Shown piece after piece: positions 1 to 64,000 of a stretch of 64,000 nucleotides of DNA. Source of the stretch: Candidatus Palauibacter rhopaloidicola (GTDB lineage Bacteria > Gemmatimonadota > Gemmatimonadetes > Palauibacterales > Palauibacteraceae). The translations under genes and the position numbers were made by a program. The notes beneath the pieces are model-generated. The model saw only the letters and a program-made list of their open reading frames with translations. It did not search any database and was not told where the DNA came from. Numbering within the stretch: position 1 is the first letter of the stretch; each line of letters starts with the position of its first letter. Location of the stretch: the NCBI GenBank assembly GCA_026914155.1, contig JAPPGH010000050.1:1-64000 (forward strand), read 5' to 3'.

Positions 1-2797
1 CGAAGGGGATGACGGCCATGATGATGAACGGCTTGGTATATGAACGGAGGGGGATTGCGAGGAGCGCAAAGATCAGGATCAGAGCGACCGTGAAGCCGCG
101 GTACAGCGCGTCGATCGACTCCAGCTGCTGCTGCTGCTCGCCCCCAAACGTGTATGTCAGGCCCGGTTCCGCCGCGGCCAGGTCCGCGAGGATCGAACCG
201 GCCAGGATCTCGTTGGCTTCGTCGCCGGAGATCACCGAGGCGTCCACGTCGGCGGTGACTGTGACGACGCGGTGGCCGTCCCTGCGCCGCAGCGCCGACG
301 GCGACACACCCATGCCCAGCGAGGCCACACCGATGATCGGCACCTTGTCGCCGCCCGGCGTACGGAGCAGGTAGCCTTCGATATCGGCAATCGAGTTCCG
401 CTCTTCCGTGGGCAGTCGAACATAGGCTCGTACCTCTTCCCGGCCGCGCTGCACCCGGACGGCTTCCGCGCCGAAGAACGCGGCCCTCGCCTGGCCGGCC
501 AACTCTTGCACGGTGAAACCGAGGGTCCGCGCTTCGGGCCGCAACTCCAGCTGAACTTCCGGGATGCCCGGAGCGTGATCCGACCGTATGTCGTAGACGC
601 CTCTCACGCTGCGGAGCCCATCGACCACCGAGTTGGCGATCCCGGCGAGGCGCTCCGGGTCCGGATGGGACAGTACGACCTCGACCGGGTTCCCCAGGGT
701 GAAGATCTCGCCGCTGAAGGTGATGCCGCGGACGTAGGGCAGCACACCCACCTCCTCCCGCCACGCCTGCACGACTTCTCCGGTGGAGATCCGTCTCTGC
801 TGCGCACCGAGGAGTTTGAACTCGATGGTGGCGATATTGGCCTGCGGATTGACGGTGGGCTGCGGGTTGAGTCCGCCCTCGAGTCTCGAGCCCAGTCCGA
901 CGGTCAGCGTGACGCCGGTCAGCAGCGGCGGCGCGTCCGCGGGCCGGCTGCGAGAGAGTTGTTCGATGACCCGGTGGCCCGCAGCCTCCAGCTCCCGCGC
1001 GACTTCGTACGTTCTCGGAGCGGTGGCCCCATCGGGCATCTCCAGCACCACCGTCACGATATCGCCCTCCACGTCGTCGGCCAGCGTGGTGGGGACGATT
1101 CCCGCGGGCAACAGGGAAATGCTCAGCACGAGCATTCCGACGGCCCCCGTCATCGTCACGCCGGGCCGGCCCGTGGCAAACCGCAGGGCCCGGTCCAGGG
1201 GCCCCTGTACGAACCGTTGCAGTTGAGCGTCGACACGACTCTGGAGTCGCGAGAAGAACCGGTCGAAGGCATTGCCCGGCACCCAGTCAGGACCGGGCAG
1301 GTGGGACAGGTGGTTGGGCAGGACGAACAGCGATTCCACCAGCGAAACCATCAGCATGGCGATCATGATGATCGGCAGGGCCCGCCATACGTCACCGACG
1401 CCGCCCGGAATGAACAGCAACGGGACGAAAGCCACCACCGAAGTGAGGACCGCGAACGTCAACGGCACCTTGATCCGCCGGACGCCGCGGATCGCGGCCG
1501 CGACCCCGGGGGTTCCCTGATTGCGTTCGTGCTGGATGTGCTCCGCCACAACGATGGCGTCGTCAACGACGATCCCAATGGCGAGGACAAAGGAGAAGAG
1601 GCTGATCGTGTTGATCGCCACGTCGAATGCCATCATGACCGCGAGGGCGCCTACGCCCGAAACGGCGAGGCCCACCGCAACCCACAGGGCAAGCCGAACC
1701 TGGAGGAACAGGCTCAGCGCGACCAACACCAGCAACAAACCCAGAATGCCGTTCTTGAGAAGCAGATCGGCGCGTTCCTCGTAGGCCTGGGATTCGTCGT
1801 TCCACAAGGTGATGCCTACGCCGTCCGGCAAGGCCGGGATCACCTCGTTCGCCAGGTGCTCGCGGACCGTCGTGGCCACATCCATCACCTGCTCGCCGCC
1901 GGCCCGGTAAACCTCGACGAATACGGCGGGCTGGTCCTGATGGCGGACGATCAGGTCTGCCTCCTGAAACCCGTCTTGGACCTCGGCGATGTCGCCGAGG
2001 CGCACGACCGTGCCGTCGCGGCCGCTGAGAAGGACGATCTCCTCGAAGTCCTGCTGGTCGTAGTTCTGCCCGAGAGTCCGCACTCGAACCTGGGATTCCC
2101 GCGTATCGATGCTGCCGGCCGACAAGTCGAGGGAACTGCGGCGGATCGCGCCGGCAACGTCGGTAAGCGAGAGTCCCAGGGCCCTGAGCCGGTGAAGCGG
2201 CACCTCGATGGAGATCTCGTAGTTCCGGACCCCGCTGACCTCGACCTGGGAGACGGAGGGTAGCGTGGTAAGGTCGTCCTCGATCCGATGCGCCAGTTCC
2301 TTCAGCGAGCGCTCGGAGACGTCGCCGTGGACGATGAGCCGCATCATGCTGAAGCGGTTGTCCATCTCCTGGAAACGGGGACGTTCGGCTCCGGCCGGGA
2401 ACGACTGGATGCGATTGACGGCAGATTCTATTTCGTCCAGGGCCCGATCCATGTCCGTACCGGAATCCATCTGGATCCGCACGGAGGCAATGCCGGGTGC
2501 CGCCAGGGACTTGACCGCCGCCACGTCATCGAGCCCGCTGACCTGGTCCTCGATCTTGACGACGATCGACTCCTCGATCTCCTCCGGCGTGGCGCCGGGG
2601 TAGGCCATCGAGACTTCGATGTGGTAGAAGGGGGTGACAGGCCAGGCTTCCCGCTCAAGGCCGGTCAGGGACACGAGTCCGGCCGCGACGATGCCCATCA
2701 TCAGGAGATTGGCCGCGATACCGTTGCTGGCCATGTAGGCGAGCGGGCCGGACCGCTCGCGACGGGCGTCCGGTTCGGGACCCGCGTCGGGATTCAT
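1..2797 (-). CDS. RND efflux transporter permease (partial, runs off left edge)
   Basis: Inner-membrane permease of a resistance-nodulation-division efflux pump, which exchanges protons for exported compounds. The frame opens at ATG 2797 and has no stop before base 1, leaving about 932 residues. After a short cytoplasmic start there is a first membrane helix (around residues 28-45), then a porter domain beginning near GATPEEIEESI. Next comes a block of membrane helices including FVLAIGIVVDDAIVVAEH, whose adjacent Asp residues match the TM4 proton-relay pair of the family. A second porter half and the start of the second membrane block follow. RND permeases usually have about 1030 residues, so roughly 100 are missing. 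The ATG overlaps the adaptor stop codon by 4 bases, so the two are co-translated. The substrate (drug, metal or lipid) cannot be told from sequence. Confidence 0.93.
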   Translation of the reverse strand, partial: MNPDAGPEPDARRERSGPLAYMASNGIAANLLMMGIVAAGLVSLTGLEREAWPVTPFYHIEVSMAYPGATPEEIEESIVVKIEDQVSGLDDVAAVKSLAAPGIASVRIQMDSGTDMDRALDEIESAVNRIQSFPAGAERPRFQEMDNRFSMMRLIVHGDVSERSLKELAHRIEDDLTTLPSVSQVEVSGVRNYEISIEVPLHRLRALGLSLTDVAGAIRRSSLDLSAGSIDTRESQVRVRTLGQNYDQQDFEEIVLLSGRDGTVVRLGDIAEVQDGFQEADLIVRHQDQPAVFVEVYRAGGEQVMDVATTVREHLANEVIPALPDGVGITLWNDESQAYEERADLLLKNGILGLLLVLVALSLFLQVRLALWVAVGLAVSGVGALAVMMAFDVAINTISLFSFVLAIGIVVDDAIVVAEHIQHERNQGTPGVAAAIRGVRRIKVPLTFAVLTSVVAFVPLLFIPGGVGDVWRALPIIMIAMLMVSLVESLFVLPNHLSHLPGPDWVPGNAFDRFFSRLQSRVDAQLQRFVQGPLDRALRFATGRPGVTMTGAVGMLVLSISLLPAGIVPTTLADDVEGDIVTVVLEMPDGATAPRTYEVARELEAAGHRVIEQLSRSRPADAPPLLTGVTLTVGLGSRLEGGLNPQPTVNPQANIATIEFKLLGAQQRRISTGEVVQAWREEVGVLPYVRGITFSGEIFTLGNPVEVVLSHPDPERLAGIANSVVDGLRSVRGVYDIRSDHAPGIPEVQLELRPEARTLGFTVQELAGQARAAFFGAEAVRVQRGREEVRAYVRLPTEERNSIADIEGYLLRTPGGDKVPIIGVASLGMGVSPSALRRRDGHRVVTVTADVDASVISGDEANEILAGSILADLAAAEPGLTYTFGGEQQQQLESIDALYRGFTVALILIFALLAIPLRSYTKPFIIMAVIPF

Positions 2798-4014
2798 CGC
2801 GCCGGTTCGGTCTGGACGCGCATCCCTTCGGTGGCGAACTGAAGTCCACCGGTGATTACCGCCTGGCCGCCTCGCAGGGCGCCGGTGACGAACACTGCAT
2901 CGTTGGCGCGTTGCAGCACCTGAACCGGAACGATGTTCACGACGCCGTCGCGGTCCGCCGTCCAGACCTCGTTGCCGGGTTGCAGCGCCGCTCGCGGGAT
3001 CTGGAAGTAGTCCTCCGGTGAGAGTCCCTCGATCTCCACCTCCACGAACTTGCCGACCAGCAACGGAGGATCGCTCCCGACAGCGGCGGACGGGCCCGCC
3101 GGCGCGCTTGGGTCGAACGGGTCCGGCACGCGCACGATCACGTCGATGGTGCGTGTCTGCGCGTCAACGGAAGTCTCCCCCCGATCCACGTAACCCTCCC
3201 AGGAGTACATCGCCTCCCCGTAATGGGCGATCACGCGAGCCGCTACGTCCCGTGCCCCGTCGCCCGCTTCGAGCCCCCACAATCCGGGGACCAGGGCGGC
3301 GTCGGCATCGGAGAGGGGCACGACGACCTCCACCGCCGCCGACGCGAAAAGGCGTCCGACGGGCTGCCCGGGGTTCACGACCTGCCCCGGATCGACGGAT
3401 TCCTCGCGCACGAAGCCATCGAACGGCGCGGTGACCCGGGTCCTGGAGAGCGCAAGTCTCGCCTCGTCAAGCCGCGCCCGATCCCGGCTCAGCGCGGCGC
3501 TGGCCGCTTCCATCTGAGGCTCCCGCAGCGTGAGCGGACTCGCCTCGGCCGGCGGAGGCCCCGTCTCGCGCCGCTCCACGTACAGTTCATACTGGGCACT
3601 GGCGATCGTTGCCCGTTCCTGTTCCTCGAGGAAGGCGACGCGGCTTGCCGCGACGTTCGCTTCCGCTACCTGTACGCGGTACTCGTAATCGGCTTCTTCG
3701 ATGCGGAAGAGCGTCTGGCCCGCCTCGACGCGCCCTCCGCTCTGGAACCGCGGATTGACCCAGACGACCTTGCCGCCCACCTGCGGTGCGACATCGATCT
3801 CCTCGCTTGGCCGCACGGTGCCGGATCCGAACACGGGTATCGCGCCCGATCCGGCCACAACACTGGCCGTTTGCGCAAACGGGATCTGGGGGGGTGGTTC
3901 CTGGCTTTCCGGTTCGGGGGCCAGCGAGAGCATTAGTGCCGCGACCGCAATCGTACCGACGATGATCACGGCGATGATCCGGAGACTGGATCCGAACAGC
4001 AATCTGCGCAGCAT
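2794..4014 (-). CDS. RND efflux periplasmic adaptor (membrane fusion protein, HlyD/AcrA type)
   Basis: Periplasmic adaptor that joins the RND permease to an outer-membrane channel. The 406 residues begin with a basic start and one hydrophobic segment (about residues 10-30), a membrane anchor or uncleaved signal, then a Pro/Glu-rich linker. The lipoyl/barrel-sandwich halves lie around GTVRPSEEIDVAPQVGGKV and VTAPFDGFVREESVDPGQVV. Between them is a helical hairpin rich in Ala, Arg and Glu. A beta-barrel region and a C-terminal membrane-proximal domain ending in TEGMRVQTEPAR follow. It is first in the operon, with the permease directly downstream in a 4-base overlap. No channel gene is visible downstream because the window ends. 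A TolC-family gene at 12818-14059 could serve but is unlinked. Confidence 0.92.
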   Translation of the reverse strand: MLRRLLFGSSLRIIAVIIVGTIAVAALMLSLAPEPESQEPPPQIPFAQTASVVAGSGAIPVFGSGTVRPSEEIDVAPQVGGKVVWVNPRFQSGGRVEAGQTLFRIEEADYEYRVQVAEANVAASRVAFLEEQERATIASAQYELYVERRETGPPPAEASPLTLREPQMEAASAALSRDRARLDEARLALSRTRVTAPFDGFVREESVDPGQVVNPGQPVGRLFASAAVEVVVPLSDADAALVPGLWGLEAGDGARDVAARVIAHYGEAMYSWEGYVDRGETSVDAQTRTIDVIVRVPDPFDPSAPAGPSAAVGSDPPLLVGKFVEVEIEGLSPEDYFQIPRAALQPGNEVWTADRDGVVNIVPVQVLQRANDAVFVTGALRGGQAVITGGLQFATEGMRVQTEPAR

Positions 4015-4051
4015 TGTGCCTTATCCCATGGAGTCGAGGAGCGCCGGCTTG

Positions 4052-4081
4052 AGCATAGGAATCTACGGTTTGTTCGGTCAA
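4052..4081 (-). promoter_or_regulatory. Putative housekeeping promoter of the RND operon
   Basis: On the minus strand, TTGACC (4081-4076) is followed by an 18-nt spacer and TATGCT (4057-4052), a good sigma-70-type match. It sits about 40 bases before the adaptor start codon, in the short gap after the upstream protease gene. The pump can therefore be transcribed separately from that gene. I see no clear operator repeat in it. Confidence 0.6.
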
Positions 4082-4092
4082 CGGGACGGAAC

Positions 4093-5649
4093 CTACCCCG
4101 GCGAACGGTCGCGGAGCACGCGTACGACGCGGCCGTCGGAATCGACGACCTGCACCGGACCCCTGAGGACATCGTCGCCCAGGTCGACCACGCGGCCGGG
4201 TTTCTCGTCCGCGGCGCCGACGCCGGGGAGCGTATACGGCTCCGCCAGGCTCGTGTCGACCTCGTAACCCAGGTCGGCCAGCGACCGGATCGTGATCGCG
4301 CTGAGGGTCTCCCGGACTCCGAGCCTGTTGAGCGGCCTCATGAGCTCCCCGCGGAGGACGGAGCCGCGCCAATGGAGGTTCGCGCTCCCGGCTCCGCCGC
4401 GGTTCTCGACGGGGACTTTTGCCCCGCCCGCGTAGTCCGTGCCGCCCGCCGCGTCGAAGGCGGCGATGGCCTCGGGACCGACGAAATGCGCGTCGATCGC
4501 TCCCACGCCGAGGGCAGGATCCCGGAGGAGACCGAGAGGGCGCCACAGCACGCCGAATCCGAGCGCGTGCGCGATCTCGTGCACGGCGAGTTCGGTCGCG
4601 TCGCCGGAGTCGATGAGACGGTCGATGTCCGCCACATCGAAGAACGCCACGCTCGCGAAGGGCAGCATCGACCCTTCGCGCAGACGGCACACGCCGGCCT
4701 GGGCGAGCGTGCGGCCCGGGCCGTCGATGTCCCGGAACTCGACGAGAATCATGAGATCATCGATGGTGCCGACCGGCTCCGCGGTGTTCGCGCCGTAACA
4801 CTCGATTCGGTCCTCGACCGCAACTTCCGGCAGTTCCGTATCTGCCAGCACCAACATCCAGAGTGCCGCCGCTTCGAGGACCACGGCCCGCCACGGCTCG
4901 GCAGCCGTGGTGTCGAAGCGGACCTCGATGTCGAACCTGTGGGCCGGTCGGACCTCCACGGCGAACGACAGTTCGGCGCCCAGCCCGCCGGGGTCGCGCG
5001 CTGCGATCGTCACCGTGGCCATCCCCGGTGCGACGCCGACCACGCGCATCGTGTCGCCCCGGGCGGTGACGGTCACCACCCCGCTGTCCGAAGAGGCGAC
5101 ACCATAGATCAGCACCTCCCCGTCCGGGTCGGCGAAATAGCCCGACAAGTCCACCCTTGTCGTATCCGCCGCGGTGAGCTGGAGGTCCGGGATCGCGCCG
5201 GTGGCCACAGGCGCCCGATTCGGCACCGTAACCTCGAAGCGTAGCGCGGCGGCCCGGCCTTCAGGATCGCGCGCCGTGATCGCCACCGTCGACGCCCCCG
5301 GCGCGAGGGCGACGATGCGGATTGTGCTTCCCGAGACTTCGGTGCCCGCAACCTCCCCTGCAGACGACCTTGCCTCGAAAGAGAGAGCGTCTCCGTCGGG
5401 ATCCCGGAAGTAGCCGGACGCTTCCAACGTCGCCGTGTCGCCTACGGCCAGTTCGAAGTCGGCGACGACGCCGATGACCATCGGCGGCCGCGTCAGCGGA
5501 AGGTCCATGCTCCCGTCGCCGCACGCCGCGGCCCAAGCGGCGGCGAGCAGCGCGAACGCCGGGAACGCGGACCTTCCAGGAGCATCCCGTCGCGGCCGAG
5601 AGCCCGCGCTATCCCGCCCGAATGGGTTTCCGGATCGAACGGCTTTCAT
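4093..5649 (-). CDS. Secreted leishmanolysin-like (M8) zinc metalloprotease lipoprotein with cadherin/Ig-like repeats
   Basis: Predicted surface lipoprotein protease. From ATG 5649 it has a basic start, a hydrophobic stretch and a lipobox ending AAWAAAC. Two tandem cadherin- or Ig-like domains follow (roughly residues 45-215), each with a YFxDPDG core and a GxATVxIxARDPxG strand. The C-terminal part carries HEIAHALGFG (first His about residue 357), the HExxHxxGxG zinc motif. A later His in NLHW precedes GELM, matching the third ligand and Met-turn of leishmanolysin-type enzymes. The frame stays open to a GTG at 5697, but the signal peptide favours ATG 5649. No strong ribosome site is seen, so the start is uncertain. 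The target is probably an extracellular protein; no dedicated partner lies nearby. Confidence 0.78.
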   Translation of the reverse strand: MKAVRSGNPFGRDSAGSRPRRDAPGRSAFPAFALLAAAWAAACGDGSMDLPLTRPPMVIGVVADFELAVGDTATLEASGYFRDPDGDALSFEARSSAGEVAGTEVSGSTIRIVALAPGASTVAITARDPEGRAAALRFEVTVPNRAPVATGAIPDLQLTAADTTRVDLSGYFADPDGEVLIYGVASSDSGVVTVTARGDTMRVVGVAPGMATVTIAARDPGGLGAELSFAVEVRPAHRFDIEVRFDTTAAEPWRAVVLEAAALWMLVLADTELPEVAVEDRIECYGANTAEPVGTIDDLMILVEFRDIDGPGRTLAQAGVCRLREGSMLPFASVAFFDVADIDRLIDSGDATELAVHEIAHALGFGVLWRPLGLLRDPALGVGAIDAHFVGPEAIAAFDAAGGTDYAGGAKVPVENRGGAGSANLHWRGSVLRGELMRPLNRLGVRETLSAITIRSLADLGYEVDTSLAEPYTLPGVGAADEKPGRVVDLGDDVLRGPVQVVDSDGRVVRVLRDRSPG

Positions 5650-5715
5650 CAAGCGAAGGTAACCGGACGGTGGAGGAGTGCTCGAACAGTCGTGCACGCA
5701 CTCTTGGCGTACAAG

Positions 5716-5823
5716 ATGTCACGTAAGATGTCATCGTTGTTGCTAAAATTATCGTATCTGATTACGATAAGGTATCTTACGATGCCAATATCGATGTCAA
5801 ATAACAAGTCACATAGGATGTCA
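5716..5823 (+). promoter_or_regulatory. AT-rich control region of the Fic gene: promoter, perfect inverted repeat and four ATGTCA copies
   Basis: This is the most AT-rich stretch in the left half of the window. TTGCTA (5740-5745), a 17-nt spacer and TACGAT (5763-5768) form a sigma-70-like promoter. A perfect inverted repeat lies across the spacer and -10 element: TTATCGTA (5749-5756), 6 nt, TACGATAA (5763-5770). A bound repressor there would block RNA polymerase. ATGTCA also occurs four times (starting 5716, 5728, 5794 and 5818), the last over the first candidate Fic start. The reading frame is open through the region, but base composition argues it is not coding. Confidence 0.5.
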
Positions 5824-7038
5824 TGGCTCATGGATTGGCGAGAGTTCAGCTTCGAATACCGCCTTGACGGACGGTCCTTGCAGAGTCTCCTGATAGAGAT
5901 CGAGGCCAGCAAGAAGGCGGTAGAGAATCTTCTGCTGCCGCCGGACTGGAAGGACCAGCTCGATCGATTGAACCGCATCAGAACCATTCGCGGGACGACT
6001 GCTCTTGAGGGAAACCCGTTGTCGGAGGCTCAGGTACGTGAACTGCTGGAACGCGATACCGGTGTCGACCCGACAACGAAGGAAGCCCGGCAGATCGAGA
6101 ATGCGAACGCCGCCCAAAACTGGGTCCGCGAGAGGTTCGGGCCCGGTGAACCGCCACTGGGCGTTGCGGACATCTTCCAGATGCACGAGTTGATGACGCG
6201 GAGTTCCGATGAGGTCAACAACGTTCCCGGCCGCTTGCGAGCACACGGCGTGCAGGTCGGTACGCCGGCGTTGGGAGGAGTTCATCTGGGGGCGCCTCAC
6301 GAGAGCCTTTCACGTCTGCTGGACGGCTTCGTGGTCTTCGTCAACTCTCGGCGCGTGCGGAAAGAACATCCGGTGGTCAGAGCGCTGCTGGCCCATTTCT
6401 TCCTGGTAACGATCCATCCCTTCGGAGACGGCAACGGGCGCGTGTCGAGACTGGTCGAGGCAGCCATCCTCTTTGAAGGAGGATACAACGTCCACGGTTT
6501 CTACGGGCTCTCGAACTACTTCTACCGTAACGGAGATCTCTACAAGAGGCGTCTGCAGGAATGCCGCAGGGAGCAGCCGTTCTGCGTGGGTCCTTTCGTG
6601 GAGTTTGGGCTTCAGGGTTTTGACACCGAATTGAAGGGGATCAACTCCTTCATCAAGTCGAAGCTGAATCGCCTGGTCTACCGTTCGACCCTGACCTGGG
6701 CGCTGGGAGAGCGCATCAGCAAACGCCGCCGTCTCATCAACGAACGGGAGCATGGTCTGCTGGTTTTTCTCCTTGAGGAAACCGAGCCGATCGACCCATT
6801 TTCGGAAGACCCCTCCAGGCGAGTGCTGCTCCGCGATCTGGTGGATTCACCTTTCGTCCGCACGGTGTATCGCGTCGTTACCCCACGGACCTTCGTTCGA
6901 GAACTCACGCGTCTTGCGGAACTTGGCTTCATCGTCTTCGAGCGGGATGCGGCTGCGGGTGAGTCTGTCGTTGGCCTCGACTTCGGAGCGATCGGCAGAT
7001 ACGGCCCCACCTCGCAGCTGGAGCCGCGTCTTCGTTAG
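5818..7038 (+). CDS. Fic family protein (AMP-transferase type) with N-terminal inhibitory motif
   Basis: Fic proteins usually transfer AMP, or another nucleotide part, to a hydroxyl on a target protein. The core motif HPFGDGNGR is complete (residues about 200-208), including the catalytic His. The sequence TTALEGN near residues 60-66 fits the (S/T)xxxE(G/N) inhibitory helix, placed before the Fic core as in class II enzymes, so the protein is probably self-restrained. After the Fic domain comes a C-terminal region of about 140 residues resembling the winged-helix part of large Fic proteins. I chose ATG 5818; ATG 5830 is equally possible, with AGG 13-15 bases upstream. Upstream in-frame starts fall inside the promoter and were rejected. 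The gene is alone, with an inverted repeat at its promoter that suggests repression or autoregulation. The target is unknown. Confidence 0.85.
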   Translation: MSWLMDWREFSFEYRLDGRSLQSLLIEIEASKKAVENLLLPPDWKDQLDRLNRIRTIRGTTALEGNPLSEAQVRELLERDTGVDPTTKEARQIENANAAQNWVRERFGPGEPPLGVADIFQMHELMTRSSDEVNNVPGRLRAHGVQVGTPALGGVHLGAPHESLSRLLDGFVVFVNSRRVRKEHPVVRALLAHFFLVTIHPFGDGNGRVSRLVEAAILFEGGYNVHGFYGLSNYFYRNGDLYKRRLQECRREQPFCVGPFVEFGLQGFDTELKGINSFIKSKLNRLVYRSTLTWALGERISKRRRLINEREHGLLVFLLEETEPIDPFSEDPSRRVLLRDLVDSPFVRTVYRVVTPRTFVRELTRLAELGFIVFERDAAAGESVVGLDFGAIGRYGPTSQLEPRLR

Positions 7039-7044
7039 GGCCCT

Positions 7045-7479
7045 CTACTGGCCGAGGGCGTGCAGCACGACGGTTCGCCGGTGGGGACGGCTCCGGTGTT
7101 CGAAGAGGAAGATCCCCTGCCAGGTTCCCAGGGCCGGCGCCCCGTCGAGCACCGGGATGGCCAGGTGCGTCTGGGTCAGGGCCGACCGGATGTGCGCCGG
7201 CATGTCATCGGGCCCTTCCATCGTGTGCCGGTAGCGGCGGTCACCTTCCGGAACGAGCCGGGCGAAGAAGTTCGAGAGGTCGTGGAGGACGTCCGGATCC
7301 GCGTTCTCCTGAATCGTCAGGGACGCCGAGGTGTGGCGGATGTAGACGGTGAGCATCCCCGTCTCGATCTCGAGCCCGGCCGTCCACTCCAGGACCGGGC
7401 GGGTGATCTCATACAGGCCCTTTCCCCGCGTCTCGACGCCGAGTTGTCGGACGAACTGCTTCATTCCGGCGGGGGACAT
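7045..7479 (-). CDS. yjbQ: YjbQ/UPF0047 family protein
   Basis: Small cytosolic protein of the YjbQ family. The E. coli member has weak thiamin-phosphate-synthase activity, but the true role is unsettled. Family signatures are intact: HTSASLTIQENADPDV, YRHTMEGPDDMPAHIRSALT and LGTWQGIFLFEHR, with the conserved His residues that bind metal in solved structures. The 144-residue form from ATG 7479 matches the usual length of about 140; ATG 7464 is an alternative. It lies 38 bases after the molybdenum hydroxylase gene on the same strand, so co-transcription is possible though no functional link is evident. It converges on the Fic gene, leaving only 6 bases between stops. Confidence 0.9.
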   Translation of the reverse strand: MSPAGMKQFVRQLGVETRGKGLYEITRPVLEWTAGLEIETGMLTVYIRHTSASLTIQENADPDVLHDLSNFFARLVPEGDRRYRHTMEGPDDMPAHIRSALTQTHLAIPVLDGAPALGTWQGIFLFEHRSRPHRRTVVLHALGQ

Positions 7480-7517
7480 TCGCCGCTCGAACGCGGCGGG
7501 GCTTTTGCCATGGACTG

Positions 7518-9932
7518 TCAGGCGACGTCCTCGCGCGCGGCCCCGGCGGCGTGCGCGCGCAGGGCTCTCCACACGCGCTGCGGCGTGAAGGGGAGCGCAT
7601 CGATGCGGACGCCCACCGCGTCGTAAATCGCGTTCGCGATCGCCGGGAGCGACGGGTGCAGCGGCCCCTCGCCCGCCTCCTTGGCGCCGTACGGACCTTC
7701 CGGGTCCACGGACTCGACGATAAGGGCCTCGAACTCCGGGCAGTCCATCGAGGTGGGGATCCGGTAATCGAGGAGCGATGGCGACGTGTGCAGGCCGCCC
7801 TCCACCTCCCCCTCGCGGAAGAGTTGCTCCTCGAAGATCGCCTCCGCGAAGCCCATGTAGGCGGAGCCCTCGATCTGGCCTTCGACGAGCACCGGGTTGA
7901 GCGCGCGGCCGCAGTCGTGCGCCACCCAGATGTTCTTCACCCCTACGACCCCCGTGTCCTCCTCTACCTCGACTTCGGCCACGTGCGCGGTGAAGGAGTA
8001 GGCGGGCGACGACCCGATCGTGCCGCCACGGTAGTCGCCGTGCACATCCTTCGGCGTGTCGTAGGAACCGACGGCGCCCAGCAGGCCGAACTTCGCCTCG
8101 GCGAAGTTGAACGCCTCGGAGATCGGGATCCGGCGGCCGCCGTCGTCGGGGGCCTCCGCGTCGAAGGCCCAGCCGCGCGCCAGACGCACCTGGCCGGCCG
8201 ACACGCCCCACTGCTCCGCGACGGCCTCCGCGACCTGCGCGCGCAGCTTGCGGCAGGCTTCGACGCAGGCGTTCCCCACCATGACGGTCTCGCGCGAGGA
8301 GTAGGCGCCCAGGTCCACCGGCGTGAGGTCTGTGTCGGCGGAGAAGACGCGCACGTATTCGAGCGGGACGCCGAGTTCCTCGCACGCGATGTAGGCCATG
8401 GTGGAGTCGGACCCCTGCCCGATCTCCGAGGCCCCGTGCAGGATCGCCACCCGGCCGGAGCGCTCGACCTGGACCTGCACCGCGGCCTGGGGCATCTCGT
8501 TCGGATAGATCGGGTAGTTCGTGCCGGAGATGTAGGAGGAGGCCGCCATCCCGAGACCGCGACCCCTCGGCAGCCGCCGGTGACGCTTCCTCCAGTCGCT
8601 GGCGCGTTCCACCGCCTCGAGGCATTCGAGGAAGCCGTTGGACCGCACCTTGAACTCGTTCACCGTCCGGCCCGTGCCCATGAAGTTGCGGCGGCGGAGT
8701 TCGAACGGGTCGAGGCCGAGCTGCTCAGACATCTTGTCGAGCGAGATCTCGTAGGCGAAGCGCGGCTGCACCGAGCCGTGGCCGCGCTTGGGGCCGCACG
8801 GGGCCACGTTCGTGTAGACCCGGGTCGAGTCGAAGCGGTAGGACTCGATGTGGCAGGGCGAGGTGAGGAGCTGCCCCGAGTAGTACGTCGTCACGAGACC
8901 GAACGAGGCGTAGGCGCCCCCGTCCAGCGTCGTGTGCGCGTCGAGCGCCCTGAGCTTCCCGTCGCGCGAGGCGCCGAGCCGGTACGTCATGTGCATTGGG
9001 TGGCGGCCGCGGTGCGAATAGAAGAGTTCCTCGCGCGTGTAGAGGATCTTCACCGGGCGGCCGGTCCGCATCGCGAGAAGCGCCACGCAGAACTCGAGAT
9101 CGAACGGCTCGGACTTGCCGCCGAAGGCCCCGCCGACGGCCGGCTGCACGACCCGCACCTTCGCCACGTCGTGGTCGAGCACGCGCGCGAGTTCTCGCTG
9201 CAGGTAGTGCGGGACCTGCGTCGAGGACCACACCTCGAGGGCGCCATCCGGGTTGAGGCGGGAGATCGCGCAGTGGGGCTCGATCGGCGTGTGCGTCGTC
9301 CCGTGGAAGAAGTACTCCCCCTCGATGGTGACGTCCGCCTCCGCCATCCGCGCGTCCACGTCCCCGAATTCGAGGTGGACGTGCTTGAGGATGTTGCCGT
9401 TCGCCCCCGGCTTGCGCGGCGCGTGGATGGGCTCCGCGGCGGCCTCGGGCGTCAGCGAGTCCTCGGGCGAGAGATAGACGGGAAGCGGCTCGTACTCGAC
9501 GTGGATGCGCTCGAGCGCCGCGTTCGCCGTGTCCTCGTCGACCGCCGCCACCGCGGCCACCGCGTCGCCGATGAAGCGCACCTTGTCGACGCAGAGCGCG
9601 TGCTCGTCGCGGGTCCAGGGGATGATCCCGTACGGCGTCGGCAAGTCCCGCCCGGTAATGACACCGTACACGCCGTCGAGGGCCTCGGCTGCGGCCGTGT
9701 CGATGGAGACGATCCGCGCGTGCGCCTCGGTGGAGCGGAGGATCTTCCCGTGCAGCATCCCCGGCAGGACGATGTCGTCCGTGTAGATCTCGCGGCCGGT
9801 CGACTTGCGCAGCCCCTCGACCCGGCGCGCGCGGCGGCCCAGCGCCGTGAACTCGGCGTCGGCGAGCCCGGGGAGCCGATCCGGATCCTCCGCGGCGGCC
9901 TGCTGTGCGGGCGTCAGTTCGTGCGGGTGCAT
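7518..9932 (-). CDS. Xanthine dehydrogenase family molybdopterin-binding subunit
   Basis: Large subunit of a molybdenum hydroxylase, which inserts water-derived oxygen into a substrate C-H bond. The 804 residues begin with the family a/b hammerhead domain (GREIYTDDIVLPGMLHGKIL near 45-65). The cofactor-binding region follows, with VQPAVGGAFGGKSEP and GPKRGHGSVQPRFAYE. Near the C-terminus GPYGAKEAGEGP holds the catalytic Glu expected in the active site. There is no export signal, so it should be cytosolic. These enzymes normally need 2Fe-2S and FAD subunits, and neither lies beside it. A lone 2Fe-2S subunit of the same superfamily lies 14 kb away at 24260-24784. It resembles the xanthine dehydrogenase/4-hydroxybenzoyl-CoA reductase branch, but the substrate cannot be read from sequence. 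GGGAG precedes ATG 9932. Confidence 0.88.
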   Translation of the reverse strand: MHPHELTPAQQAAAEDPDRLPGLADAEFTALGRRARRVEGLRKSTGREIYTDDIVLPGMLHGKILRSTEAHARIVSIDTAAAEALDGVYGVITGRDLPTPYGIIPWTRDEHALCVDKVRFIGDAVAAVAAVDEDTANAALERIHVEYEPLPVYLSPEDSLTPEAAAEPIHAPRKPGANGNILKHVHLEFGDVDARMAEADVTIEGEYFFHGTTHTPIEPHCAISRLNPDGALEVWSSTQVPHYLQRELARVLDHDVAKVRVVQPAVGGAFGGKSEPFDLEFCVALLAMRTGRPVKILYTREELFYSHRGRHPMHMTYRLGASRDGKLRALDAHTTLDGGAYASFGLVTTYYSGQLLTSPCHIESYRFDSTRVYTNVAPCGPKRGHGSVQPRFAYEISLDKMSEQLGLDPFELRRRNFMGTGRTVNEFKVRSNGFLECLEAVERASDWRKRHRRLPRGRGLGMAASSYISGTNYPIYPNEMPQAAVQVQVERSGRVAILHGASEIGQGSDSTMAYIACEELGVPLEYVRVFSADTDLTPVDLGAYSSRETVMVGNACVEACRKLRAQVAEAVAEQWGVSAGQVRLARGWAFDAEAPDDGGRRIPISEAFNFAEAKFGLLGAVGSYDTPKDVHGDYRGGTIGSSPAYSFTAHVAEVEVEEDTGVVGVKNIWVAHDCGRALNPVLVEGQIEGSAYMGFAEAIFEEQLFREGEVEGGLHTSPSLLDYRIPTSMDCPEFEALIVESVDPEGPYGAKEAGEGPLHPSLPAIANAIYDAVGVRIDALPFTPQRVWRALRAHAAGAAREDVA

Positions 9933-10053
9933 GCTCCCAATCTACGTCCAACCCACGGACCGGGCATGAGCCGTGGACGAAGGCCGACGTGTGCGATCGT
10001 GCGGCGTACTCACGGGGGCGTGACCCCTCTCCGAACATCGGCTAATGTGATTC

Positions 10054-11454
10054 ATGATGCTCCGCCGCCGCGTGTCGCCAGCCGTGGGGTTTTCGGCGCT
10101 GACGTCGCTCCTGGCCTGCACCCCCGACGCCGAGCCGCCCGCTGCCCGGGCCACTCTGGCCATCGAGGACGTCTCGGTCATCCCGATGGACGGCGAGCGC
10201 GTGCTCACCGGCGTGACCGTGCTCATCGGCGACGGCCGCGTGCTCGCCGTGCAGCCGTCGGCCGAAGCGGATGTCCCCGACGGCGCCGTGCGGGTCGACG
10301 CCCGCGGCCGCTTCCTCATCCCGGGCCTCAACGACATGCATGTCCACTTCGGCGAGGAGTCGGCGCTCGGGCGGTTCCTGGCCACCGGAGTCACCGGCGT
10401 GCGCATCCTGTCGGGCGGACCGCACACGCTTGGTTTTCGCGACCGCGTCCGGAGCGGCGAACTGGCCGGCCCGGACCTCCTCACCGCGGGACCCATCATC
10501 GAGGGGTTGCCGCCGCCGGAGTTCGCCGCCGTCATCGACACCGCGGGACGCGCGATCGTCCGCGACAGCCTCGACGGCGCCCGCACCGTGCGGGAGCAGC
10601 ATGCCGCCGGATACGACTTCATCAAGGTGTACAACAACGTGCCCGCGGCGGCCTACGGGGGCATCGTCGCCGAGGCGCGCCGCCTCGGGATCCCGGTGGC
10701 GGGGCACGTGCCCTTCGAGGTGGGCCTCGATGGCGTCCTCGCGGCGGGTCAGGCCAGCATCGAACACCTGCGCGGGTACATCTGGCACCTCGTGCCCGAG
10801 GAGGCTCCGGCCCAGCCCGGCCCCGACCTGCGCTCGCGCACGCTCGCCTGGGCGCACGGGGATCCGTCGCGGATCGAGGCGCTCGCCGAGCGGACCCGCG
10901 AGGCCGGCTCGTGGAACGTACCGACGCTCTCGGTCCGTATGATCCACAAGCCGAACCGCCTTCTCGATGCCTACCTCGCAACGGAAGAGGCGTCGCACAT
11001 GACCGCTGCCATGCGCCGCTTCTACACCGAGCGCATGTCGATCCCGTGGATGAGCAACTTCACGCCGGACGACTTCGAGGCCGCGCTGGATGGTTTCGCG
11101 GTGGCGGATTCCCTCATCCGCGCCCTCGTGGCCGCGGGCGCTCCCGTGATGGCCGGCACGGACACGCCGCCCCTCGGCTTCGCCCTCCATCGCGAACTGG
11201 AGGAACTCGTGGCGGCCGGCCTCTCACCCTACGAGGCGCTGAAGAGCGCCACGGTCAACCCGGCCCGCTTCCTCGGACGGGAGGAGGGCGCCGGAATGGT
11301 GGTGGCGGGAAGCCCGGCCGATCTCGTGCTGCTGGAGGGCAATCCGTTGGAAGCGATCGGCAACACGCGCCGCATCGCCGGCGTCGCGAGGCGGGGCGAA
11401 TGGCTCGACCGGACCGCGCTGGACGCCATGCTGGAGGAGGCTGCGGACCGCTGA
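10054..11454 (+). CDS. Exported amidohydrolase lipoprotein (imidazolonepropionase-like)
   Basis: Metal-dependent amidohydrolase predicted to be lipid-anchored outside the cytoplasm. A basic start and hydrophobic run end in a lipobox LLAC (Cys22). The first metal motif is MHVHF (His96 and His98). Later come DFIKVYNN, placed like the metal-bridging Lys of the family, GHVPFEVG with another His ligand, and AGTDTPPLGF with the catalytic Asp. The tail SPYEALKSATVNPARFLG is typical of imidazolonepropionase-related enzymes, many of which act on cyclic imides or dipeptides. It is divergent from the molybdenum hydroxylase gene, 121 bases apart, so they may share a control region. The substrate is unknown, and ATG 10057 is an equally good start. 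Confidence 0.83.
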   Translation: MMLRRRVSPAVGFSALTSLLACTPDAEPPAARATLAIEDVSVIPMDGERVLTGVTVLIGDGRVLAVQPSAEADVPDGAVRVDARGRFLIPGLNDMHVHFGEESALGRFLATGVTGVRILSGGPHTLGFRDRVRSGELAGPDLLTAGPIIEGLPPPEFAAVIDTAGRAIVRDSLDGARTVREQHAAGYDFIKVYNNVPAAAYGGIVAEARRLGIPVAGHVPFEVGLDGVLAAGQASIEHLRGYIWHLVPEEAPAQPGPDLRSRTLAWAHGDPSRIEALAERTREAGSWNVPTLSVRMIHKPNRLLDAYLATEEASHMTAAMRRFYTERMSIPWMSNFTPDDFEAALDGFAVADSLIRALVAAGAPVMAGTDTPPLGFALHRELEELVAAGLSPYEALKSATVNPARFLGREEGAGMVVAGSPADLVLLEGNPLEAIGNTRRIAGVARRGEWLDRTALDAMLEEAADR

Positions 11455-11468
11455 CGCCGCCCGCCGAA

Positions 11469-12587
11469 CTACTTCGTCCAGATCGCGACCACGCCGCACC
11501 GCGAATTCGGTCCGGTGAACTCGGCCGGCAGCGATGCCGGGCCCTTGTACACCTCGACGCCCGCGATTTCGACGGGCGACACCCACTCGTCGGCCCGGCC
11601 GCTTTCGCTGATGAGGAAGCCATCGAGATAGATGAGCATGGGACAACGCGGGACGGCACCGGTGGCCAGCCGCGTCGTGAACAGACTGCAACTGCGAGAA
11701 CGCATACCGCATCCGCGTCGAATCGACGCTTCCTCCATGATCATGTCGGATATGAGCAGGGGATTGCGACGGTCGATGTCGGCCTCGGTGTAGAATGCGC
11801 CGAGTCCGAGCAGTTCGCCCCAACGCTTCCGTTCGTAGAAGCCCTTGATCTCCAGCCGGCGCAGGCGCACCGCCGTCGCCACGAGCGGCTCCATCTCGAG
11901 CGGAGCGGGCACCAGACCGATCTGGATGTCCGTGGTGGCGCCGCGGGCCACGTTGACCATGTGGCGCAGCGGAGCATACCCGAGATGCCGCACGGACAGT
12001 TCATACACGCCCACCGGTACGTCGCTGAGGATGAATCCGCCCTGCCGGTTCGTCTGAACTTCCTGGGGACGACCCCTGAGGGACACCGCGGCCGCGCTCA
12101 CCGGAGCGTCGCTGAGCGCGTCCGTCACGGTGCCCAGCAGACGCCCGTTCTCCACCGAAGCGACGCGCAGCCTGAGGACCACTTCCTCAACCGCCCCGGG
12201 CTGGAGCGGGACCTCGGTCTCGTCGCTCGCCGCGTCCCCGAACTCCGCCCACAGCGTGGCGCGCCCGACGCCGACTGGGACGCAGAGGACGAGTCGGCCG
12301 TCGGATCCCGCCTGACCCCGCAGCGGCCCGTCCAGCGCTCCCTCGTCTTCCGACGTCAGGCGCACGGTCGCGAACGGAATCGGGATCGAGCCGGACTCGT
12401 CCGCGACCGCGACCCCCAGGGGAATGTCGGCGCCGCAGCCCTCCGTCTCCTGTCCCGCCAGCCCGGCGGACCCCGCCGCGAACTGGAGGGCGGCGAACAG
12501 GAGGCCGGTTCTCCGCGTCGCGCCGCCCGTCGGCGCCGCGACGACACATCGGGACGGCCTCCGGGAGCGCTCCCTCCGTTGATTCAT
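11469..12587 (-). CDS. Carboxypeptidase-regulatory-like plus TonB plug-like protein lacking a beta-barrel
   Basis: Secreted protein of about 372 residues from ATG 12587, which has AGAGG just upstream. After the signal peptide come two beta-sandwich stretches; the second (GRLLGTVTDALSDAPVSAAA to GVYELSVRHLGY) is a typical carboxypeptidase-regulatory-like domain. The C-terminal third contains GFYERKRWGELLGLGAFYTE, then CPMLIYLDGFLI and GVEVYKGPASLPAEF, and ends GVVAIWTK. This resembles the plug domain of SusC/TonB-dependent receptors, but the protein stops where a barrel would begin. Paired cysteines (RRGCGMRSRSC and RCP) may form disulfides. It may act as a soluble or outer-membrane-associated accessory protein. 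The role is unknown. Confidence 0.75.
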   Translation of the reverse strand: MNQRRERSRRPSRCVVAAPTGGATRRTGLLFAALQFAAGSAGLAGQETEGCGADIPLGVAVADESGSIPIPFATVRLTSEDEGALDGPLRGQAGSDGRLVLCVPVGVGRATLWAEFGDAASDETEVPLQPGAVEEVVLRLRVASVENGRLLGTVTDALSDAPVSAAAVSLRGRPQEVQTNRQGGFILSDVPVGVYELSVRHLGYAPLRHMVNVARGATTDIQIGLVPAPLEMEPLVATAVRLRRLEIKGFYERKRWGELLGLGAFYTEADIDRRNPLLISDMIMEEASIRRGCGMRSRSCSLFTTRLATGAVPRCPMLIYLDGFLISESGRADEWVSPVEIAGVEVYKGPASLPAEFTGPNSRCGVVAIWTK

Positions 12588-12670
12588 GGCGACCTCTGTA
12601 AGGGCTTCGGTTGCGGCGGCACGATAGACTGACGGCGAAACGTCCTGCGAGGTCACTCGTCACGCGGGGC

Positions 12671-12710
12671 CGCACCTGCAACGCCGGGGCTGCACTTGCA
12701 ACGCGGCGCG
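12671..12710. repeat. Two tandem 20-base imperfect repeats upstream of the TolC-family gene
   Basis: Two adjacent 20-base units share the core GCAC(C/T)TGCAACGC in the 230-base gap between the divergent plug-protein and TolC-family genes. Each contains the palindromic TGCA. The spacing of two helical turns would suit a dimeric regulator binding one DNA face. A chance duplication in GC-rich DNA cannot be excluded. Confidence 0.3.
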
Positions 12711-12817
12711 GAGGTTGGTGAGGTTTGCCTTGAAGTCAGGCGGCGCCGCCGGCCGCGCGGCCGGTCGCGTCGCGACCCTGTCGGACCGGTTCGGACCATC
12801 GCAACGAGGAATCGAAC

Positions 12818-14059
12818 ATCCGCTACCGCACGCTTCTGGCGTTCTGCGCCCTTCTCCTTCTGCCGCACGCAGCCATCGGTCAGGAAGCTGTACGCCGGGT
12901 CTCGCTCGCGGGGGCCCTGGAGGCGTTCGCGGAGAACAGCCTCGCGCTGAGGATCGCGCGCTCCGAGGCCGCCGAAGTCGCCGGAGCGGCGCGCCAAGCC
13001 CGTGTCTGGTTCAACCCGTCGCTCTCGGTCCGGCGCGACGACCTCGACCGCAACGGCGACGCGTACTGGGAGGAGAACCTGCTCCTCTTCCAACCCCTGG
13101 AGTGGCCGGGACGAACCGCGGCACGCTATCGGGCGGCCGCCCACACGATCGAAGCGAGCAGCGCCCGTTTCCGCGGCGACTCGACCCGGTTCGCCTTCGA
13201 GGTTCGCGAGGCCTGGGCGCTCGCGTGGTTCGCGGAAGCGGCGGAACGCACGGCGCGGCAGGCTGCGGAGGTGATCCGGGAGGTGGCCGAGGACGCAGAG
13301 ATCCGCCTGGAAGCGGGGGACATCTCCGCCTACGAGACGCGGCGGTTGCGACTGGAACGGGTGCGCGCCGAGCAGGATGTGGCGGAGGCCGAACTCCGTG
13401 CCCGCGACGCACGCCGGCGCCTCGCCGCCCTAACCTTTCCCAGGGCCGGAATCGAGGAGGTCGGACCGTCCGCGGGGCTGGACGGACTGCCGCCCCCGGT
13501 GACTCGGGAAGCCGCGCTGGACGCGCTGCTCGAGCGGCCGGACCTGGAGGCCGCGGCCCGGGACCTCGACGCCGCGCAGGCCGAACTCGCCGTCGCGAGG
13601 TCCCGCTGGATGCCCGACCCCACCGTCAGCCTGGGATATCGACGGCAGGAGGGCGGATTCGAGGGACTCAGCCTGGGTCTCGATCTTCCGCTGCCGCTGT
13701 TCGACCGGGGAGGGGGAACCCGGCAAGCGGCCGACGCGAGGAGCGCCGCGGCCGCGCATCGCCTCGACCTCCGGAGACGGATGGCGGAGAACGATCTCCT
13801 GACGGCCACGGACCGGTACGCCTCCAGTCGCGCCCGTCTCGAAGCGACGGCCGATGGCCTGTCGGCGGATGCCGAGGCGCTGCTCGCCTCCGCGATGGCG
13901 GCCTACGGCGAAGACGAAATGTCGCTCCTGGAGTTGCTCGACGCGGCGAACGCTTTCCGGGGCGCCCGACTCAGCGCCCTGTCCATGCGATCCGCCGGGT
14001 GGATCGCCTACTGGGACCTCCTGCGCGCCATGGGACGGGCCCCGGAAGGGGAGCCATGA
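12818..14059 (+). CDS. TolC-family outer-membrane efflux protein with non-canonical (ATC) start
   Basis: Outer-membrane channel protein of the TolC/CusC family. The mature part shows SLAGALEAFAENSLALRIAR, then RQARVWFNPSLSV, a long coiled-coil stretch, and the second repeat (REAALDALLERPDLEAAARD, SRWMPDPTVSLGYRRQEGG), ending near ELLDAANAFRGARL. No ATG, GTG, TTG or CTG occurs in frame between the stop at 12731 and base 12818. Yet translation from ATC 12818 gives RYRTLLAFCALLLLPHAAIG, a convincing signal peptide, with GAGG exactly 8 bases before it. I therefore infer an ATC start, 413 residues; a base error turning ATG into ATC is the alternative. No pump genes lie next to it, so its partner, perhaps the RND pair at the left edge, is unknown. 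Confidence 0.8.
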   Translation: MRYRTLLAFCALLLLPHAAIGQEAVRRVSLAGALEAFAENSLALRIARSEAAEVAGAARQARVWFNPSLSVRRDDLDRNGDAYWEENLLLFQPLEWPGRTAARYRAAAHTIEASSARFRGDSTRFAFEVREAWALAWFAEAAERTARQAAEVIREVAEDAEIRLEAGDISAYETRRLRLERVRAEQDVAEAELRARDARRRLAALTFPRAGIEEVGPSAGLDGLPPPVTREAALDALLERPDLEAAARDLDAAQAELAVARSRWMPDPTVSLGYRRQEGGFEGLSLGLDLPLPLFDRGGGTRQAADARSAAAAHRLDLRRRMAENDLLTATDRYASSRARLEATADGLSADAEALLASAMAAYGEDEMSLLELLDAANAFRGARLSALSMRSAGWIAYWDLLRAMGRAPEGEP

Positions 14060-14072
14060 ACGGGAACCTCTG

Positions 14073-15437
14073 CTACGGTGCGGAACGCCCGATGGTCACG
14101 CCCAGCACGTCCCGCAGCAGCCACCAGGCGCCTACGGCGAGGATCGCGGCGGGGATGACGAAGCGAAGCCAGTAGTAGAGCCAGAGCGTGGGCACGCGCC
14201 GCCCGCGCGGCCCATCCTCACCCGCCGCCAGTTGCCGCAGGACTTCGGACCGGTCCAGAGCCCACCCCACGGCGACGACCGAGAGCAGCGCGCCGAGCGT
14301 CTGGAAGCCCGATCCGAAGGTCAGGTCCCAAGGCGTGAACACGTTCATGTTGATCATCGGGGGCAGCGCGAACGCGAACACGGCCACGGTCGTCAGCGTG
14401 ACGGCGCGCGAGCGGCCGATCCCGGTGTTGTCGGTGACCCCGGCCACCAGCACTTCCAGCGCCGCCACATCCGACAGGTAGGCGCCCCCGAACAGCGCCA
14501 GGAAGAAGAGCGTCCCGAACACGGCCCCGGCCGGGATCCGGCCGAACACATCGGGCAGCGTGACGAAGAGGAGGCCGGGGCCGCTCGCCGGTTCGAGTCC
14601 GAACGCGAACACGGCGGGGAAGATGGCGAGCCCCGCCAGGAGTCCGGCGCACAGGTCGCCGCCCGCGGTGAAAACGGCGTTGCCGCGCAGAGGGTCGCCG
14701 CGGTTCAGGTAGGAACCGTACACGACCATGAAGGTGCCGCCCAGCGAGAGGCTGAAGATCGCCTGGCCCAGCGCACCCAGCATGACGGGCGGCGTGAGCG
14801 CGCCGGGATCGAAGGCGCCGAGATACCAGCGCAGACCCTCTCCCGCCCCGGGCAGTGTGAGCGAGCGGACGATGAGGATGAGGAGGCCGCCGAGAAGCGC
14901 CGGCACGATGAAGCGGCTCGCCTTCTCGATCCCGCCCCGGAGGCCGCGCCGCAGCACCGCGGCGCAGGTGACGAGGACCGCGCCGGTGCAGACGCACTGC
15001 AGGAGGAAGGAGCGGAGGGAGAACCCCTCCTCCGGGGGCAGGATCGCGGCGGCGTCGATCTCGACCCCGACGCCGGAGAGCAGCCCGGCCAGGGCGTGGT
15101 ACAGCACCCAGCCGAGCGCGTTCGAGTAGTAGCCGGTGGCGGCGGTGACGCCGACGAAGAAGATCCAGCCGAGGGCGCGACCGAAGGGGAGGCCGGCCGA
15201 CTCGAACGCGCCGACCGGGCCGCGGCGGGTGTGCCGGCCCAGCGTCCATTCGGCCATGAGCGCGGGAACCCCGATCAGCACCACGGCGAGCACGTAGAAG
15301 GCCACGAAGGGAGCCCCGCCGAACTCGCCGACCATGTACGGGAAACGCCACACGTTCCCGAGACCGACGGCGACGCCGATCATCGTGGCCACGAGCCCGA
15401 AGCGGGAGCCGAACGTCTCGCGTCTGTCTCGTTCCAT
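14073..15437 (-). CDS. Neurotransmitter:sodium symporter (NSS/SLC6) family transporter
   Basis: Sodium-coupled amino-acid or amine importer of the LeuT fold. TM1 carries GVAVGLGNVWRFPYMVGEFGG, the unwound sodium and substrate site, starting about residue 20. About eleven or twelve hydrophobic segments follow over 454 residues. The extreme N-terminus RETFGSRFGLVATMIG is typical of bacterial NSS proteins. GAGG and GGGG lie just before ATG 15437. It converges on the TolC-family gene with 13 bases between and is divergent from the YkvI-like gene. The substrate cannot be assigned. Confidence 0.9.
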   Translation of the reverse strand: MERDRRETFGSRFGLVATMIGVAVGLGNVWRFPYMVGEFGGAPFVAFYVLAVVLIGVPALMAEWTLGRHTRRGPVGAFESAGLPFGRALGWIFFVGVTAATGYYSNALGWVLYHALAGLLSGVGVEIDAAAILPPEEGFSLRSFLLQCVCTGAVLVTCAAVLRRGLRGGIEKASRFIVPALLGGLLILIVRSLTLPGAGEGLRWYLGAFDPGALTPPVMLGALGQAIFSLSLGGTFMVVYGSYLNRGDPLRGNAVFTAGGDLCAGLLAGLAIFPAVFAFGLEPASGPGLLFVTLPDVFGRIPAGAVFGTLFFLALFGGAYLSDVAALEVLVAGVTDNTGIGRSRAVTLTTVAVFAFALPPMINMNVFTPWDLTFGSGFQTLGALLSVVAVGWALDRSEVLRQLAAGEDGPRGRRVPTLWLYYWLRFVIPAAILAVGAWWLLRDVLGVTIGRSAP

Positions 15438-15558
15438 CCCCGGCCTCTAGCTTGGCGGGTCGCATGTGGCCGCCGGCGCCCGGCGCCCCGGTGCACTCGC
15501 CCCTCGCTGACGGGCGAAACCTTGGGGCAGGGGCCGGCCGAGAGAAAGGGACGCCAGC

Positions 15559-16686
15559 GTGAAAGCTCCCTGGTTCCGCCGCTATCTGCTGCCGGGGCTC
15601 GTCTTCCAGTCGGCCGTCATCGCGGGCGGATACGGCACGGGACGGGAGAACGTCGAGTTCTTCCTCTCGATCGGCCCCACGCCCGGCCTGTGGGCGATGG
15701 CGCTCTCGACCGCGATCTGGAGCGCGGTGTGCGCCGTCACGTTCGAACTCGCGCGGCAGTTCCGCAGCTACGAGTACCGCACCTTCTTCAAGCGCCTGCT
15801 CGGCCCGTCCTGGGTCCTGTTCGAGGTCACGTACGTACTGCTGACGCTGCTCGTGCTGGCCGTCATCGGGGCGGCGGCGGGCTCGATCGCGGACGAGACC
15901 TTCGGGCTCCCCTACGCGCTGGGCGTGATCGTGGCGCTGTGGGCGGTCGCGCTCCTCCTCTTCTACGGGAGCGCCGCGATCGAGCGCTTCTTCGCCGGCT
16001 GGTCGTTCGCCCTCTATGCCGTGTTCGTGGCGCTCGTCGTATGGTCGCTGGTGCGCTTCGGGTCCACGCTGGGCCCGAGCTTCGCCGCCAGCAGCCTCAA
16101 CGGCGACTGGCTCGTGAAGGGGGTGCAGTACGGCGGCTACAACCTCTCGGCAGCCGCCGTGGCGCTGTTCACCGTCCGCCACATCCAGACTCGGAACCAG
16201 GCCGTGTGGGCCGGACTGCTGGCCGGCGTCATCGGGATGTTGCCGGCGTTCTTCTTCTACCTCGCGATGGTGCCGCACTACCCCGCGATCGTCGACGCGA
16301 CCGTCCCCTCGAACTTCATCCTCGAGGCGCTCGGATCGAGGACGTTCCAGATCGCCTACCAGGTCATCCTCTTCGGCACCCTGATCGAGACCGGGACGGG
16401 GATGATCCACGCGGTGAACGAGCGGCTCGCCGTCACGCGGCGCGAGCGGGGGGCCGGGATGCCGAGCTGGGCGAGGCCGGCGGTCGCGGCGGTCTTCCTC
16501 GGGGTCGCGCTGTCCCTCACTCCTCTCGGCCTCATCGACCTCATCCGCCAGGGATACGGGACGATTACCTGGGGGTTCATCGTCTACTACGTCCTGCCCG
16601 TCCTCACGATCGGCGCGTGGCTCGCGTTCCGGAAGCGGAGTGAAGCGGGAGCGACCGGGACATCCGGAGGAGGTGAGGGGACGTGA
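15559..16686 (+). CDS. YkvI-family membrane protein (uncharacterised transporter-like)
   Basis: Integral membrane protein of 375 residues with about ten hydrophobic segments, from GTG 15559 (AAGGG 9 bases upstream). The start YLLPGLVFQSAVIAGGYGTG and the segment FGTLIETGTGMIHAVNER match what I know of the YkvI family, distant members of the APC transporter superfamily with no established substrate. The stop overlaps the start of the next transporter by 4 bases (GTGA), and that gene overlaps queF likewise. The three form a tight operon, which suggests related uptake functions, though this is inference only. Confidence 0.72.
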   Translation: MKAPWFRRYLLPGLVFQSAVIAGGYGTGRENVEFFLSIGPTPGLWAMALSTAIWSAVCAVTFELARQFRSYEYRTFFKRLLGPSWVLFEVTYVLLTLLVLAVIGAAAGSIADETFGLPYALGVIVALWAVALLLFYGSAAIERFFAGWSFALYAVFVALVVWSLVRFGSTLGPSFAASSLNGDWLVKGVQYGGYNLSAAAVALFTVRHIQTRNQAVWAGLLAGVIGMLPAFFFYLAMVPHYPAIVDATVPSNFILEALGSRTFQIAYQVILFGTLIETGTGMIHAVNERLAVTRRERGAGMPSWARPAVAAVFLGVALSLTPLGLIDLIRQGYGTITWGFIVYYVLPVLTIGAWLAFRKRSEAGATGTSGGGEGT

Positions 16687-17927
16687 ACACGCGCGCCATT
16701 CTCATTGGCCTCGTACTCGGTCTGGGGCTCGGCGTCGCCGCCTCCGCCACCGGATCTCCGGCGCTCCTGCGATGGGCCGAGGCCGTCGCGCCGCTCGGAC
16801 AGGTCTTCCTGCGCGCGATCCAGATGGTCGTGATTCCACTCGTGGCCGCAGTCGTGTTCGTCGGCGTGGCGCGGATCGGAAACCTCCGCAAGCTCGGGCG
16901 GATCGGCGGCCTTTCCGTCGGCTTCTTCTGGGTCACGACGCTGCCGGCGATCCTCATCGGGATGGGCGTGATGGGTTTCGCGCTCACCTTCACGGCGCCG
17001 GTGCCGCCCCCGACTCCGACGACGGAACTGAACACGGCGAACCCGGGCGTGATCGACTTCCTCGTGAATCTCGTGCCCAGGAACCCGGTACAGGCGGCGG
17101 CGGACGGGTCGCTGCTCTCGATCCTCATCTTCATCGTCCTGCTCGCGGCGGCCACGACGACGCTCCCGCGGGAGAAGCGGGAGTTGCTCACCGGATTCGC
17201 GGAGACCACCGGCGACGCGCTCATCAAGCTCATGAACTGGGTCCTGTGGACGGCGCCCGTGGGGGTCTTCGGCCTCGCGGCGCCGGTGGTGGCGCGCACG
17301 GGGCTGGCGCTGCTCCAGAACCTCGCCGTCTTCATCCTCGCGGTCGTCGTGGGCCTCTTCATCCTCAAGGGTCTCGTCCTGCTGCCGATGGTCCGCTTCG
17401 TCGGCGGCATGCCGGCGGGGCGCTTCATCCGCGGCACCGTGGGGACGTACACCGTGGGCTTTTCCACGACGACGTCGGTGGGCACGCTGCCGATGATGCT
17501 GCAGGAGGCGGAGAAGCTGGGGCTCCGGCAGGACCGCTACCGGCTCATCCTGCCGCTGGCGGCCTCGATCAACCGGCCGGGGAGCGCCCTCTTCCAGAGC
17601 GCGTCGCTCGTCTTCCTCGCCGCCATGTACGGGGTCCCGCTCGACGCGGGGCTGATCGCCGCCGCGGTTCTCGCGATCTTCCTCGCCGCCATGACCGTGG
17701 CGCCGGTGCCGAGCGCGAGCATCGTGTCGATGGTGCCCGCGCTCGACGTGGTGGGCGTGCCGCTGGCCGGACTCGGGATCCTGCTCGGGATCGACCGGGT
17801 GCCGGACGTCTTCCGCTCGGCGACGAACGTCATCGGCCACATGGCCGCCGCCACGACCGTCGATGTGATGACGCAGAACGATAACGATGACGATGAAGAG
17901 ACGAACGAAGGGACGGAGGACGGATGA
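16683..17927 (+). CDS. Dicarboxylate/amino acid:cation symporter (DAACS, GltP/SLC1 type)
   Basis: Secondary transporter importing acidic amino acids or C4-dicarboxylates with sodium or protons. It has 414 residues from GTG 16683. Family signatures include FLRAIQMVVIPLVAAVVFVG early on, TYTVGFSTTTSVGTLPMMLQ (a Ser/Thr-rich hairpin, here STTTSVGTLP), and AASINRPGSALFQSASLVFLA, where the family usually has MDG(T/S)A. The variant INRPGSAL is common in members of undefined substrate. The tail is acidic (DNDDDEETNEGTEDG). Both ends overlap neighbours by 4 bases, so translation is coupled across the operon. Confidence 0.9.
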   Translation: MNTRAILIGLVLGLGLGVAASATGSPALLRWAEAVAPLGQVFLRAIQMVVIPLVAAVVFVGVARIGNLRKLGRIGGLSVGFFWVTTLPAILIGMGVMGFALTFTAPVPPPTPTTELNTANPGVIDFLVNLVPRNPVQAAADGSLLSILIFIVLLAAATTTLPREKRELLTGFAETTGDALIKLMNWVLWTAPVGVFGLAAPVVARTGLALLQNLAVFILAVVVGLFILKGLVLLPMVRFVGGMPAGRFIRGTVGTYTVGFSTTTSVGTLPMMLQEAEKLGLRQDRYRLILPLAASINRPGSALFQSASLVFLAAMYGVPLDAGLIAAAVLAIFLAAMTVAPVPSASIVSMVPALDVVGVPLAGLGILLGIDRVPDVFRSATNVIGHMAAATTVDVMTQNDNDDDEETNEGTEDG

Positions 17928-18328
17928 CGAGGCTTCCCGCCACGGGTCCGCTGCCGCGGCCCCGCGACCCGGAGGAGGGACGTGAGACGCTGCGCGCGGA
18001 GGCGATCCCGGCCGCTGACGTGCAGCGCGTCCGGCTGCGGGCTCTGGAGTTCACGTCGCTGTGCCCGAAGACGGGACAGCCGGACTTCGGGCGGGTGACG
18101 ATCGACTACGAGCCGCGTGACCGCTGCCTGGAGTCGAAGGCGCTCAAGTTCTACCTGTGGTCCTTCCGCGACGAGGGGGAGTTCTGCGAGACGCTCGCGG
18201 CCCGGATCGCCGACGACGTGGTCTACGCCGTGGCGCCGCGGCGGGTGCGCGTCGAGGTGGAACAGAACGTGCGGGGCGGCATCGAGATCGTCGCGACCGC
18301 CGAGCGCGGGGAGGCGGCCTCCGACTGA
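17924..18328 (+). CDS. queF: NADPH-dependent preQ0 reductase QueF (type I)
   Basis: Reduces the nitrile of 7-cyano-7-deazaguanine to preQ1, a late cytosolic step in making queuosine for tRNA. The 134 residues fit the short QueF form. LEFTSLCPKTGQPDFG holds the catalytic Cys (about residue 47) and Asp (about 54), and ESKALKFYLWSFR is the family QueF motif. In the following FCE the family usually has FHE, so a Cys replaces a His that normally contacts substrate. I would still expect activity but flag the change. Its ATG overlaps the transporter stop by 4 bases. No other queuosine genes are in the window. Confidence 0.9.
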   Translation: MTRLPATGPLPRPRDPEEGRETLRAEAIPAADVQRVRLRALEFTSLCPKTGQPDFGRVTIDYEPRDRCLESKALKFYLWSFRDEGEFCETLAARIADDVVYAVAPRRVRVEVEQNVRGGIEIVATAERGEAASD

Positions 18329-18380
18329 AGCTTCCGCCCTCTCCGCGAGCGCGGGCGCGGGGGCGCACCAGCCCGGGCGC

Positions 18381-19949
18381 TCAGGGCGCGCGGCGGATGG
18401 CGCGGCCGGGGCGGGCGCCGGTCGGCTCCCCGGCGGACCAGGTTTCGATGCCGCCGAGCCACACGCTCTCCACGCCTTCCGCCTGCCGGGTCCCATTGTC
18501 GAAGGTCGACCGGTCCACCACCCGCTCCGGGTCGAAGATCACGAGGTCCGCCCGGGCTCCGGCGCGCAGCACGCCCCGGTCGTCCAGCCCCAGCCGCCGC
18601 GCCGGCATCGAGGTCGCACGCCGCACCGCCCGCTCCAGCGTCAGGATGCCGCGCTCCCGCACGTAGTAGCCCAGCACGCGCGGGAACGTCCCCGCCCCGC
18701 GCGGGTGCGCGCTCCGCACCCCGCCGTCGCTCGCCGTCATCACCCACTCCGAGGCCATGAACGCATCGACGTCCCCCTCGTTCATGGTGTGGCCGATGAG
18801 CCCGGAGCCCCCGTTCTCCATGATCCACATGTAGGCCTCGACGTCCGTCATCTCCCTGCGCCGGGCGATCTCGTCGAGCCGCAGTCCGTTCAACTCGGGT
18901 TCGGACCAGAAGGCGACGATCTGCAGCCGGCTCCCGCCACCCGCCGCGGCGATCCCCTTCGCCACGGAGTCGGGGTTCGTGAACATCCTCGAACGGACCA
19001 CGATCGCGAGCCCGGACTGCCAGGCCTGGTAGGGGTACTGGTCCGCCGTCACGTCCAGTCCCTCCTCGTTGGCCTGCCGGATACGCTCCAGCACGTCGGG
19101 CGCCCTTCCCCACACGGAGGCGTTGCCCGCCTTGATATGCGACATCTGCACGGGGAGCCCCGCCTCGCGCCCGATGCGGATGGCCTCGTCGACCGCTTCG
19201 AGCAGCCCCTCTTCCTCGTCGCGCATGTGGGTCATGTAGAAGCCGCCGTGGCCCGCCGCGGCCCGCGCCAGGGCGGTGAGTTCGCCGGTCGTGGAGTAGA
19301 AACCGGGGTCGTATTCGAGGCCGCTCGAGAGGCCGAACGCGCCCTCCGTCATCCCGCGTTCGACGCGCACCGTCATGTCCGCGATCTCGGCGTCGGTCGC
19401 CGTGCGCCGGAAATCTTCATCCATCACGAGACTGCGCACGGTCCCGTGTCCGACAAGCGTCGCGACGTCCACAGTGGGCCGGAGTTCGTCGATGCGCCCG
19501 AGGTAGTCGGAGATCGGCCACGGCGAGGAGCCGTCGGCCCCGACCACGATTGTCGTGATCCCCTGCGCGAGCTGCGTCGTGGCCAGCGGGAAGTCGAACA
19601 GGCGGGTCGTGGAGTGGTTGTGGATGTCGATGAAGCCCGGGGCGAGCACGAGACCCGTGAGGTCCCGCTGTTCCGCGTCGGACGGAGCCTCGACGGACCC
19701 CGGGGCGCCGAGCGCCGCGATGCTCCCCCCATCGATGAGCAGGTCGCCGACGTAGCCGGGCGCCCCCGTCCCGTCGACGAGCGTCGCGTTCGTGAACAGG
19801 ATCGTGGCCGGCTCTTCCGCCGCGCCCATGGCCGCCTGCGCCGCGGCCCGTTCCGGAGCGCCGGCGCCTCCCATGATCGCCAGGATCAGCAGCGACAGCG
19901 GGCGAAGCGTTCGCGCGCGGCGGCGGCTGTATTTCGTTCGTTCGGACAT
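18381..19949 (-). CDS. Exported D-aminoacylase-like amidohydrolase
   Basis: Predicted to hydrolyse N-acyl-D-amino acids or related D-configured amides outside the cytoplasm. It has a Sec signal (basic start SRRRAR, hydrophobic LSLLILAIMGGA, AxA-like end before Gln), then the amidohydrolase fold. GFIDIHNHST carries the first metal His pair. FGLSSGLEYDPG, YMTHMRDEEEGLLEAV, QMSHIKAG and IGHTMNEGDV follow, with MTASDGG holding the catalytic Asp. The C-terminal strand-forming part ends ARADLVIFDPERVVDRSTF. At 522 residues it is near normal for the N-acyl-D-amino-acid deacylase family. It is divergent from the Skp-like gene, 92 bases apart. A dihydropyrimidinase-like role is less likely. Confidence 0.85.
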   Translation of the reverse strand: MSERTKYSRRRARTLRPLSLLILAIMGGAGAPERAAAQAAMGAAEEPATILFTNATLVDGTGAPGYVGDLLIDGGSIAALGAPGSVEAPSDAEQRDLTGLVLAPGFIDIHNHSTTRLFDFPLATTQLAQGITTIVVGADGSSPWPISDYLGRIDELRPTVDVATLVGHGTVRSLVMDEDFRRTATDAEIADMTVRVERGMTEGAFGLSSGLEYDPGFYSTTGELTALARAAAGHGGFYMTHMRDEEEGLLEAVDEAIRIGREAGLPVQMSHIKAGNASVWGRAPDVLERIRQANEEGLDVTADQYPYQAWQSGLAIVVRSRMFTNPDSVAKGIAAAGGGSRLQIVAFWSEPELNGLRLDEIARRREMTDVEAYMWIMENGGSGLIGHTMNEGDVDAFMASEWVMTASDGGVRSAHPRGAGTFPRVLGYYVRERGILTLERAVRRATSMPARRLGLDDRGVLRAGARADLVIFDPERVVDRSTFDNGTRQAEGVESVWLGGIETWSAGEPTGARPGRAIRRAP

Positions 19950-20041
19950 ATCGCGTTACTTTCGTGTTCCGTGACGATGAAACCGGTGCGGTCCCCCCGA
20001 AGGGTAGACCCGCCGTGGAAGGTTCCAATAGAGGGACAACG

Positions 20042-20605
20042 ATGAAAAGATACGCACGTCTTGTGTTTTCGTTCGCCACCCTGCTTCTGGCGCTGGCGCC
20101 CGCGACGCTGGCGGGACAGGCCGAGGGCCAGGCCGCAGACGCGCCGCTCAGCATCGGCGTCATCGATCTGGACGCCGCCGCGTTCGGGTCGCCGGCGGGA
20201 CAGGCGCTCGCGCAGCAACTGACGGATTTCCAGCAGGAACTCGCCGCCGAGCTGCAGTTGCGCCAGGAAGCCGTGCGCGCGGTCGAGCTACGCGTGGCGG
20301 AAGCAGACAGCCTGACGGTCGACGAGCGTCGGGTGCTTGAACGCGAGTATCAGGACGCCCTCACGGCCTTCCAGCGCTACCAGCAGGACAAGCAGGAGGA
20401 AGCGACCGCGCTGCAGAACGACGGCCGCGAGCGGATCCGCGCGGAACTGGCGCCCGTGATCGAAGCGATCCAGGCGGAACTGGGCTACGACCTGATCCTG
20501 AACGCGACGAGCCCCATCATCATCCTGTTCAGCGAACGCGTCGACATCACCCCCCTCGTCATCGACCGCCTCGCCGCCGAGCCCCCTCCGGGGGAGGCGG
20601 GCTGA
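20042..20605 (+). CDS. OmpH/Skp-family periplasmic chaperone
   Basis: Skp-like proteins hold unfolded outer-membrane proteins in the periplasm. From ATG 20042 (AGAGGG upstream) there is a signal peptide ending ATLAGQ. The family start SIGVIDLDAAAFGSPAGQAL follows, then a long Gln/Glu/Ala-rich helical hairpin (about residues 50-135) and a C-terminal strand region LGYDLILNATSPIIILFSER. The length of 187 is close to the usual 160-190. Nothing in the immediate context is part of the Bam pathway, although an Omp85-like barrel lies at 40234-42330. Confidence 0.85.
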   Translation: MKRYARLVFSFATLLLALAPATLAGQAEGQAADAPLSIGVIDLDAAAFGSPAGQALAQQLTDFQQELAAELQLRQEAVRAVELRVAEADSLTVDERRVLEREYQDALTAFQRYQQDKQEEATALQNDGRERIRAELAPVIEAIQAELGYDLILNATSPIIILFSERVDITPLVIDRLAAEPPPGEAG

Positions 20606-20654
20606 GCAGCCTCGTTCTTTCCGGGGCGAACAGATCCCGCGCGTCCGCCTAAGG

Positions 20655-21458
20655 TCAGCGGCGGGAACTCAGCAGATCCAACACGTCGGCCCGTGCGGGC
20701 ACTTCGTTGCCGCTCTCCAGGAACGGGCGGATGTCGGCATCGACCGCTTTCCACTCCACGCCCGCGACTCTCGCGGCGACCGCTGGGCGCCATGTGTCGT
20801 CCGTGAGGGCCTGCGCGGCGGGGTCCGTCTGGCGGCGGGCCGCGTTGAGGAGATCCAGATTCGGGGGCGGCCACGCGGGATCGCTCAGGTACCAGGCGAG
20901 ATCGTAGATGTCCCTCCCCTTCAGCCAGGGCCGGTGGAGCACGGCGTGGAGTTTGCCGGCCAGCAGCGACGCCCGGTCGTGGTGATGGATGCGCAGCGAC
21001 ACGTGGCGTCGCACGAGGCGCGTCTGGGTCACGGCGCCCGCGGGCGGGCGGGTGTCGACCTCGAGCTTGATCCGGAGCGTTTCGTCGCGATGGCTCGACA
21101 GCCCGAACTCGTGGGGGAGGCCCTCGAGACGCAGCCACGCGGCGTCGACGGTACCGGCGTCGCGCAGCGAAGCCGTCGCGTCGTAGCCCTCCCGCCGGAA
21201 CTGCGCGGCGATGGACGCCAGCCAGCGCCGCGGATCGTAGCTCTCGCGGGGCCCCTCGAGGGCGAAGTCGAGATCCTCGGAATACCTCGGCAGCCTGTAC
21301 AGGAAGCGCAGCGCCGTCCCGCCCTGGAACGCCAGCGGCGACATGGCGCCGGCCCTCTGCAGACCCTCCAGGATTCGAGCCTGCACGTATTCCCGCATCG
21401 CGTTGCGTCCGGCGTGCGGGTCGAGATCCCGGATCAGTTCCCGGAGATGCTCCTTCAC
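20655..21458 (-). CDS. AbiEii/AbiGii-type nucleotidyltransferase toxin
   Basis: Toxin half of a type IV, AbiE-like toxin-antitoxin pair. Characterised AbiEii proteins are nucleotidyltransferases that arrest growth and help block phage. The 267 residues include FQGGTALRFLYRLPRYSEDLDF (about residues 44-65), the GG(T/S)..SxDxDF catalytic motif, then LRIKLEVDTR with the third acidic residue. KLHAVLHRPWLKGRDIYDLAWYL has the conserved Lys and GRDxYD. Catalytic residues appear intact. ATG 21458 overlaps the stop of the partner by 4 bases, so it is translated after the antitoxin. Confidence 0.88.
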   Translation of the reverse strand: MKEHLRELIRDLDPHAGRNAMREYVQARILEGLQRAGAMSPLAFQGGTALRFLYRLPRYSEDLDFALEGPRESYDPRRWLASIAAQFRREGYDATASLRDAGTVDAAWLRLEGLPHEFGLSSHRDETLRIKLEVDTRPPAGAVTQTRLVRRHVSLRIHHHDRASLLAGKLHAVLHRPWLKGRDIYDLAWYLSDPAWPPPNLDLLNAARRQTDPAAQALTDDTWRPAVAARVAGVEWKAVDADIRPFLESGNEVPARADVLDLLSSRR

Positions 21459-22102
21459 GTGACGGGCAGGGGTTCGTATGCCGGCACCGGATCACTCGCG
21501 CGGCGGATGACGTGGGCCGCGGCCCGGGCCAGCTTCGGACTCCCCGTGGCGGCCGCCATGGCTCGCAGGCGCGCGGGCGAGATCTCCTCGAAACTCAGGC
21601 GCAGTTCGTCGATCCAGGCCGGGGCATCGCCGCCCGGCTGCAGATGCGCGAGGTCGAGGAAGGCCTTCTCGGGGCCGGCGACGAACGCGCTCTGTCCGTC
21701 GACGAGGTCCACGAGTCGATAGCCGGTCCGCAGTGCCGGCTTGACGTAGCGGAAGGAGAACCGCCCCAGCGGCGTCTCCCGCACGTGGGGACGCGCGGGG
21801 CCGCAACTGGTGACCTCCGGGACGTATTCCGGGATCGCGTTCGCGAAGGCGAGCGCCGACAGTCCGCTCACGTACGAGCCGGGCGAGAGCCGGTTGGCGA
21901 CGAGGAAGGGATGCGGAATCACCTTCCGGTACGGCGGCGCGAGCGCGAACAAGCCGCGCCGGAGCCGCAGCAGCTTGCCGGCGGCGCACCAACGGCTGAG
22001 CTGCGCCTCCAGACCCGGTTCCGAGCCTCGCCCGCTGCGAAGGAACCCGGTCTCGAACATCGGCTCGTCCGCGACGATCTCCAGCAACTCCACGAATTTC
22101 AT
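21455..22102 (-). CDS. AbiEi-type antitoxin/transcriptional regulator
   Basis: First gene of the AbiE-like pair. AbiEi proteins have an N-terminal winged-helix DNA-binding domain and a C-terminal antitoxin domain, and repress their own operon. Here LEAQLSRWCAAGKLLRLRRGLFAL (about residues 31-54) fits the winged helix. HPFLVANRLSPGSYVSGLSAL and GRFSFRYVKPAL followed by PEKAFLDLAHLQ match the typical core. It has 215 residues from ATG 22102. The AT-rich gap upstream, unusual for this window, is where autoregulation would act. Confidence 0.82.
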   Translation of the reverse strand: MKFVELLEIVADEPMFETGFLRSGRGSEPGLEAQLSRWCAAGKLLRLRRGLFALAPPYRKVIPHPFLVANRLSPGSYVSGLSALAFANAIPEYVPEVTSCGPARPHVRETPLGRFSFRYVKPALRTGYRLVDLVDGQSAFVAGPEKAFLDLAHLQPGGDAPAWIDELRLSFEEISPARLRAMAAATGSPKLARAAAHVIRRASDPVPAYEPLPVT

Positions 22103-22126
22103 GCGGAAAATGTGCGTTAATCAGCA

Positions 22127-22157
22127 AGTATAGGCAATGATTTTGGGTGTCCCACAA
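22127..22157 (-). promoter_or_regulatory. Weak candidate promoter of the AbiE operon
   Basis: On the minus strand TTGTGG (22157-22152) and TATACT (22132-22127) are separated by 19 nt, about 25 bases before the antitoxin start. The -10 element is good, while the spacing is long and the -35 element poor. The AT-rich context supports a regulatory role. No clear AbiEi operator repeat was found. Confidence 0.35.
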
Positions 22158-22186
22158 CTCGGTCGCGAGCGGGAAGAACGAGTCGC

Positions 22187-23677
22187 CTACCGGGGGAGCG
22201 GGCGGGTGAGCTTGATGAAGAGCAGGTTTCGGACCCGGCCGCCGCCCACGCGCATCGCCGAGACGGAGCCGTCCGGCGCCCGCTCGAAGCGCACCTCGCG
22301 CATGAACCAGCGGTCCGTGGCGAATTCGTCGCGGGCGCGCGGCTCGAGGGCGATGTCGCCGTGCCGTATGTGCCGCGCGACGAGACCCTCTTCCGTCGTC
22401 TCGATGTGGTACAGGGCGTCGAGTTCCGGGCTGTAGTAGCTGCCCGCGTACCCGGCCAGCGTCGCGGGATCGGGCGTCGGTGGCGGGACGGAATCGGCGG
22501 CCGGAGAAGGCGCATCCTCTTCCTCCTCCGGCTCGGGCTCAGGAAAGACCTCGGCGAGGACGACCTCCGCCACCTGCCGCGCCCGGCCTCCCGGATTCCC
22601 GTTGGCGACGTTCGTGAGGACAACGACCCCGACGTTCGCCTCGGGATACCAGGTCGCCTGCGTCCGGAAGCCCGCGTCGGCGCCCCCGTGCCCCACCGTG
22701 CGCAGGCCGCGGTGGTCGCCGATGCTGAGGCCGTGCGCGTAGGGGATCGTATCTCCGCTGTTCAGGACCCCGCGCGTCGTCATCATCTCCATCACCTCCG
22801 GGCCGCCGACCGTCTCGTGCCGGAAGTTGTCGAGCCAGCGGGCGAGGTCGTCCGCGGTCGTAAAGAGGCTCGTCGCCCCCGCGTTCGCGTAGCTGAGAAC
22901 CGCCTTGGTGTACTCAGCGCCCGGCCCCTCACCCTCTCCCTCGTCTTCGTCCCTGGATGCCGGCCGGTAGGAATAGGCGCGGTCGGCGACGATGTGTTCG
23001 TGGTCATCGTGGAAGTGGGTTCGATCCATTCCGAGCGGCCGAAAGATCCTCGCGGCGGTGAACTCCGGGAAGGACATCTCGCTGACCGCGGCCGCCGTCC
23101 GGGCGAGGAGGGTGTAGCCCATGTTGGAGTAGAGGTACTCCGAGCCGGGCACGAAGTTGAGTTCCCGCTGGCGCGACATGAGGCCGAGGATCTGCTCGGT
23201 CGTGATCACGTCGTCGAGGCGCCAGCCGGAGATCCCGAGAAGCTGCCACTGGTCCCGGATCCCGCTCGTGTGGTGGATCATCTGGCGGACGGTAACCGGA
23301 TGCTCGAACTCGGGGACGAACCCGAGGTGCGCCTGCACGCGGTCGTCGAGCGAGAGCGCCCCCTCCGCGGCGAGCAAGGTCACCGCCATGGCCGTGAACT
23401 GCTTCGACACGGAGGCGACGTGGAAGACCGTGCGCGGCGTGACGGGAACGCCATGCTCGATCTGGGCGTAGCCGTAGCCGCGCGAGTGAATGATCTCGCC
23501 GTCGCGGATGACCGAGACGGCGGCGCCTGGCGAGCCCGGGCGGTCCAGGTCGGCGAACACGGCGTCGATCGCGAGAGAGAGATCGGAAGACGAAGCCGGA
23601 TCTCCGGCGCCTCCGCACCCGGCGAGCAGGGCGACGGCGACGCATGGAAGGAGGGCGGCGAGGGCTAACGGACGCAT
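22187..23677 (-). CDS. Class C beta-lactamase-like serine hydrolase lipoprotein
   Basis: Exported serine hydrolase of the beta-lactamase/D-aminopeptidase/esterase family. From ATG 23677 it has a lipobox LLAGC (Cys20). The catalytic SxxK is SVSK in FHVASVSKQFTAM, the Tyr motif is YSNMGYTLLAR, and HGGADAGFRT replaces the KTG triad. A C-terminal domain of about 120 residues, after a Pro/Glu-rich linker (EPEPEEEEDAPSP), is the extra beta domain seen in many secreted relatives. Two similar enzymes occur in this window (also 49778-51016). Likely substrates are peptides or esters rather than antibiotics, but that cannot be shown here. Confidence 0.86.
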   Translation of the reverse strand: MRPLALAALLPCVAVALLAGCGGAGDPASSSDLSLAIDAVFADLDRPGSPGAAVSVIRDGEIIHSRGYGYAQIEHGVPVTPRTVFHVASVSKQFTAMAVTLLAAEGALSLDDRVQAHLGFVPEFEHPVTVRQMIHHTSGIRDQWQLLGISGWRLDDVITTEQILGLMSRQRELNFVPGSEYLYSNMGYTLLARTAAAVSEMSFPEFTAARIFRPLGMDRTHFHDDHEHIVADRAYSYRPASRDEDEGEGEGPGAEYTKAVLSYANAGATSLFTTADDLARWLDNFRHETVGGPEVMEMMTTRGVLNSGDTIPYAHGLSIGDHRGLRTVGHGGADAGFRTQATWYPEANVGVVVLTNVANGNPGGRARQVAEVVLAEVFPEPEPEEEEDAPSPAADSVPPPTPDPATLAGYAGSYYSPELDALYHIETTEEGLVARHIRHGDIALEPRARDEFATDRWFMREVRFERAPDGSVSAMRVGGGRVRNLLFIKLTRPLPR

Positions 23678-23693
23678 GCGGGTGGCCGTGCGA

Positions 23694-24263
23694 TCAGGGA
23701 TCGTGGAGTTCGACCAGCATCTCGATCTCGACCGACTGGTCGCGCGGGAGGGAGGCCATGCCCACGGCCGCACGGGCGTGCTTCGAGATCGCGGGGCCGA
23801 ACACCTGCTCCATCAGGTCGGAGCAGCCGTTGATGACCTGCGAGTGGTGCGTGAAGTCGGGCGGCGTGTTCACCATCCCGAAGACGCGTACGATGCGCTT
23901 CACGCGGGAGAGGTCGCCGATTTCCCGGGCGAGCGACGCCAGCAGGCAGACGCCGACCCAGCGCGCGATCGCGTAGCCCTCCTCGACGGTGTGGTCGAGG
24001 CCGACCTTGCCGGTGTTGGTCTCGTCGAGGCCGCCGCACGGGCCGTGGCCGGCCAGGAAGACGAGATTCCCGGTCGTCACGGCCTTCACGAAGTTGGCGG
24101 TCGGCGCGTCCGGCGCCGGGAGTTCGATCCCGAGTTCCGCGAGGCGCTCTTCAGGAGTCTGGGCAGCGGCTCCGGCGGCCAGGGGCAGGAGGGCGAAGAG
24201 TCCCGCGAGCGCGGCGACGACGGTGCGCGGCGCGGGCCCGGAACGCGACGGGGGCGACGTCAT
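23694..24263 (-). CDS. Exported RidA/YjgF family protein
   Basis: RidA proteins normally deaminate reactive enamines and imines in the cytosol. This 189-residue copy instead begins with a cleavable signal peptide (hydrophobic VVAALAGLFALLPLAAGAAA, then AQTPEERLAELGIELP). The fold that follows shows NLVFLAGHGP, a family-like strand, and a C-terminal VGMASLPRDQSVEIEMLVEL. The key Arg of active RidA is usually in a (R)xxVxVxxLP context; here the corresponding place reads ARAAVGMASLP, so the residue is present. Its ATG overlaps the stop of the 2Fe-2S subunit by 4 bases, tying an exported RidA to a redox enzyme subunit. Confidence 0.82.
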   Translation of the reverse strand: MTSPPSRSGPAPRTVVAALAGLFALLPLAAGAAAQTPEERLAELGIELPAPDAPTANFVKAVTTGNLVFLAGHGPCGGLDETNTGKVGLDHTVEEGYAIARWVGVCLLASLAREIGDLSRVKRIVRVFGMVNTPPDFTHHSQVINGCSDLMEQVFGPAISKHARAAVGMASLPRDQSVEIEMLVELHDP

Positions 24264-24784
24264 GCGGTCCCCGCCGGATCGCCCCGCCGGGTGACGATCG
24301 CCTCGGGGGTTTCCCCGGTGCGGATCGCTTCGGCCGCGATGTCCACGGCCTCGAAGATCTTCGTATAGCCAGTGCAGCGGCAGAGATTGCCGGAGAGCGC
24401 CCGCGCGACGTCCTCGCGGGTGGGATCCGGATCGCGGGCCAGCAGCCCGTGGGCCGAACAGAGTATGCCCGGTGTGCAGAAGCCGCATTGCGCCCCTCCC
24501 GTGAGATCGAAGGCGTCCTGGAGCGGGTGGGGGCCGGACGCGTCCGCGAGCCCCTCGACGGTCGTGATCTCGTGACCCGAGGCCTCGTGCACCGGCATGA
24601 TGCAGGAGAGCACGGCCTCGCCGTCGCGGAGCACCGTGCACGCCCCGCAGTCCCCCTTGTCGCACCCCTGCTTCGACCCGGTGAGGCCGAGCCCGTAGCG
24701 GAGGGTCTCGAGGAGGGTGTAGTGGGACGGTACTCCGACCCGGCGCCGGTCTCCGTTCACCCGCAGTTCCACCACCTTGTGCAT
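24260..24784 (-). CDS. Stand-alone 2Fe-2S subunit of a molybdenum hydroxylase
   Basis: Small electron-transfer subunit of the xanthine dehydrogenase superfamily. The plant-type ferredoxin motif is SKQGCDKGDCGACTVL, with a fourth Cys in LSCIMP. The second cluster domain has GGAQCGFCTPGIL and LSGNLCRCTGYTKI. All eight cluster cysteines are present. I set the start at ATG 24784 (MHKVVELRVNGD), which matches family starts; the frame stays open to ATG 24856. There is no Tat signal, so it should be cytosolic. No molybdopterin or FAD subunit is adjacent. The large subunit at 7518-9932 lacks a small partner and is the obvious candidate. Confidence 0.88.
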   Translation of the reverse strand: MHKVVELRVNGDRRRVGVPSHYTLLETLRYGLGLTGSKQGCDKGDCGACTVLRDGEAVLSCIMPVHEASGHEITTVEGLADASGPHPLQDAFDLTGGAQCGFCTPGILCSAHGLLARDPDPTREDVARALSGNLCRCTGYTKIFEAVDIAAEAIRTGETPEAIVTRRGDPAGTA

Positions 24785-24915
24785 GATGACCAAGTTGTTC
24801 GGGGCGCTCGCGGGCGGCAACCGAAACCGGGCGGCGGGGGCGGTTCGGGTGCGCATCGTGTGACGAAAGCCCCATGTTCATCCGTCTGGAGAGAGTCCAC
24901 CCGCAGACGACGGCC

Positions 24916-24944
24916 ACACGGATGACGGCGACACGGATGACGGC
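24916..24944. repeat. Short tandem repeat, 14-base unit at 15-base spacing
   Basis: ACACGGATGACGGC occurs twice (24916-24929 and 24931-24944), separated by one base, just upstream of the start at 24963. It lies between divergent genes and could be a regulator site or simple slippage. I cannot separate these. Confidence 0.4.
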
Positions 24945-24962
24945 CATATGAGGGAACGCACG

Positions 24963-26606
24963 ATGCATCGCCCGGTTCGACGAACTCTGCTTTCGCTCCT
25001 GCTCTGCGCTGCGGGAGTGTCCGCGCTCGCCCCCGACGCCGCATGGGCCCAGGAAATCCCGGTCGACCGCTGGCTGGTCACGACCGCGGAGCACGCGGGG
25101 GGCGACCCCCCGCTTCCCTTGGCGGGGCCCGACCGATTCCCGGACCGCAACCTCGAAACCGCCGCCGGCACGTGGTCGCTCTTTCGCCGCGACGGACAGG
25201 CGGTGCTGGATTTCTCGGAGTTCTCGGAAGCCGGGCAGGCGACGCTGGCCCACGTGTACCTGAAGTCGCCCGCGGACGCGAGCGTGCGGCTCGAACTGGG
25301 CGTCGAGCCCTGCGCGCGGCTCGAGGCGTGGTTGAACGCGCAGTCCATCGCGGACCCCGGCACCGCGCACGAAGTGCGGCTGGCGGCGGGTTGGAACACC
25401 CTCCTCGCCGTGCTCGACGGCGAACCCGGATGTGCGCGCACGCTCTCCGCGCGGCTCTCCCCGGACACGGGTCCGAACGTGCGGGTGGAGCGCGATGAGC
25501 GCTCCGACGACCGGTTGACCGTGCAGGCCTCCCGACCTCCCGGCGTGCGGCCGACCTGGCCCGACGGTGTCGTGACGCTCTCCACCCCCCACATCACGGG
25601 GCTCGCGTGGCGCCCGGATGACGACGACCTGCAGGCCGCCATCCGCTACGAACTCGCGAGTTGGGGTGGCGAGTTCGAGGCCGGAATGGACGGCGCCGGC
25701 GCCCCGGGGATCCAGCGTCTCCCGCTCGGATTCCGGAATCCCTTCGATCTCCCCCGCCGGAGCGGCGGCGCCCAGGGCGCGGCCGGTGCGGCGGGTGAGG
25801 GGGACGATGAGACCGGTCCAACGGACCCGGAGGGAATGCGGGCGCGGATGGTCGCGCAGCTGCTGGGCCGGCCGGAAGCCCGTGCCCCGGCGCCGCGACA
25901 GGGCTCCGCGGAGCTGCGCCTCGCGGACGAGTCGTTCGTCGCCGCGTCCAGCGACCTCAAGCCGGGCGTGCCCGTCCCCTTCGATGGCGTCCTCCCCTTC
26001 CGGAAGCTCCGTGAGGCCGCGCTGCGCGAGGACGGCATGAAGGGCGAGTTCCGCTGGGACGGCGGAGATGGCGACGGGGAGGGCCGCATGCCGGCGGCGC
26101 CTGTGCTGCGAGCGCTCCACGGCACACTGGACCTGGCGCTCGAGACCGGGACGGACGGCGTGTGGCGCGGCAGGTTGCGGGTTCCGGACGTCCTGGCCGG
26201 CTTCACGCTCCGAGGTGCGGAGGGCTCGTGGACCATCGACGGATCCGCGGTGGAGGACGGCTTCCTGTGCGACCCGTGCGAGCGCGGCCGCCGACTGGAA
26301 ATCGAGTTCCGCGGGACCGGGGGCGAGCCGCCACGCGCGCGCATCGCGGGCCCGGGTTTCCCGGATCCGCCCGGAACCGGCCCGCCCTCGGCGGTCGAGT
26401 TGCTGCGGGCGCTGGAAGGGGATAACGACCGTTACCGCGCTCTCATCGAGCGTCCGTCGCCGGATCCTCCCGTTCAGGCGGTTCAGTCGGTTCGTCCGAA
26501 TCGACCGGCAGCGCGGGCTCGGTCGTCGGCGGCGCGATCACGGGCTCCGAGGACGGTTTGGGGCCGAACGTCGGACGCGAGGAATCCGTGGACCAGGGAT
26601 CGATGA
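24963..26606 (+). CDS. Secreted protein of unknown function
   Basis: I do not recognise this family. From ATG 24963 (AGGG 8 bases upstream) it has a signal peptide ending AAWAQ, then about 520 residues. Residues around 30-180 contain strands with LAHVYLKSPADASVRLELG and LAAGWNTLLAVLDGEPGC, like a carbohydrate-binding jelly-roll in which a Cys pair may close a loop. A stretch near 235-300 is rich in Gly, Ala and Pro. After it come more strands ending GFLCDPCERGRRLEIEF. The last 55 or so residues become Arg-, Pro- and Ser-rich and run 164 bases into the convergent tatA/B-like gene. That tail is probably unselected read-through of a lost stop. A solute-binding or cell-surface role is possible, not shown. 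Confidence 0.6.
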   Translation: MHRPVRRTLLSLLLCAAGVSALAPDAAWAQEIPVDRWLVTTAEHAGGDPPLPLAGPDRFPDRNLETAAGTWSLFRRDGQAVLDFSEFSEAGQATLAHVYLKSPADASVRLELGVEPCARLEAWLNAQSIADPGTAHEVRLAAGWNTLLAVLDGEPGCARTLSARLSPDTGPNVRVERDERSDDRLTVQASRPPGVRPTWPDGVVTLSTPHITGLAWRPDDDDLQAAIRYELASWGGEFEAGMDGAGAPGIQRLPLGFRNPFDLPRRSGGAQGAAGAAGEGDDETGPTDPEGMRARMVAQLLGRPEARAPAPRQGSAELRLADESFVAASSDLKPGVPVPFDGVLPFRKLREAALREDGMKGEFRWDGGDGDGEGRMPAAPVLRALHGTLDLALETGTDGVWRGRLRVPDVLAGFTLRGAEGSWTIDGSAVEDGFLCDPCERGRRLEIEFRGTGGEPPRARIAGPGFPDPPGTGPPSAVELLRALEGDNDRYRALIERPSPDPPVQAVQSVRPNRPAARARSSAARSRAPRTVWGRTSDARNPWTRDR

Positions 26607-27015
26607 ACTCCTGAGCCGGATCCACCTCATCGCGCGGCGTGGGCGGCGCCTGCTCCTCCACGACCGGTCCCGCAGCCGCTTTGGCCGCGTCCGCCTCGTC
26701 TCCCGTCTCGTCCCCCGCCTCGTCCGCGTCGGCGGTGGACGCCCCGGCGGCCGCGGCGGTTCCGGCGGCGGTGGCGGTTCCGGCGATCGTCGCGCTGCTG
26801 GGGGTCGCCGGTTTCGGAGGCGCGGGCGGCGACTTCCACTGCGTCTCGCGGCCGGCGGCCTCGAGTTCGCGCTGGATCTCGTTCATCCCCTTCCGGAACT
26901 CGCGGATCCCCTTGCCGATGGTGCGGGTGATCTCGGGGAGGCGGCGCGGCCCGAACACGATGAGCACGAGTATCGCGATGAGGATGAACTCCTGTATCCC
27001 GAAACCCAGGTCCAT
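26443..27015 (-). CDS. TatA/TatB-family twin-arginine translocase subunit
   Basis: Part of the Tat system that exports folded proteins; this window encodes at least two Tat substrates. The N-terminus is diagnostic: a short membrane helix FILIAILVLIVFG, the hinge FGPRRLPE, then an amphipathic helix IGKGIREFRKGMNEI. The remainder (about residues 60-190) is a low-complexity Ala/Pro/Glu tail. At 190 residues it is longer than typical TatA (about 90) and closer to TatB, so TatB is possible. The hinge residues fit TatA and TatB equally. It is 4 bases after the HNH gene on the same strand. The last 164 bases overlap a convergent gene. Confidence 0.85.
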   Translation of the reverse strand: MDLGFGIQEFILIAILVLIVFGPRRLPEITRTIGKGIREFRKGMNEIQRELEAAGRETQWKSPPAPPKPATPSSATIAGTATAAGTAAAAGASTADADEAGDETGDEADAAKAAAGPVVEEQAPPTPRDEVDPAQEFIDPWSTDSSRPTFGPKPSSEPVIAPPTTEPALPVDSDEPTEPPEREDPATDAR

Positions 27016-27019
27016 TCGG

Positions 27020-27583
27020 CTAACCGGCCGCAGGTTGGGGCGTCAGCGCGCGCAGCACGTCCTCGCCGTAGAACATGCCGATGTACCGCGCCTGCACCGG
27101 CGTGACACTGCGGACGGCCCAGATCAGCTCGACGTGGTTGGGTTCGCGGGGCTCCGCCGCGAGCGAGAACCCGCACTCCTCCAGCAGGCGGTCCGCCTTC
27201 TTCAGGTTGCACTTGCTGCAGGCCGTGACCACGTTCGACCACGCGTTGTCTCCGCCACGCGAGATCGGAGTCACGTGATCGCGGGTCAGCGACTCGCGAT
27301 ACCCCAACTCCCGCCGGTGACGGCCGCAGTACTGGCAGCGATAGGCGTCGCGCGCGAACAGGAAGGTGTTCGTGACCTGGCGGCGGAAGCGGCGGGGGAT
27401 CTGGATGAACCGGACGAGGCGGATGACCACGGGCGTATCCATCCGCACGCGCTCGGAGCGGATGGGACGCGCCGAATCCACCTCCAGCGCATCGGCCTTC
27501 CGGTCGATGATCAGGCGAACGGCGCGCCGGACCGGAATGATCGTCAACGGCTCGTATGAAGCGTTCAGGGCCAGACAGCCCAT
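27020..27583 (-). CDS. HNH endonuclease family protein
   Basis: Small protein with a complete HNH nuclease motif. YRCQYCGRH and CSKCNL supply two zinc-binding Cys pairs around SLTRDHVTPISRGGDNAWSNVV, which has the catalytic His and downstream Asn. From ATG 27583 (AAGGGG upstream) it has 187 residues. The N-terminal MGCLALNASYEPLTIIPVRRA is the signature of a widespread stand-alone HNH family. Its in vivo role is unknown; DNA repair or a restriction-like role are guesses. It is the first gene of a pair with tatA/B, divergent from priA. Confidence 0.87.
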   Translation of the reverse strand: MGCLALNASYEPLTIIPVRRAVRLIIDRKADALEVDSARPIRSERVRMDTPVVIRLVRFIQIPRRFRRQVTNTFLFARDAYRCQYCGRHRRELGYRESLTRDHVTPISRGGDNAWSNVVTACSKCNLKKADRLLEECGFSLAAEPREPNHVELIWAVRSVTPVQARYIGMFYGEDVLRALTPQPAAG

Positions 27584-27655
27584 GAGCGACCCCCCTTGGA
27601 TTCGGTGGCGGAAAACAAGCAATCCGGCTGCGACGTGTCAAGCGAAGGCCCCGGC

Positions 27656-29965
27656 GTGAAGGCGCCCCGGGAAGCGGGCTCCGCCGGCGTGTGCGAGGTG
27701 GCCGTCGCGCGGACGTTCCTCGGCACGCTCGCGTACTCGATCCCCGCCTCGCTTGTCGGCGCGGTGGCGCCGGGCATGCGCGTTCGCGTCCCGCTCGGCG
27801 GCGGGACGGCGGTCGGCGTCGTGGACCGCCTCGGGTTGAGGGCGGATCGGGGACGTAAACCGCGCTTGCGGGAGCTGCGGGCCGTGCTCGACGAAGCGCC
27901 GGTGCTCGACGCGCCCCTCCTCCATCTCTGCCGCTGGATCTCGGACTACTACGTCGCGCCCCTCGGCGTGGTGCTGAGAGCGGCCCTCCCCCCGGGCGCG
28001 CTCGGGTCCCGGGCGGGCGGGCGCGGGAGTCCGGGAAAACCGCGCACCGAGCGCGTGCTGCGGCTCGTGCGCGAACTTCGAACGCTGAGCGAACGCGACC
28101 GCGCCTTCGGGCGAGCGAAGCGGCAGCGCGAGCTGTACGAGACGCTTGAGTCGGTGGGCGGACAGGCGGGCGTTGGTCACCTGACGAAGCAACTCGGCTT
28201 CGGCCGGGGCGTGCTCAACGGGCTCGTGGAGCGGCGCCTCGCGGAGATCGTGGAGCGCGAGGTGGAGCGGGATCCCTTCGCCGGCCAGGTGCAGCCGGAG
28301 GCCCGGTTCACGCTGACAGCCGACCAGGCGCGGGTCGTGGGCGACCTCGAGCGCCTCGACGCGCCCGGACGCGTCGCGCTCCTGCGCGGTGTGACGGGCT
28401 CGGGCAAGACGGCTGTCTACCTCGAGGTGCTGGAGCGCCAACTCGCGCTGGGCCGCTCCGGCATTGTCCTCGTGCCGGAGATCGCGCTCACCCCCCAGAC
28501 GGTGCAGCGCTTCCGGGCCCGCTTCGGTGACGAGGTCACCGTGCTGCACTCGGGGCTCTCGGACGGGGAACGGTTCGACGCCTGGCGCAGCCTGCGCGAG
28601 GGGAGGAAGCGGATCGCGATCGGGCCACGCTCGGCGGTGTTCGCGCCGGTCCGGAATCTGGGCGCGGTCATCGTCGACGAGGAGCACGAGAGCAGCTACA
28701 AGCAGTCCGACGTGCCGCGCTACCACGCCCGTTCCGTCGCGATCGTGCGCGCGCGCCTGGAAGGGGCGCTGTGCGTGCTCGGGTCCGCGACGCCGGCCCT
28801 GGAGAGCTGGGAGAATGCGCGGACCGGGCGCTACCGCCTGCTCGAACTCGACGAACGGGTGACGGGCCACGGGCTCCCTTCCGTGGAACTCGTCGACCTG
28901 CGCGCCGATGACGACGAGGGCCCGGAACGGGAGGCGGAGGCCCCCGCGCCGGGCGGCGGACCGCGGGTCTTCTCCAAGCGGTTGCGGGAGGCGATCGCCG
29001 CGCGTCTCGCACGGGGCGAGCAGACGATCCTCTTTCTCAACCGCCGCGGATACGCCTCCTTCGCAGAGTGCGTGGCCTGCGGTCACGTGTGGAGTTGCGA
29101 CGCCTGCTCCGTGACCCTCACGTATCATCGCCGGCGCAGGCAACTCGTATGTCATCACTGCGGCGCCACGAGCCCGCCGCCGTCCGGGTGCGCCGAGTGC
29201 GGCGGCCCCGCGCCGCGCTACGCCGGGATCGGCACCGAACAGGTCGAACGCCGCGTGGGCGAGCTTTTTCCCGAAGCCGGCATCGCCCGCATGGACCTCG
29301 ACACCACGGGCTCCAAGTGGGCGCACGTCGAGATCCTGGAGGCGTTCCGCAAGCGGGAGGTCGACATCCTGCTCGGCACGCAGATGATCGCCAAGGGCCT
29401 CGATTTTCCGCAGGTCACGCTCGTGGGAGTGATCAACGCGGATGTCGGTCTCCATCTCCCGGACTTCCGCGCCAGCGAACGCACCTTCCAGCTCCTGGAG
29501 CAGGTCGCCGGACGGGCGGGGCGGGGCGAGGAACCGGGGGAGGTGCTCGTCCAGACCTCGCGTCCGCGGCACTACGCGCTCGCCGCGGCCGCGGAACACG
29601 ACTACGTCGGCTTCGCGGAACGCGAACTGGGGGACCGCGAGGAACCCGGCTATCCGCCGCACCGCCGGCTCGCGAACCTCGTCATCTCCGGGAAGACCGA
29701 GTCTCGGGTGATCGAGGTCGCGGAGGAATTGTCCGAGTGGACGCGGCGGCTGATTCGAAGTCGCGGGCTCGCGGGGATCGAGGTCATCGGACCGGCCCCC
29801 TGCCCGATCGACCGACTCCGGGAGCGATGGCGATGGCACTTCCTGATCAAGGCGGATCGCGCCGCGACGCTCGGCGGCGTGCTGCGCTTCCTCGGCGAGC
29901 AGCGGGGCCAGCCCGGCTCGGGCCTCCGGCTCGAGATCGACCGCGATCCCGAGGCGCTCCTGTGA
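27656..29965 (+). CDS. priA: Primosomal protein N', replication restart helicase PriA
   Basis: DNA helicase that reloads the replisome at stalled forks. The 3'-DNA-binding region is at the N-terminus (VARTFLGTLAYSIPASLVG). Walker A is GVTGSGKT (about residue 245), Walker B region VIVDEEHESSYKQSD, and further helicase motifs LGSATPALES, GTQMIAKGLDFPQV and QVAGRAGRGEEPG follow. Eight zinc-binding Cys appear in four pairs (CVACG, CDACS, CHHCG, CAECG). I chose GTG 27656 because GAAGG lies 7 bases before it and family homology starts soon after; TTG 27596 is the most upstream option. The length of 769 is normal. It is divergent from the HNH gene. Confidence 0.95.
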   Translation: MKAPREAGSAGVCEVAVARTFLGTLAYSIPASLVGAVAPGMRVRVPLGGGTAVGVVDRLGLRADRGRKPRLRELRAVLDEAPVLDAPLLHLCRWISDYYVAPLGVVLRAALPPGALGSRAGGRGSPGKPRTERVLRLVRELRTLSERDRAFGRAKRQRELYETLESVGGQAGVGHLTKQLGFGRGVLNGLVERRLAEIVEREVERDPFAGQVQPEARFTLTADQARVVGDLERLDAPGRVALLRGVTGSGKTAVYLEVLERQLALGRSGIVLVPEIALTPQTVQRFRARFGDEVTVLHSGLSDGERFDAWRSLREGRKRIAIGPRSAVFAPVRNLGAVIVDEEHESSYKQSDVPRYHARSVAIVRARLEGALCVLGSATPALESWENARTGRYRLLELDERVTGHGLPSVELVDLRADDDEGPEREAEAPAPGGGPRVFSKRLREAIAARLARGEQTILFLNRRGYASFAECVACGHVWSCDACSVTLTYHRRRRQLVCHHCGATSPPPSGCAECGGPAPRYAGIGTEQVERRVGELFPEAGIARMDLDTTGSKWAHVEILEAFRKREVDILLGTQMIAKGLDFPQVTLVGVINADVGLHLPDFRASERTFQLLEQVAGRAGRGEEPGEVLVQTSRPRHYALAAAAEHDYVGFAERELGDREEPGYPPHRRLANLVISGKTESRVIEVAEELSEWTRRLIRSRGLAGIEVIGPAPCPIDRLRERWRWHFLIKADRAATLGGVLRFLGEQRGQPGSGLRLEIDRDPEALL

Positions 29966-30071
29966 GGGGGCCATCGAGCTCCCCGCTTCGCTTGTTGGGA
30001 GGATCGCGCTCCGTCAGGTTGTGCCTCGGATTCCAACGCGCTGTGCGTGGGCGCGAAGCGAGGGAGAGGGA

Positions 30072-31394
30072 ATGAGCGAATCAGGGTCGCGGACCGCCGC
30101 GCCCATGGGAGGCCACCCGCGCCGTCACGTTCGGAGCCGAGGACTGCCGGGAATGATCATGGCGATCGGGGTCGCGACGGCGGCCTGCGGGGGGTCGTCG
30201 CTGCCACCCGGAGCTTCGGCCGAAGCGATGGCCGCATTCGAGGCGTGCAGCGAGTTGGCGTGGGAGGAGAAGCAGGACTGCTATGAAGGGCGGCTCCTCG
30301 ACGAACTCGCCGAAACCGGGACCGTTGCGGCGCTGGGAATGCTCGAGTGGCTGGCCGCCGCGGACAGGGATGTCCGGGCGCAGTCCCATGTCCTCACGCA
30401 CGCGATCGGCATCAGCGCCTACGCACCCGGAGACGTCTTCACAGACGTGTTCGAGGAGTGCACCGAGCTCTTCCAGTCCGGGTGCTACCACGGCGTCGTC
30501 CAGGCCTATTTCATCGCGATGGGCGAACCGAACGCGGAGATGGTTGCCGGGCTCTGCGCGCCCTATGAGGCGGACCCCGCCGACCGCTGGCTGCTCTTCC
30601 AGTGCCTGCACGGTCTCGGGCACGGTCTCACGATGTACTACGGCCACCACCTGCTGATGGCGCTCGAGGGCTGCGACCTGCTGACGACCGGCTGGAACCG
30701 GAACTCGTGCTACGGCGGGGCGTTCATGGAGAACGTGGTCAACGCGACCGCGCCTCATCATCCGGCCGCCGAACTGGTGTCCGACGGGACCGCCGCGGAG
30801 GGCGTTCCGGGGGAGGCGGGCGAGGCCTCGGATCACGGCGCGGGCGCGCACGTCCACGGGGCGATGGCGATGGCGGACGGCGTCGAACCCTTCGAGCCGC
30901 TGCGCGCCGACGACCCGCATTACCCCTGCTCGATTCTGGACGAGAAGTACCTGACCTCCTGTTACCAGATGCAGACGTCCGCCATGCTCTGGCACAACGA
31001 CGGGGACATCGCGGCCGCGGCCGCCGCCTGTGTGGATGCACCCGACGCCTGGCGAAACCACTGCTTCGTGAGTCTCGGCCGCGACATCAGCGGCCGCACG
31101 CTGCAGGACGAGGACGATGCGCGCCGCGAGTGCCGGAAGTCGCCGGAGGAGTACCGCGAGTGGTGCTACGTGGGCGCCGTGAGAAACTTCGTGGACGTCA
31201 CCGCGACGACGGACGCCGGGTTCTCGTTCTGCCGCGCCCTTGAGGACTCGGCCAAGCCGCGGTGTCACGAAGCGATGGGAGAGGCGCTGTACTCGCTCTA
31301 CGCGGACGAAGCCGCGCGGCGCGACGCCTGCGAGGCGTCCGAGACGGAGGAACTCGCGCTCGCGTGCCGGCGCGGCGCCCTCGTCACGGACTAG
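30072..31394 (+). CDS. Cysteine-pair repeat lipoprotein of unknown function
   Basis: I cannot name this family. From ATG 30072 (GAGAGGG upstream) it has a long basic start and a lipobox VATAAC (Cys39), so it is probably lipid-anchored. The rest is almost all helix-like and contains about nine copies of a loose motif, Cys-x(7-15)-Cys-(aromatic/His/Leu/Arg). Examples are CTELFQSGCYHG, CDLLTTGWNRNSCYGG, CVDAPDAWRNHCFV and CRKSPEEYREWCYVG. Each is probably a helical hairpin closed by a disulfide, giving a solenoid. One copy reads CLHGLGHGL. Further His cluster in an insert (DHGAGAHVHG) suggestive of metal binding. It is alone between priA and a convergent operon. Confidence 0.7.
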   Translation: MSESGSRTAAPMGGHPRRHVRSRGLPGMIMAIGVATAACGGSSLPPGASAEAMAAFEACSELAWEEKQDCYEGRLLDELAETGTVAALGMLEWLAAADRDVRAQSHVLTHAIGISAYAPGDVFTDVFEECTELFQSGCYHGVVQAYFIAMGEPNAEMVAGLCAPYEADPADRWLLFQCLHGLGHGLTMYYGHHLLMALEGCDLLTTGWNRNSCYGGAFMENVVNATAPHHPAAELVSDGTAAEGVPGEAGEASDHGAGAHVHGAMAMADGVEPFEPLRADDPHYPCSILDEKYLTSCYQMQTSAMLWHNDGDIAAAAAACVDAPDAWRNHCFVSLGRDISGRTLQDEDDARRECRKSPEEYREWCYVGAVRNFVDVTATTDAGFSFCRALEDSAKPRCHEAMGEALYSLYADEAARRDACEASETEELALACRRGALVTD

Positions 31395-31411
31395 CGGCGC
31401 AACCCGACGCG

Positions 31412-32083
31412 CTAGTCTTTCCCGCTGCCTCTCGCTGCGCGCATGAAGCGTCGCAGCAGCCCTTCATCGAGTCGTCCGTCCGTTCTCACTCCCGAGCAGA
31501 CATCCACGCCGAAGGGACGGACCGCGCGCAGGGCCGCGGCCACGTTGGTTGGCCGGAGGCCGCCCGCGAGGTAGACGGGGCAGTCGGCCCGTTCGACGAT
31601 GGCGCGGCTGTGGCTCCAGTCGTGGACGCGACCCGTGCCCCCGAGTTGCCGCACGGGGAGGTCCGGGTTGCCCGAGTCGAGCAGAACCGCGTCGACCAGC
31701 GGCGCCACCGCGACCGCCTCCTCCACCGAGTCCTCTCCCCGGACGTGGACGACCTGAACGAGCGAGACGCCCGGCAGACGGCGGCGCAGACTGCGCAGCG
31801 CGGCGTGCGCGATCCGGTCCACGAGCTGGAGCGTGTCGGCCCGGGTCCGGCGCTGCTGGGCCGCGATCTCCTCGGGGTCCGTCCGCGACGTGAGCAGGAA
31901 GGTCGCGACGCCGCGCGGGGCCGCGGCCGCTATGCGGCGGATCGTGGCCTCGTCGATGACCCCCGGCCCGCTCGGCATCGCCGACACGAGCCCGATCGCC
32001 ATGGCCCCGCAGCGGGCGGCGAGCGCGGCTTCCTCGGGACTCCCGATGCAGCAGATCTTGACCGCGGGCTTCGGCTGGCTCAG
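31412..32083 (-). CDS. Phosphoribosylanthranilate isomerase-like protein (TrpF fold), probable CTG start
   Basis: TrpF isomerises phosphoribosylanthranilate in tryptophan synthesis. Matching features are VKICCIGSP (catalytic Cys where TrpF has KICG), AVLLDSG (general-acid Asp), GGTGRVHDW (phosphate loop), YLAGGLRPTNV and GVDVCSGVRTDG. The expected SPR segment is replaced by SGPGV. No ATG, GTG or TTG lies near the domain start. CTG 32083 overlaps the upstream stop (CTGA) with GGGGG about 8 bases before it, and gives 223 residues. It sits last in an operon with a peptidase and a dipeptide epimerase, with no other trp genes, so it may be a true TrpF by scattered location or a relative with another job. 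Confidence 0.72.
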   Translation of the reverse strand: MSQPKPAVKICCIGSPEEAALAARCGAMAIGLVSAMPSGPGVIDEATIRRIAAAAPRGVATFLLTSRTDPEEIAAQQRRTRADTLQLVDRIAHAALRSLRRRLPGVSLVQVVHVRGEDSVEEAVAVAPLVDAVLLDSGNPDLPVRQLGGTGRVHDWSHSRAIVERADCPVYLAGGLRPTNVAAALRAVRPFGVDVCSGVRTDGRLDEGLLRRFMRAARGSGKD

Positions 32084-33117
32084 GCGGGCGCCCCCGTGGC
32101 TGCGCGCTCGACGCCGAGCCCGGGAGCTTCGGACAGGACGATGCGACCCTGCTCGAGATGCGGGCCCGTGAACGGATCGGAACGGAGGAGCGCGGCGCCA
32201 TCCAGGTCCGCGTAATCCACGAGCGAGGCCAGGTGCGCCGCGGGCGCGATCCCGAGGCTCGTTTCGAGCATGCAGCCGAGCATGACCGAGAGGCCGCAGG
32301 CGCGCGCGGTGTGGATCATGCGGAGCGCCTCTCTCGGACCGCCGCACTTGGCGAGCTTGATGTTGATGCCGTCGACGAGGCCGTCGAGTCGCGGGATGTC
32401 GCTCGCCACGATGCTCGACTCGTCCACGACGATGGGGAGAACCGCGCGCGAGCGGACGAAGGCCAGCTCGTCGTTCTCCGTCGGCGGGAGCGGCTGCTCC
32501 ACGAACTCCACCCCGTACTCGGCGCACATCGCGATCCCCTCGATGGCTTCGGCGGGCGTCCAGGCCGCGTTCGCATCCACGCGCAGGACCTTGTCGGGCG
32601 CCGCGCCGCGGACGGCGCTCAGCCGCGCCTCGTCGTCGTCGCTCCCGAGCTTGATCTTGAGGATGGGCCACGCTGCGGCCTCGCGCGTCTTCCGCGCCAT
32701 GACTTCCGGAGCGTCGATGCCGATCGTGAACGAACTGAGCGGCGCGTCGGCCGGATCCAGACCCCAGAGCTTCCAGAGCGGAAGCCCGGCCCGTTTTCCG
32801 ACCCAGTCGTGGAGCGCCGACGAGATGGCGCAGCGGGCCGACCCGTTGCGGCCGAGGAGGCTCGCGAGGTCCCGTTCGATGTTCTCGAGCCGGAAGGGGT
32901 CTTCCACCTCCTCGATGCGGGGGGCCAGCTTTCTCAGCGCGGCCTCCACCGTGCCCACCGTCTCCCCGTAGTACCCGGACGGATCCGCCTCGCCCCAGCC
33001 CTCGATCCCCTCGTGCTCCAGCCGCACCCACACGAGGTCGTCGCCCGTCTTCACGCCGCGGCTGATGCCGAAGGGGTACGCCGTCTCGACGTGGAACGGC
33101 TCCCACGAGATTCTCAT
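32080..33117 (-). CDS. Dipeptide epimerase (enolase superfamily, L-Ala-D/L-Glu epimerase type)
   Basis: Cytosolic enzyme that flips the second residue of dipeptides, typically L-Ala-D-Glu from peptidoglycan recycling. The 345 residues show the muconate-lactonising fold. The lid is YPFGISRGVKTGDD. The catalytic Lys pair is in ILKIKLGS (KxK), the metal ligands in RVDANAAWTP (DxN), VEQPLP (E) and VVDESS (D). The second catalytic Lys is in GINIKLAKCGG, and GCMLETSLGIA follows. ATG 33117 overlaps the M24 peptidase stop by 4 bases. Specificity in this family varies widely, so the exact dipeptide is inferred only. Confidence 0.88.
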   Translation of the reverse strand: MRISWEPFHVETAYPFGISRGVKTGDDLVWVRLEHEGIEGWGEADPSGYYGETVGTVEAALRKLAPRIEEVEDPFRLENIERDLASLLGRNGSARCAISSALHDWVGKRAGLPLWKLWGLDPADAPLSSFTIGIDAPEVMARKTREAAAWPILKIKLGSDDDEARLSAVRGAAPDKVLRVDANAAWTPAEAIEGIAMCAEYGVEFVEQPLPPTENDELAFVRSRAVLPIVVDESSIVASDIPRLDGLVDGINIKLAKCGGPREALRMIHTARACGLSVMLGCMLETSLGIAPAAHLASLVDYADLDGAALLRSDPFTGPHLEQGRIVLSEAPGLGVERAATGAPA

Positions 33118-34349
33118 GCGCCGGCCGTCCGCCAGAGGCTGTACTGGATGCGGGACGGAGTCACTTCCGGCCCATCCTCGCGCATATAGACATCAATTTC
33201 CGTCCGGTGCCCGAAGCGTCCCTCGAGGTAGACGCCGGGCTCGACCGAGAAGCCGACGCCCGCCACGAGCCGCCGGTCATCCCGCATCTCGATGCTGTCC
33301 AGGGTGGGACCGACACCGTGGAGTTCGCGGTCGATCCCGTGCCCGGTGCGATGGAAGATCGCGTCCTCGTAGCCGCGCGCGATCAGCGCCTCCCGGGCCG
33401 CGCGGTCCGCGTCCGCACCGGTGGCGCCCGGGTCCTGCCGGATGACTTCGACCGCCGCGTCGCGGGCCTCGACGACCGCGTCCCAGCCGGCGGTCACCTC
33501 GGCCGGCGGCTCCGGGCCGAGGAAGCCCATCCAGGTCTGGTCGGCGAAGACGGCATCGGGTTCTCCCGCCACGCGCCCCCACAGGTCGACCATGAACACC
33601 TGGCCCGCTGCGAGAGCCGACGATCCTTCGGCCGGAGGTTCGTAGTGCGGCTTGGCGGCGTTCGGGCCCACCGCGACGATCGTGTCCGTCTCCGCCAGGC
33701 CCTCGGCGCGCAGCCGTGCCCGGATCCATTCGGCCAGGTCGTGCTCCGTGACGGGAGTCGGCTCGCCGGACGTGTCGAACGCGGCCGCCGTCCCGGGATC
33801 CGCCTCGGGCGTCAGCCCCGCCGCGCGCGCCGCCAGCTCGAACGCCGTCCGCGCGGTCCGCGCCAGGATCTCGGCTGCCGCGTGGTGCAGGGCGTGTCCG
33901 TGCGCGCCCCACTGGGCCGCCGTCCCGGAGATCAGCTCCACCGAACTGACGACCCGGGGTCCGAGCGACTCCACGAGCTCCACAACGCCGGCGGGGACAT
34001 GGTCCACGTACGGGATCGAGTCCCGGGGGCTCACCTCCATCGCGACCGTATCCATGCCCCGCAGCATCTCGCGCAGCGCCGTCTCCATTTCATCCCAGCC
34101 GACGTAGCTCGTGAGCGCGTGCGGCCACCCCTCCCATCCGGACACCTCGATCTTCTGGACGAGCGCGTGCGGGGTCCGACCCGGCGCGATGAGGACGAAG
34201 TACCGGCGCTTCTGGCCCTCGGGCAGGCCGACGAGGTGCGCCGCCAGCGGATTGAGGGCCCGGAAGTCGTACAGCAACCAGGCGTCGATTTTCTGTCGTT
34301 CGAGCTCGCTGGAAGCCGTCTCCAGGAAGGTGGCATCGAGGTCGGGCAA
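33114..34349 (-). CDS. M24-family metallopeptidase (Xaa-Pro aminopeptidase-like)
   Basis: Predicted cytosolic dipeptidase or aminopeptidase of the pita-bread fold. The 411 residues begin with a creatinase-like N-terminal domain. The metal ligands appear as VFMVDLWGRV (Asp), a second acidic site near VFADQTW (Asp), FHRTGHGIDRELHG (His), VAGVGFSVEPGVYL (Glu), and HRTEIDVYM (last Glu). All five expected positions are present. It is the first gene of a three-gene operon with a dipeptide epimerase and a TrpF-like protein, which points to peptide breakdown. Proline specificity is possible but not proven. Confidence 0.87.
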   Translation of the reverse strand: MPDLDATFLETASSELERQKIDAWLLYDFRALNPLAAHLVGLPEGQKRRYFVLIAPGRTPHALVQKIEVSGWEGWPHALTSYVGWDEMETALREMLRGMDTVAMEVSPRDSIPYVDHVPAGVVELVESLGPRVVSSVELISGTAAQWGAHGHALHHAAAEILARTARTAFELAARAAGLTPEADPGTAAAFDTSGEPTPVTEHDLAEWIRARLRAEGLAETDTIVAVGPNAAKPHYEPPAEGSSALAAGQVFMVDLWGRVAGEPDAVFADQTWMGFLGPEPPAEVTAGWDAVVEARDAAVEVIRQDPGATGADADRAAREALIARGYEDAIFHRTGHGIDRELHGVGPTLDSIEMRDDRRLVAGVGFSVEPGVYLEGRFGHRTEIDVYMREDGPEVTPSRIQYSLWRTAGA

Positions 34350-34402
34350 GGCCGGACTCCTGTTGTGCGGGGTGCGCTCCGGGGGCGGTCAGCTCGTGGC
34401 GG

Positions 34403-35371
34403 TCAGCCCGTCGCGTCGCGCAGGGCCGTCAGGTGCGAGACGACGTTGCGTCCCAGTTCGTCGGGATTGTAACCGCCCTCGAGGAAGGAGACCACGCGGT
34501 TTCGGGCCGTGACCCGCGTCCGTCCGACGACCTCGTGCGTGAGGGTGTCGAAGTGCGCCGGAGCGAGGGTGAACCCCCCCAGCGGATCCTCCGCCCCCGC
34601 GTCGAACCCGGCGGAGATGAGCGTGAGGTCGGGCTCGAAGCGGGCCAGTGCCCGATCGACGCCGTCGAGCAGGGTCTCCACGTAGCGCTCGGGCGGCTGG
34701 CCCGCGGGCATGGGGAGGTTCAGCGTCGTCCCTTCTCCCGCTCCCCGTCCGCGTTCGCCCGCGGACCCGGTGCCGGGGAAGAGGGGGTGCTGGTGCATCG
34801 AGACGAAGAACACGGAGGGGTCGTCGTAGAAGATGTCCTGGGTCCCGTTACCGTGGTGCACGTCCCAGTCCACGATCAGCACCCGTTCAACTTCCGGACG
34901 CGCCAGGGCGTGACGCGCGGCCACGGCGATGTGGTTGAAGAGGCAGAAGCCCATCGCCCGGTCCGGCGTCGCGTGGTGACCCGGTGGGCGCACGGCGCAG
35001 AAAGCCGCGCGGCAGGTTCCATCGAGGACCGCGTCCACCGCCGCGACACCGCACCCGGACGCGGCAACGGCGGCGTCCCAGCTTCCCGGCGAGACCGGAG
35101 TATCGGGATCGATGCGCACGATCCCTCCGCTCTCGACGGACCGGTCGCAGACCGCCCGCACCCGTTCCACGTGTCCCGGCGTGTGGGCCCGTTCGAGTGC
35201 GGCAACGTCCGCCGGGGACGGCATGACGGGGAGGACATCCTCGTGGAGTTCGGGCAGCGCCCGCTCGAGCGCGCTCATCACGGCGCGGAGCCGTCCCTGG
35301 TGCTCCGGGTGACCCCAGCCCGTGTCGTGCCGGCTGCAGTCGGGATGCTGGAACAGGCCGACCGGCTTCAG
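34403..35371 (-). CDS. Histone deacetylase-like (acetylpolyamine amidohydrolase family) enzyme, probable CTG start
   Basis: Zinc-dependent deacetylase of the arginase/HDAC fold; bacterial members act on acetylated polyamines, short amides or lysines. Signatures are complete: HPEHQGRL near the start, RPPGHHATPDRAMGFCLFN (tandem catalytic His), VDWDVHHGNGTQ (zinc Asp and His), SAGFDAGAEDPLGG (zinc Asp) and FLEGGYN. No ATG, GTG or TTG occurs between the sigma-factor stop at 35410 and the domain. CTG 35371 has GAGG exactly 8 bases upstream and yields 322 residues beginning KPVGLFQHPDC. It follows the sigma-factor gene by 38 bases on the same strand. The alternative is a start inside the sigma gene. 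Confidence 0.85.
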   Translation of the reverse strand: MKPVGLFQHPDCSRHDTGWGHPEHQGRLRAVMSALERALPELHEDVLPVMPSPADVAALERAHTPGHVERVRAVCDRSVESGGIVRIDPDTPVSPGSWDAAVAASGCGVAAVDAVLDGTCRAAFCAVRPPGHHATPDRAMGFCLFNHIAVAARHALARPEVERVLIVDWDVHHGNGTQDIFYDDPSVFFVSMHQHPLFPGTGSAGERGRGAGEGTTLNLPMPAGQPPERYVETLLDGVDRALARFEPDLTLISAGFDAGAEDPLGGFTLAPAHFDTLTHEVVGRTRVTARNRVVSFLEGGYNPDELGRNVVSHLTALRDATG

Positions 35372-35409
35372 CGCCGCCGCCTCAGGCCGGGATTTGCGGG
35401 ACGCGGGGA

Positions 35410-36249
35410 CTAGGTCGCGAAGGTCGCGAGGCTCTGTCCCTCGGGACCTTCCCGCAACTCCCGGAGCGCCCGGTCCCGGAGCTGTCGGACGCGTTCGCGC
35501 GTCACGCCGAGCAGGCGGCCAATCTGCTCCAGCGTGTGCGGGTCCTCGCCCTGCAGTCCGTAGTACAGCCGGACGACGCGCGCGTCGCGGGGCCGCAGGC
35601 GGCGCAGACCCTCGGCGATGTGCCGCTTCAGCAAACGCTGTTCGACGACCTCCTCGACATCCGTCTCGTCCGCGAGGAACCGCTCCGCGAGATCGCTGTC
35701 GTCGCCGGTCCCGACCCGCGCGTCGAGTCGAACCTCGCGGGCGTTCAGCCTCCGCAGCAGCGCGACCGTGGGCATCGTCAGCCCCGTCTCGTCCGCAAGC
35801 TCCTGATCGCTGGGCTCGCGGTCGAGGGTCTGACGCAGTTCGCCCCGCGCGCGGATCATGCGCGCCAACTCGGTCGCCCGGTTGAGAGGCACGCGGACGG
35901 GCCTCCCCTGCTTCGCGATGGCGGACAGGATCGCCTGGCGAATCCACCACACGGCGTAGCTGATGAACTTCACGCCGTGGTCCGGGTCGAACTTCCGGGC
36001 AGCGATGACCAGGCCGACGTTCCCCTCCTGGATGAGGTCGAGGAAGCTCAGCCCCTTGTTGCGGTAACGTCGGGCGACGGAGATGACGAAGCGCAGATTC
36101 GCGCGGATGAGACGGTCGAGGGCGGAGGTATCGCCGCTGCGAGCCGAGCGGGCGGTCTCACGTTCCTCGCTGGGGCTCAGGAGCGGATAGCGACCCAGCT
36201 CCTCGAAGTAGCGTTCAAGGATGTTCGGCGACAAACCCTCGCGATCCAT
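35410..36249 (-). CDS. RNA polymerase sigma factor, sigma-70 family (RpoD/RpoS type)
   Basis: Directs RNA polymerase to promoters. Its 279 residues contain region 1.2 (NILERYFEELGRYPLLSPSEE), region 2 (LIRANLRFVISVARRYRNKGLSFLDLIQEGNVGL and FDPDHGVKFISYAVWWIRQAI), region 3 (PLNRATELARMIRA) and region 4 with its helix-turn-helix (TLEQIGRLLGVTRERVRQLRDRAL). It lacks region 1.1 and the long non-conserved region of full-length RpoD, so it is a group 2 or short primary sigma. GAGAGGAAG precedes ATG 36249. The histone-deacetylase-like gene follows 38 bases later. A promoter is visible upstream. Confidence 0.93.
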   Translation of the reverse strand: MDREGLSPNILERYFEELGRYPLLSPSEERETARSARSGDTSALDRLIRANLRFVISVARRYRNKGLSFLDLIQEGNVGLVIAARKFDPDHGVKFISYAVWWIRQAILSAIAKQGRPVRVPLNRATELARMIRARGELRQTLDREPSDQELADETGLTMPTVALLRRLNAREVRLDARVGTGDDSDLAERFLADETDVEEVVEQRLLKRHIAEGLRRLRPRDARVVRLYYGLQGEDPHTLEQIGRLLGVTRERVRQLRDRALRELREGPEGQSLATFAT

Positions 36250-36347
36250 CGCAACTTCCTCTCTCTGCTGACGTCGACCCGGTCAGGCTGTCGGCCCGAT
36301 CCAACGATTCCGGCTCCGTCGCGCGCGGACCATCCGACGCTTCAACG

Positions 36348-36376
36348 AAGCTAAACGCGGATCGGCCACCCCGCAA
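36348..36376 (-). promoter_or_regulatory. Putative promoter of the sigma-factor gene
   Basis: On the minus strand TTGCGG (36376-36371), a 17-nt spacer and TAGCTT (36353-36348) lie about 100 bases before the sigma start codon. The layout resembles the promoter of the exbB-like gene, which has the same TAGCTT -10 element. A leader of roughly 95 bases would result. Confidence 0.5.
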
Positions 36377-36406
36377 AATGGCTGGAGCGAGATGCGGGGC
36401 GGTGCG

Positions 36407-37210
36407 TCAGAACCGGCCGCCGGCGCGTTCGCGGGCCGGGAGGACTTCGAGGCAGGTGGTCCACCAGCCCGTGAGGATCGTCTCAACGAACTCCTCCGGC
36501 AGTTCTTCGTCGCGCATCTCGGCCGCGAGGCGCTCGTGATCGTAGCCCACCGGCACGAACTCGAGACTTGGCGGCGCCCCCGTGTCGGCGCCGAAATCGA
36601 GCAGTGCGTACCACACCTCCGTCCGCCCGTCGTTCGCGGGCCGGCCCAGCACGCCGACGTTGGCGAAGAGTCCGCCACCGGGCAGCGAGCGCTGCCACGG
36701 GATTCCGGTATGGGTCGCGAGCACGATGTCCGCCTCGTACTCGCCGGCGAGCCAGGTCAGGAACTGCGTCGAAGTCCCGGATTCCCAGAGGAATTCGTTC
36801 ATGCGCCGGGGGCTTCCGTGGCACATGAGCACCCGCGTGCCGTTCACCTCGAGGCGGATCTCTCCGGGGAGGCGGCCCATCCAGCGGCGCCACCGCTCGT
36901 GCGTATTCCGGAACGTGTAGCGGTACGAGAGCCGTGCGAAGTGGTTGTCGCGCGGGTCGGTGTAGCCGCACTGGCAATCCTCGAGGCCGCGCGCGATCGA
37001 ATCGTCGTAGTTCCCGCGCAGGACGCGGACGTCGCGGTCGATGAGGAGCGGAAAGACCCGGTCCGGGTGGGGGCCGAACGCCCCCAGGTCGCCCAGGCAG
37101 TAGAGCGCTTCCGCCCCCCGGGCCGTGGCATCCTCGATCGCGGCCGCCAGCGCCAGGTGGTTGCTGTAGACACCCCCGAAGACGGCGATCCGGCGCGGTT
37201 CAGGAGACAT
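36407..37210 (-). CDS. Metallophosphoesterase-like protein with altered first metal motif
   Basis: Calcineurin-like phosphoesterase fold, close to the YfcE/diadenosine-tetraphosphatase group. Typical blocks are YCLGDLGAFGPHPD (GD motif), LRGNYDDSI (GNxD, usually GNHD), MCHGSPRRMNEFLWE, and ATHTGIPWQ near the C-terminal metal site. The first motif, normally DxHGN, reads GGVYSN: both the Asp and the His that bind the first metal are missing. It may bind one metal, act on an unusual substrate, or be a non-catalytic partner. Its start overlaps the 3' end of the radical SAM gene by 11 bases, so the two are translated together. It has 267 residues. Confidence 0.78.
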   Translation of the reverse strand: MSPEPRRIAVFGGVYSNHLALAAAIEDATARGAEALYCLGDLGAFGPHPDRVFPLLIDRDVRVLRGNYDDSIARGLEDCQCGYTDPRDNHFARLSYRYTFRNTHERWRRWMGRLPGEIRLEVNGTRVLMCHGSPRRMNEFLWESGTSTQFLTWLAGEYEADIVLATHTGIPWQRSLPGGGLFANVGVLGRPANDGRTEVWYALLDFGADTGAPPSLEFVPVGYDHERLAAEMRDEELPEEFVETILTGWWTTCLEVLPARERAGGRF

Positions 37211-38198
37211 CCTGCCCGATGCCCCCGTAGTTGGAGCAGATCGCGCCGTGCAGCCAGCACGTGTGGCACGCGGCTTCGGCGAGCCGCACCGGCCGGGAGG
37301 CTTCCTCCAGCGTCGACCCCATGCGCGCCGGCGGCGTCTCGATGAGGATGGGACAGGCGTAGATGCCGCGGTTCGTCACCACCCGGCTCGACGCGCAGAG
37401 CAACTGGTTCTCCTCGTACCCCTCCATCATCGCCTCCGTCACGCGCTCCTCATCCGTGTAGGGGCGTATGCGGTCCGCCTCGCGTCCGATGCGGAGCGAC
37501 GGAAGGATCTTGAGCCGCGGGTTCTCGTAGCCGAGCGCCCGAAGCCGGGCGACGAACGCCTGCCGCACCTCCTCGTCGCGTTCCGGTTCCCACACCTGCG
37601 TGGCGGTGATGATGGGAAGGAACCCCTCCTCGAGCAGCTTGCGGACGCCGTCCATGGCACGATCGAAGGTGCCGTCCCCCCGGATGGGGTCGTTCGTCTC
37701 GGGCGACGGCCCATCGAGGGAGACGCGCATCTCGAGCGAGTAGCTCGCCGCGCGGGCGGTGCGGGCGATGGGCTTCAGGGCCCGCGCGGGGAGCAGGGTC
37801 CCGTTCGTCAGCACGGAGGCCGGCCCCCGCTCCAGGGTCCGCGCCAGCATGGCGGGGAGGTCGGGGTGCATGAAGGGTTCGCCGCCGGTGAAGTAGTACT
37901 CCTTGACGCCCCACTTCCCCGAGCGCCGGAGCCAGTCCTCGACCTCGGCGAGCGAGAGGAACTCGAAGCTGTCGTTGTCCGGGGCGCAACTGATGAAGCA
38001 GTGGACGCAGCGCAGGTTGCAGATCGTCCCGGTGACCTGGAACCAGAGCGTGTCCAGGTGGTCCAGCCGTACGAGGGGCGCATCCGCGCGCGGATCCGCA
38101 GCCAGTCCTGCGCCGTTCGACGCGGTCGCGGTCGAGTGGATCTTCCGCGCTCTCGCGATGTCTCGCTGTGGTTCGATCGGCAGCGCCGATCCGGGCAT
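37200..38198 (-). CDS. Radical SAM protein with SPASM-like C-terminus
   Basis: Radical S-adenosylmethionine enzyme; the cluster motif CNLRCVHC is near residue 60. FTGGEPFMHPDL (GGE motif), RVSLDGPSPETND and the usual strand order follow. The C-terminal part has further Cys (LLCASS, YACPIL, CHTCWLHGAIC) that could ligate an extra 4Fe-4S cluster as in SPASM/twitch proteins. Such enzymes often modify peptides or proteins, but no small precursor ORF with recognisable features was seen beside it. GAGG lies 8 bases before ATG 38198, and a TAGAAT (38237-38232 on the minus strand) could be a -10 element. It is first in a two-gene unit with the altered metallophosphoesterase. Confidence 0.85.
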   Translation of the reverse strand: MPGSALPIEPQRDIARARKIHSTATASNGAGLAADPRADAPLVRLDHLDTLWFQVTGTICNLRCVHCFISCAPDNDSFEFLSLAEVEDWLRRSGKWGVKEYYFTGGEPFMHPDLPAMLARTLERGPASVLTNGTLLPARALKPIARTARAASYSLEMRVSLDGPSPETNDPIRGDGTFDRAMDGVRKLLEEGFLPIITATQVWEPERDEEVRQAFVARLRALGYENPRLKILPSLRIGREADRIRPYTDEERVTEAMMEGYEENQLLCASSRVVTNRGIYACPILIETPPARMGSTLEEASRPVRLAEAACHTCWLHGAICSNYGGIGQDVS

Positions 38199-38331
38199 GA
38201 GATGAACCTCTTGCGGGTGGTCTGGCCGTTGATTCTACCGCGAGCGCCGGGGCGCGCGCGACCTGGCAGTCCGTCGCGAAGGCCCTGCCGCTTTCGAGGA
38301 ACGAATGCACCTCAGGCGGCGGCGACGGTCT

Positions 38332-39684
38332 TCAGGTCAGGAGCGGGACCCCTGAGCCGTGCCGTGCCTCCACTTCCCCCTCCGCGGCTTCGATCAGCGC
38401 CAGCACCGGCTTCGGATCGCGCGGAGCGGAGGGTTCGAAGGAGAAGATGCGCAGTACGCGCGCCGAGTGGTGCAGGGAACGCCCGAGCCGGGGGATGTCG
38501 ATGAGGCCCCGCTCGCCCAGCGCGGTCAGCCGGCGGACCTCTCCGTCGTTCCGCACGAGGAGCAGGTTGAGTTCGAGCATGCCGGGGTAGCTCGGATAGT
38601 CGAGCATCACCGCGCCCTCGGAGAGCCCCCACTCGAGCGCCATGCGCCGTTCGAGCGCGGCAACGAGGTCCGGGCGCCGCGACGGCCACGACGACAGCGC
38701 GTCCGGAAGCTGGTCGCCGGTCAACTCCACGAGCCGCTTCGGGAGGCGCCGGTCGACGAGCGCCCGCAGCAGCTTCGCCGCCCGGCCGACAGCGGACGCA
38801 CGGTCGTAGCCCGCGCCCGCCGACGACCGTTCGATGCGCCGGCCGATGAGCGCGAGCAGTTCCTCGTCGCTGGGCCCCGCCAGGTCCTCGGACGCGAGCA
38901 GGCCGCTGTCGAGCGCCGTCTGCACGAGACGCACGAAGGTCAGCGTCGCGGCGCGCACGGCGTGGTGCCAGTAGACGTTGCGGAACATCTGGTACTTCGA
39001 GAACAGCAGCGTCTCCAGCGCGCTGAGTCCCTTCTCGCTGACGGCGAGTTCGAGCCGATGTCCGGCCCCTTCCCGGGCGAGGGTGAGCGCGGGGAGGAGA
39101 CGGTCGACATCCACGGCCCCATACGGCACGCCGCAGAAGAGGGAGTCGCGCCGGAGATAATCGATCTTGTCGAGGTCCAGCGATCCCGAGATCAGCCCCT
39201 GCAGCGGGTGGCCGGACTTCCCGCGGATGAGCGCGCCGATGCGGGCCGGGGCATCCGCGCCATGCCGCTCGAGGACGCGCCGGATGGGGTCCGCCGCCAT
39301 GAAGCGCGCCGCGATCTCCTCGTGGTCTCCCGGGATCGCGCTCGGACCGAGTTCCTCCACCGCGTGCGAGAAGGCGTAGTGCCCGACGTCGTGGAGGAGC
39401 GCGCCGAGACGAACGACCGGCAGTTCGTCCATGTCCTCCGCCTCCAGCGCCTCGAGGTGTCCGTCGCGCTCGAGGCGGGAGATGGCCCGCGACACGAGAT
39501 GGTAGACGCCGAGGGCGTGCAGGAAGCGGTTGTGAACGCCGCCGGGATACACGAGGTGCGCGAAGCCGAGTTGCTTGACCCGCCGCAGGCGCTGGAACTG
39601 GGGCGCGTCGAGAATCTCGGCCGCGTCCCCCTCCACGCGGACGTTCCCCCACAGGGGATCACGGATGGTTCGTATTCTGGCCAT
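38332..39684 (-). CDS. HD-domain phosphohydrolase (dGTPase-like family)
   Basis: Metal-dependent phosphohydrolase of the HD superfamily. Near the start RIRDPLWGNVRV and FQRLRRVKQLGFAHLVYPGGVHNRFLHALG are typical of the YdhJ/SAMHD1-like branch. The HD pair itself is in ALLHDVGHYAFSHAVEE, and SGSLDLDKIDYLRRDSLFCG completes the H...HD...D set. At 450 residues it matches family length. Relatives hydrolyse dNTPs or act on unknown nucleotides, and substrate cannot be told here. It is transcribed alone, with a 147-base gap after a divergent neighbour's control region. Confidence 0.87.
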   Translation of the reverse strand: MARIRTIRDPLWGNVRVEGDAAEILDAPQFQRLRRVKQLGFAHLVYPGGVHNRFLHALGVYHLVSRAISRLERDGHLEALEAEDMDELPVVRLGALLHDVGHYAFSHAVEELGPSAIPGDHEEIAARFMAADPIRRVLERHGADAPARIGALIRGKSGHPLQGLISGSLDLDKIDYLRRDSLFCGVPYGAVDVDRLLPALTLAREGAGHRLELAVSEKGLSALETLLFSKYQMFRNVYWHHAVRAATLTFVRLVQTALDSGLLASEDLAGPSDEELLALIGRRIERSSAGAGYDRASAVGRAAKLLRALVDRRLPKRLVELTGDQLPDALSSWPSRRPDLVAALERRMALEWGLSEGAVMLDYPSYPGMLELNLLLVRNDGEVRRLTALGERGLIDIPRLGRSLHHSARVLRIFSFEPSAPRDPKPVLALIEAAEGEVEARHGSGVPLLT

Positions 39685-39878
39685 GGGCGTCGCTGAACAT
39701 GCTCCGCGCAGCGTTCAACGGCCAATCAACCGAGCCGGCGGCACACCGCCCGCGGCATACGGCCAGTTGGAGGTGCCGGCGGTGTTGCGGCGCGGTCGGG
39801 ACGTTCGCGAGCTTGGACCCGTCAGGGCTCCGGCAGGGGCTTTCCCACGGGAGCACGAGCAGGCGGAACGGAGGCGGC

Positions 39879-40262
39879 GTGGAGATCAAACGCGACCGGA
39901 TGGTCCACCTCGGGTACGCGAAGTACTGGCGCTCCGACCAGATCGTCGGGCTGCTCCCGATCGAGGAGGATCGGGGACCCGGCCGACGTACGGAGGTCTT
40001 CGTCGCGAGCCGGTCCGAGCCCGTCACGGCCTCTCGATCCGAAGCTTCGATCCTCCGGGACATGGCGTCGCTCCCGGACGAGGCCCGGGTCGCCGAGGCC
40101 GGCTCCATCGCCGAGGATCTCGTGGGCGCGCTGCGCGACCTGTCGCCGGTGCTCAAGCGGATGCTGAAGAACGAAGAGAGTTTCGACGTCGAGTACTGGG
40201 CCGGCAGACTGCGGCGCGTCATGGAGTCGGACGATGACGGGCAGGAGGACCTCTTCGGCTGA
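39879..40262 (+). CDS. Small DUF370/RemA-like protein
   Basis: Protein of 127 residues from GTG 39879, with GGAGG four bases upstream. The first 55 residues (MVHLGYAKYWRSDQIVGLL, then GRRTEVFVASRSEPVTASRS) line up by eye with the RemA/DUF370 family pattern: G(F/Y) near the start, an R/Q-I-V strand, GRRTxxxV and a spaced S residue. RemA proteins are small DNA-binding regulators of matrix genes in Bacillus. The C-terminal half (SIAEDLVGALRDLSPVLKRML onward) is helical and not part of that family. Its 3' end overlaps the start of the barrel protein by 29 bases. Assignment is tentative. Confidence 0.55.
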   Translation: MEIKRDRMVHLGYAKYWRSDQIVGLLPIEEDRGPGRRTEVFVASRSEPVTASRSEASILRDMASLPDEARVAEAGSIAEDLVGALRDLSPVLKRMLKNEESFDVEYWAGRLRRVMESDDDGQEDLFG

Positions 40263-42330
40263 CGGGCGACGGGTGGCCGCGGCGGCGGCGGTCGCCGTGG
40301 CGGCGCTCTGCTTCGCGTCCGGGACCGGCGCCCAGGAAATCCCCCCATCGTCGGCCGCGGTTCCGCCGGCCGGGGCCTCCGATGGCTGGAATTCCGAGGT
40401 GGCGGTGCTGCTCATCGAGCGCGCGATCGAGGCGCGGCGGCACGCCTGGGCCGACAGTTCCCTCGCACGGTTTCGGGCCGACGTCCAGGGGCACGTGTAC
40501 TACCTCGGCGACATCCTCGGGGAACGGCACGTCATCCGCGCGGACCAGCTCGCGGTGGATGTGCGCTGGCAGCGGCCGGACCGCTCGATGCAGACGATCG
40601 TCGGGCGCCGGCATGAACTCCGGCTGCCCACGACCATCGATTACCACCTCGACCACCTCTTTCTCGTCCTCGACAACTTCCCGGACCGGATCCGGATCGG
40701 AGAGGGCGACGAGATCCGGGACGTACTTCACCCCGCGGGGGCAGGCGCGCGCGAGTTGTATGAATACCGACTCGCCGACTCGCTCGAGATCCGGCTCCGC
40801 GACCGAACCGCGCGGGTCTTCGAACTGGAGGTCCGTCCGCGCGACGGAGCGGACGCGGCCGCCGTGGGATCGCTCTTCGTCGAGCGGGAGACGGGGGCCA
40901 TCGCGCGGATGCGGATCACATTCACGCCCGCCGCCTATCAGGATCCGCAGATCGTGCGGCTCGTCGTCGACCTGCGCTCGGCCCTGCAGGAGGGCCGCTA
41001 CTGGCTGCCCGACGAGCAGGCGGTCGAGATCGTGCGCTCGCTTCCCTGGCTCGACTTCCCGCTCGAGACGCTCGTCCGGACCCGCCTCCGCGTCCTCGAC
41101 TACGACTTCGACGAGGGAGCGCTCTTCGGGCTCGGACCGGGCGTGCTCATCTACAGCCTTCGAGATGAGGAGCTGGCCCGCTTCGATGCATGGGAAGACC
41201 CGCTCTACGGGGGATCTCTCGAGGAAGGAAGCACCGACGGCGATCTGGGCGAGGCGGTCGCGGACGCGCGCGACCTCCTGCTGCGGCGGACTCTGCTCGG
41301 AGGCCGAAGTTGGCAGCTCGCGTTTCCGAACGCATCGGGGGCCATCCGGGCGCGGCGGTCCGAGGGGCTGTTCGTCGGGGCGGGGGCCGCCTACCGGCCG
41401 AACGATCTAGTGCGCGTGTCGTTCGCGGGCGGCCATGCGATCGGGGAGGCGCGGCCCCAGGTGAGCCTCGGACTGCGCCGGCGGCTGGGGGCGGTCGAGG
41501 CGGAGCTCGACGGCTGGTTGCGGGCTCACCGCGACGCCGGGCCGCCCGCTGGCGTGGGGGTGCTGCGGACGCTCGCCCTACTCGCCGGCGGAGAGGACTA
41601 CGAGGACCCCTACCTCACGACCGGCGGACGGATCGGGATCGTCCGCCACGAGGGTCCCGTCCGCTGGCGCGTTGGCGCCTCGTTCGAACGCCACCGGAGC
41701 GCCGCGCTGGTCGTCGGGACGAAACCATTCGGAGATGCGCCGCTCCGTCCCGTGCGCCCGGTCGACGAGGGGGAACTGGCCCGGCTCGATGCGGGGCTGA
41801 CGGTGGAACTCCGGAGCGCGCCGGGGGCGCGGTGGAGGCTGGAACTCGCGGGAGAAGCGGCGGCGCGCGGCATCGGGGACTTCGGCTACACGCGCGCCAC
41901 CGCCGCGCTGCGCGCCCGCGGGAGTCCCGGCGGCGCGTGGAACTGGGCGAGCGGGATCGAGTTCGGGGCCGCGGGCGGGACGCTGCCGGCCCAGCGGCTC
42001 TTCCTGCTCGGGGGGCGCGGTTCGCTGCCCGGCTACGGGTTTCGCGGCTGGGGCGGGGACCGCATGGCGCTGTGGCGGGCCGAGGTGTCGCGCGCGATCG
42101 CCTCCCCCTGGGTGCGGTTGCGCGCCCTCGGAGCCGTCGGCGGGACGGGGCTCGGCCGCGCCGGAGAAGGCGCCGCCCGCCGCTTCGGCGTGGGCGGAAG
42201 CGAGGGTCTGCGTGCCTCGGCCGGCCTCGGCCTGGGACTTTTCTACGACATCCTTCGCCTCGACGTCATGCGCGGAGGAAACTGGGTCGTTCTCCTTTCC
42301 GTTGACCCCCGATTCCTCAGGATCCTGTAA
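40234..42330 (+). CDS. Outer-membrane protein with Omp85-like C-terminal barrel
   Basis: Signal peptide (hydrophobic AAAAAVAVAALCFASGTGA, then Gln-Glu), followed by about 300 residues of periplasmic character with alternating strands. These resemble the domain preceding the barrel in DUF5686-type proteins. The C-terminal ~330 residues are amphipathic strands ending with features of the surface-antigen barrel of Omp85 proteins: RLFLLGGRGSLPGYGFRGWGG and the final strands GLGLGLFYDILRLDVMRGG and VVLLSVDPRFLRIL. The total of 698 residues lacks clear POTRA repeats, so it is not BamA. It may move or anchor a substrate at the outer membrane. Its start overlaps the DUF370-like gene. Confidence 0.75.
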   Translation: MTGRRTSSADGRRVAAAAAVAVAALCFASGTGAQEIPPSSAAVPPAGASDGWNSEVAVLLIERAIEARRHAWADSSLARFRADVQGHVYYLGDILGERHVIRADQLAVDVRWQRPDRSMQTIVGRRHELRLPTTIDYHLDHLFLVLDNFPDRIRIGEGDEIRDVLHPAGAGARELYEYRLADSLEIRLRDRTARVFELEVRPRDGADAAAVGSLFVERETGAIARMRITFTPAAYQDPQIVRLVVDLRSALQEGRYWLPDEQAVEIVRSLPWLDFPLETLVRTRLRVLDYDFDEGALFGLGPGVLIYSLRDEELARFDAWEDPLYGGSLEEGSTDGDLGEAVADARDLLLRRTLLGGRSWQLAFPNASGAIRARRSEGLFVGAGAAYRPNDLVRVSFAGGHAIGEARPQVSLGLRRRLGAVEAELDGWLRAHRDAGPPAGVGVLRTLALLAGGEDYEDPYLTTGGRIGIVRHEGPVRWRVGASFERHRSAALVVGTKPFGDAPLRPVRPVDEGELARLDAGLTVELRSAPGARWRLELAGEAAARGIGDFGYTRATAALRARGSPGGAWNWASGIEFGAAGGTLPAQRLFLLGGRGSLPGYGFRGWGGDRMALWRAEVSRAIASPWVRLRALGAVGGTGLGRAGEGAARRFGVGGSEGLRASAGLGLGLFYDILRLDVMRGGNWVVLLSVDPRFLRIL

Positions 42331-42471
42331 CCACCCGCCGGGAGCGCGGCCGGCAGTCTTGTTTCCCGGGGCGGGCGATGTAAGGATTCACCGTGGATCG
42401 TTGCGTCTCCCGCGGGAACGCGGTGGGCGCGGCGCAAACGTGCAAAGAGGTCTCCCGCTTGAGGTTCGCCC

Positions 42472-43104
42472 ATGAGTGACGCCGAGATCACGACCGAGAG
42501 CCCAACCGGTCATTCCCGCAGGACGTTCATCAAGGGGGTCATCGCGACCGGAGCGGTGGTCTCCTCCTCCAGCCACCTCTTCCGGGCCCGGAGCCTGTCG
42601 GCGAGCGCGGCGGTGCGGGCGTCGATGCCCCGCATGATCTCGCTGAACGTGAACGGGGTGTCGCGTTCGGTCGATGTCATGCCGCAGGAGACGCTGGCCA
42701 TGACGCTTCGCTACAAGCTGGGGCTCACGGGCACGAAGCTCGGCTGCGACCGCGCGGAGTGCGGCGCCTGTACGGTGCTCATCGACGGGGTCTCGCACTA
42801 CGCGTGCTCGCTGCTGACGAACGCGGTGCGCGACCGGTCGGTGACGTCGATCGAGGGGCTTGAGAGCGCGGACGGCACGCTGCACCCGGTGCAGCAGGCA
42901 GTGATCGACGAGGGCGGATTCCAGTGCGCCTTCTGCGCGCCCGGCTTCATCATGAGCATGGTCGCGCTGACGAACGAGAACCCGGAGCCCACCCGCGAGG
43001 AGGCGGCCGAGGCCCTCTCCGGCAACCTCTGCCGCTGCGGGGACTACAACAAAATCCTGAACTCCGCCATGCGTGCCGCCGAGTACGCGCGGCGCATGGT
43101 GTGA
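42472..43104 (+). CDS. Tat-exported 2Fe-2S subunit of a molybdenum hydroxylase
   Basis: First gene of a five-gene cassette. The N-terminus carries a Tat signal, HSRRTFIKGVIATGAVV, so the holoenzyme should be exported folded with its cofactors. The ferredoxin domain has TKLGCDRAECGACTVL plus a fourth Cys in YACSLL. The second cluster domain has FQCAFCAPGFIM and LSGNLCRCGDYNKI. All eight cysteines are present. The order 2Fe-2S, molybdopterin, FAD matches periplasmic aldehyde oxidoreductases of the PaoABC type. GAGG lies 8 bases before ATG 42472. Confidence 0.9.
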   Translation: MSDAEITTESPTGHSRRTFIKGVIATGAVVSSSSHLFRARSLSASAAVRASMPRMISLNVNGVSRSVDVMPQETLAMTLRYKLGLTGTKLGCDRAECGACTVLIDGVSHYACSLLTNAVRDRSVTSIEGLESADGTLHPVQQAVIDEGGFQCAFCAPGFIMSMVALTNENPEPTREEAAEALSGNLCRCGDYNKILNSAMRAAEYARRMV

Positions 43105-43117
43105 GGGGAGGACGATC

Positions 43118-45514
43118 ATGGCGCTAATCGGACAGGACATTTCGCCGCCGGATCTGCGCGCGAAAGTCACGGGACGGGCGAAGTACGCGGAGGACTTCAG
43201 GGCGGAAGGCATGGTCTTCGCCAAGCTCCTCCTGAGCCCCATGCCGCACGCCCGCGTGCGCAGCGTGGACACGAGCCGCGCGCTCGCCATGCCCGGCGTG
43301 CTCGGGATCCTGCGGGCGAGCGAGGTCAACCAGCCCGAAGCGCCCGGCGAGGCGGCGCTCACGGATGAGCCGAAGTACGTGGGCGAGCCCATCCTCGCGC
43401 TGGCGGCGGTGGACGAGACAACGGCGGCGGACGCGATCGAGGCGATCGACATCGACTTCGAGCCGCTCCCGTTCGCGATCGACCCGCTCGACAGCCTGCG
43501 CCCCGGCGGCCCGGACGCGCGGCTCGAGGGCAACGTCATGCGCTTCGGCGAGGACGGGCGCGAACTCGTGTCCCTGAAGTGGCCGCAGGCGGAGTTCGAT
43601 GCGGCCGAGGCCGAGGGCCGGCTGCCGATGGGAGAGCCGACGGACGAATGGGACCACGGCGACCTCGACGCGGCGTTCGCCGATGCGGACTACGTCCTCG
43701 AGGACACGATCGTGCACCAGTCGCTCACCCACCACCCGATGGAGCCGCGAAGCTCCATGGCGTACTGGGAGGACGGGCGCTGCTACCTGTACGGGTCCAC
43801 GCAGAGCACGCAGCGCGCGCACCAGGCGATGGCGTCCCAACTCGATCTGGAGCCCGAGGAGCTCGTCTTCGTGGGCCAGTACTGCGGGGGCGGCTTCGGC
43901 TCGAAGATCGCCGGTGTCCCCATCTACCAGGTCACCGCGCTTCTGGCCAGGAAGATCCAGCGTCCGGTGATGATGCGGATCAACCGCTACGAGGAAAACT
44001 ACATCGGTCGCGCACGCCCCGGTTTCCAGGCGTGGACGAAGATGGGCTTCCGCAGCGATGGGAAGATCACCGGGATCGACCTCTACATCATCCAGGACCA
44101 CGGGCCGTACGGACGGTCGGGCGACTACAACACCGCGGGCGCCGTGACGGACCTCATGTACCAGCCCGACGCGATGCGCTTCCGCGGCCTCACGCTCTAC
44201 ACGAACACGCCGCCGCGCTCGGCGCAGCGGGCGCCGGGCGGCGCGCAGATCGTTGCCATGCTCGAGCCGCTTGTGGACAAGGCGGCGCGCGAACTGGGCA
44301 TCGACCGGGTGGAGATTCGGAAGATCAACGCGCCCACGCACGACTCGGAGTTCGGGCCGCAGCGTGCGACGACGACGAGCGCCTTCGTGCGCGAGGCGAT
44401 CGAGGCGGGCGCGGAACAGTTCGACTGGGCCGGCAAGCAGGCGCTCAGCGGACAGCGGAACGGGACGAAGGTGACGGGCGTCGGCGTCGGCCTGAGCCCG
44501 TACGTCGGCGGCTCGTCGGGGTTCGACGGGCTCCTCCTCATCCGCCCGGACGGGAAGCTCTACATCCACCAGGGGATCGGGAACCTGGGGACGCACTCGA
44601 TGGCGGACACGGCCCGGGCCGCGGCGGATGAACTCGGGCTCGAGTGGGACGATTGCGCGGTCATCTGGGGTGACAGCTCGCAGCACCATCCGTACAGCTC
44701 GGTGCAGGCGGGGAGCCAGACGATCCATGCGCACACGCGGGCCAACTACGCCGCCGCGCTCGACATGAAGCGGAAGCTGCAGGAAGTCGCGGCCGCCGCG
44801 CTGGGCGGCTCGGCGAGCGGGTATCGGGTCGATGGCGCGCGCGTGACCGGACCGGGAGGCTCCATGAGCTTCGCGCAGGCCGCCGAGCGCGCCATCGCGA
44901 TGGGCGGCGAATACTCCGGCCAGGAACTGCCGGAGGACATCAACGACTACACGCGGGCCTCAGCCGCGCAGCTGGCGGGCCAGGGGCTGATGGGCGTCGC
45001 CCGTGACAACTTCTCGCACGAGGGCTCGACGTGGTCGTGGGTCGTGGGCTTCGCGGTCGTTGAACTGGATACTGAGACCGGCGACGTGGTACTCGTCGAC
45101 TACACGGGCTCCGCCGACTGCGGGGTGGTCGTGCACCCGCGCAGCCTCGCGGCGCAGATCCACGGCGGCAGCGTGCAGGGCTTCGGCCAGGCGCGCAGCC
45201 AGAAGTGGGTGTTCGATCCGAAGTGGGGCGTGCCCTTCGCCCACCGGCTCTATACCGCGAGACCTCCCGGCATCCTCGACGTGCCGCTCAGCATGGACTG
45301 GGCGGCGGCGGGCGAGCCGGACCCGCAGACGCCGATCGGCGCCAAGGGAATCGGAGAGCCTCCGGTCGGTGCCGGATCCGCGGCGGTCACCTCCGCGATC
45401 GCGGACGCGCTCGACGGGCGTTGCCTGTGCCGGGTCCCGCTGACGACGGACGTGATCCTGGCCGAACTCGAGGGCCGGGCGCAGCCGCACGCACTCACCG
45501 AGATCCACAGCTAG
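43118..45514 (+). CDS. Xanthine dehydrogenase family molybdopterin-binding subunit (periplasmic cassette)
   Basis: Catalytic subunit, 798 residues from ATG 43118 (GAGGGGAGG upstream). The a/b hammerhead domain (RAKYAEDFRAEGMVFAKLL) is followed by cofactor-binding stretches such as QYCGGGFGSKIAG and APGGAQIVAM. The active-site Glu lies in IGAKGIGEPPVGAGSA near the C-terminus. It has no signal of its own, so it should be carried across the membrane by the Tat signal of the small subunit. It differs clearly from the unlinked large subunit at 7518-9932. The substrate is unknown; aldehydes and N-heterocycles are common for relatives. Confidence 0.9.
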   Translation: MALIGQDISPPDLRAKVTGRAKYAEDFRAEGMVFAKLLLSPMPHARVRSVDTSRALAMPGVLGILRASEVNQPEAPGEAALTDEPKYVGEPILALAAVDETTAADAIEAIDIDFEPLPFAIDPLDSLRPGGPDARLEGNVMRFGEDGRELVSLKWPQAEFDAAEAEGRLPMGEPTDEWDHGDLDAAFADADYVLEDTIVHQSLTHHPMEPRSSMAYWEDGRCYLYGSTQSTQRAHQAMASQLDLEPEELVFVGQYCGGGFGSKIAGVPIYQVTALLARKIQRPVMMRINRYEENYIGRARPGFQAWTKMGFRSDGKITGIDLYIIQDHGPYGRSGDYNTAGAVTDLMYQPDAMRFRGLTLYTNTPPRSAQRAPGGAQIVAMLEPLVDKAARELGIDRVEIRKINAPTHDSEFGPQRATTTSAFVREAIEAGAEQFDWAGKQALSGQRNGTKVTGVGVGLSPYVGGSSGFDGLLLIRPDGKLYIHQGIGNLGTHSMADTARAAADELGLEWDDCAVIWGDSSQHHPYSSVQAGSQTIHAHTRANYAAALDMKRKLQEVAAAALGGSASGYRVDGARVTGPGGSMSFAQAAERAIAMGGEYSGQELPEDINDYTRASAAQLAGQGLMGVARDNFSHEGSTWSWVVGFAVVELDTETGDVVLVDYTGSADCGVVVHPRSLAAQIHGGSVQGFGQARSQKWVFDPKWGVPFAHRLYTARPPGILDVPLSMDWAAAGEPDPQTPIGAKGIGEPPVGAGSAAVTSAIADALDGRCLCRVPLTTDVILAELEGRAQPHALTEIHS

Positions 45515-45527
45515 GGGAGATAGGACG

Positions 45528-46526
45528 ATGGCCGTGATTCGCGACATGATGCCCGCGTTCGAGCTCTTCCAGCCGACGAGCGTGGACGAGGCGCTGGACG
45601 TGCTCGAGCGCCATGACAACACCTGGGTCCTGGCCGGCGGCCTCGACTCGATGGACTGGTTCAAGGACCGCATCAAGCGGCCCGACGTCGTCGTCGAGCT
45701 GGGCTCCGTGAGCGAGCTGACCGGGATCCGCGCAAGCGGGGACGGGCTCGAGATCGGCGCCATGACCTCGCTGCGCGACGTGGTGGCGAGCGAGGACGTG
45801 CGGTCCCGCTTCGGACTCCTCGCCGACGCCGCCGCCCAGGTCGCGACGCCGCAGATCCGGAACCAGGGGACGCTGGGCGGCAACCTCATCCAGGACACGC
45901 GCTGCTGGTACTACCGGGGCGGGTGGCCGTGCTATCGCGCGGGCGGGAACATCTGCTACGCGGGGACGCCCCGCTCCATGAACCGCGAGCACGCCGTGAC
46001 CGGACAGAGCCGCTGCGTGGCGGTGAACGGGGCGGACACGGCCGGAGCGCTGGTCGCGCTCGGCGCGCAGATGCTGGTGCGGAGCGCGGGCGGCGAGCGC
46101 GTCTACGAGGCCGAGGATTTCTTCGTCGGCCCGGAGATCGACATCGAGCGCATGACCGTGCTGGAACCCGGAGATCTCCTGACGCACGTGCGTATCCCCG
46201 GCGACTGGGCGGGCGCGCGCTTCTACTGGGAGAAGGTCCGCGACCGGAAGTCGTGGGACTGGGCGCTGGCCAGCGTGGCCGCGGCGGTCGTCGAGTCGAA
46301 CGGCACGATCGAGCGCGCCCGGATCGCGCTCAACGGTGTGGCCCCGACGCCGGTGCGGCTGACGGACGTCGAGGATCTGATCCAGGGGATGCCGGCGAAC
46401 GACGACACCGGCATGGCGGCCGGCGAACTCGCCACGCACGGCTTCAAGCCGTTGCGCCACAACGACTACAAGGTACCGCTCGCGCGGAATCTCGTCCGGC
46501 GCGCGGTGCGGGGAGACGCGGCCTAG
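45528..46526 (+). CDS. FAD-binding subunit with 4Fe-4S insert
   Basis: Electron-transfer flavin subunit, 332 residues. The first part has TWVLAGGLDSMDWFKDRI and VATPQIRNQGTLGGNLIQD, the FAD-binding loops of the family. An insert with Cys residues (DTRCWYYRGGWPCYRAGG, then ICYAG) matches the segment that binds an extra 4Fe-4S cluster in the 4-hydroxybenzoyl-CoA reductase and PaoB subunits. The cytochrome b gene directly after it suggests electrons leave to the membrane rather than to NAD or oxygen. Spacing to the large subunit is 13 bases. Confidence 0.88.
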   Translation: MAVIRDMMPAFELFQPTSVDEALDVLERHDNTWVLAGGLDSMDWFKDRIKRPDVVVELGSVSELTGIRASGDGLEIGAMTSLRDVVASEDVRSRFGLLADAAAQVATPQIRNQGTLGGNLIQDTRCWYYRGGWPCYRAGGNICYAGTPRSMNREHAVTGQSRCVAVNGADTAGALVALGAQMLVRSAGGERVYEAEDFFVGPEIDIERMTVLEPGDLLTHVRIPGDWAGARFYWEKVRDRKSWDWALASVAAAVVESNGTIERARIALNGVAPTPVRLTDVEDLIQGMPANDDTGMAAGELATHGFKPLRHNDYKVPLARNLVRRAVRGDAA

Positions 46527-46550
46527 CGTCCCGGAAAGGAGACCGCCTGG

Positions 46551-47426
46551 ATGGAGATTCTCCGTACTGCGCCGAATCCGTGGGGCCAGGAGGTGCTCGT
46601 CGGTGTCGCCTGGGATCTGCTCTGGGCCGCCGCCATCGCCGGCTTCCTGTTCGTGGTCGGGCACCATCTGTACGTCTGGATCATGGCGCCCAAGGCTGCG
46701 AAGACCGCGCCTGAGCCCGGTCCCGACGTGCCCGAGCGGGTGGAGCGCCACTCACAGGCGTCCCGGACGTTCCACTGGCTCATGGCGGCGACGATGTTCA
46801 CGCTGCTGGTCACGGCGTTCTTCCCCGTGATCGGCGTCCAGTTCGCCTGGGTCACCATCCACTGGATCGCGGGGATCGTCCTCACCCTCCTCATCATCTG
46901 GCACATCATCCACGCGACGACGAAACAGGACTTCTGGTCCGTGTGGACCGGGGCGAAGGAGATCGGGCAGGCCTTCCATGCGGTCGGGAAGTTCGTGCGC
47001 CGCCAGCCGGCCAAGGAGGAGCGGTCCGGCAAGTACCCCCTCGACCAGCGAGCCTACCACAACGCGGTCACGCTCGTCTCGCTCGGGGTCATCGTCACGG
47101 GGATCCTCATGATGTTCGGGGTCGACACCTGGTTCTGGGCGAGCAACCCGTACTTCCTCTCCGACTCCACGTGGGGACTCGTGTTCGTCCTGCACGGGCT
47201 ATGCGGCGTCGGGCTCGTCACGATGGTCATCGCCCACGTCTACTTCGCCATCCGCCCGGAGAAGCGCTGGATGACCCGCTCCATGATCAAGGGCTGGATC
47301 ACGCGCGAGGAATACCTCGAGCACTACGACCCGGACCTCTGGAAGCTGGGGACGGAGCCGGCCGGGGCTGAACTGGCCGGGGGGAGCGCGTCGTCCGCGG
47401 ACGCCGACGGGGTCGTGCCCGCTTGA
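46551..47426 (+). CDS. Membrane cytochrome b subunit (formate-dehydrogenase gamma-like)
   Basis: Integral membrane protein of 291 residues with four main helices, likely binding two b hemes. Conserved His occur in RTFHWLMAATMF, VTIHWIAGIV, WHIIHATT, VLHGLCGVG and IAHVYFAIRPEKRW, in a pattern like the gamma subunit of formate dehydrogenases and Ni-Fe hydrogenases. It should pass electrons from the periplasmic molybdenum enzyme to quinone. An extra N-terminal helix (VAWDLLWAAAIAGFLFVVG) precedes the core. The gene follows the FAD subunit by 24 bases and overlaps the next by 4 bases (TTGA). Confidence 0.85.
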   Translation: MEILRTAPNPWGQEVLVGVAWDLLWAAAIAGFLFVVGHHLYVWIMAPKAAKTAPEPGPDVPERVERHSQASRTFHWLMAATMFTLLVTAFFPVIGVQFAWVTIHWIAGIVLTLLIIWHIIHATTKQDFWSVWTGAKEIGQAFHAVGKFVRRQPAKEERSGKYPLDQRAYHNAVTLVSLGVIVTGILMMFGVDTWFWASNPYFLSDSTWGLVFVLHGLCGVGLVTMVIAHVYFAIRPEKRWMTRSMIKGWITREEYLEHYDPDLWKLGTEPAGAELAGGSASSADADGVVPA

Positions 47427-47809
47427 GCCGCGAGGAGCTGAAGGCTCACATCGAGGTCCTCGAAAAGGCGTACGAGTTCTTCCTCTCCTACGCCGCGCTC
47501 GGCGCCGAGCGTGAGGAAGCCTCGAAGGTCGGCGGCCAGTTGCGGGAGTACCTGAGCCGGGCGGATGCCGCGCTCCGGGGGTTGGCGAACGATCTCCGCG
47601 GCCTGGTCGCGGCGGAGGGGCTGGAACCGGCGGGCGCCTACGGCGAGATGATCGACGTCACGTCCGCCGACGCCGCGCGGGCCGGCGCGGCCGTCCGGAT
47701 CGTCCTCGCCCAGGAGACGATCAGCTCGCAGTTGATCGACAACCTCAACGCCTCGTCCCACCTGCGGGCGCTCCTCACCGACCTCTTCCTCCTCGACGAC
47801 GTCGTCTGA
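47423..47809 (+). CDS. Small helical protein of unknown function, last gene of the molybdenum cassette
   Basis: I do not recognise it. It has 128 residues from TTG 47423, which overlaps the cytochrome stop, so expression is coupled. The sequence is predicted all-helical and acidic, with no signal, membrane segment or Cys. Typical runs are ELKAHIEVLEKAYEFFLSYA and GQLREYLSRADAALRGLAND. Position suggests an assembly or maturation factor for the oxidoreductase. It does not resemble the XdhC/PaoD cofactor-insertion chaperone family, which is much longer. Confidence 0.65.
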   Translation: MSREELKAHIEVLEKAYEFFLSYAALGAEREEASKVGGQLREYLSRADAALRGLANDLRGLVAAEGLEPAGAYGEMIDVTSADAARAGAAVRIVLAQETISSQLIDNLNASSHLRALLTDLFLLDDVV

Positions 47810-47854
47810 CCCGCGCGGAGAGCCCACGGCCGCGCACCATGCCGCCCCCGGCCG

Positions 47855-48586
47855 CTACCCGTCCGTGCGCGCGAAGGTGAAGGTGCCGATGGGCTGGTCG
47901 GAGAAGGGGCTCTCGCCCCGCAGACTGTGGATCGGTTCCTTCGGCTGGGTGTCGTCGTTGGCCGAGGTGTAGTTGGGGCCGCTGTCCGTCCCGGCATCGT
48001 AGGGGTAGAGGACGACCTCGAGTTCCTCGATCCAGTTTCCCTCGTCGTCCCGTAGCGAGAGTCCCGACACGCCCACGAACCAGTCCGGGCTCGGGGCGAT
48101 CATCGTGACGAGGGTGACGAGCGGGAACTCCTCCCGCAAAGTGATCGCCTGAATCGTCGTGCTCCCGGGGCTGCGGATCCCGGACCCGTTGACGACCGCC
48201 AGCGCGTTTCCCGGGATCTGGGCCTGGATCTCCGCGGTCAGCGTGGACGTGCCGCCCGTCTCGGCCATGCTTTCGACCCCCGGCGTGGCTATGCCGTCCC
48301 GGGCCCAGAAGGTCACGCCGGCCTTGTGCACGGCGCCGATTAGCGGCGAGAAATGGGCCCCGCCCGGAAAGTTCGTCGGGTGCGTCGACGCGCTCCACGT
48401 CGCCTCGAAGACCACGCGGTACGTCGCCGTGGTCGCCGCGACCGGGGGCGGCGGCTCGGGCTCCGGGTCGGGCATCGCCACAGGCTCGGTACCTGAATCA
48501 CCGCATGCGGCCAGCACGACGAGCGCAACCGTGAGCGTCAGCCGACCGAGGCGGGTCTGGAGAAGGCGGTTGAATGTCGGGTTCAT
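47855..48586 (-). CDS. Spondin-domain lipoprotein
   Basis: Secreted protein of 243 residues with lipobox VVLAAC (around residue 28) and a Pro/Glu-rich linker. The remainder matches the spondin N-terminal domain pattern: YRVVFEATWSASTHPTNFP, AHFSPLIGAVHKAG, FWARDGIATPGVESMAETG and the acidic strand SLRDDEGNWIEEL, ending FTFART. In bacteria such domains occur in calcium-binding surface proteins of unknown function. The start at ATG 48586 is preceded by AGAG; an in-frame start at 48601 is possible. It is followed by no clear partner. Confidence 0.8.
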   Translation of the reverse strand: MNPTFNRLLQTRLGRLTLTVALVVLAACGDSGTEPVAMPDPEPEPPPPVAATTATYRVVFEATWSASTHPTNFPGGAHFSPLIGAVHKAGVTFWARDGIATPGVESMAETGGTSTLTAEIQAQIPGNALAVVNGSGIRSPGSTTIQAITLREEFPLVTLVTMIAPSPDWFVGVSGLSLRDDEGNWIEELEVVLYPYDAGTDSGPNYTSANDDTQPKEPIHSLRGESPFSDQPIGTFTFARTDG

Positions 48587-48649
48587 GATGACTCTAACCA
48601 CCCGACTCCGCCGAAGGTTCCGGGCTCCCGGCGAAGAGTCGGCGGCAAC

Positions 48650-49771
48650 TCAGGCGCTGGCGTGCCAGGCGGCAAGCACCTCGGCTTCCAACTCGGCGGG
48701 GAGCCCCGCTCGCGGTTCGGCGCGGCGATCCTCGGGCAGCGAGTTCCACCATTCGACGGTGTCGCGGGCGGTGTCGGCGAGCGGGCGGAACGTGAGCCCG
48801 GCCTGCACGGCGGCCGCCACCGAGACCTGGTTCATCCCCACCGTCGGCCCCTCGGGCGGCGTCCAGTTCGTCATGTGGCCCCAGGGCACCACGTTGTGCT
48901 CTTGCATGAACTCGGTCGACACCCAGGTGAACGTGGCGTCGGACGCGAGCGCGCCGCGGATCTCTTCCAGCATGTCGCCGAATGGCTGCACCTCGCCCGT
49001 GGCGTTGTACGTGCCTCCGTTCCCGGGGCCCTCGACGAGCCGCACGATCCACTCGGAGAGGTCGCGGGCGTCGACGTTCTGCACCGGGTCGGCGGGGGTG
49101 TTGGGGGCGAGCACCTCCCCTCCGCGGTCGACCCGGACCGGCCAGTACGTCCAGCGGTCCGTGTTGTCGCCGGGCCCGACGATCAGCCCCGGGCGCACGA
49201 TGATGGCGTTCTCGCCGAAGGCGTCGCGGGTGTTCTGTTCGCACTGCGCCTTCATCGCACCGTACTCGCGCATGTCCTCGATGTCCGGCGCCGAGAGCTG
49301 CGCGACGGGATAGTCCTCGTCGATCCCCACCGCGGCGAAATCCGCGTACGCCGAGATCGATGAGACGAAGAGGTAGCGGTCGACCTGGTCGCGGAGGAGT
49401 TCGGTCGTCATCGCGACCCAGCGCGGGTAGGAGGCCGAGTTGTCGATCACGGCGTCCCACTCCCGGCCCTCAAGCGCCGCCAGATCGTCGTTCCGGTCCC
49501 CGACGAGGTGTTCGACGCGCTCGAAGTAGTCGTGGTAGAACGGGGGCTCGGTCTGCCCGCGCGTGAAGATCGACACCTCGTGGCCCCGGTCGAGCGCGTA
49601 CTTCACCTGGTGCGGACCGATGAAGCGCGTGCCGCCGAGGATGAGGATGCGGAGCGGGCCTGCCTCCCCTCCCGCGCAGGCGGCCGAGCCGAAGGCGCCG
49701 AGTACTCCGAGCGCGCCGCCGGCCCGGGCGGACGTCTTCATGAACTCTCGTCGGGTCTGGTTCCACGCCAT
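48650..49771 (-). CDS. Tat-exported NAD-dependent epimerase/dehydratase family protein (extended SDR)
   Basis: An SDR-fold protein that should work outside the cytoplasm. The N-terminus has a Tat motif (TRREFMKTSARAGGALGVLG) and an AAC-type lipobox. The Rossmann motif GGTRFIG and the family features VRPGLIVGPGDNTDRW and a Ser-Ser-Ile-Ser-Ala-Tyr stretch follow. The catalytic Tyr-x3-Lys appears as YGAMK. It has 373 residues. Since NAD(P) is not normally free in the periplasm, the cofactor must be bound before export through Tat or supplied differently. It follows the serine hydrolase gene by 6 bases on the same strand. Confidence 0.82.
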   Translation of the reverse strand: MAWNQTRREFMKTSARAGGALGVLGAFGSAACAGGEAGPLRILILGGTRFIGPHQVKYALDRGHEVSIFTRGQTEPPFYHDYFERVEHLVGDRNDDLAALEGREWDAVIDNSASYPRWVAMTTELLRDQVDRYLFVSSISAYADFAAVGIDEDYPVAQLSAPDIEDMREYGAMKAQCEQNTRDAFGENAIIVRPGLIVGPGDNTDRWTYWPVRVDRGGEVLAPNTPADPVQNVDARDLSEWIVRLVEGPGNGGTYNATGEVQPFGDMLEEIRGALASDATFTWVSTEFMQEHNVVPWGHMTNWTPPEGPTVGMNQVSVAAAVQAGLTFRPLADTARDTVEWWNSLPEDRRAEPRAGLPAELEAEVLAAWHASA

Positions 49772-49777
49772 CGTGAT

Positions 49778-51016
49778 CTACTCCCTTTCTGTGCCTTCTC
49801 CTGTGCCTTCCTCGCCCGGCGCCCTCTCTTCGGCGCGGGGTCCGGACCAGCCGTATGCGTGCGCCACCGTGATCGCGATCTCCGACGCGAGTTCGCTCCC
49901 GGAGTCGGAGTTCGTCATCACGAAGACGCCGTCGTCGCCGTCGATGTACGCCGTAAACGTGCAGCGGAAACCCTGGTTCGAGCCGCCGTGCCGGAAGCGT
50001 TCGCCGTCCTCGGAAATCGCCGGGCCCAGCCCCCAGTCGTCCGCGTCGGGCGTCAGCATCTCCCGTGCGAGCGCTGCTCCCAGCACGCGGGTCGACTCGC
50101 CCCTCCAGGCACGCTGCATCTCCCGGGCGTACAGCGCGAGTTCGCTCGGCGTCGTCCACAGCCCGGCGGCCGCCTGTTCCGGATAGGTGTGCCACCCGCC
50201 GGGGACCCGGTCGCCGTTCGCCCGGTAGGCCGTCGCGATGTCATCCCGGCGCTCGGGGGGAATCGGCTGCTCGTACGTCGAGCGCGCCATGCCGATCGGG
50301 TCGAGCACCTCCTCGCGCATGACCTCGGCGAACGGCTTGCCGCGGACGTCCGCCACGAGTTGCTGCATGACGGTGTAGCCGCCGCCGGAGTAGCGCCAGC
50401 TCTCCTCGGGCGCCTTGTAGACGCGCACGGGGTCCGTGTTGCCGTGGCCGTCGAGGACGCCCGGCCCATCCGGCGCCTCCTCGTCCGGCCCGTACCCGGG
50501 GAAGCCCCACACGGTGAGACCGGCCCGGTGCGTGAGGAGCCCCCGCAGGGTGACGGGCCCCTGCTCCGTGAACTCGTTCTCGGGTACCTGCCAACTCGTG
50601 AGGTAGGCGTTGACGTCGCCATCGAGGTCGACGCGGCCCGATTCGACGAGCCGCAGCGCGGCGAGCGCGGCCACGGGTTTGGAGATGGAGGCCGCCTGGA
50701 AGAGCGTGTTCGGGGTCACGGGCCGGCCCGATTCGACGTCGGCGAGCCCGTAGCCGCGGGCCCAGGCGATCTCGCCGTCGACCAGGACGGCGACGCTCAC
50801 GCCGGGCACGCCCAGTTCGGCCATGCGGTCGGCGAGCGAGCGCCGCTGGACGGGCTCGCCGCGAATCGTGACGGCTGGCATCAGCGACGACTCGACGAGT
50901 GCCTGGGGGGATGCGTCCGCGGCCCCCTCCGGTACGGAACTGTCGGGCGTGGGCGGCGGCGCGCACCCTAGAGCGCACGACGTCCAGGCGATGAGGGCGG
51001 TCCGCGCTGCGTTCAC
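49778..51016 (-). CDS. Class C beta-lactamase-like serine hydrolase lipoprotein
   Basis: Exported hydrolase of the beta-lactamase/esterase family. GTG 51016 overlaps the polA stop by 4 bases, with AAGGG before it. A signal and lipobox (SCALGC) follow, then SxxK in QAASISKPVAAL, YSGGGYTVM as the Tyr motif and HGGSNQGF as the third motif. It has 412 residues, shorter than the enzyme at 22187-23677 because there is no extra C-terminal domain. Its position after polA, and before the Tat-exported SDR, makes a mixed operon of no obvious shared pathway. Confidence 0.85.
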   Translation of the reverse strand: MNAARTALIAWTSCALGCAPPPTPDSSVPEGAADASPQALVESSLMPAVTIRGEPVQRRSLADRMAELGVPGVSVAVLVDGEIAWARGYGLADVESGRPVTPNTLFQAASISKPVAALAALRLVESGRVDLDGDVNAYLTSWQVPENEFTEQGPVTLRGLLTHRAGLTVWGFPGYGPDEEAPDGPGVLDGHGNTDPVRVYKAPEESWRYSGGGYTVMQQLVADVRGKPFAEVMREEVLDPIGMARSTYEQPIPPERRDDIATAYRANGDRVPGGWHTYPEQAAAGLWTTPSELALYAREMQRAWRGESTRVLGAALAREMLTPDADDWGLGPAISEDGERFRHGGSNQGFRCTFTAYIDGDDGVFVMTNSDSGSELASEIAITVAHAYGWSGPRAEERAPGEEGTGEGTERE

Positions 51017-53820
51017 GATCCCTTCCCGAATTTGCAGTCGTACCAACTGCGGCCGATCCCGAGATCCACGCGCAGGGGAACCGTCAACTCGATGGCCCCC
51101 TCCATCTCCTCGCGCACGGTCCGGCCGATCGTTTCAACATCGGACTCCGGGGCCTCGATGAGCAACTCGTCGTGCACCTGGAGCAGCATGCGGGCTCCGG
51201 TCCCCGCGAGACGTTCGTGCAGCCGGATCATCGACACCTTGATGAGGTCCGCGGCGGATCCCTGGATGGGGGAGTTCGTCGCGGTCCGTTCGCCGTAGCC
51301 GCGGATCCCGGGGTTCCTGGACCGGATCTCGGGGATGTAGCGGCGGCGCCCGAACAGCGTCTCGACGTAGTTCCGGTCCCGCGCCACTTCCTTCATCTCC
51401 TCGAGATAGGCCGCGACGCCCGCGAACCGCTCGAAGTATCCGGCGATGAACTCGCTCGCCTGCGTCCGCGAGATCCCGAGCTGCTGGGCGAGGGCGAACG
51501 GGCCCTGGCCGTAGATGGTGGCGAAGTTGATCGTCTTCGCCTGCTCGCGCATCGTCGGCGTGACGTCATCCGGCTCGACCCCGAAGATTCGGGCCGCGGT
51601 CTCGCGGTGGATGTCGCGCTCCGCGCGGAACGCCTCCACGAACGCGTCGTCCCCGGAGAGATGGGCCATGACCCGGAGTTCGATCTGGGAGTAGTCCGCT
51701 CCCACGAACCGATGGCCGGGGGCGGCGATGAATCCCTTCCGGATCTCGCGCCCCAGCGCCCGCCGGATCGGGATGTTCTGGAGGTTCGGGTCCGAGGACG
51801 AGAGTCGGCCCGTCGCGGCGACGGTCTGGTTGAAGCGGGTGTGGATGCGTCCCCGGTCGTCGATGAGCCGCGGGAGCACGCTCACGTACGTGCCGTCCAG
51901 CTTGTCGAGCTCCCGGTGTTCGAGGATGAGGCGCGGGAGTTCGTGCCCCATGGCCGCGAGTTGCTCGAGCACGGACTCGTCCGTCGAGGGCCCGGTCTTC
52001 GTCTTCTTGAGGACGGGCAGCGCGAGCCGGTCGAAGAGCAGCTCCCGCATCTGCGGGACGGAACGGAGGTTGACCTCGGTCCCGGCGATCTTGTGGATCT
52101 CCGAGCGCACGGCGTCGAGATCGCGGCGCAGGCGGGCCCCCAGGTCGCCGAAGAAGTCGAGGTCGATCGCGATGCCGGCCCGCTCCATGCTCGCGATGAC
52201 GGTGACAAGCGGCATCTCGACCTCGCGGAAGAGGCGGCCCATTCCCGTTCGCACGAGGTCGGCCTCGTCGACCTTCGCGAGGCGGTGCAGGAGCGCGGCG
52301 CGCGGCCCGGCCCACTCGGCGACGCGCTCGGGCTCGATCGATGCCAGCGGAAGACGGTTCCGTCCGGTACCCGTGATGGCGTCGCCGGTCTCGAGGGCGA
52401 CGCCGAGACGGTCGGGGGCGAGGGTGGAGAGGGCGCGGTCGCGGCGGGCGGGATCGAGGCAGTAGGAGGAGATCTGCGTGTCGAACGCGACGCCGCCGTC
52501 GCGGCCCCCCAGTTCGACGCCATGCCGGCGCAGGAGCTGGGCGGCGTACTTGAGATCGTGCCCGAGTTTCGGCGCCTCCGAGGCCAGCAGGTCGTGCAGG
52601 CCTCGCATGCCGGGCGACGTCACCCCCGGCAGGCCGACGGGCGCGCCCGCATCGAAGGCGAGCGTCGGGTTTCCCGCCGCGTCGTGCTGGACTTCCGGGG
52701 CCCGGTGCCCGAGGGGCAGGTAGAAGGCGCGGTCCTCGGAGGCGGCGAGCGCCAGGCCGACGAGATCGGCGCCGAGCGGATCTTCGGAGCTGCCCGCGAC
52801 GCAAAGTCCGATGCGCGGAGCCCGGGAGCACTCGGCCAGTACGGCGCCCAGCCGATCCGTGTCGGCCACGACCTCCACCTCCGGGGCGAAGCGCTCGGCC
52901 TCCGTCGCCGGCGCCTCCAGTTCCCTCAGCAGGTTGTGGAACTCCAGGTCGCGGAAGACGGACGCGGCCCTGTCGGCGTCCAGCGGTCGTGACCGGAGGC
53001 TCTCCAGATCGAGGCTCACGGGGGCATCGGTGCGGATCGTCACCAGTTGTCTCGAGCGCCGAGCGTCATCCGCATGCTTGAGAATCGCGTTTCGGGCCCG
53101 GGCGGCCGTGATCTCCTCCGCCCGTGCCAGGATGGACTCCAGGTCGCCGAACTGCCGGATGAGCGCGGGCGCGATCTTCTTTCCGATGCCGGGCACGCCG
53201 GGGACGTTGTCGGACGAGTCGCCGAGCAGCGCCAGAAAGTCGGTCACGCGCTCCGGGGGCACGCCGAACCGCTCCTCGGCATTGTCCGGCGTCACCCACA
53301 CCTGATCGACTCCGGCGGGTCCCCCTCGGCCCGGATTGAGCAGCGCGGTGCGATCGTCTACGAGTTGGTGGAAGTCCTTGTCTCCGGAGACGATGACGGT
53401 GCGCAAACCCTGGCCCGCGGCCTCATGCGCGAGGGTCCCGATCACGTCGTCCGCCTCCCACCCTTCCGCCTCGATGACGGGCACCCGGAAGGCGGCGAAG
53501 ATCTCCCGGCACCGGGGGAGGGACGCCCGGAGTTCGTCGGGCATCTTCTCTCGCGTGGCCTTGTACTCCGGGTAGATGTCGGTGCGGAAGCTGTCGCCGG
53601 CATCGAACGCGACGCCGAGATAGTCGGGCGCGTGATCCGCGATCAGCCGCATGAGGAAGCGGGCGATGCCGTAGGGGGCGGACGTGTTTTCGCCGCTCGA
53701 AGTGGTGAGCGGCCGGTTGATCATGGCGAAGAACGCGCGGTAGATGAGCGCGTAGCCGTCGAGCAGGAAGAGCGACGGACGAGCGGCCTGCGAGGGCTTC
53801 ACGACGCTTGGCGCCGCCAC
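51013..53820 (-). CDS. polA: DNA polymerase I
   Basis: Repair and Okazaki-processing polymerase, 935 residues from GTG 53820. The 5'-nuclease domain (residues about 15-300) is complete: LFLLDGYALIYRAFFAM, GWEADDVIGTLA, IVSGDKDFHQLV, LGDSSDNVPGVPGIG. The polymerase domain has motif A (VGADYSQIELRVMAHLSGD), motif B (TINFATIYGQGPFALAQQ) and motif C (QVHDELLIE). The middle 3'-5' exonuclease domain has lost its catalytic acids. Where the family has DTE it reads CVAGSSED, and NLKYD is DLKYA. Proofreading is therefore probably absent, as in Thermus and Bacillus Pol I. It overlaps the serine hydrolase by 4 bases. Confidence 0.95.
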   Translation of the reverse strand: MAAPSVVKPSQAARPSLFLLDGYALIYRAFFAMINRPLTTSSGENTSAPYGIARFLMRLIADHAPDYLGVAFDAGDSFRTDIYPEYKATREKMPDELRASLPRCREIFAAFRVPVIEAEGWEADDVIGTLAHEAAGQGLRTVIVSGDKDFHQLVDDRTALLNPGRGGPAGVDQVWVTPDNAEERFGVPPERVTDFLALLGDSSDNVPGVPGIGKKIAPALIRQFGDLESILARAEEITAARARNAILKHADDARRSRQLVTIRTDAPVSLDLESLRSRPLDADRAASVFRDLEFHNLLRELEAPATEAERFAPEVEVVADTDRLGAVLAECSRAPRIGLCVAGSSEDPLGADLVGLALAASEDRAFYLPLGHRAPEVQHDAAGNPTLAFDAGAPVGLPGVTSPGMRGLHDLLASEAPKLGHDLKYAAQLLRRHGVELGGRDGGVAFDTQISSYCLDPARRDRALSTLAPDRLGVALETGDAITGTGRNRLPLASIEPERVAEWAGPRAALLHRLAKVDEADLVRTGMGRLFREVEMPLVTVIASMERAGIAIDLDFFGDLGARLRRDLDAVRSEIHKIAGTEVNLRSVPQMRELLFDRLALPVLKKTKTGPSTDESVLEQLAAMGHELPRLILEHRELDKLDGTYVSVLPRLIDDRGRIHTRFNQTVAATGRLSSSDPNLQNIPIRRALGREIRKGFIAAPGHRFVGADYSQIELRVMAHLSGDDAFVEAFRAERDIHRETAARIFGVEPDDVTPTMREQAKTINFATIYGQGPFALAQQLGISRTQASEFIAGYFERFAGVAAYLEEMKEVARDRNYVETLFGRRRYIPEIRSRNPGIRGYGERTATNSPIQGSAADLIKVSMIRLHERLAGTGARMLLQVHDELLIEAPESDVETIGRTVREEMEGAIELTVPLRVDLGIGRSWYDCKFGKGS

Positions 53821-53862
53821 ATGGAGTTCACCGGCCGTCCGGCATGGTCAACATGGCATCTA

Positions 53863-53891
53863 TGTATGGTGGAGGGGGCCGTCCGTGGCAA
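53863..53891 (-). promoter_or_regulatory. Weak candidate promoter of polA
   Basis: On the minus strand TTGCCA (53891-53886), a 17-nt spacer and CATACA (53868-53863), about 45 bases before the polA start. Matches are partial, and the -35 element lies just after the cold-shock terminator, which argues that polA is transcribed independently. Confidence 0.35.
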
Positions 53892-53903
53892 AGCCCCGCG
53901 ACA

Positions 53904-53935
53904 AGAAAAGCGCCCCGCCGGGAGGGGCGGGGCGC
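53904..53935 (-). terminator. Rho-independent terminator after the cold-shock gene
   Basis: A perfect 10-bp hairpin: GCGCCCCGCC (53910-53919) with its complement at 53926-53935 and a 6-base loop. On the minus strand it is followed by TTTTCTTG. It lies 30 bases after the cold-shock stop codon. Confidence 0.85.
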
Positions 53936-53965
53936 GTGAAGCTCCGGCTCGGCTACGGCGTCCGG

Positions 53966-54172
53966 TCAGGCGGTTCGCACCACGCGGGTCGCCTGCAGCC
54001 CCTTGTCGCCCTGAGTGAACTCGTAGTCCACCGCCATCCCTTCGACGAGCGTCTTGTACCCGTCCATGTCGATGGACGAATAGTGGACGAAGACGTCATC
54101 GCCGCCGTCTGGCTGCTCGATGAAACCGTACCCCTTGGAGTCGTTGAACCACTTGACCGTACCTGATGGCAT
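53966..54172 (-). CDS. Cold-shock domain protein (Csp family)
   Basis: Single cold-shock domain of 68 residues that binds single-stranded RNA or DNA. From ATG 54172 (AGGAGG upstream) it starts [23 protein letters not shown]1 is KGYGFI and RNP2 is VFVHYSSI. Cold-shock or housekeeping members cannot be told apart by sequence. A promoter at 54267-54295 and a hairpin terminator frame it, so it is a single-gene unit with a leader of about 90 bases. Confidence 0.95.
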
Positions 54173-54266
54173 CCTGCCTCCTGCGTACCTCGGTGATGGG
54201 TGTTGCGGGCGCTCCGCGCAGCTGGTTGTGCGTCGTTTTTCGCTCCGCCGGACACGAGACGTTGCT

Positions 54267-54295
54267 ATGCTATGCGGGCGATTTGGACCCGTCAA
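54267..54295 (-). promoter_or_regulatory. Promoter of the cold-shock gene
   Basis: On the minus strand TTGACG (54295-54290), exactly 17 nt, then TAGCAT (54272-54267). The expected start lies near 54260, giving a leader of about 88 bases before the ATG, a common feature of cold-shock genes. No further regulatory repeat was seen. Confidence 0.65.
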
Positions 54296-54317
54296 CACGC
54301 CATCGGGAACGACGGCA

Positions 54318-56696
54318 TCAGGGGTTCGAGACGCCCAGATCCGGGTACAGGAAGCGGTAGATTTCGGCCAGTTCGGTGACCGCCCGGACGTACTCGCGCG
54401 TCTCCCGGTAGGGGATCCGCTCGACCAGTTTTTCGTCGTCCGAGAACTCGGGGAAGTCGCGCCACCGTAGGTAGCGATGGGGGCCGGCGTTATAGGAGAT
54501 CATCCCCGCGATATCGAAGCCATCGAAGCGGCCGAGGACTTCCGCCAGGTACTGGGTCCCGAGCATCAGGTTGACCTGCGGGACCGTGAGCTGGTGACGG
54601 CGATAGCCTTCGAGTCCGGCGCGTGAGGAGACGTTGCGGGCCGTCTCCGGGAGGAGTTGCATGAGACCGATGGCATTGGCGACGGAACGGATCTCCGGGT
54701 CGAACATCGACTCGCGACGCGAGAGTCCGGCGACGAAGTGCGGCGGGAGTCCGTTCCGTTCGGCTGCAGCGACGAGGGCCTCGCGGAAGGGCAGCGGATA
54801 GATCGCTTCGAGGAGCGGGCGGGTCCAGCGGCCGCGAATCGCCTGTGCGCGCCACCCCTCGCGAATCCCCTCCCGCGTCCATTCCGCTGCGTTCAGGGCG
54901 TGGGCAAAGGCAAGGATCGCCCCGTAGGTCGACGGTCCGCGCTCGCTGGCGCGGCGGTATTCCCGGCGCGCGCGCTCGGGCCACCCCACCTCTCGCAGCT
55001 TGTTCATGCGCCGGAGCGCGGTCGCGTGGATGGGATCGAGGTCGGGCAACGGCTCGCCGTCGCCGATTCCGACCTCGGCCAGGCGGTCCGTGCCGGTGCG
55101 GGGCTCCGCGAGGATGGCGTAGTAGTCGAGCGGGTTGTACCTGAGGGCGCGGGCGTAGAACGCGCTCGCGCCCTGGGTGTCGCCCAGCGCCTCCGCGACC
55201 TTGCCGCCCCAGTAGATCGCTCCCTGGACCCACTCGCCCTCCGGGTAGCGCTCGCGGTATTCGGCCAGGAGCGCCCGCGCCTCCTCGTAACGGCCCTCGT
55301 GGTACGCGAGGAGAGCGAGCCGTTCCAGCGACCGCGTCCCGTAGCTCGCTCCCGGGAACGCGCGGTAGGAGCGCTCGAAGCCCTCCGCGGCGATGTCGGG
55401 ATGGCCCGCATCGTGCTCGAGGTCCGCGAGGAGGTAGGCGGCGCGGGCGGCGACATCCCCGGAGCCGCGGGCGGCCGTCTCGTGCGCCTCGTCGGCGTCG
55501 CCGTGGCGCCCGAGCGCGCGGTAGACGCTGGCGGCGAGCATCCACAGCGACGCCCGGGGCGCGGTGACGGAAGCGGGGTCCCCTGTCCACGTGGCCAGCG
55601 CCTCCGCCGCCCGCCCGGGAGCGCCCAGCGCCATATACGCCGATGCGAGCGATTCGGCGATGCCCGGGCGTTCGGCCGCGGGTGCGAGCTCCAACGCCTC
55701 CGAGAGGTAGCCGGCGCCGCGGGAGTGACGGCCGGCGCGGGTGTCGGAGCGCCCGACATCGCGCAGCGTCCGCCAGGATCGCGTGAGCGCGAGGAGCGCG
55801 GGTCCCGTCTCCGGCGTCTGGAGGCCTCTCGCGATCGCATCGGCGAAGGCCGAGGCGGCCGAAGCGGAGTCCCCGATCGCCAGGTAGTGCGGTCCGAGGT
55901 GCCGGGCGGCGAGGACGTTCCGGACGCCCCTGCCGGCGCGGCTCGCGAGTGCGGCCCCGCGTTCGGGATCCTCGAGCTTGAAGGCCAGGCGGGCCGCCGG
56001 GAGGAGCGCGGAATCCGCCGGCACGCGGGCCTCGCGCACGATCGAGTCGGCGAGGGCGAAGGCGTCCCGGTCCTCGGCCTCCGCCACGGCGTAAAGGCGC
56101 GAGAGCCGTAGCCACGGAGCGAGGTCCGGGTGTTCGCGCTCGGCGAGCGCGAGCTGGTCCCGCGCTTCGTACCACTGGTAGCGCCGGTAGGACACGCGGG
56201 CGAACCCGACCCGCGCGCCGAGCGGAGGCGTCCCGTCGACCCCGCTCAGATACGCACGGTAGTGCGCCGCGGACCGGGTCAGGCTGTCGAGCCCCGCGTA
56301 CGCCCGCGCCAGGAGGAGCGTGGCCTGCGACGGCGCGGACGGCGGCCAGCTTTCACGCTCCGAGAGGAGGCTCAGCACGGAAGCCCATGCCCGCTGATCC
56401 GCGAAGGCCCGCGCCGCCAGCAGCACGGCCTCGTCGCCCTCCAGCTCGCCCGTGGCCAGCGCGGGCGCCAGCAGCGCCGATGCCGAGACCGGCATCCGGG
56501 CATCGAGAAGGCGCCTGGCCCGTTCCAGCACGTCGGCGCCCGCCATCGTCGCCTCGACCTGGTCGGGTGGGCGTGCCGGGCTCCCGGCCTGCGCGGCGAG
56601 CGCGGACGCCAGGACCAGCGTGAGTAGCGACCCCAGCCAGGGACCGCGTACTCGGTGGATGCGCACGAGGCGCCGGATTCGCCGCTGGACATGCAC
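54318..56696 (-). CDS. Soluble lytic murein transglycosylase-like protein with TPR-like solenoid
   Basis: Periplasmic peptidoglycan-cleaving enzyme, Slt70-like. I chose GTG 56696 because GGAGG lies 7 bases upstream; ATG 56735 is a longer option. A basic start and hydrophobic [14 protein letters not shown] form the signal. Roughly 600 residues of TPR-like helical repeats follow (for example [20 protein letters not shown]). The C-terminal SLT domain has [20 protein letters not shown] (catalytic Glu about residue 662) and [15 protein letters not shown] lies near the end. The length of 792 is larger than E. coli Slt (about 645) because of extra repeats. It is transcribed in the same direction as exbB, with a terminator between. 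Confidence 0.9.
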
Positions 56697-56813
56697 AGGA
56701 AGGCCTCCTTCCACGTCGTCCCCACCCCATTTCACACCGGGGCCGGCGGCCCGTCACCGAACTTCGATGCCCCGGTGCCCTCGATGCAAGCGGAAGGCTC
56801 CCGGCCGCCAGAC

Positions 56814-56842
56814 GAAAAACGGCCCGCCGGGATGGCGGGCCG
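56814..56842 (-). terminator. Rho-independent terminator after the exbB-like gene
   Basis: A perfect 9-bp hairpin: CGGCCCGCC (56820-56828) with complement at 56834-56842 and a 5-base loop. On the minus strand TTTTTC follows directly. It ends the exbB-like transcript about 57 bases after its stop. Confidence 0.85.
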
Positions 56843-56898
56843 CTTGTCGGAACCCTTGGTGCGCGCCGGGAACGCCCCGGCGACCGGCTTCCTTTCTT

Positions 56899-57573
56899 CT
56901 AGGCGGCCGCGCGCTCGTGCAGGGCGTCGATGAGGCGCTGGGCGCTCTCTTCCATGTCGATGACGAGGCGGTCGATCTTCGTCACGAAGTAGTTGTGGAA
57001 GATGTTGATCGGAATCGCGATCGTCAGACCGGTGGCGGTCGTGATGAGCGCCACCTTGATCCCGCCGGCGACCAGCGTGGCTTCCACTTCGCCCGCGATC
57101 TCGATGGCCTGGAAGGCCATGATCATCCCGATCACGGTCCCGAGGAAGCCGAGGAGCGGAGCGACGTTCGACAGCGTCGCCAGCCACACGAGACCCTTCT
57201 CAAGCCCCGCGACTTCGATGGCGCCGGCATTCTCCACCGCCTGCGTCGCGCGCTCGGTCCCTTCGTTGTAGCGCGAGAGCCCCGCGCTGAGGACGTTCCC
57301 CGCCGGAGCGCCGGACTCGGTGCAAACTTCGAGCGCCTCATCGAGGTGGCCGGCGGCGATCTGTTCGTCGGCTTCCCGGAGAACGGTCTTGTTCTTGCCG
57401 CCCTTCAACTGCAGGTCGACGAGCTTCCAGAGGATGATGAGGACCCCGATGGCGAGCGCGGCCCCCAGCGGCCACATCATCCAGCCCCCGGCCTCCCAGA
57501 TCTCCGCCAGATTGAGCGTCTGACCCTCACCCAGCGTCAGTGTCTCCTGCAACCAGAGTGTGGACGCGATCAA
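56899..57573 (-). CDS. MotA/TolQ/ExbB proton channel family protein
   Basis: Inner-membrane stator protein that uses the proton gradient to energise TonB- or Tol-type processes, with three membrane helices. The start codon is TTG 57573 with GGGAGG six bases upstream. The first helix is MMWPLGAALAIGVLIILWKLV. The conserved pair near LVWLATLSNVAPLLGFLGTVIGMIMAF and ALITTATGLTIAIPINIFHNYFV is typical ExbB/TolQ. It has 224 residues. No ExbD/TolR gene follows; a terminator comes next, so the partner must be elsewhere. Confidence 0.9.
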   Translation of the reverse strand: MIASTLWLQETLTLGEGQTLNLAEIWEAGGWMMWPLGAALAIGVLIILWKLVDLQLKGGKNKTVLREADEQIAAGHLDEALEVCTESGAPAGNVLSAGLSRYNEGTERATQAVENAGAIEVAGLEKGLVWLATLSNVAPLLGFLGTVIGMIMAFQAIEIAGEVEATLVAGGIKVALITTATGLTIAIPINIFHNYFVTKIDRLVIDMEESAQRLIDALHERAAA

Positions 57574-57658
57574 GGTGGTCCTCCCGGTAAGCGGTAAGGT
57601 TCATCGATTGACTGGCTCGCCACGCCCGGCGCGGATGCGCCCGAGTACGAGCGGAACC

Positions 57659-57687
57659 AAGCTAGAAGCGGTCTGCGGGACCGTCAA
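57659..57687 (-). promoter_or_regulatory. Promoter of the exbB-like gene
   Basis: On the minus strand TTGACG (57687-57682), 17 nt and TAGCTT (57664-57659), about 85 bases before the TTG start. It matches the other promoters in this window closely. Confidence 0.6.
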
Positions 57688-57704
57688 GCGGCGGAACGGG
57701 ACCA

Positions 57705-58580
57705 CTACCGGCGCCAGAGCCAGGCGCCGGACCGATGCACGCGCTCGTAGCGGGCCGCAAGGCGGATCAGAGCTGCGGAGGTCGGCGTCTCCGCGGAAGC
57801 GTTCGTCCGCACAGCGGCGGGCGCACCGAACGCGCGGGCCACGCTGTCGGCGAGACGCTCGACGATGAGGCGACGGTCTGGCACCGGGTCGAGCAACTCG
57901 TTCAGGCCGATCGCGGGTCCCTTCCCGGAGACCCCGGGGTCGGCGGGCTCATCCGGCCCGATATCGCGTCCGTCCAGGTCGCCGAGGCGCTGTCTGTCCT
58001 CCAGGAGGATGGACCCGTGCTGAAGCACGCCTCCGTGGCGGCGGCACTGGGCGCTGCCCACGAGCTTGCGACCCTGCGCGGTGAGCTCTCCCGGGGCGGG
58101 ATCGCGAAAGCAGCTCGCGGCGGAGATGCGGGAGGCCGCCGCGAAACTCGCCTCCGCAGCGTCTTCCGGAACGGCGTCGAGGGGAACGCCCACCGAGCGC
58201 AGCCCCTCGGCCAGCGCGCGGTGCACGGTCTGCAGGACGGCCCGGGGCCCGCCCCACGCCCGCGCGGGACAGGCGAAGGCGTAGGTGATCTCGGGCCCGT
58301 GAAAGACGGATCGGCCGCCCGTCGGCCGCCGAACGGCGTCGACGCCGGGACGGAGTTCAGCCGGAGAGCGCCCGAGCAGCCGGTCCGGCGCCTCCTGATG
58401 CCGCCCGAGCGACAGGCACCAGGGCTCCCAGCCATAGAAGCGGAGCAGCGTCGAACCGCCCCCGGCGAGTTCGAGCATCGCCTCGTCCACGGCCATGTTG
58501 CGGGCGCCGTCCGCCACGGCGTAGGGGAGTACGACGCACGGCGATCCCCGGGGCCGGGCACGCGCGCGCCGCGCGGTCAC
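57705..58580 (-). CDS. Lipoate-protein ligase family protein
   Basis: Predicted to attach lipoyl groups to carrier proteins, such as the H protein encoded by the gcvH gene upstream. GTG 58580 overlaps the previous stop (GTGA), with GGAG before it; 291 residues. Family blocks are GARNMAVDEAMLELA, LRFYGWEPWCLSLGRHQ, VRRPTGGRSVFHGPEITYAF, and GRKLVGSAQCRRHGGVLQHGSI with the catalytic Lys. It may be a ligase (LplA type) or octanoyltransferase (LipM type), which share the fold. A Cys is present in CFRD, where LipM-type transferases have an active-site Cys, so LipM is possible. Confidence 0.8.
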   Translation of the reverse strand: MTARRARARPRGSPCVVLPYAVADGARNMAVDEAMLELAGGGSTLLRFYGWEPWCLSLGRHQEAPDRLLGRSPAELRPGVDAVRRPTGGRSVFHGPEITYAFACPARAWGGPRAVLQTVHRALAEGLRSVGVPLDAVPEDAAEASFAAASRISAASCFRDPAPGELTAQGRKLVGSAQCRRHGGVLQHGSILLEDRQRLGDLDGRDIGPDEPADPGVSGKGPAIGLNELLDPVPDRRLIVERLADSVARAFGAPAAVRTNASAETPTSAALIRLAARYERVHRSGAWLWRR

Positions 58581-59269
58581 AACTCCAGAGCCTCTCCGGG
58601 CTCGAGGATCACGACCTCGGCCGTGTCGCCGACGGCGTCCACGAAGCGGGCCGGATCGACGTCGATCAACTCCCACGTGCCGTAGTGGTTCGGAACGGCG
58701 ATGCGGGGTTCGATCATCTCTATCGCGCGCGCGGCGTCCTCCGGGCCCATCGTGAAGTTGTCGCCGATCGGCACCAGCGCCACATCCACTTCCCCGTTCA
58801 GCAACTCCATGTCGCGCGTGAGCCCCGTATCTCCGGCGTGGTATACGCGGGTGCCGTCCACGGTGAGGAGGATGCCGGCGGGCGTCGTCGTGTACGCCTC
58901 CGCGCCCGGCGCGTCGATCTTCCCGCCGTGGAGGGCTACGGTGAGCTTGACGCGCCCGAACGGGAACTCGTGGGCGCCGCCGATGTGCATGGGGTGGGCG
59001 TTCGCGTGGCCCTGCACCTCCCCGGCGTAGGACACGATCTCATACGTGGCGATGAGCTGCGCGTTCGTCGCCTCGAGGATGTCCCAAGCGTCCGCGATGT
59101 GGTCGCCGTGCCCGTGCGTGAGGAGGAGATAGTCGAGGCGGTCGGTGAAGTGCTCCGGTCCGACGTCCGCCACGGGGTTCCCGGTCAGAAACGGATCGAT
59201 GAGGATCCGCGTGCCGTCCGCCGTTTCGATCTCGTAGCAGCTCTGGCCGTGAAAGACGAGTCGCGCCAT
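58577..59269 (-). CDS. UPF0173-type metal-dependent hydrolase (metallo-beta-lactamase fold)
   Basis: Small hydrolase of the metallo-beta-lactamase fold, 230 residues. The metal motif LLLTHGHGDHIADAWDI (HxHxDH) is intact. The start MARLVFHGQSCYEIETADG, with PFLTGNP, matches the UPF0173/YtkL family. VYHAGDTGLTRDM supplies another metal Asp and AVPNHYGTW the last His. The substrate is unknown. It links the lipoate ligase (4-base overlap) and gcvP (40 bases). Confidence 0.9.
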   Translation of the reverse strand: MARLVFHGQSCYEIETADGTRILIDPFLTGNPVADVGPEHFTDRLDYLLLTHGHGDHIADAWDILEATNAQLIATYEIVSYAGEVQGHANAHPMHIGGAHEFPFGRVKLTVALHGGKIDAPGAEAYTTTPAGILLTVDGTRVYHAGDTGLTRDMELLNGEVDVALVPIGDNFTMGPEDAARAIEMIEPRIAVPNHYGTWELIDVDPARFVDAVGDTAEVVILEPGEALEL

Positions 59270-59309
59270 CCGCTTTCCCCCTGTTCCTGTGTGCCGGCGG
59301 CCTCCGTTC

Positions 59310-62207
59310 CTATGTGCCGGTGGCCTCGGTCTCGTAGCTCTCGATCGGCGGACACGCGCATACCAGGTTTCGGTCGCCGTACGCGTTGTTCACGCGACGC
59401 ACGGGCGGCCAGAACTTCCACTCCCGGGTTGAAGGCGCCGGCCAGGCGGCTTCCCGCCGTGTGTAGGCGTGGTCCCATGCATCGGCGGTCACCATCTCCG
59501 CGGTGTGGGGCGCGTTCTTCAGCGGATTGTCCTTCGCATCCAGCGTCCCCTCCGCGATCCTCCGAATCTCCTCGCGGATCGAGACCAGGGCGTGGACGAG
59601 CCGGTCCAGTTCCCGCCTCGACTCGCTCTCCGTGGGCTCGATCATGATCGTGCCCGCGACCGGGAAGGACATCGTGGGCGCGTGGAATCCGTAGTCCATG
59701 AGCCGCTTCGCGACATCCTCGTCCGTCACGCCCGTCCCCCGCCTGAGCGGACGCAGATCGAGGATGAACTCGTGCGCGACCCGCCCGTGCTCGCCCCGGT
59801 AGAGGACGTCGAAGTGCTCGCTGAGGAGGCTGGCCATGTAGTTCGCGTTCAGGACGGCCGCCTCGGTCGCCGCGCGCACGCCGTCGCGGCCGAGCATGGC
59901 GATGTACGCCCACGAGATGAGGAGAATCGAGGCGCTTCCCCACGGCGCCGCCGAGACGGCCGGGATCGCGGCGTCGCCGCCGACATCGACGAGCGGGTGT
60001 CCCGGCAGGTAGGGCGCGAGTTCGTCGGTGACGCAGATCGGACCCATCCCCGGACCGCCGCCGCCGTGGGGGATGGCGAACGTCTTGTGGAGGTTGATGT
60101 GGATGACGTCGGCGCCGTAGTCGCCCGGCCGGCAGAGGCCGACCTGGGCGTTGAGGTTGGCGCCGTCGAGGTACACGAGTCCGCCGTGCTCGTGGACGAT
60201 GTCCGTCACCTCCCGGATCGCCGACTCGAACACGCCGTGAGTGGAGGGATACGTGATCATCGTCGCCGCGAGCCGGTCGGCATGCATCGCCGCCTTGGCC
60301 CGAAGATCCTCGACGTCGATGTTCCCGTTCTCGTCGCAGCGGACGACCACGACCTTCATCCCGGCCATGACCGCGCTCGCGGGGTTCGTCCCGTGCGCGG
60401 AAGACGGGATGAGGCACACGTCCCGCGTTCCTTCGCCACGGTCCTCGTGCCGGGCCGCGATCACGAGCAGGCCGGTGTACTCGCCCTGGGCCCCGGAGTT
60501 CGGCTGCAGCGAGCAGGCGGGCAGTCCGCTCATCTCGCAGAGCCACCGTTCCAGGTCGTCGAACAGGCGCCGATAACCCTCGGCCTGCTCCACGGGGGCG
60601 AACGGGTGCAGTGACCCGAACTCCGGCCACGTGACGGGGATCATCTCGGACGTCGCGTTGAGCTTCATCGTGCAGGATCCGAGCGGGATCATGCTCGTGT
60701 TCAGCGACAGGTCCCGGGTTTCGAGCCGATGGATGTAGCGCAGCATCTCGGTCTCGGAATGGTACCGGTTGAAGACCGGGTGCTCGAGGTAGTTCGAGGT
60801 GCGCGCGAGTCCCGCCGGATAGACGGGCTCGGGAATGTCCGCGGCGACGTCTCCGGCGCCGAGTTGCCGTCCGCCCTCACCCCCGAAGACGGCGAACAGA
60901 TCCTCGAGGTCCTCGCCGCGCACCGTCTCGTCGAGCGCGATCCCTACCGTCCCGTCCTCGAAATCCCGCAGGTTGATGCCGCGTTCCCGTGCCCTGGCGA
61001 GAATGTCGGCGGAGGTGAAGCCCGAGGGGATGACCTGCAGGGTGTCGAAGAACTGTTCGTGAACGATCGTGTGTCCGAGGCGCTCGAGTCCGCGGGCGAG
61101 GGTCCACGTCAACTTGCGGACGCGGGTCGCGATGGCGCGGATGCCCTCCGGGCCGTGATACACGGCGTACATTCCGGCCATGATCGCGAGCAGCACCTGG
61201 GCGGTGCAGATGTTCGACGTCGCCTTCTCCCGCCGAATGTGCTGCTCGCGCGTCTGCAGGGCCATCCGGAGCGCCGGGTTCCCGTCCGCGTCGACGGAGA
61301 CTCCGATGATCCGCCCGGGCAGCTTGCGCCTGAACGCGTCGGTGGCCGCGAGGTAGGCGGCGTGCGGTCCGCCGTAACCCATGGGTACGCCGAACCGCTG
61401 GGAGTTGCCGACCGCGATGTCCGCGCCGAACTCACCCGGCGGCACGAGAAGGGCGAGGGCGAGGAGATCCGCCGCGACCACGACTCCGGCCCCGTGCTCG
61501 TGGAGCGCGTCGCAGAGGCCTCGATAGTCCGGGACAGCGCCTTCCGTGGTCGGGTACTGCAGGAGCGCGCCGAAGGCGTCGTCCGGATCGTGCGCCGCGA
61601 TGTCGCCGTGCTGGAAGAGCCGGACCTGGATTCCGAGCGGCCGGGCGCGGCCGTGGACGACGGCGACTGTCTGGGGATGGCAGGCCTCGGAGACGAGGAA
61701 GACGTTCCGTTCGTCGCTCCCCCGGCTGCCCCAGAGCATGAGCATCGCCTCCGCCGCGGCGGTCCCCTCGTCCAGGAGCGAGGCGTTCGCGATCGGAAGC
61801 CCCGTGAGGTCGATGACCGTCGTCTGGAAGTTGAGCAGGGCCTCGAGGCGCCCCTGCGAGATCTCGGCCTGATAGGGCGTATACTGTGTATACCAGCCGG
61901 GGTTCTCCATGATGTTCCGGAGGATCACGCCGGGTGTCAGGGTCCCGTGATACCCCAGACCGAGATAGGAACGGAAGGGGCGGTTGAGGCTGGCGAGTTC
62001 CGCCGCGCGATCGAGGAGCCTCCTCTCGGTGATCGCTTCCGGAAGGTCGAGGGCGCGACCCAGGCGAATCGGCTCGGGGACGGTCTCGTCGACGAGTTCG
62101 CCAAGGCTCTCCGCGCCGATCGCCTCCAGCATCGGACCGATGTCCGAGGGCGCCAATCCTATGTGGCGCCCGGCGAACTCGCCGAACGGCTCCATCTCCA
62201 ACTGCAT
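59310..62207 (-). CDS. gcvP: Glycine dehydrogenase (decarboxylating), P protein
   Basis: PLP-dependent P protein of the glycine cleavage system, which decarboxylates glycine and passes the aminomethyl group to lipoyl-H protein. The 965 residues match the homodimeric full-length form (both P1 and P2 halves fused). The PLP Lys is in [17 protein letters not shown] (about residue 708). The N-terminal half has [17 protein letters not shown] and [20 protein letters not shown]. Its ATG is 16 bases after the gcvH stop, so both are one operon. gcvT and lpd are not in the window. Confidence 0.96.
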
Positions 62208-62223
62208 GTTCAGGAGCGGGCCG

Positions 62224-62625
62224 TCAGACCTCGTCCGCGTCGGCGACGAGGGCGGCGTACTGTTCGGCGGTAAGGAGGTCGTTGAAGTCCTCGGGCGCTT
62301 CCAACTCGAGCCGGATCATCCATCCTTCACCGTAGGGATCGCTGTTGACGAGGCCGGGGTCGGCCTCCAGCGCTTCGTTGACCGCCACGATCGCCCCGGC
62401 CGCCGGACAGAAGAGTTCGGAGACGGTCTTCACGGCCTCGACGGTCCCGAAGGCCTCCATCTGCCCGAACTCTTCGCCGGGCGCGGGGAGTTCGACGTAG
62501 ACCACATCGCCCAGTTCGCCCTGAGCGTAGTCCGTGATCCCGATCAAGACCTCGCCGTCGACGTCGGTTTCCCGCACGTATTCGTGCTCGGGCGTGTATC
62601 TGAGGTCTTCCGGAATGTCCGACAT
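62224..62625 (-). CDS. gcvH: Glycine cleavage system H protein
   Basis: Lipoylated carrier of the glycine cleavage system, 133 residues. The lipoyl Lys is K66 in [15 protein letters not shown], and the flanking family blocks [28 protein letters not shown] and [14 protein letters not shown] are intact. AAAGG precedes the ATG. It is first in the operon with gcvP, which starts 16 bases after its stop; a lipoate-ligase-like gene lies downstream in the same direction. Confidence 0.96.
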
Positions 62626-62678
62626 GCGTACCTTTGCCTTTGCTTCGGATCGAACGTCTCTGGGGTGGCGGCGTGGGG

Positions 62679-62708
62679 ACTATACCCGAGCCGCGAGCCG
62701 GGCGTCAA
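62679..62708 (-). promoter_or_regulatory. Promoter of the gcvHP operon
   Basis: On the minus strand TTGACG (62708-62703), 18 nt, then TATAGT (62684-62679), about 55 bases before the gcvH ATG. This is one of the best promoter matches in the window. The short leader has no room for a glycine riboswitch. Confidence 0.7.
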
Positions 62709-62720
62709 GCAATTCTGCCG

Positions 62721-63398
62721 CTAGTCGCCCGAAGCGAGTCTGCGCCGGGCTTTGCGATCCTTTCTGATCCGCTTCCGCGCGTCCCTCGCGCTCTCGCCCG
62801 GGTGTCGCTCGACGACGTCCACCCCTCCCATGCAGACGAGACCGCTGAGGCGGATGACGGGAGCGTCCGGGGCTGGCGGCGTGCCGGGTTCGGGCATGCT
62901 GACGCCCCCCATGAGCGCGATGCCTCCCCACTCGACGCGGACCCCCGGTGGGACGACGATGTCCACGCCTCCCATGAGCGCGAGGAGCCGGACCGAAACC
63001 GTCTCGGTCGCGAATGCCGCCTGCCTGAAGTCGAGATCCGTACCTCCCATGACGGTGACGGCGGTGAGCTGGCGCGGAGGAACCCAACTGCCCTTGCGCT
63101 CGGTCGCCCCCCAGATCGAGACGATGAGGTCGTGCTCCTGGACGGGTCGCGCCGGATCCACCGGCACGGAGGCGGCCGGCGAGGGCTCGGGTACCGCCGG
63201 GCGGGTTTCGCTTCGGAGGGCGGGGAGGTCTCGCTCGAGCGCGACGAGCTCCGCCCGGGTGCGCGCGGCGTACGCGATGTCCAGGCGGCGTTCCAGTTCG
63301 GTCGTATTCATGGCGTCGCGCGCGAAGTGCGCGCAGAGACGGTCCACCGTCGCCTGCCGCTCCTCCGGCGACAACGCCTTCTCTTGGCTGTCCGTCAT
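62721..63398 (-). CDS. DUF1707/LiaF-like protein
   Basis: Protein of 225 residues. The N-terminal part (LCAHFARDAMNTTELERRLDIAYAART) matches the short helical DUF1707 domain, where the family starts a regulator-like unit. The C-terminal part has repeated MGGxD/MGGxS strands (VTVMGGTDLDF, LLALMGGVDIVVPPGV, IALMGGVSMP, LVCMGGVDVV) like the LiaF/cell-wall-active-antibiotics-response domain. There is no membrane segment, unlike LiaF itself. The end is basic (RKRIRKDRKARRRL). It is probably a cell-envelope sensing or scaffold protein, but the function is inferred. Confidence 0.78.
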   Translation of the reverse strand: MTDSQEKALSPEERQATVDRLCAHFARDAMNTTELERRLDIAYAARTRAELVALERDLPALRSETRPAVPEPSPAASVPVDPARPVQEHDLIVSIWGATERKGSWVPPRQLTAVTVMGGTDLDFRQAAFATETVSVRLLALMGGVDIVVPPGVRVEWGGIALMGGVSMPEPGTPPAPDAPVIRLSGLVCMGGVDVVERHPGESARDARKRIRKDRKARRRLASGD

Positions 63399-63552
63399 CT
63401 CCTCCTCGCCGTCTGGCCGGCCTGATTCTCACGCAAGGTGGCGGGGCTAGCAAGGCAAAAAAACTTGCCGCACGGGCGAGCGCACGGCATCATGGCGCAC
63501 AGCAGGTGTTTTTCGTGCCCTGTCCGTGAACCCTTTGGAAGGAGGTGATCTA

Positions 63553-63618
63553 GTGTCTGCAGGATGTAGAACCGGGTCTGACTCGGCACGGGCAAGCGAT
63601 CGCCTCGAGGCAGCGTAA
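63553..63618 (+). CDS. Small ORF with near-ideal ribosome site (21 codons)
   Basis: GTG 63553 lies 7 bases after AAGGAGG, an unusually strong and well-spaced ribosome site. The ORF ends at TAA 63616-63618 and reads, in part, MSAGCRTGSDSARAS. It is basic and Ser/Ala-rich, with no Lys codons, so it is not a classical lysine-attenuation leader peptide. Its last codons form one arm of a possible helix in the RNA. It may be a leader peptide, a small protein or chance. Confidence 0.4.
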   Translation: MSAGCRTGSDSARASDRLEAA

Positions 63619-63714
63619 CCGGTCCTGAACCGGTGGCGCTCGAGACATGCGCCGACCTGAAAGCTGCGGTGCCTCGCCGGCGTCGCGTCGAGTCAGGTTT
63701 CGGTTGAGACAAGA

Positions 63715-63753
63715 GCCGGCCGCGGGTTTCACGCTCGCGGCCGGCTTCCTTTT
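63715..63753 (+). terminator. Rho-independent terminator immediately upstream of dapF
   Basis: A perfect 10-bp hairpin: GCCGGCCGCG (63715-63724) with its complement at 63736-63745 and an 11-base loop, followed by TTCCTTTT. It ends 20 bases before the dapF ATG, so it either ends the small upstream transcript or regulates dapF by attenuation. Confidence 0.85.
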
Positions 63754-63773
63754 CATCCCCCTCTGCTCTGAAG

Positions 63774-64000
63774 ATGTCGTTATTCAGCAAATACACCGGA
63801 GCCGGCAACGACTTCGTGATCGTGCGCGGCGAAGAACTGGGGCTCCGGGATGCGGGGGCCCTGGCGGCCGCGCTGTGCCCCCGCGCGACGGGCGTCGGCG
63901 TGGACGGGTTGATCACGGTCCGCAGCCTGAGCGAGGAGGTCGTCCGCCTCCGGTTCTTCAATCGCGACGGCTCCGAGTTTTCCACCTGCGGGAACGGCTC
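63774..64000 (+). CDS. dapF: Diaminopimelate epimerase (partial, runs off right edge)
   Basis: Converts LL- to meso-diaminopimelate for lysine and peptidoglycan synthesis. About 75 residues are visible from ATG 63774. KYTGAGNDFVIV is the family N-terminal signature, and RFFNRDGSEFSTCGNG contains the first catalytic Cys. The gene continues past base 64000, and about 200 residues are missing. AAG and a weak GAAG lie just before the ATG. The strong terminator ending 20 bases upstream makes expression of this essential gene conditional on read-through or on a promoter inside the gap. Confidence 0.92.
   Translation, partial: MSLFSKYTGAGNDFVIVRGEELGLRDAGALAAALCPRATGVGVDGLITVRSLSEEVVRLRFFNRDGSEFSTCGNG

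Follow-up and report, generated by a model that had tools for sequence, protein, structure and literature searches.

The window, a stretch of 64,000 nucleotides from Candidatus Palauibacter rhopaloidicola (contig JAPPGH010000050.1), carries near its end a compact series of elements on the + strand, followed by dapF. At 63539-63550 (+) lies AAGGAGGTGATC, 12 contiguous bases complementary to the 3′ tail of 16S rRNA, which has the sequence ...GGCTGGATCACCTCCTTTCTAGGG in each of the 12 tails examined, including that on a fragment of the organism's own genome (L164; G000:C46). With two G-U pairs the match extends to 17 positions (63537-63553), which constitute an extended Shine-Dalgarno (SD) sequence; the related loci L014, L017 and L020 carry AAAGGAGGTGATCCAG, in which 16 bases are exactly complementary to the tail. 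The 12-mer was found once in the window and in none of 100 shuffles, and it has two occurrences in the 4.1 Mb genome: the one described here and one antisense to the 16S 3′ end. Upstream of it, a conserved 5′ UTR box, GTGCCC, occupies 63515-63520, and its GCC core is invariant in 47 of 47 sequences. Downstream, a short ORF of 21 codons (63553-63618; GTG start, MSAGCRTGSDSARASDRLEAA, stop TAA) contains no Lys codon. An intrinsic terminator (63713-63753), comprised of a 15-bp stem at 63713-63747 and the T-rich tail CCTTTTCATC, ends 20 bases before dapF (63774-64000, ATG at 63774), which was assigned from its ORF and homologues and lies outside the RNA; among 16 family sequences, two-sided changes were observed in 7 of 14 pairs of the terminator stem. 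The fold calculated for 63539-63756 has an energy of -112 kcal/mol (z = -4.57), and none of 200 shuffles was equally stable. A preliminary description of this DNA had pointed out the 12 complementary bases, the GTG ORF, its lack of Lys codons and the terminator before dapF, all of which were found in place.

BLAST with 63400-63800 produced matches in 20 of 40 genomes, the organism's own included, and the exact pattern AGGAGGTGATCNAGTGTC was present in 13 of 249 genomes of the phylum, its reversed control being present in none among the matches listed. A covariance model of the 5′ block, built from 15 family sequences (R1), was run on 35 family genomes, of which 27 matched at E <= 1, and on 298 phylum genomes, of which 99 matched at E <= 0.01; among these 99, 80 are not of the window's family. 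Forty of these 80 were taken for locus comparison, and all 40 loci have GGAGGTG in the SD sequence, an ORF starting with GTG or TTG, and GGGCA...GATCGCC, exact or slightly altered. A second covariance model, made from 47 sequences (R2), matched 219 of 395 Gemmatimonadota genomes, belonging to 86 of 138 genera and including 170 of the 285 genomes of high quality; by our own count the E-value was 1e-5 or worse in 16 of the 219. The match was single in 216 genomes, and G237, G359 and G380 have two each. As 176 of the 395 genomes gave no R2 match, the RNA is either not universal in the phylum or has forms that escaped detection. The preliminary description had proposed that covariance models be used to look for the helices and the ORF in relatives; rather than being absent there, both are conserved well beyond the genus, and its view that the RNA is structured and of regulatory appearance, with a short ORF and a terminator, is supported.

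The short ORF was compared over 60 sequences, in which TTG (37) and GTG (23) serve as start codons. (The genus-g5 loci L189-L192 were missed by the search pattern and are absent from every ORF and helix count; L018 and L184 are one locus, held in the set as L184.) The distance from the start codon to a conserved GGGCA is 31, 34 or 37 nt in nearly all sequences, and all three lengths preserve the frame. Start and GGGCA share a frame in 58 of 59 automatically scored sequences, one of which (L200) was measured to an upstream GGGCA, and the exception, L213, contains an N. Between the two points frame 0 is free of stops in 60 of 60 sequences, while the other two frames have stops in 11 and 54 of them. 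The first frame-0 stop lies exactly 26 nt past GGGCA in 52 of the 60, whereas first stops in the other frames scatter with a standard deviation above 200. The triplets at this place are TAA (21), TGA (20) and TAG (11), and three different triplets at one position are what would be expected if termination, and not the RNA sequence, was under selection. These comparisons support well the conservation of translation. The peptide presents a different picture. In the 34-nt class the third codon position has a variability of 0.86 bits, against 1.08 and 1.06 for the others. With the third position no more variable than the rest, selection on the peptide is not in evidence, and the argument for translation must therefore rest on the frame. 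The residues RASDR occur near the C-terminus in 45 of 60 sequences, encoded by codons that overlap GGGCA and the internal anti-SD sequence described below and that hardly vary at any position, and the first half of the peptide differs widely between families. The ORF thus appears to be conserved as a reading frame, with a peptide that, RASDR apart, is not evidently conserved.

The SD core of the window (63542-63550) can pair with the ORF itself, through an internal anti-SD sequence at 63598-63606 (GATCGCCTC) that resembles the 16S tail (GATCACCTC); the anti-SD consensus, GATCGCC[TC], is a near copy of that tail. The nine pairs of this helix (helix A) are present in 16 of 16 family sequences, and its 7-pair core is paired in 99.7% of cells across 47 phylum sequences. 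A two-sided change was found at a single pair in one clade (L196, L198 and L200), where an A to G change in the SD sequence accompanies U to C in the anti-SD sequence; one such pair was also reached by 87 of 500 shuffles, and a control slid by -3 gave 1 pair and 4 cells. As helix A hardly varies and controls reach the same value, covariation proves little there, and the SD side would in any case be fixed by 16S rRNA. Next to helix A, the start codon and codon 2 (63554-63558) pair with GGGCA (63590-63594) in helix S, which accounts for 98.8% of cells in 16 sequences and 97.0% in 47, with no two-sided change. A small hairpin within the ORF (hairpin C, 63572-63577 with 63581-63586) has two-sided changes in 2 of 6 pairs among the 16 family sequences. 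A further pairing was noticed between GCCC of the 5′ UTR box (63517-63520) and GGGC of the ORF (63590-63593), with standard pairs in 47, 47, 47 and 45 of 47 sequences and no two-sided change or covariation among them; the same GGGC also pairs with the start codon, and the 5′ UTR GCCC is a third possible partner.

In a long-range helix (helix B), the bases preceding GGGCA, together with GCGA, pair with a 3′ arm located ~40-130 nt downstream. In the window its 5′ side consists of B1 (63577-63587) and B2 (63596-63604), the second of which enters the anti-SD sequence, and its 3′ side is at 63679-63697 (GGCGTCGC / GTCGAGTCAGG). In alignment A6, which holds the 47 unique rows of the 60 and retains seven with fewer than 9 of 12 B1 pairs, 88.7% of cells are paired, a share inflated by the selection of 3′ arms for pairing beside a CGC/CGT anchor. 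Two-sided changes were counted in 122 cells. Shuffles gave 53.3 +/- 7.4, none of 500 reaching the observed value, and slid controls gave no more than 30. The two-sided changes affect 13 of 16 pairs, a number less telling than the cell count because the shuffles have 9.1 such pairs on average and the slid controls up to 10. A search made independently of the anchor gave a best score of 14.55 out of 16, against 11.30 in shuffled flanks, and was significant at p < 0.05 in 49 of 60 sequences. Within the family, 16 rows have 19 pairs and 98.7% of cells paired, with only one two-sided pair. (A further alignment, A7, omits the distant rows L204, L213 and L219 and near-identical family rows.) Covariation therefore supports helix B strongly, and far better than helix A. 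In 43 of 47 rows, 5 or 6 of the 7 anti-SD bases find a partner among the nine bases that precede the B1 arm; the mean duplex energy is -11.4 kcal/mol, versus -7.9 kcal/mol for shuffled arms. As the 3′ arm of B2 pairs with most of the anti-SD sequence, helices A and B compete for it. The competing helices noted in the preliminary description were found in place, in line with its proposal that an arm in the final codons of the ORF has competing partners: 63598-63606 can pair with the SD sequence or, in part, with the 3′ arm at 63679-63697.

Folding during transcript growth was modelled in silico for a hand-picked 25 of the 60 sequences. The mean probability of SD:anti-SD pairing was 0.74 when the transcript ended at the anti-SD sequence, 0.63 before the 3′ arm and 0.31 after it, and the SD sequence was unpaired with mean values of 0.13, 0.14 and 0.32 at the same three stages. 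The probability was only 0.05 from the start in the window sequence itself and was likewise low in L017 (0.18) and L231 (0.23); it remained above 0.7 after the 3′ arm in six of the 25 (L015, L019, L183, L201, L206 and L208).

In 54 of 60 sequences the region beyond the 3′ arm holds a hairpin with 12 or more stem pairs and a T-rich tail; ten shuffles gave a mean of 1.7 and a maximum of 4. This strict count was used, as a looser rule finds a terminator in 55 of 60 sequences but also in 41.5 of 60 shuffled ones on average. At the other end, TTGCCG-N17-CATCAT (63465-63493), whose hexamers are largely kept in the genus loci, is tentatively proposed as the promoter from this within-genus conservation; a strict sigma-70 scan of 63390-63780 returned no promoter. 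The proposed promoter is overlapped by a terminator-like hairpin on the - strand (63489-63466), the stem of which is seemingly not kept in L006 and L007. An independent small RNA was among the options of the preliminary description, and the terminator and the varied neighbours of the RNA agree with it; the RNA would then be transcribed as a unit of its own.

To our knowledge, small mRNAs with an extended SD sequence have previously been described in Alphaproteobacteria alone. Two of them, rreB and rreR, reportedly have at least 16 nt of complementarity to the 16S 3′ end before a short conserved ORF, the GTG start of which is said to follow directly after the SD sequence. The rreB transcript reportedly sediments with 30S subunits and gains stability when its start codon is lost. 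Transcription independent of the neighbours, with a promoter and a terminator belonging to the RNA, is likewise characteristic of this kind. The RNA described here resembles them in its nearly full complement of the 16S tail, the length of its ORF and its terminator; a GTG start right after the SD sequence was found in the window as well, and in the window's family it is followed by Ser-2. It differs in belonging to another phylum, in using TTG as the start in 37 of 60 sequences, in its peptide (compared by eye), and in the SD sequence of the window, which forms 12 contiguous Watson-Crick pairs, not 16-17. The Gemmatimonadota RNA also differs in having the ORF-internal anti-SD GATCGCC and the covarying long-range helix. 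Among alphaproteobacterial loci, ORFs of 14 codons in Bradyrhizobium and 18 codons in Rhodobacterales were found, fitting rreB and rreR, of which the 14-aa Bradyrhizobium and 18-aa Dinoroseobacter peptides discussed in the literature are presumably the products. The rreB and rreR study (Hahn et al. 2017, RNA Biol 14:1353, doi 10.1080/15476286.2016.1256534) is cited in PMC7298713 and PMC7217052. Titles among the best matches in the Gemmatimonadota literature on small RNAs, SD sequences and leader peptides indicated nothing on the RNA, and the accessible part of PMC4117421 contains nothing on it.

Known riboswitches and leaders were considered as candidates and set aside, as Rfam gave only sub-threshold matches in the region of the window. 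The preliminary description had recognised no known leader or riboswitch, a statement that can be amended by naming the closest kind: rreB/rreR, with Rfam CC2171. The CC2171 model (RF01867), matched in place and over its full length, scores 25.5 bits in the window (E 0.0046), below its gathering score of 75. Of 20 distant loci, 7 matched the full model at the position of the RNA with sub-threshold scores of 24.9-32 bits, and 13 gave nothing at E <= 0.5; in 4 of 8 alphaproteobacterial loci tested the model scores 79.7-88.5. Over 16 alphaproteobacterial, gammaproteobacterial and Gemmatimonadota loci, the only Rfam matches at the gathering cut-off were CC2171 (4 loci) and tRNA (3). The 5′ block AAGGAGGUGAUCnAGUGUCU is common to the Caulobacter sRNA family and the RNA of the window, but with at most 32 bits against a cut-off of 75 the window and the distant loci scored are no formal members of CC2171. 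They may be regarded, by analogy, as a variant that works like the extended-SD small mRNAs.

The pattern AGGAGGTGATCYAGTGTCT retrieved at least 120 stretches in genome contigs. Among the matches listed (80 titles), nearly all are alphaproteobacterial, three are gammaproteobacterial (L059, L084 and L090), two are labelled 'Proteobacteria' (L034 and L041), and one, L098, is a Gemmatimonadetes record with the same RNA. A compact version with the same 5′ block and a terminator-like hairpin within ~60 nt was seen in SAR92 (L059:932-950, -), where two tRNA genes adjoin it, and in Cellvibrionales (L084:22-40, +). The record of a Gammaproteobacteria bacterium (L090:4364-4382, -) has an rreR-like ORF (VSIEILEKGEATLGRAET), possibly transferred or misassigned. 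The pattern also occurs on 24 IMG/VR contigs (L241-L264), which represent phage DNA or host flanks. In alphaproteobacteria the strongest complement of the SD sequence is often at one conserved place, either within the ORF (CUGGAUC..GCCUC) or past its end (CUGGC[CU]CAUCUCCUU); both sequences resemble the 16S tail, and their significance in single sequences is modest. After removal of too-short sequences and of those identical in the first 80 bases, and with groups assigned from the first residues (the 14-codon 'VSH' rows L091 and L140 being placed as CC2171-like, of which L140 looks like rreB), an internal anti-SD was significant by duplex energy (p < 0.05) in 33 of 71 CC2171-like, 14 of 21 rreR, 4 of 13 Gemmatimonadota, 2 of 14 rreB and 0 of 8 other sequences, and the long-range helix (p < 0.05) in 28 of 71 CC2171-like, 2 of 14 rreB, 2 of 21 rreR and 2 of 8 other alpha- and gammaproteobacterial sequences. 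This suggests the long-range helix for some of the CC2171-like group; for rreB and rreR it does not. R1 gave 7 matches at E <= 1 on 20 alpha/gamma loci, and R2 gave 19 on 25 loci, the best at 23.8 bits.

The preliminary description had placed the RNA in a layout of translation-dependent attenuation before dapF, and a dapF leader, whether a translation-dependent attenuator or a riboswitch governing read-through into that gene, was considered. Leader-peptide attenuators such as trpL have a short ORF overlapping competing helices, then a terminator, and in this the RNA of the window is like them; the terminator stands 20 bases upstream of dapF, and dapF is the next gene in 15 of 15 genus loci. 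Beyond the genus, however, dapF was found beside the RNA in none of 4 sister-genus loci (flanks up to ~1.5 kb) and none of 40 distant loci (within ~1 kb). At those 40, a simple ORF rule called the next gene on the + strand in 16, on the - strand in 17 and not at all in 7, so that among the 33 loci with a gene called, 17 have it on the opposite strand. The RNA differs from trpL-like attenuators in having no constant gene behind it and no diagnostic codons (the ORF is devoid of Lys codons), and its terminator is outside the competing helices: the window's stem at 63713-63747 has no base in common with helix A or B, so there is no choice between terminator and antiterminator. The ORF is conserved in relatives, but its adjacency to dapF was seen in the genus only, and the attenuator reading was rejected; that the RNA is a dapF leader is highly improbable. 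Other neighbours are also shared: in several families (L196, L198, L200, L229, L014, L015, L016 and L020), as in the window, the opposite strand upstream carries ORFs that look gcvH-like by eye, and the downstream ORFs of L206, L225, L228 and L229 are mutually alike (start ...PPLTxLTEEEQMFRDTVR...), a neighbour observed only in these four.

Two further readings concern what the RNA does once made. It could act in trans, binding 16S tails or 30S subunits and so lowering or storing initiation capacity, with an incidental ORF. Such a role fits the complementarity to the 16S tail, which is perfect or nearly so and recurs in the genome only opposite the 16S end, as it would the reported sedimentation of rreB with 30S subunits; the conserved start, frame and stop position would be unexpected if the ORF were irrelevant, and this reading is considered unlikely. 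Alternatively, the locus could be a gene for a functional peptide of 19-22 residues with a strong ribosome site, as a small protein gene was also among the options first listed. The conserved frame and stop position, and the recurrence of RASDR, speak for it. The signs of selection on the peptide that it would predict were not seen, given the behaviour of third codon positions, the overlap of the RASDR codons with GGGCA and the anti-SD sequence, and the divergent first half; moreover, the putative rreB and rreR peptides (14 and 18 aa) are described as unstructured in the accessible text of PMC7217052. A functional peptide is accordingly given little credence, less than a trans-acting RNA. It would be translation that matters, rather than its product.

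The RNA is very likely a translated, stand-alone small mRNA. A fuller account, in which it is a small mRNA of ~250 nt of the extended-SD kind with a ribosome-sensitive SD/anti-SD switch, is considered probable, and for the switch taken by itself the chances are judged to be about even. The SD sequence can pair with almost the whole single-stranded 16S 3′ tail. The anti-SD sequence in the ORF can pair with the same SD sequence while GGGCA pairs with the start codon, giving a closed hairpin, and this hairpin could form first during transcription. Once the 3′ arm has been made, the long-range helix would take up most of the anti-SD sequence, and the SD sequence could be freed for a 30S subunit, whose binding may be the trigger. 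A translating ribosome would have to melt both structures, and would stop at a fixed place 26 nt after GGGCA. A closed hairpin, an open form, a strong 16S match and an obligatory ribosome passage together fit a ribosome-sensitive switch.

Sensing of free 30S subunits by this switch is a more tentative idea, and is regarded as doubtful. The RNA might be a device that measures them by means of its 16S-tail complement and its own near copy of the tail, a proposal offered as speculation: 30S subunits would compete with the internal copy, the long-range helix would set the balance point, and the ORF would be retained solely to let a ribosome reopen the device and reset it. Such a reset function would explain why frame and stop place are conserved while the peptide is free. 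If the proposal is true, Alphaproteobacteria would carry related versions, with CUGGAUC..GCCUC in the ORF or CUGGC[CU]CAUCUCCUU after it.

Missed by present Rfam models at their cut-offs, the RNA is a candidate for a new Rfam family, and its competing helices supply specific paired mutations with which the proposed switch can be tested. As judged from these comparisons, the extended-SD design now appears in a second, distant phylum, with a covarying long-range helix and competing SD/anti-SD pairing, and the conservation of a frame with no sign of selection on its peptide suggests that the signal is the translation of the RNA.
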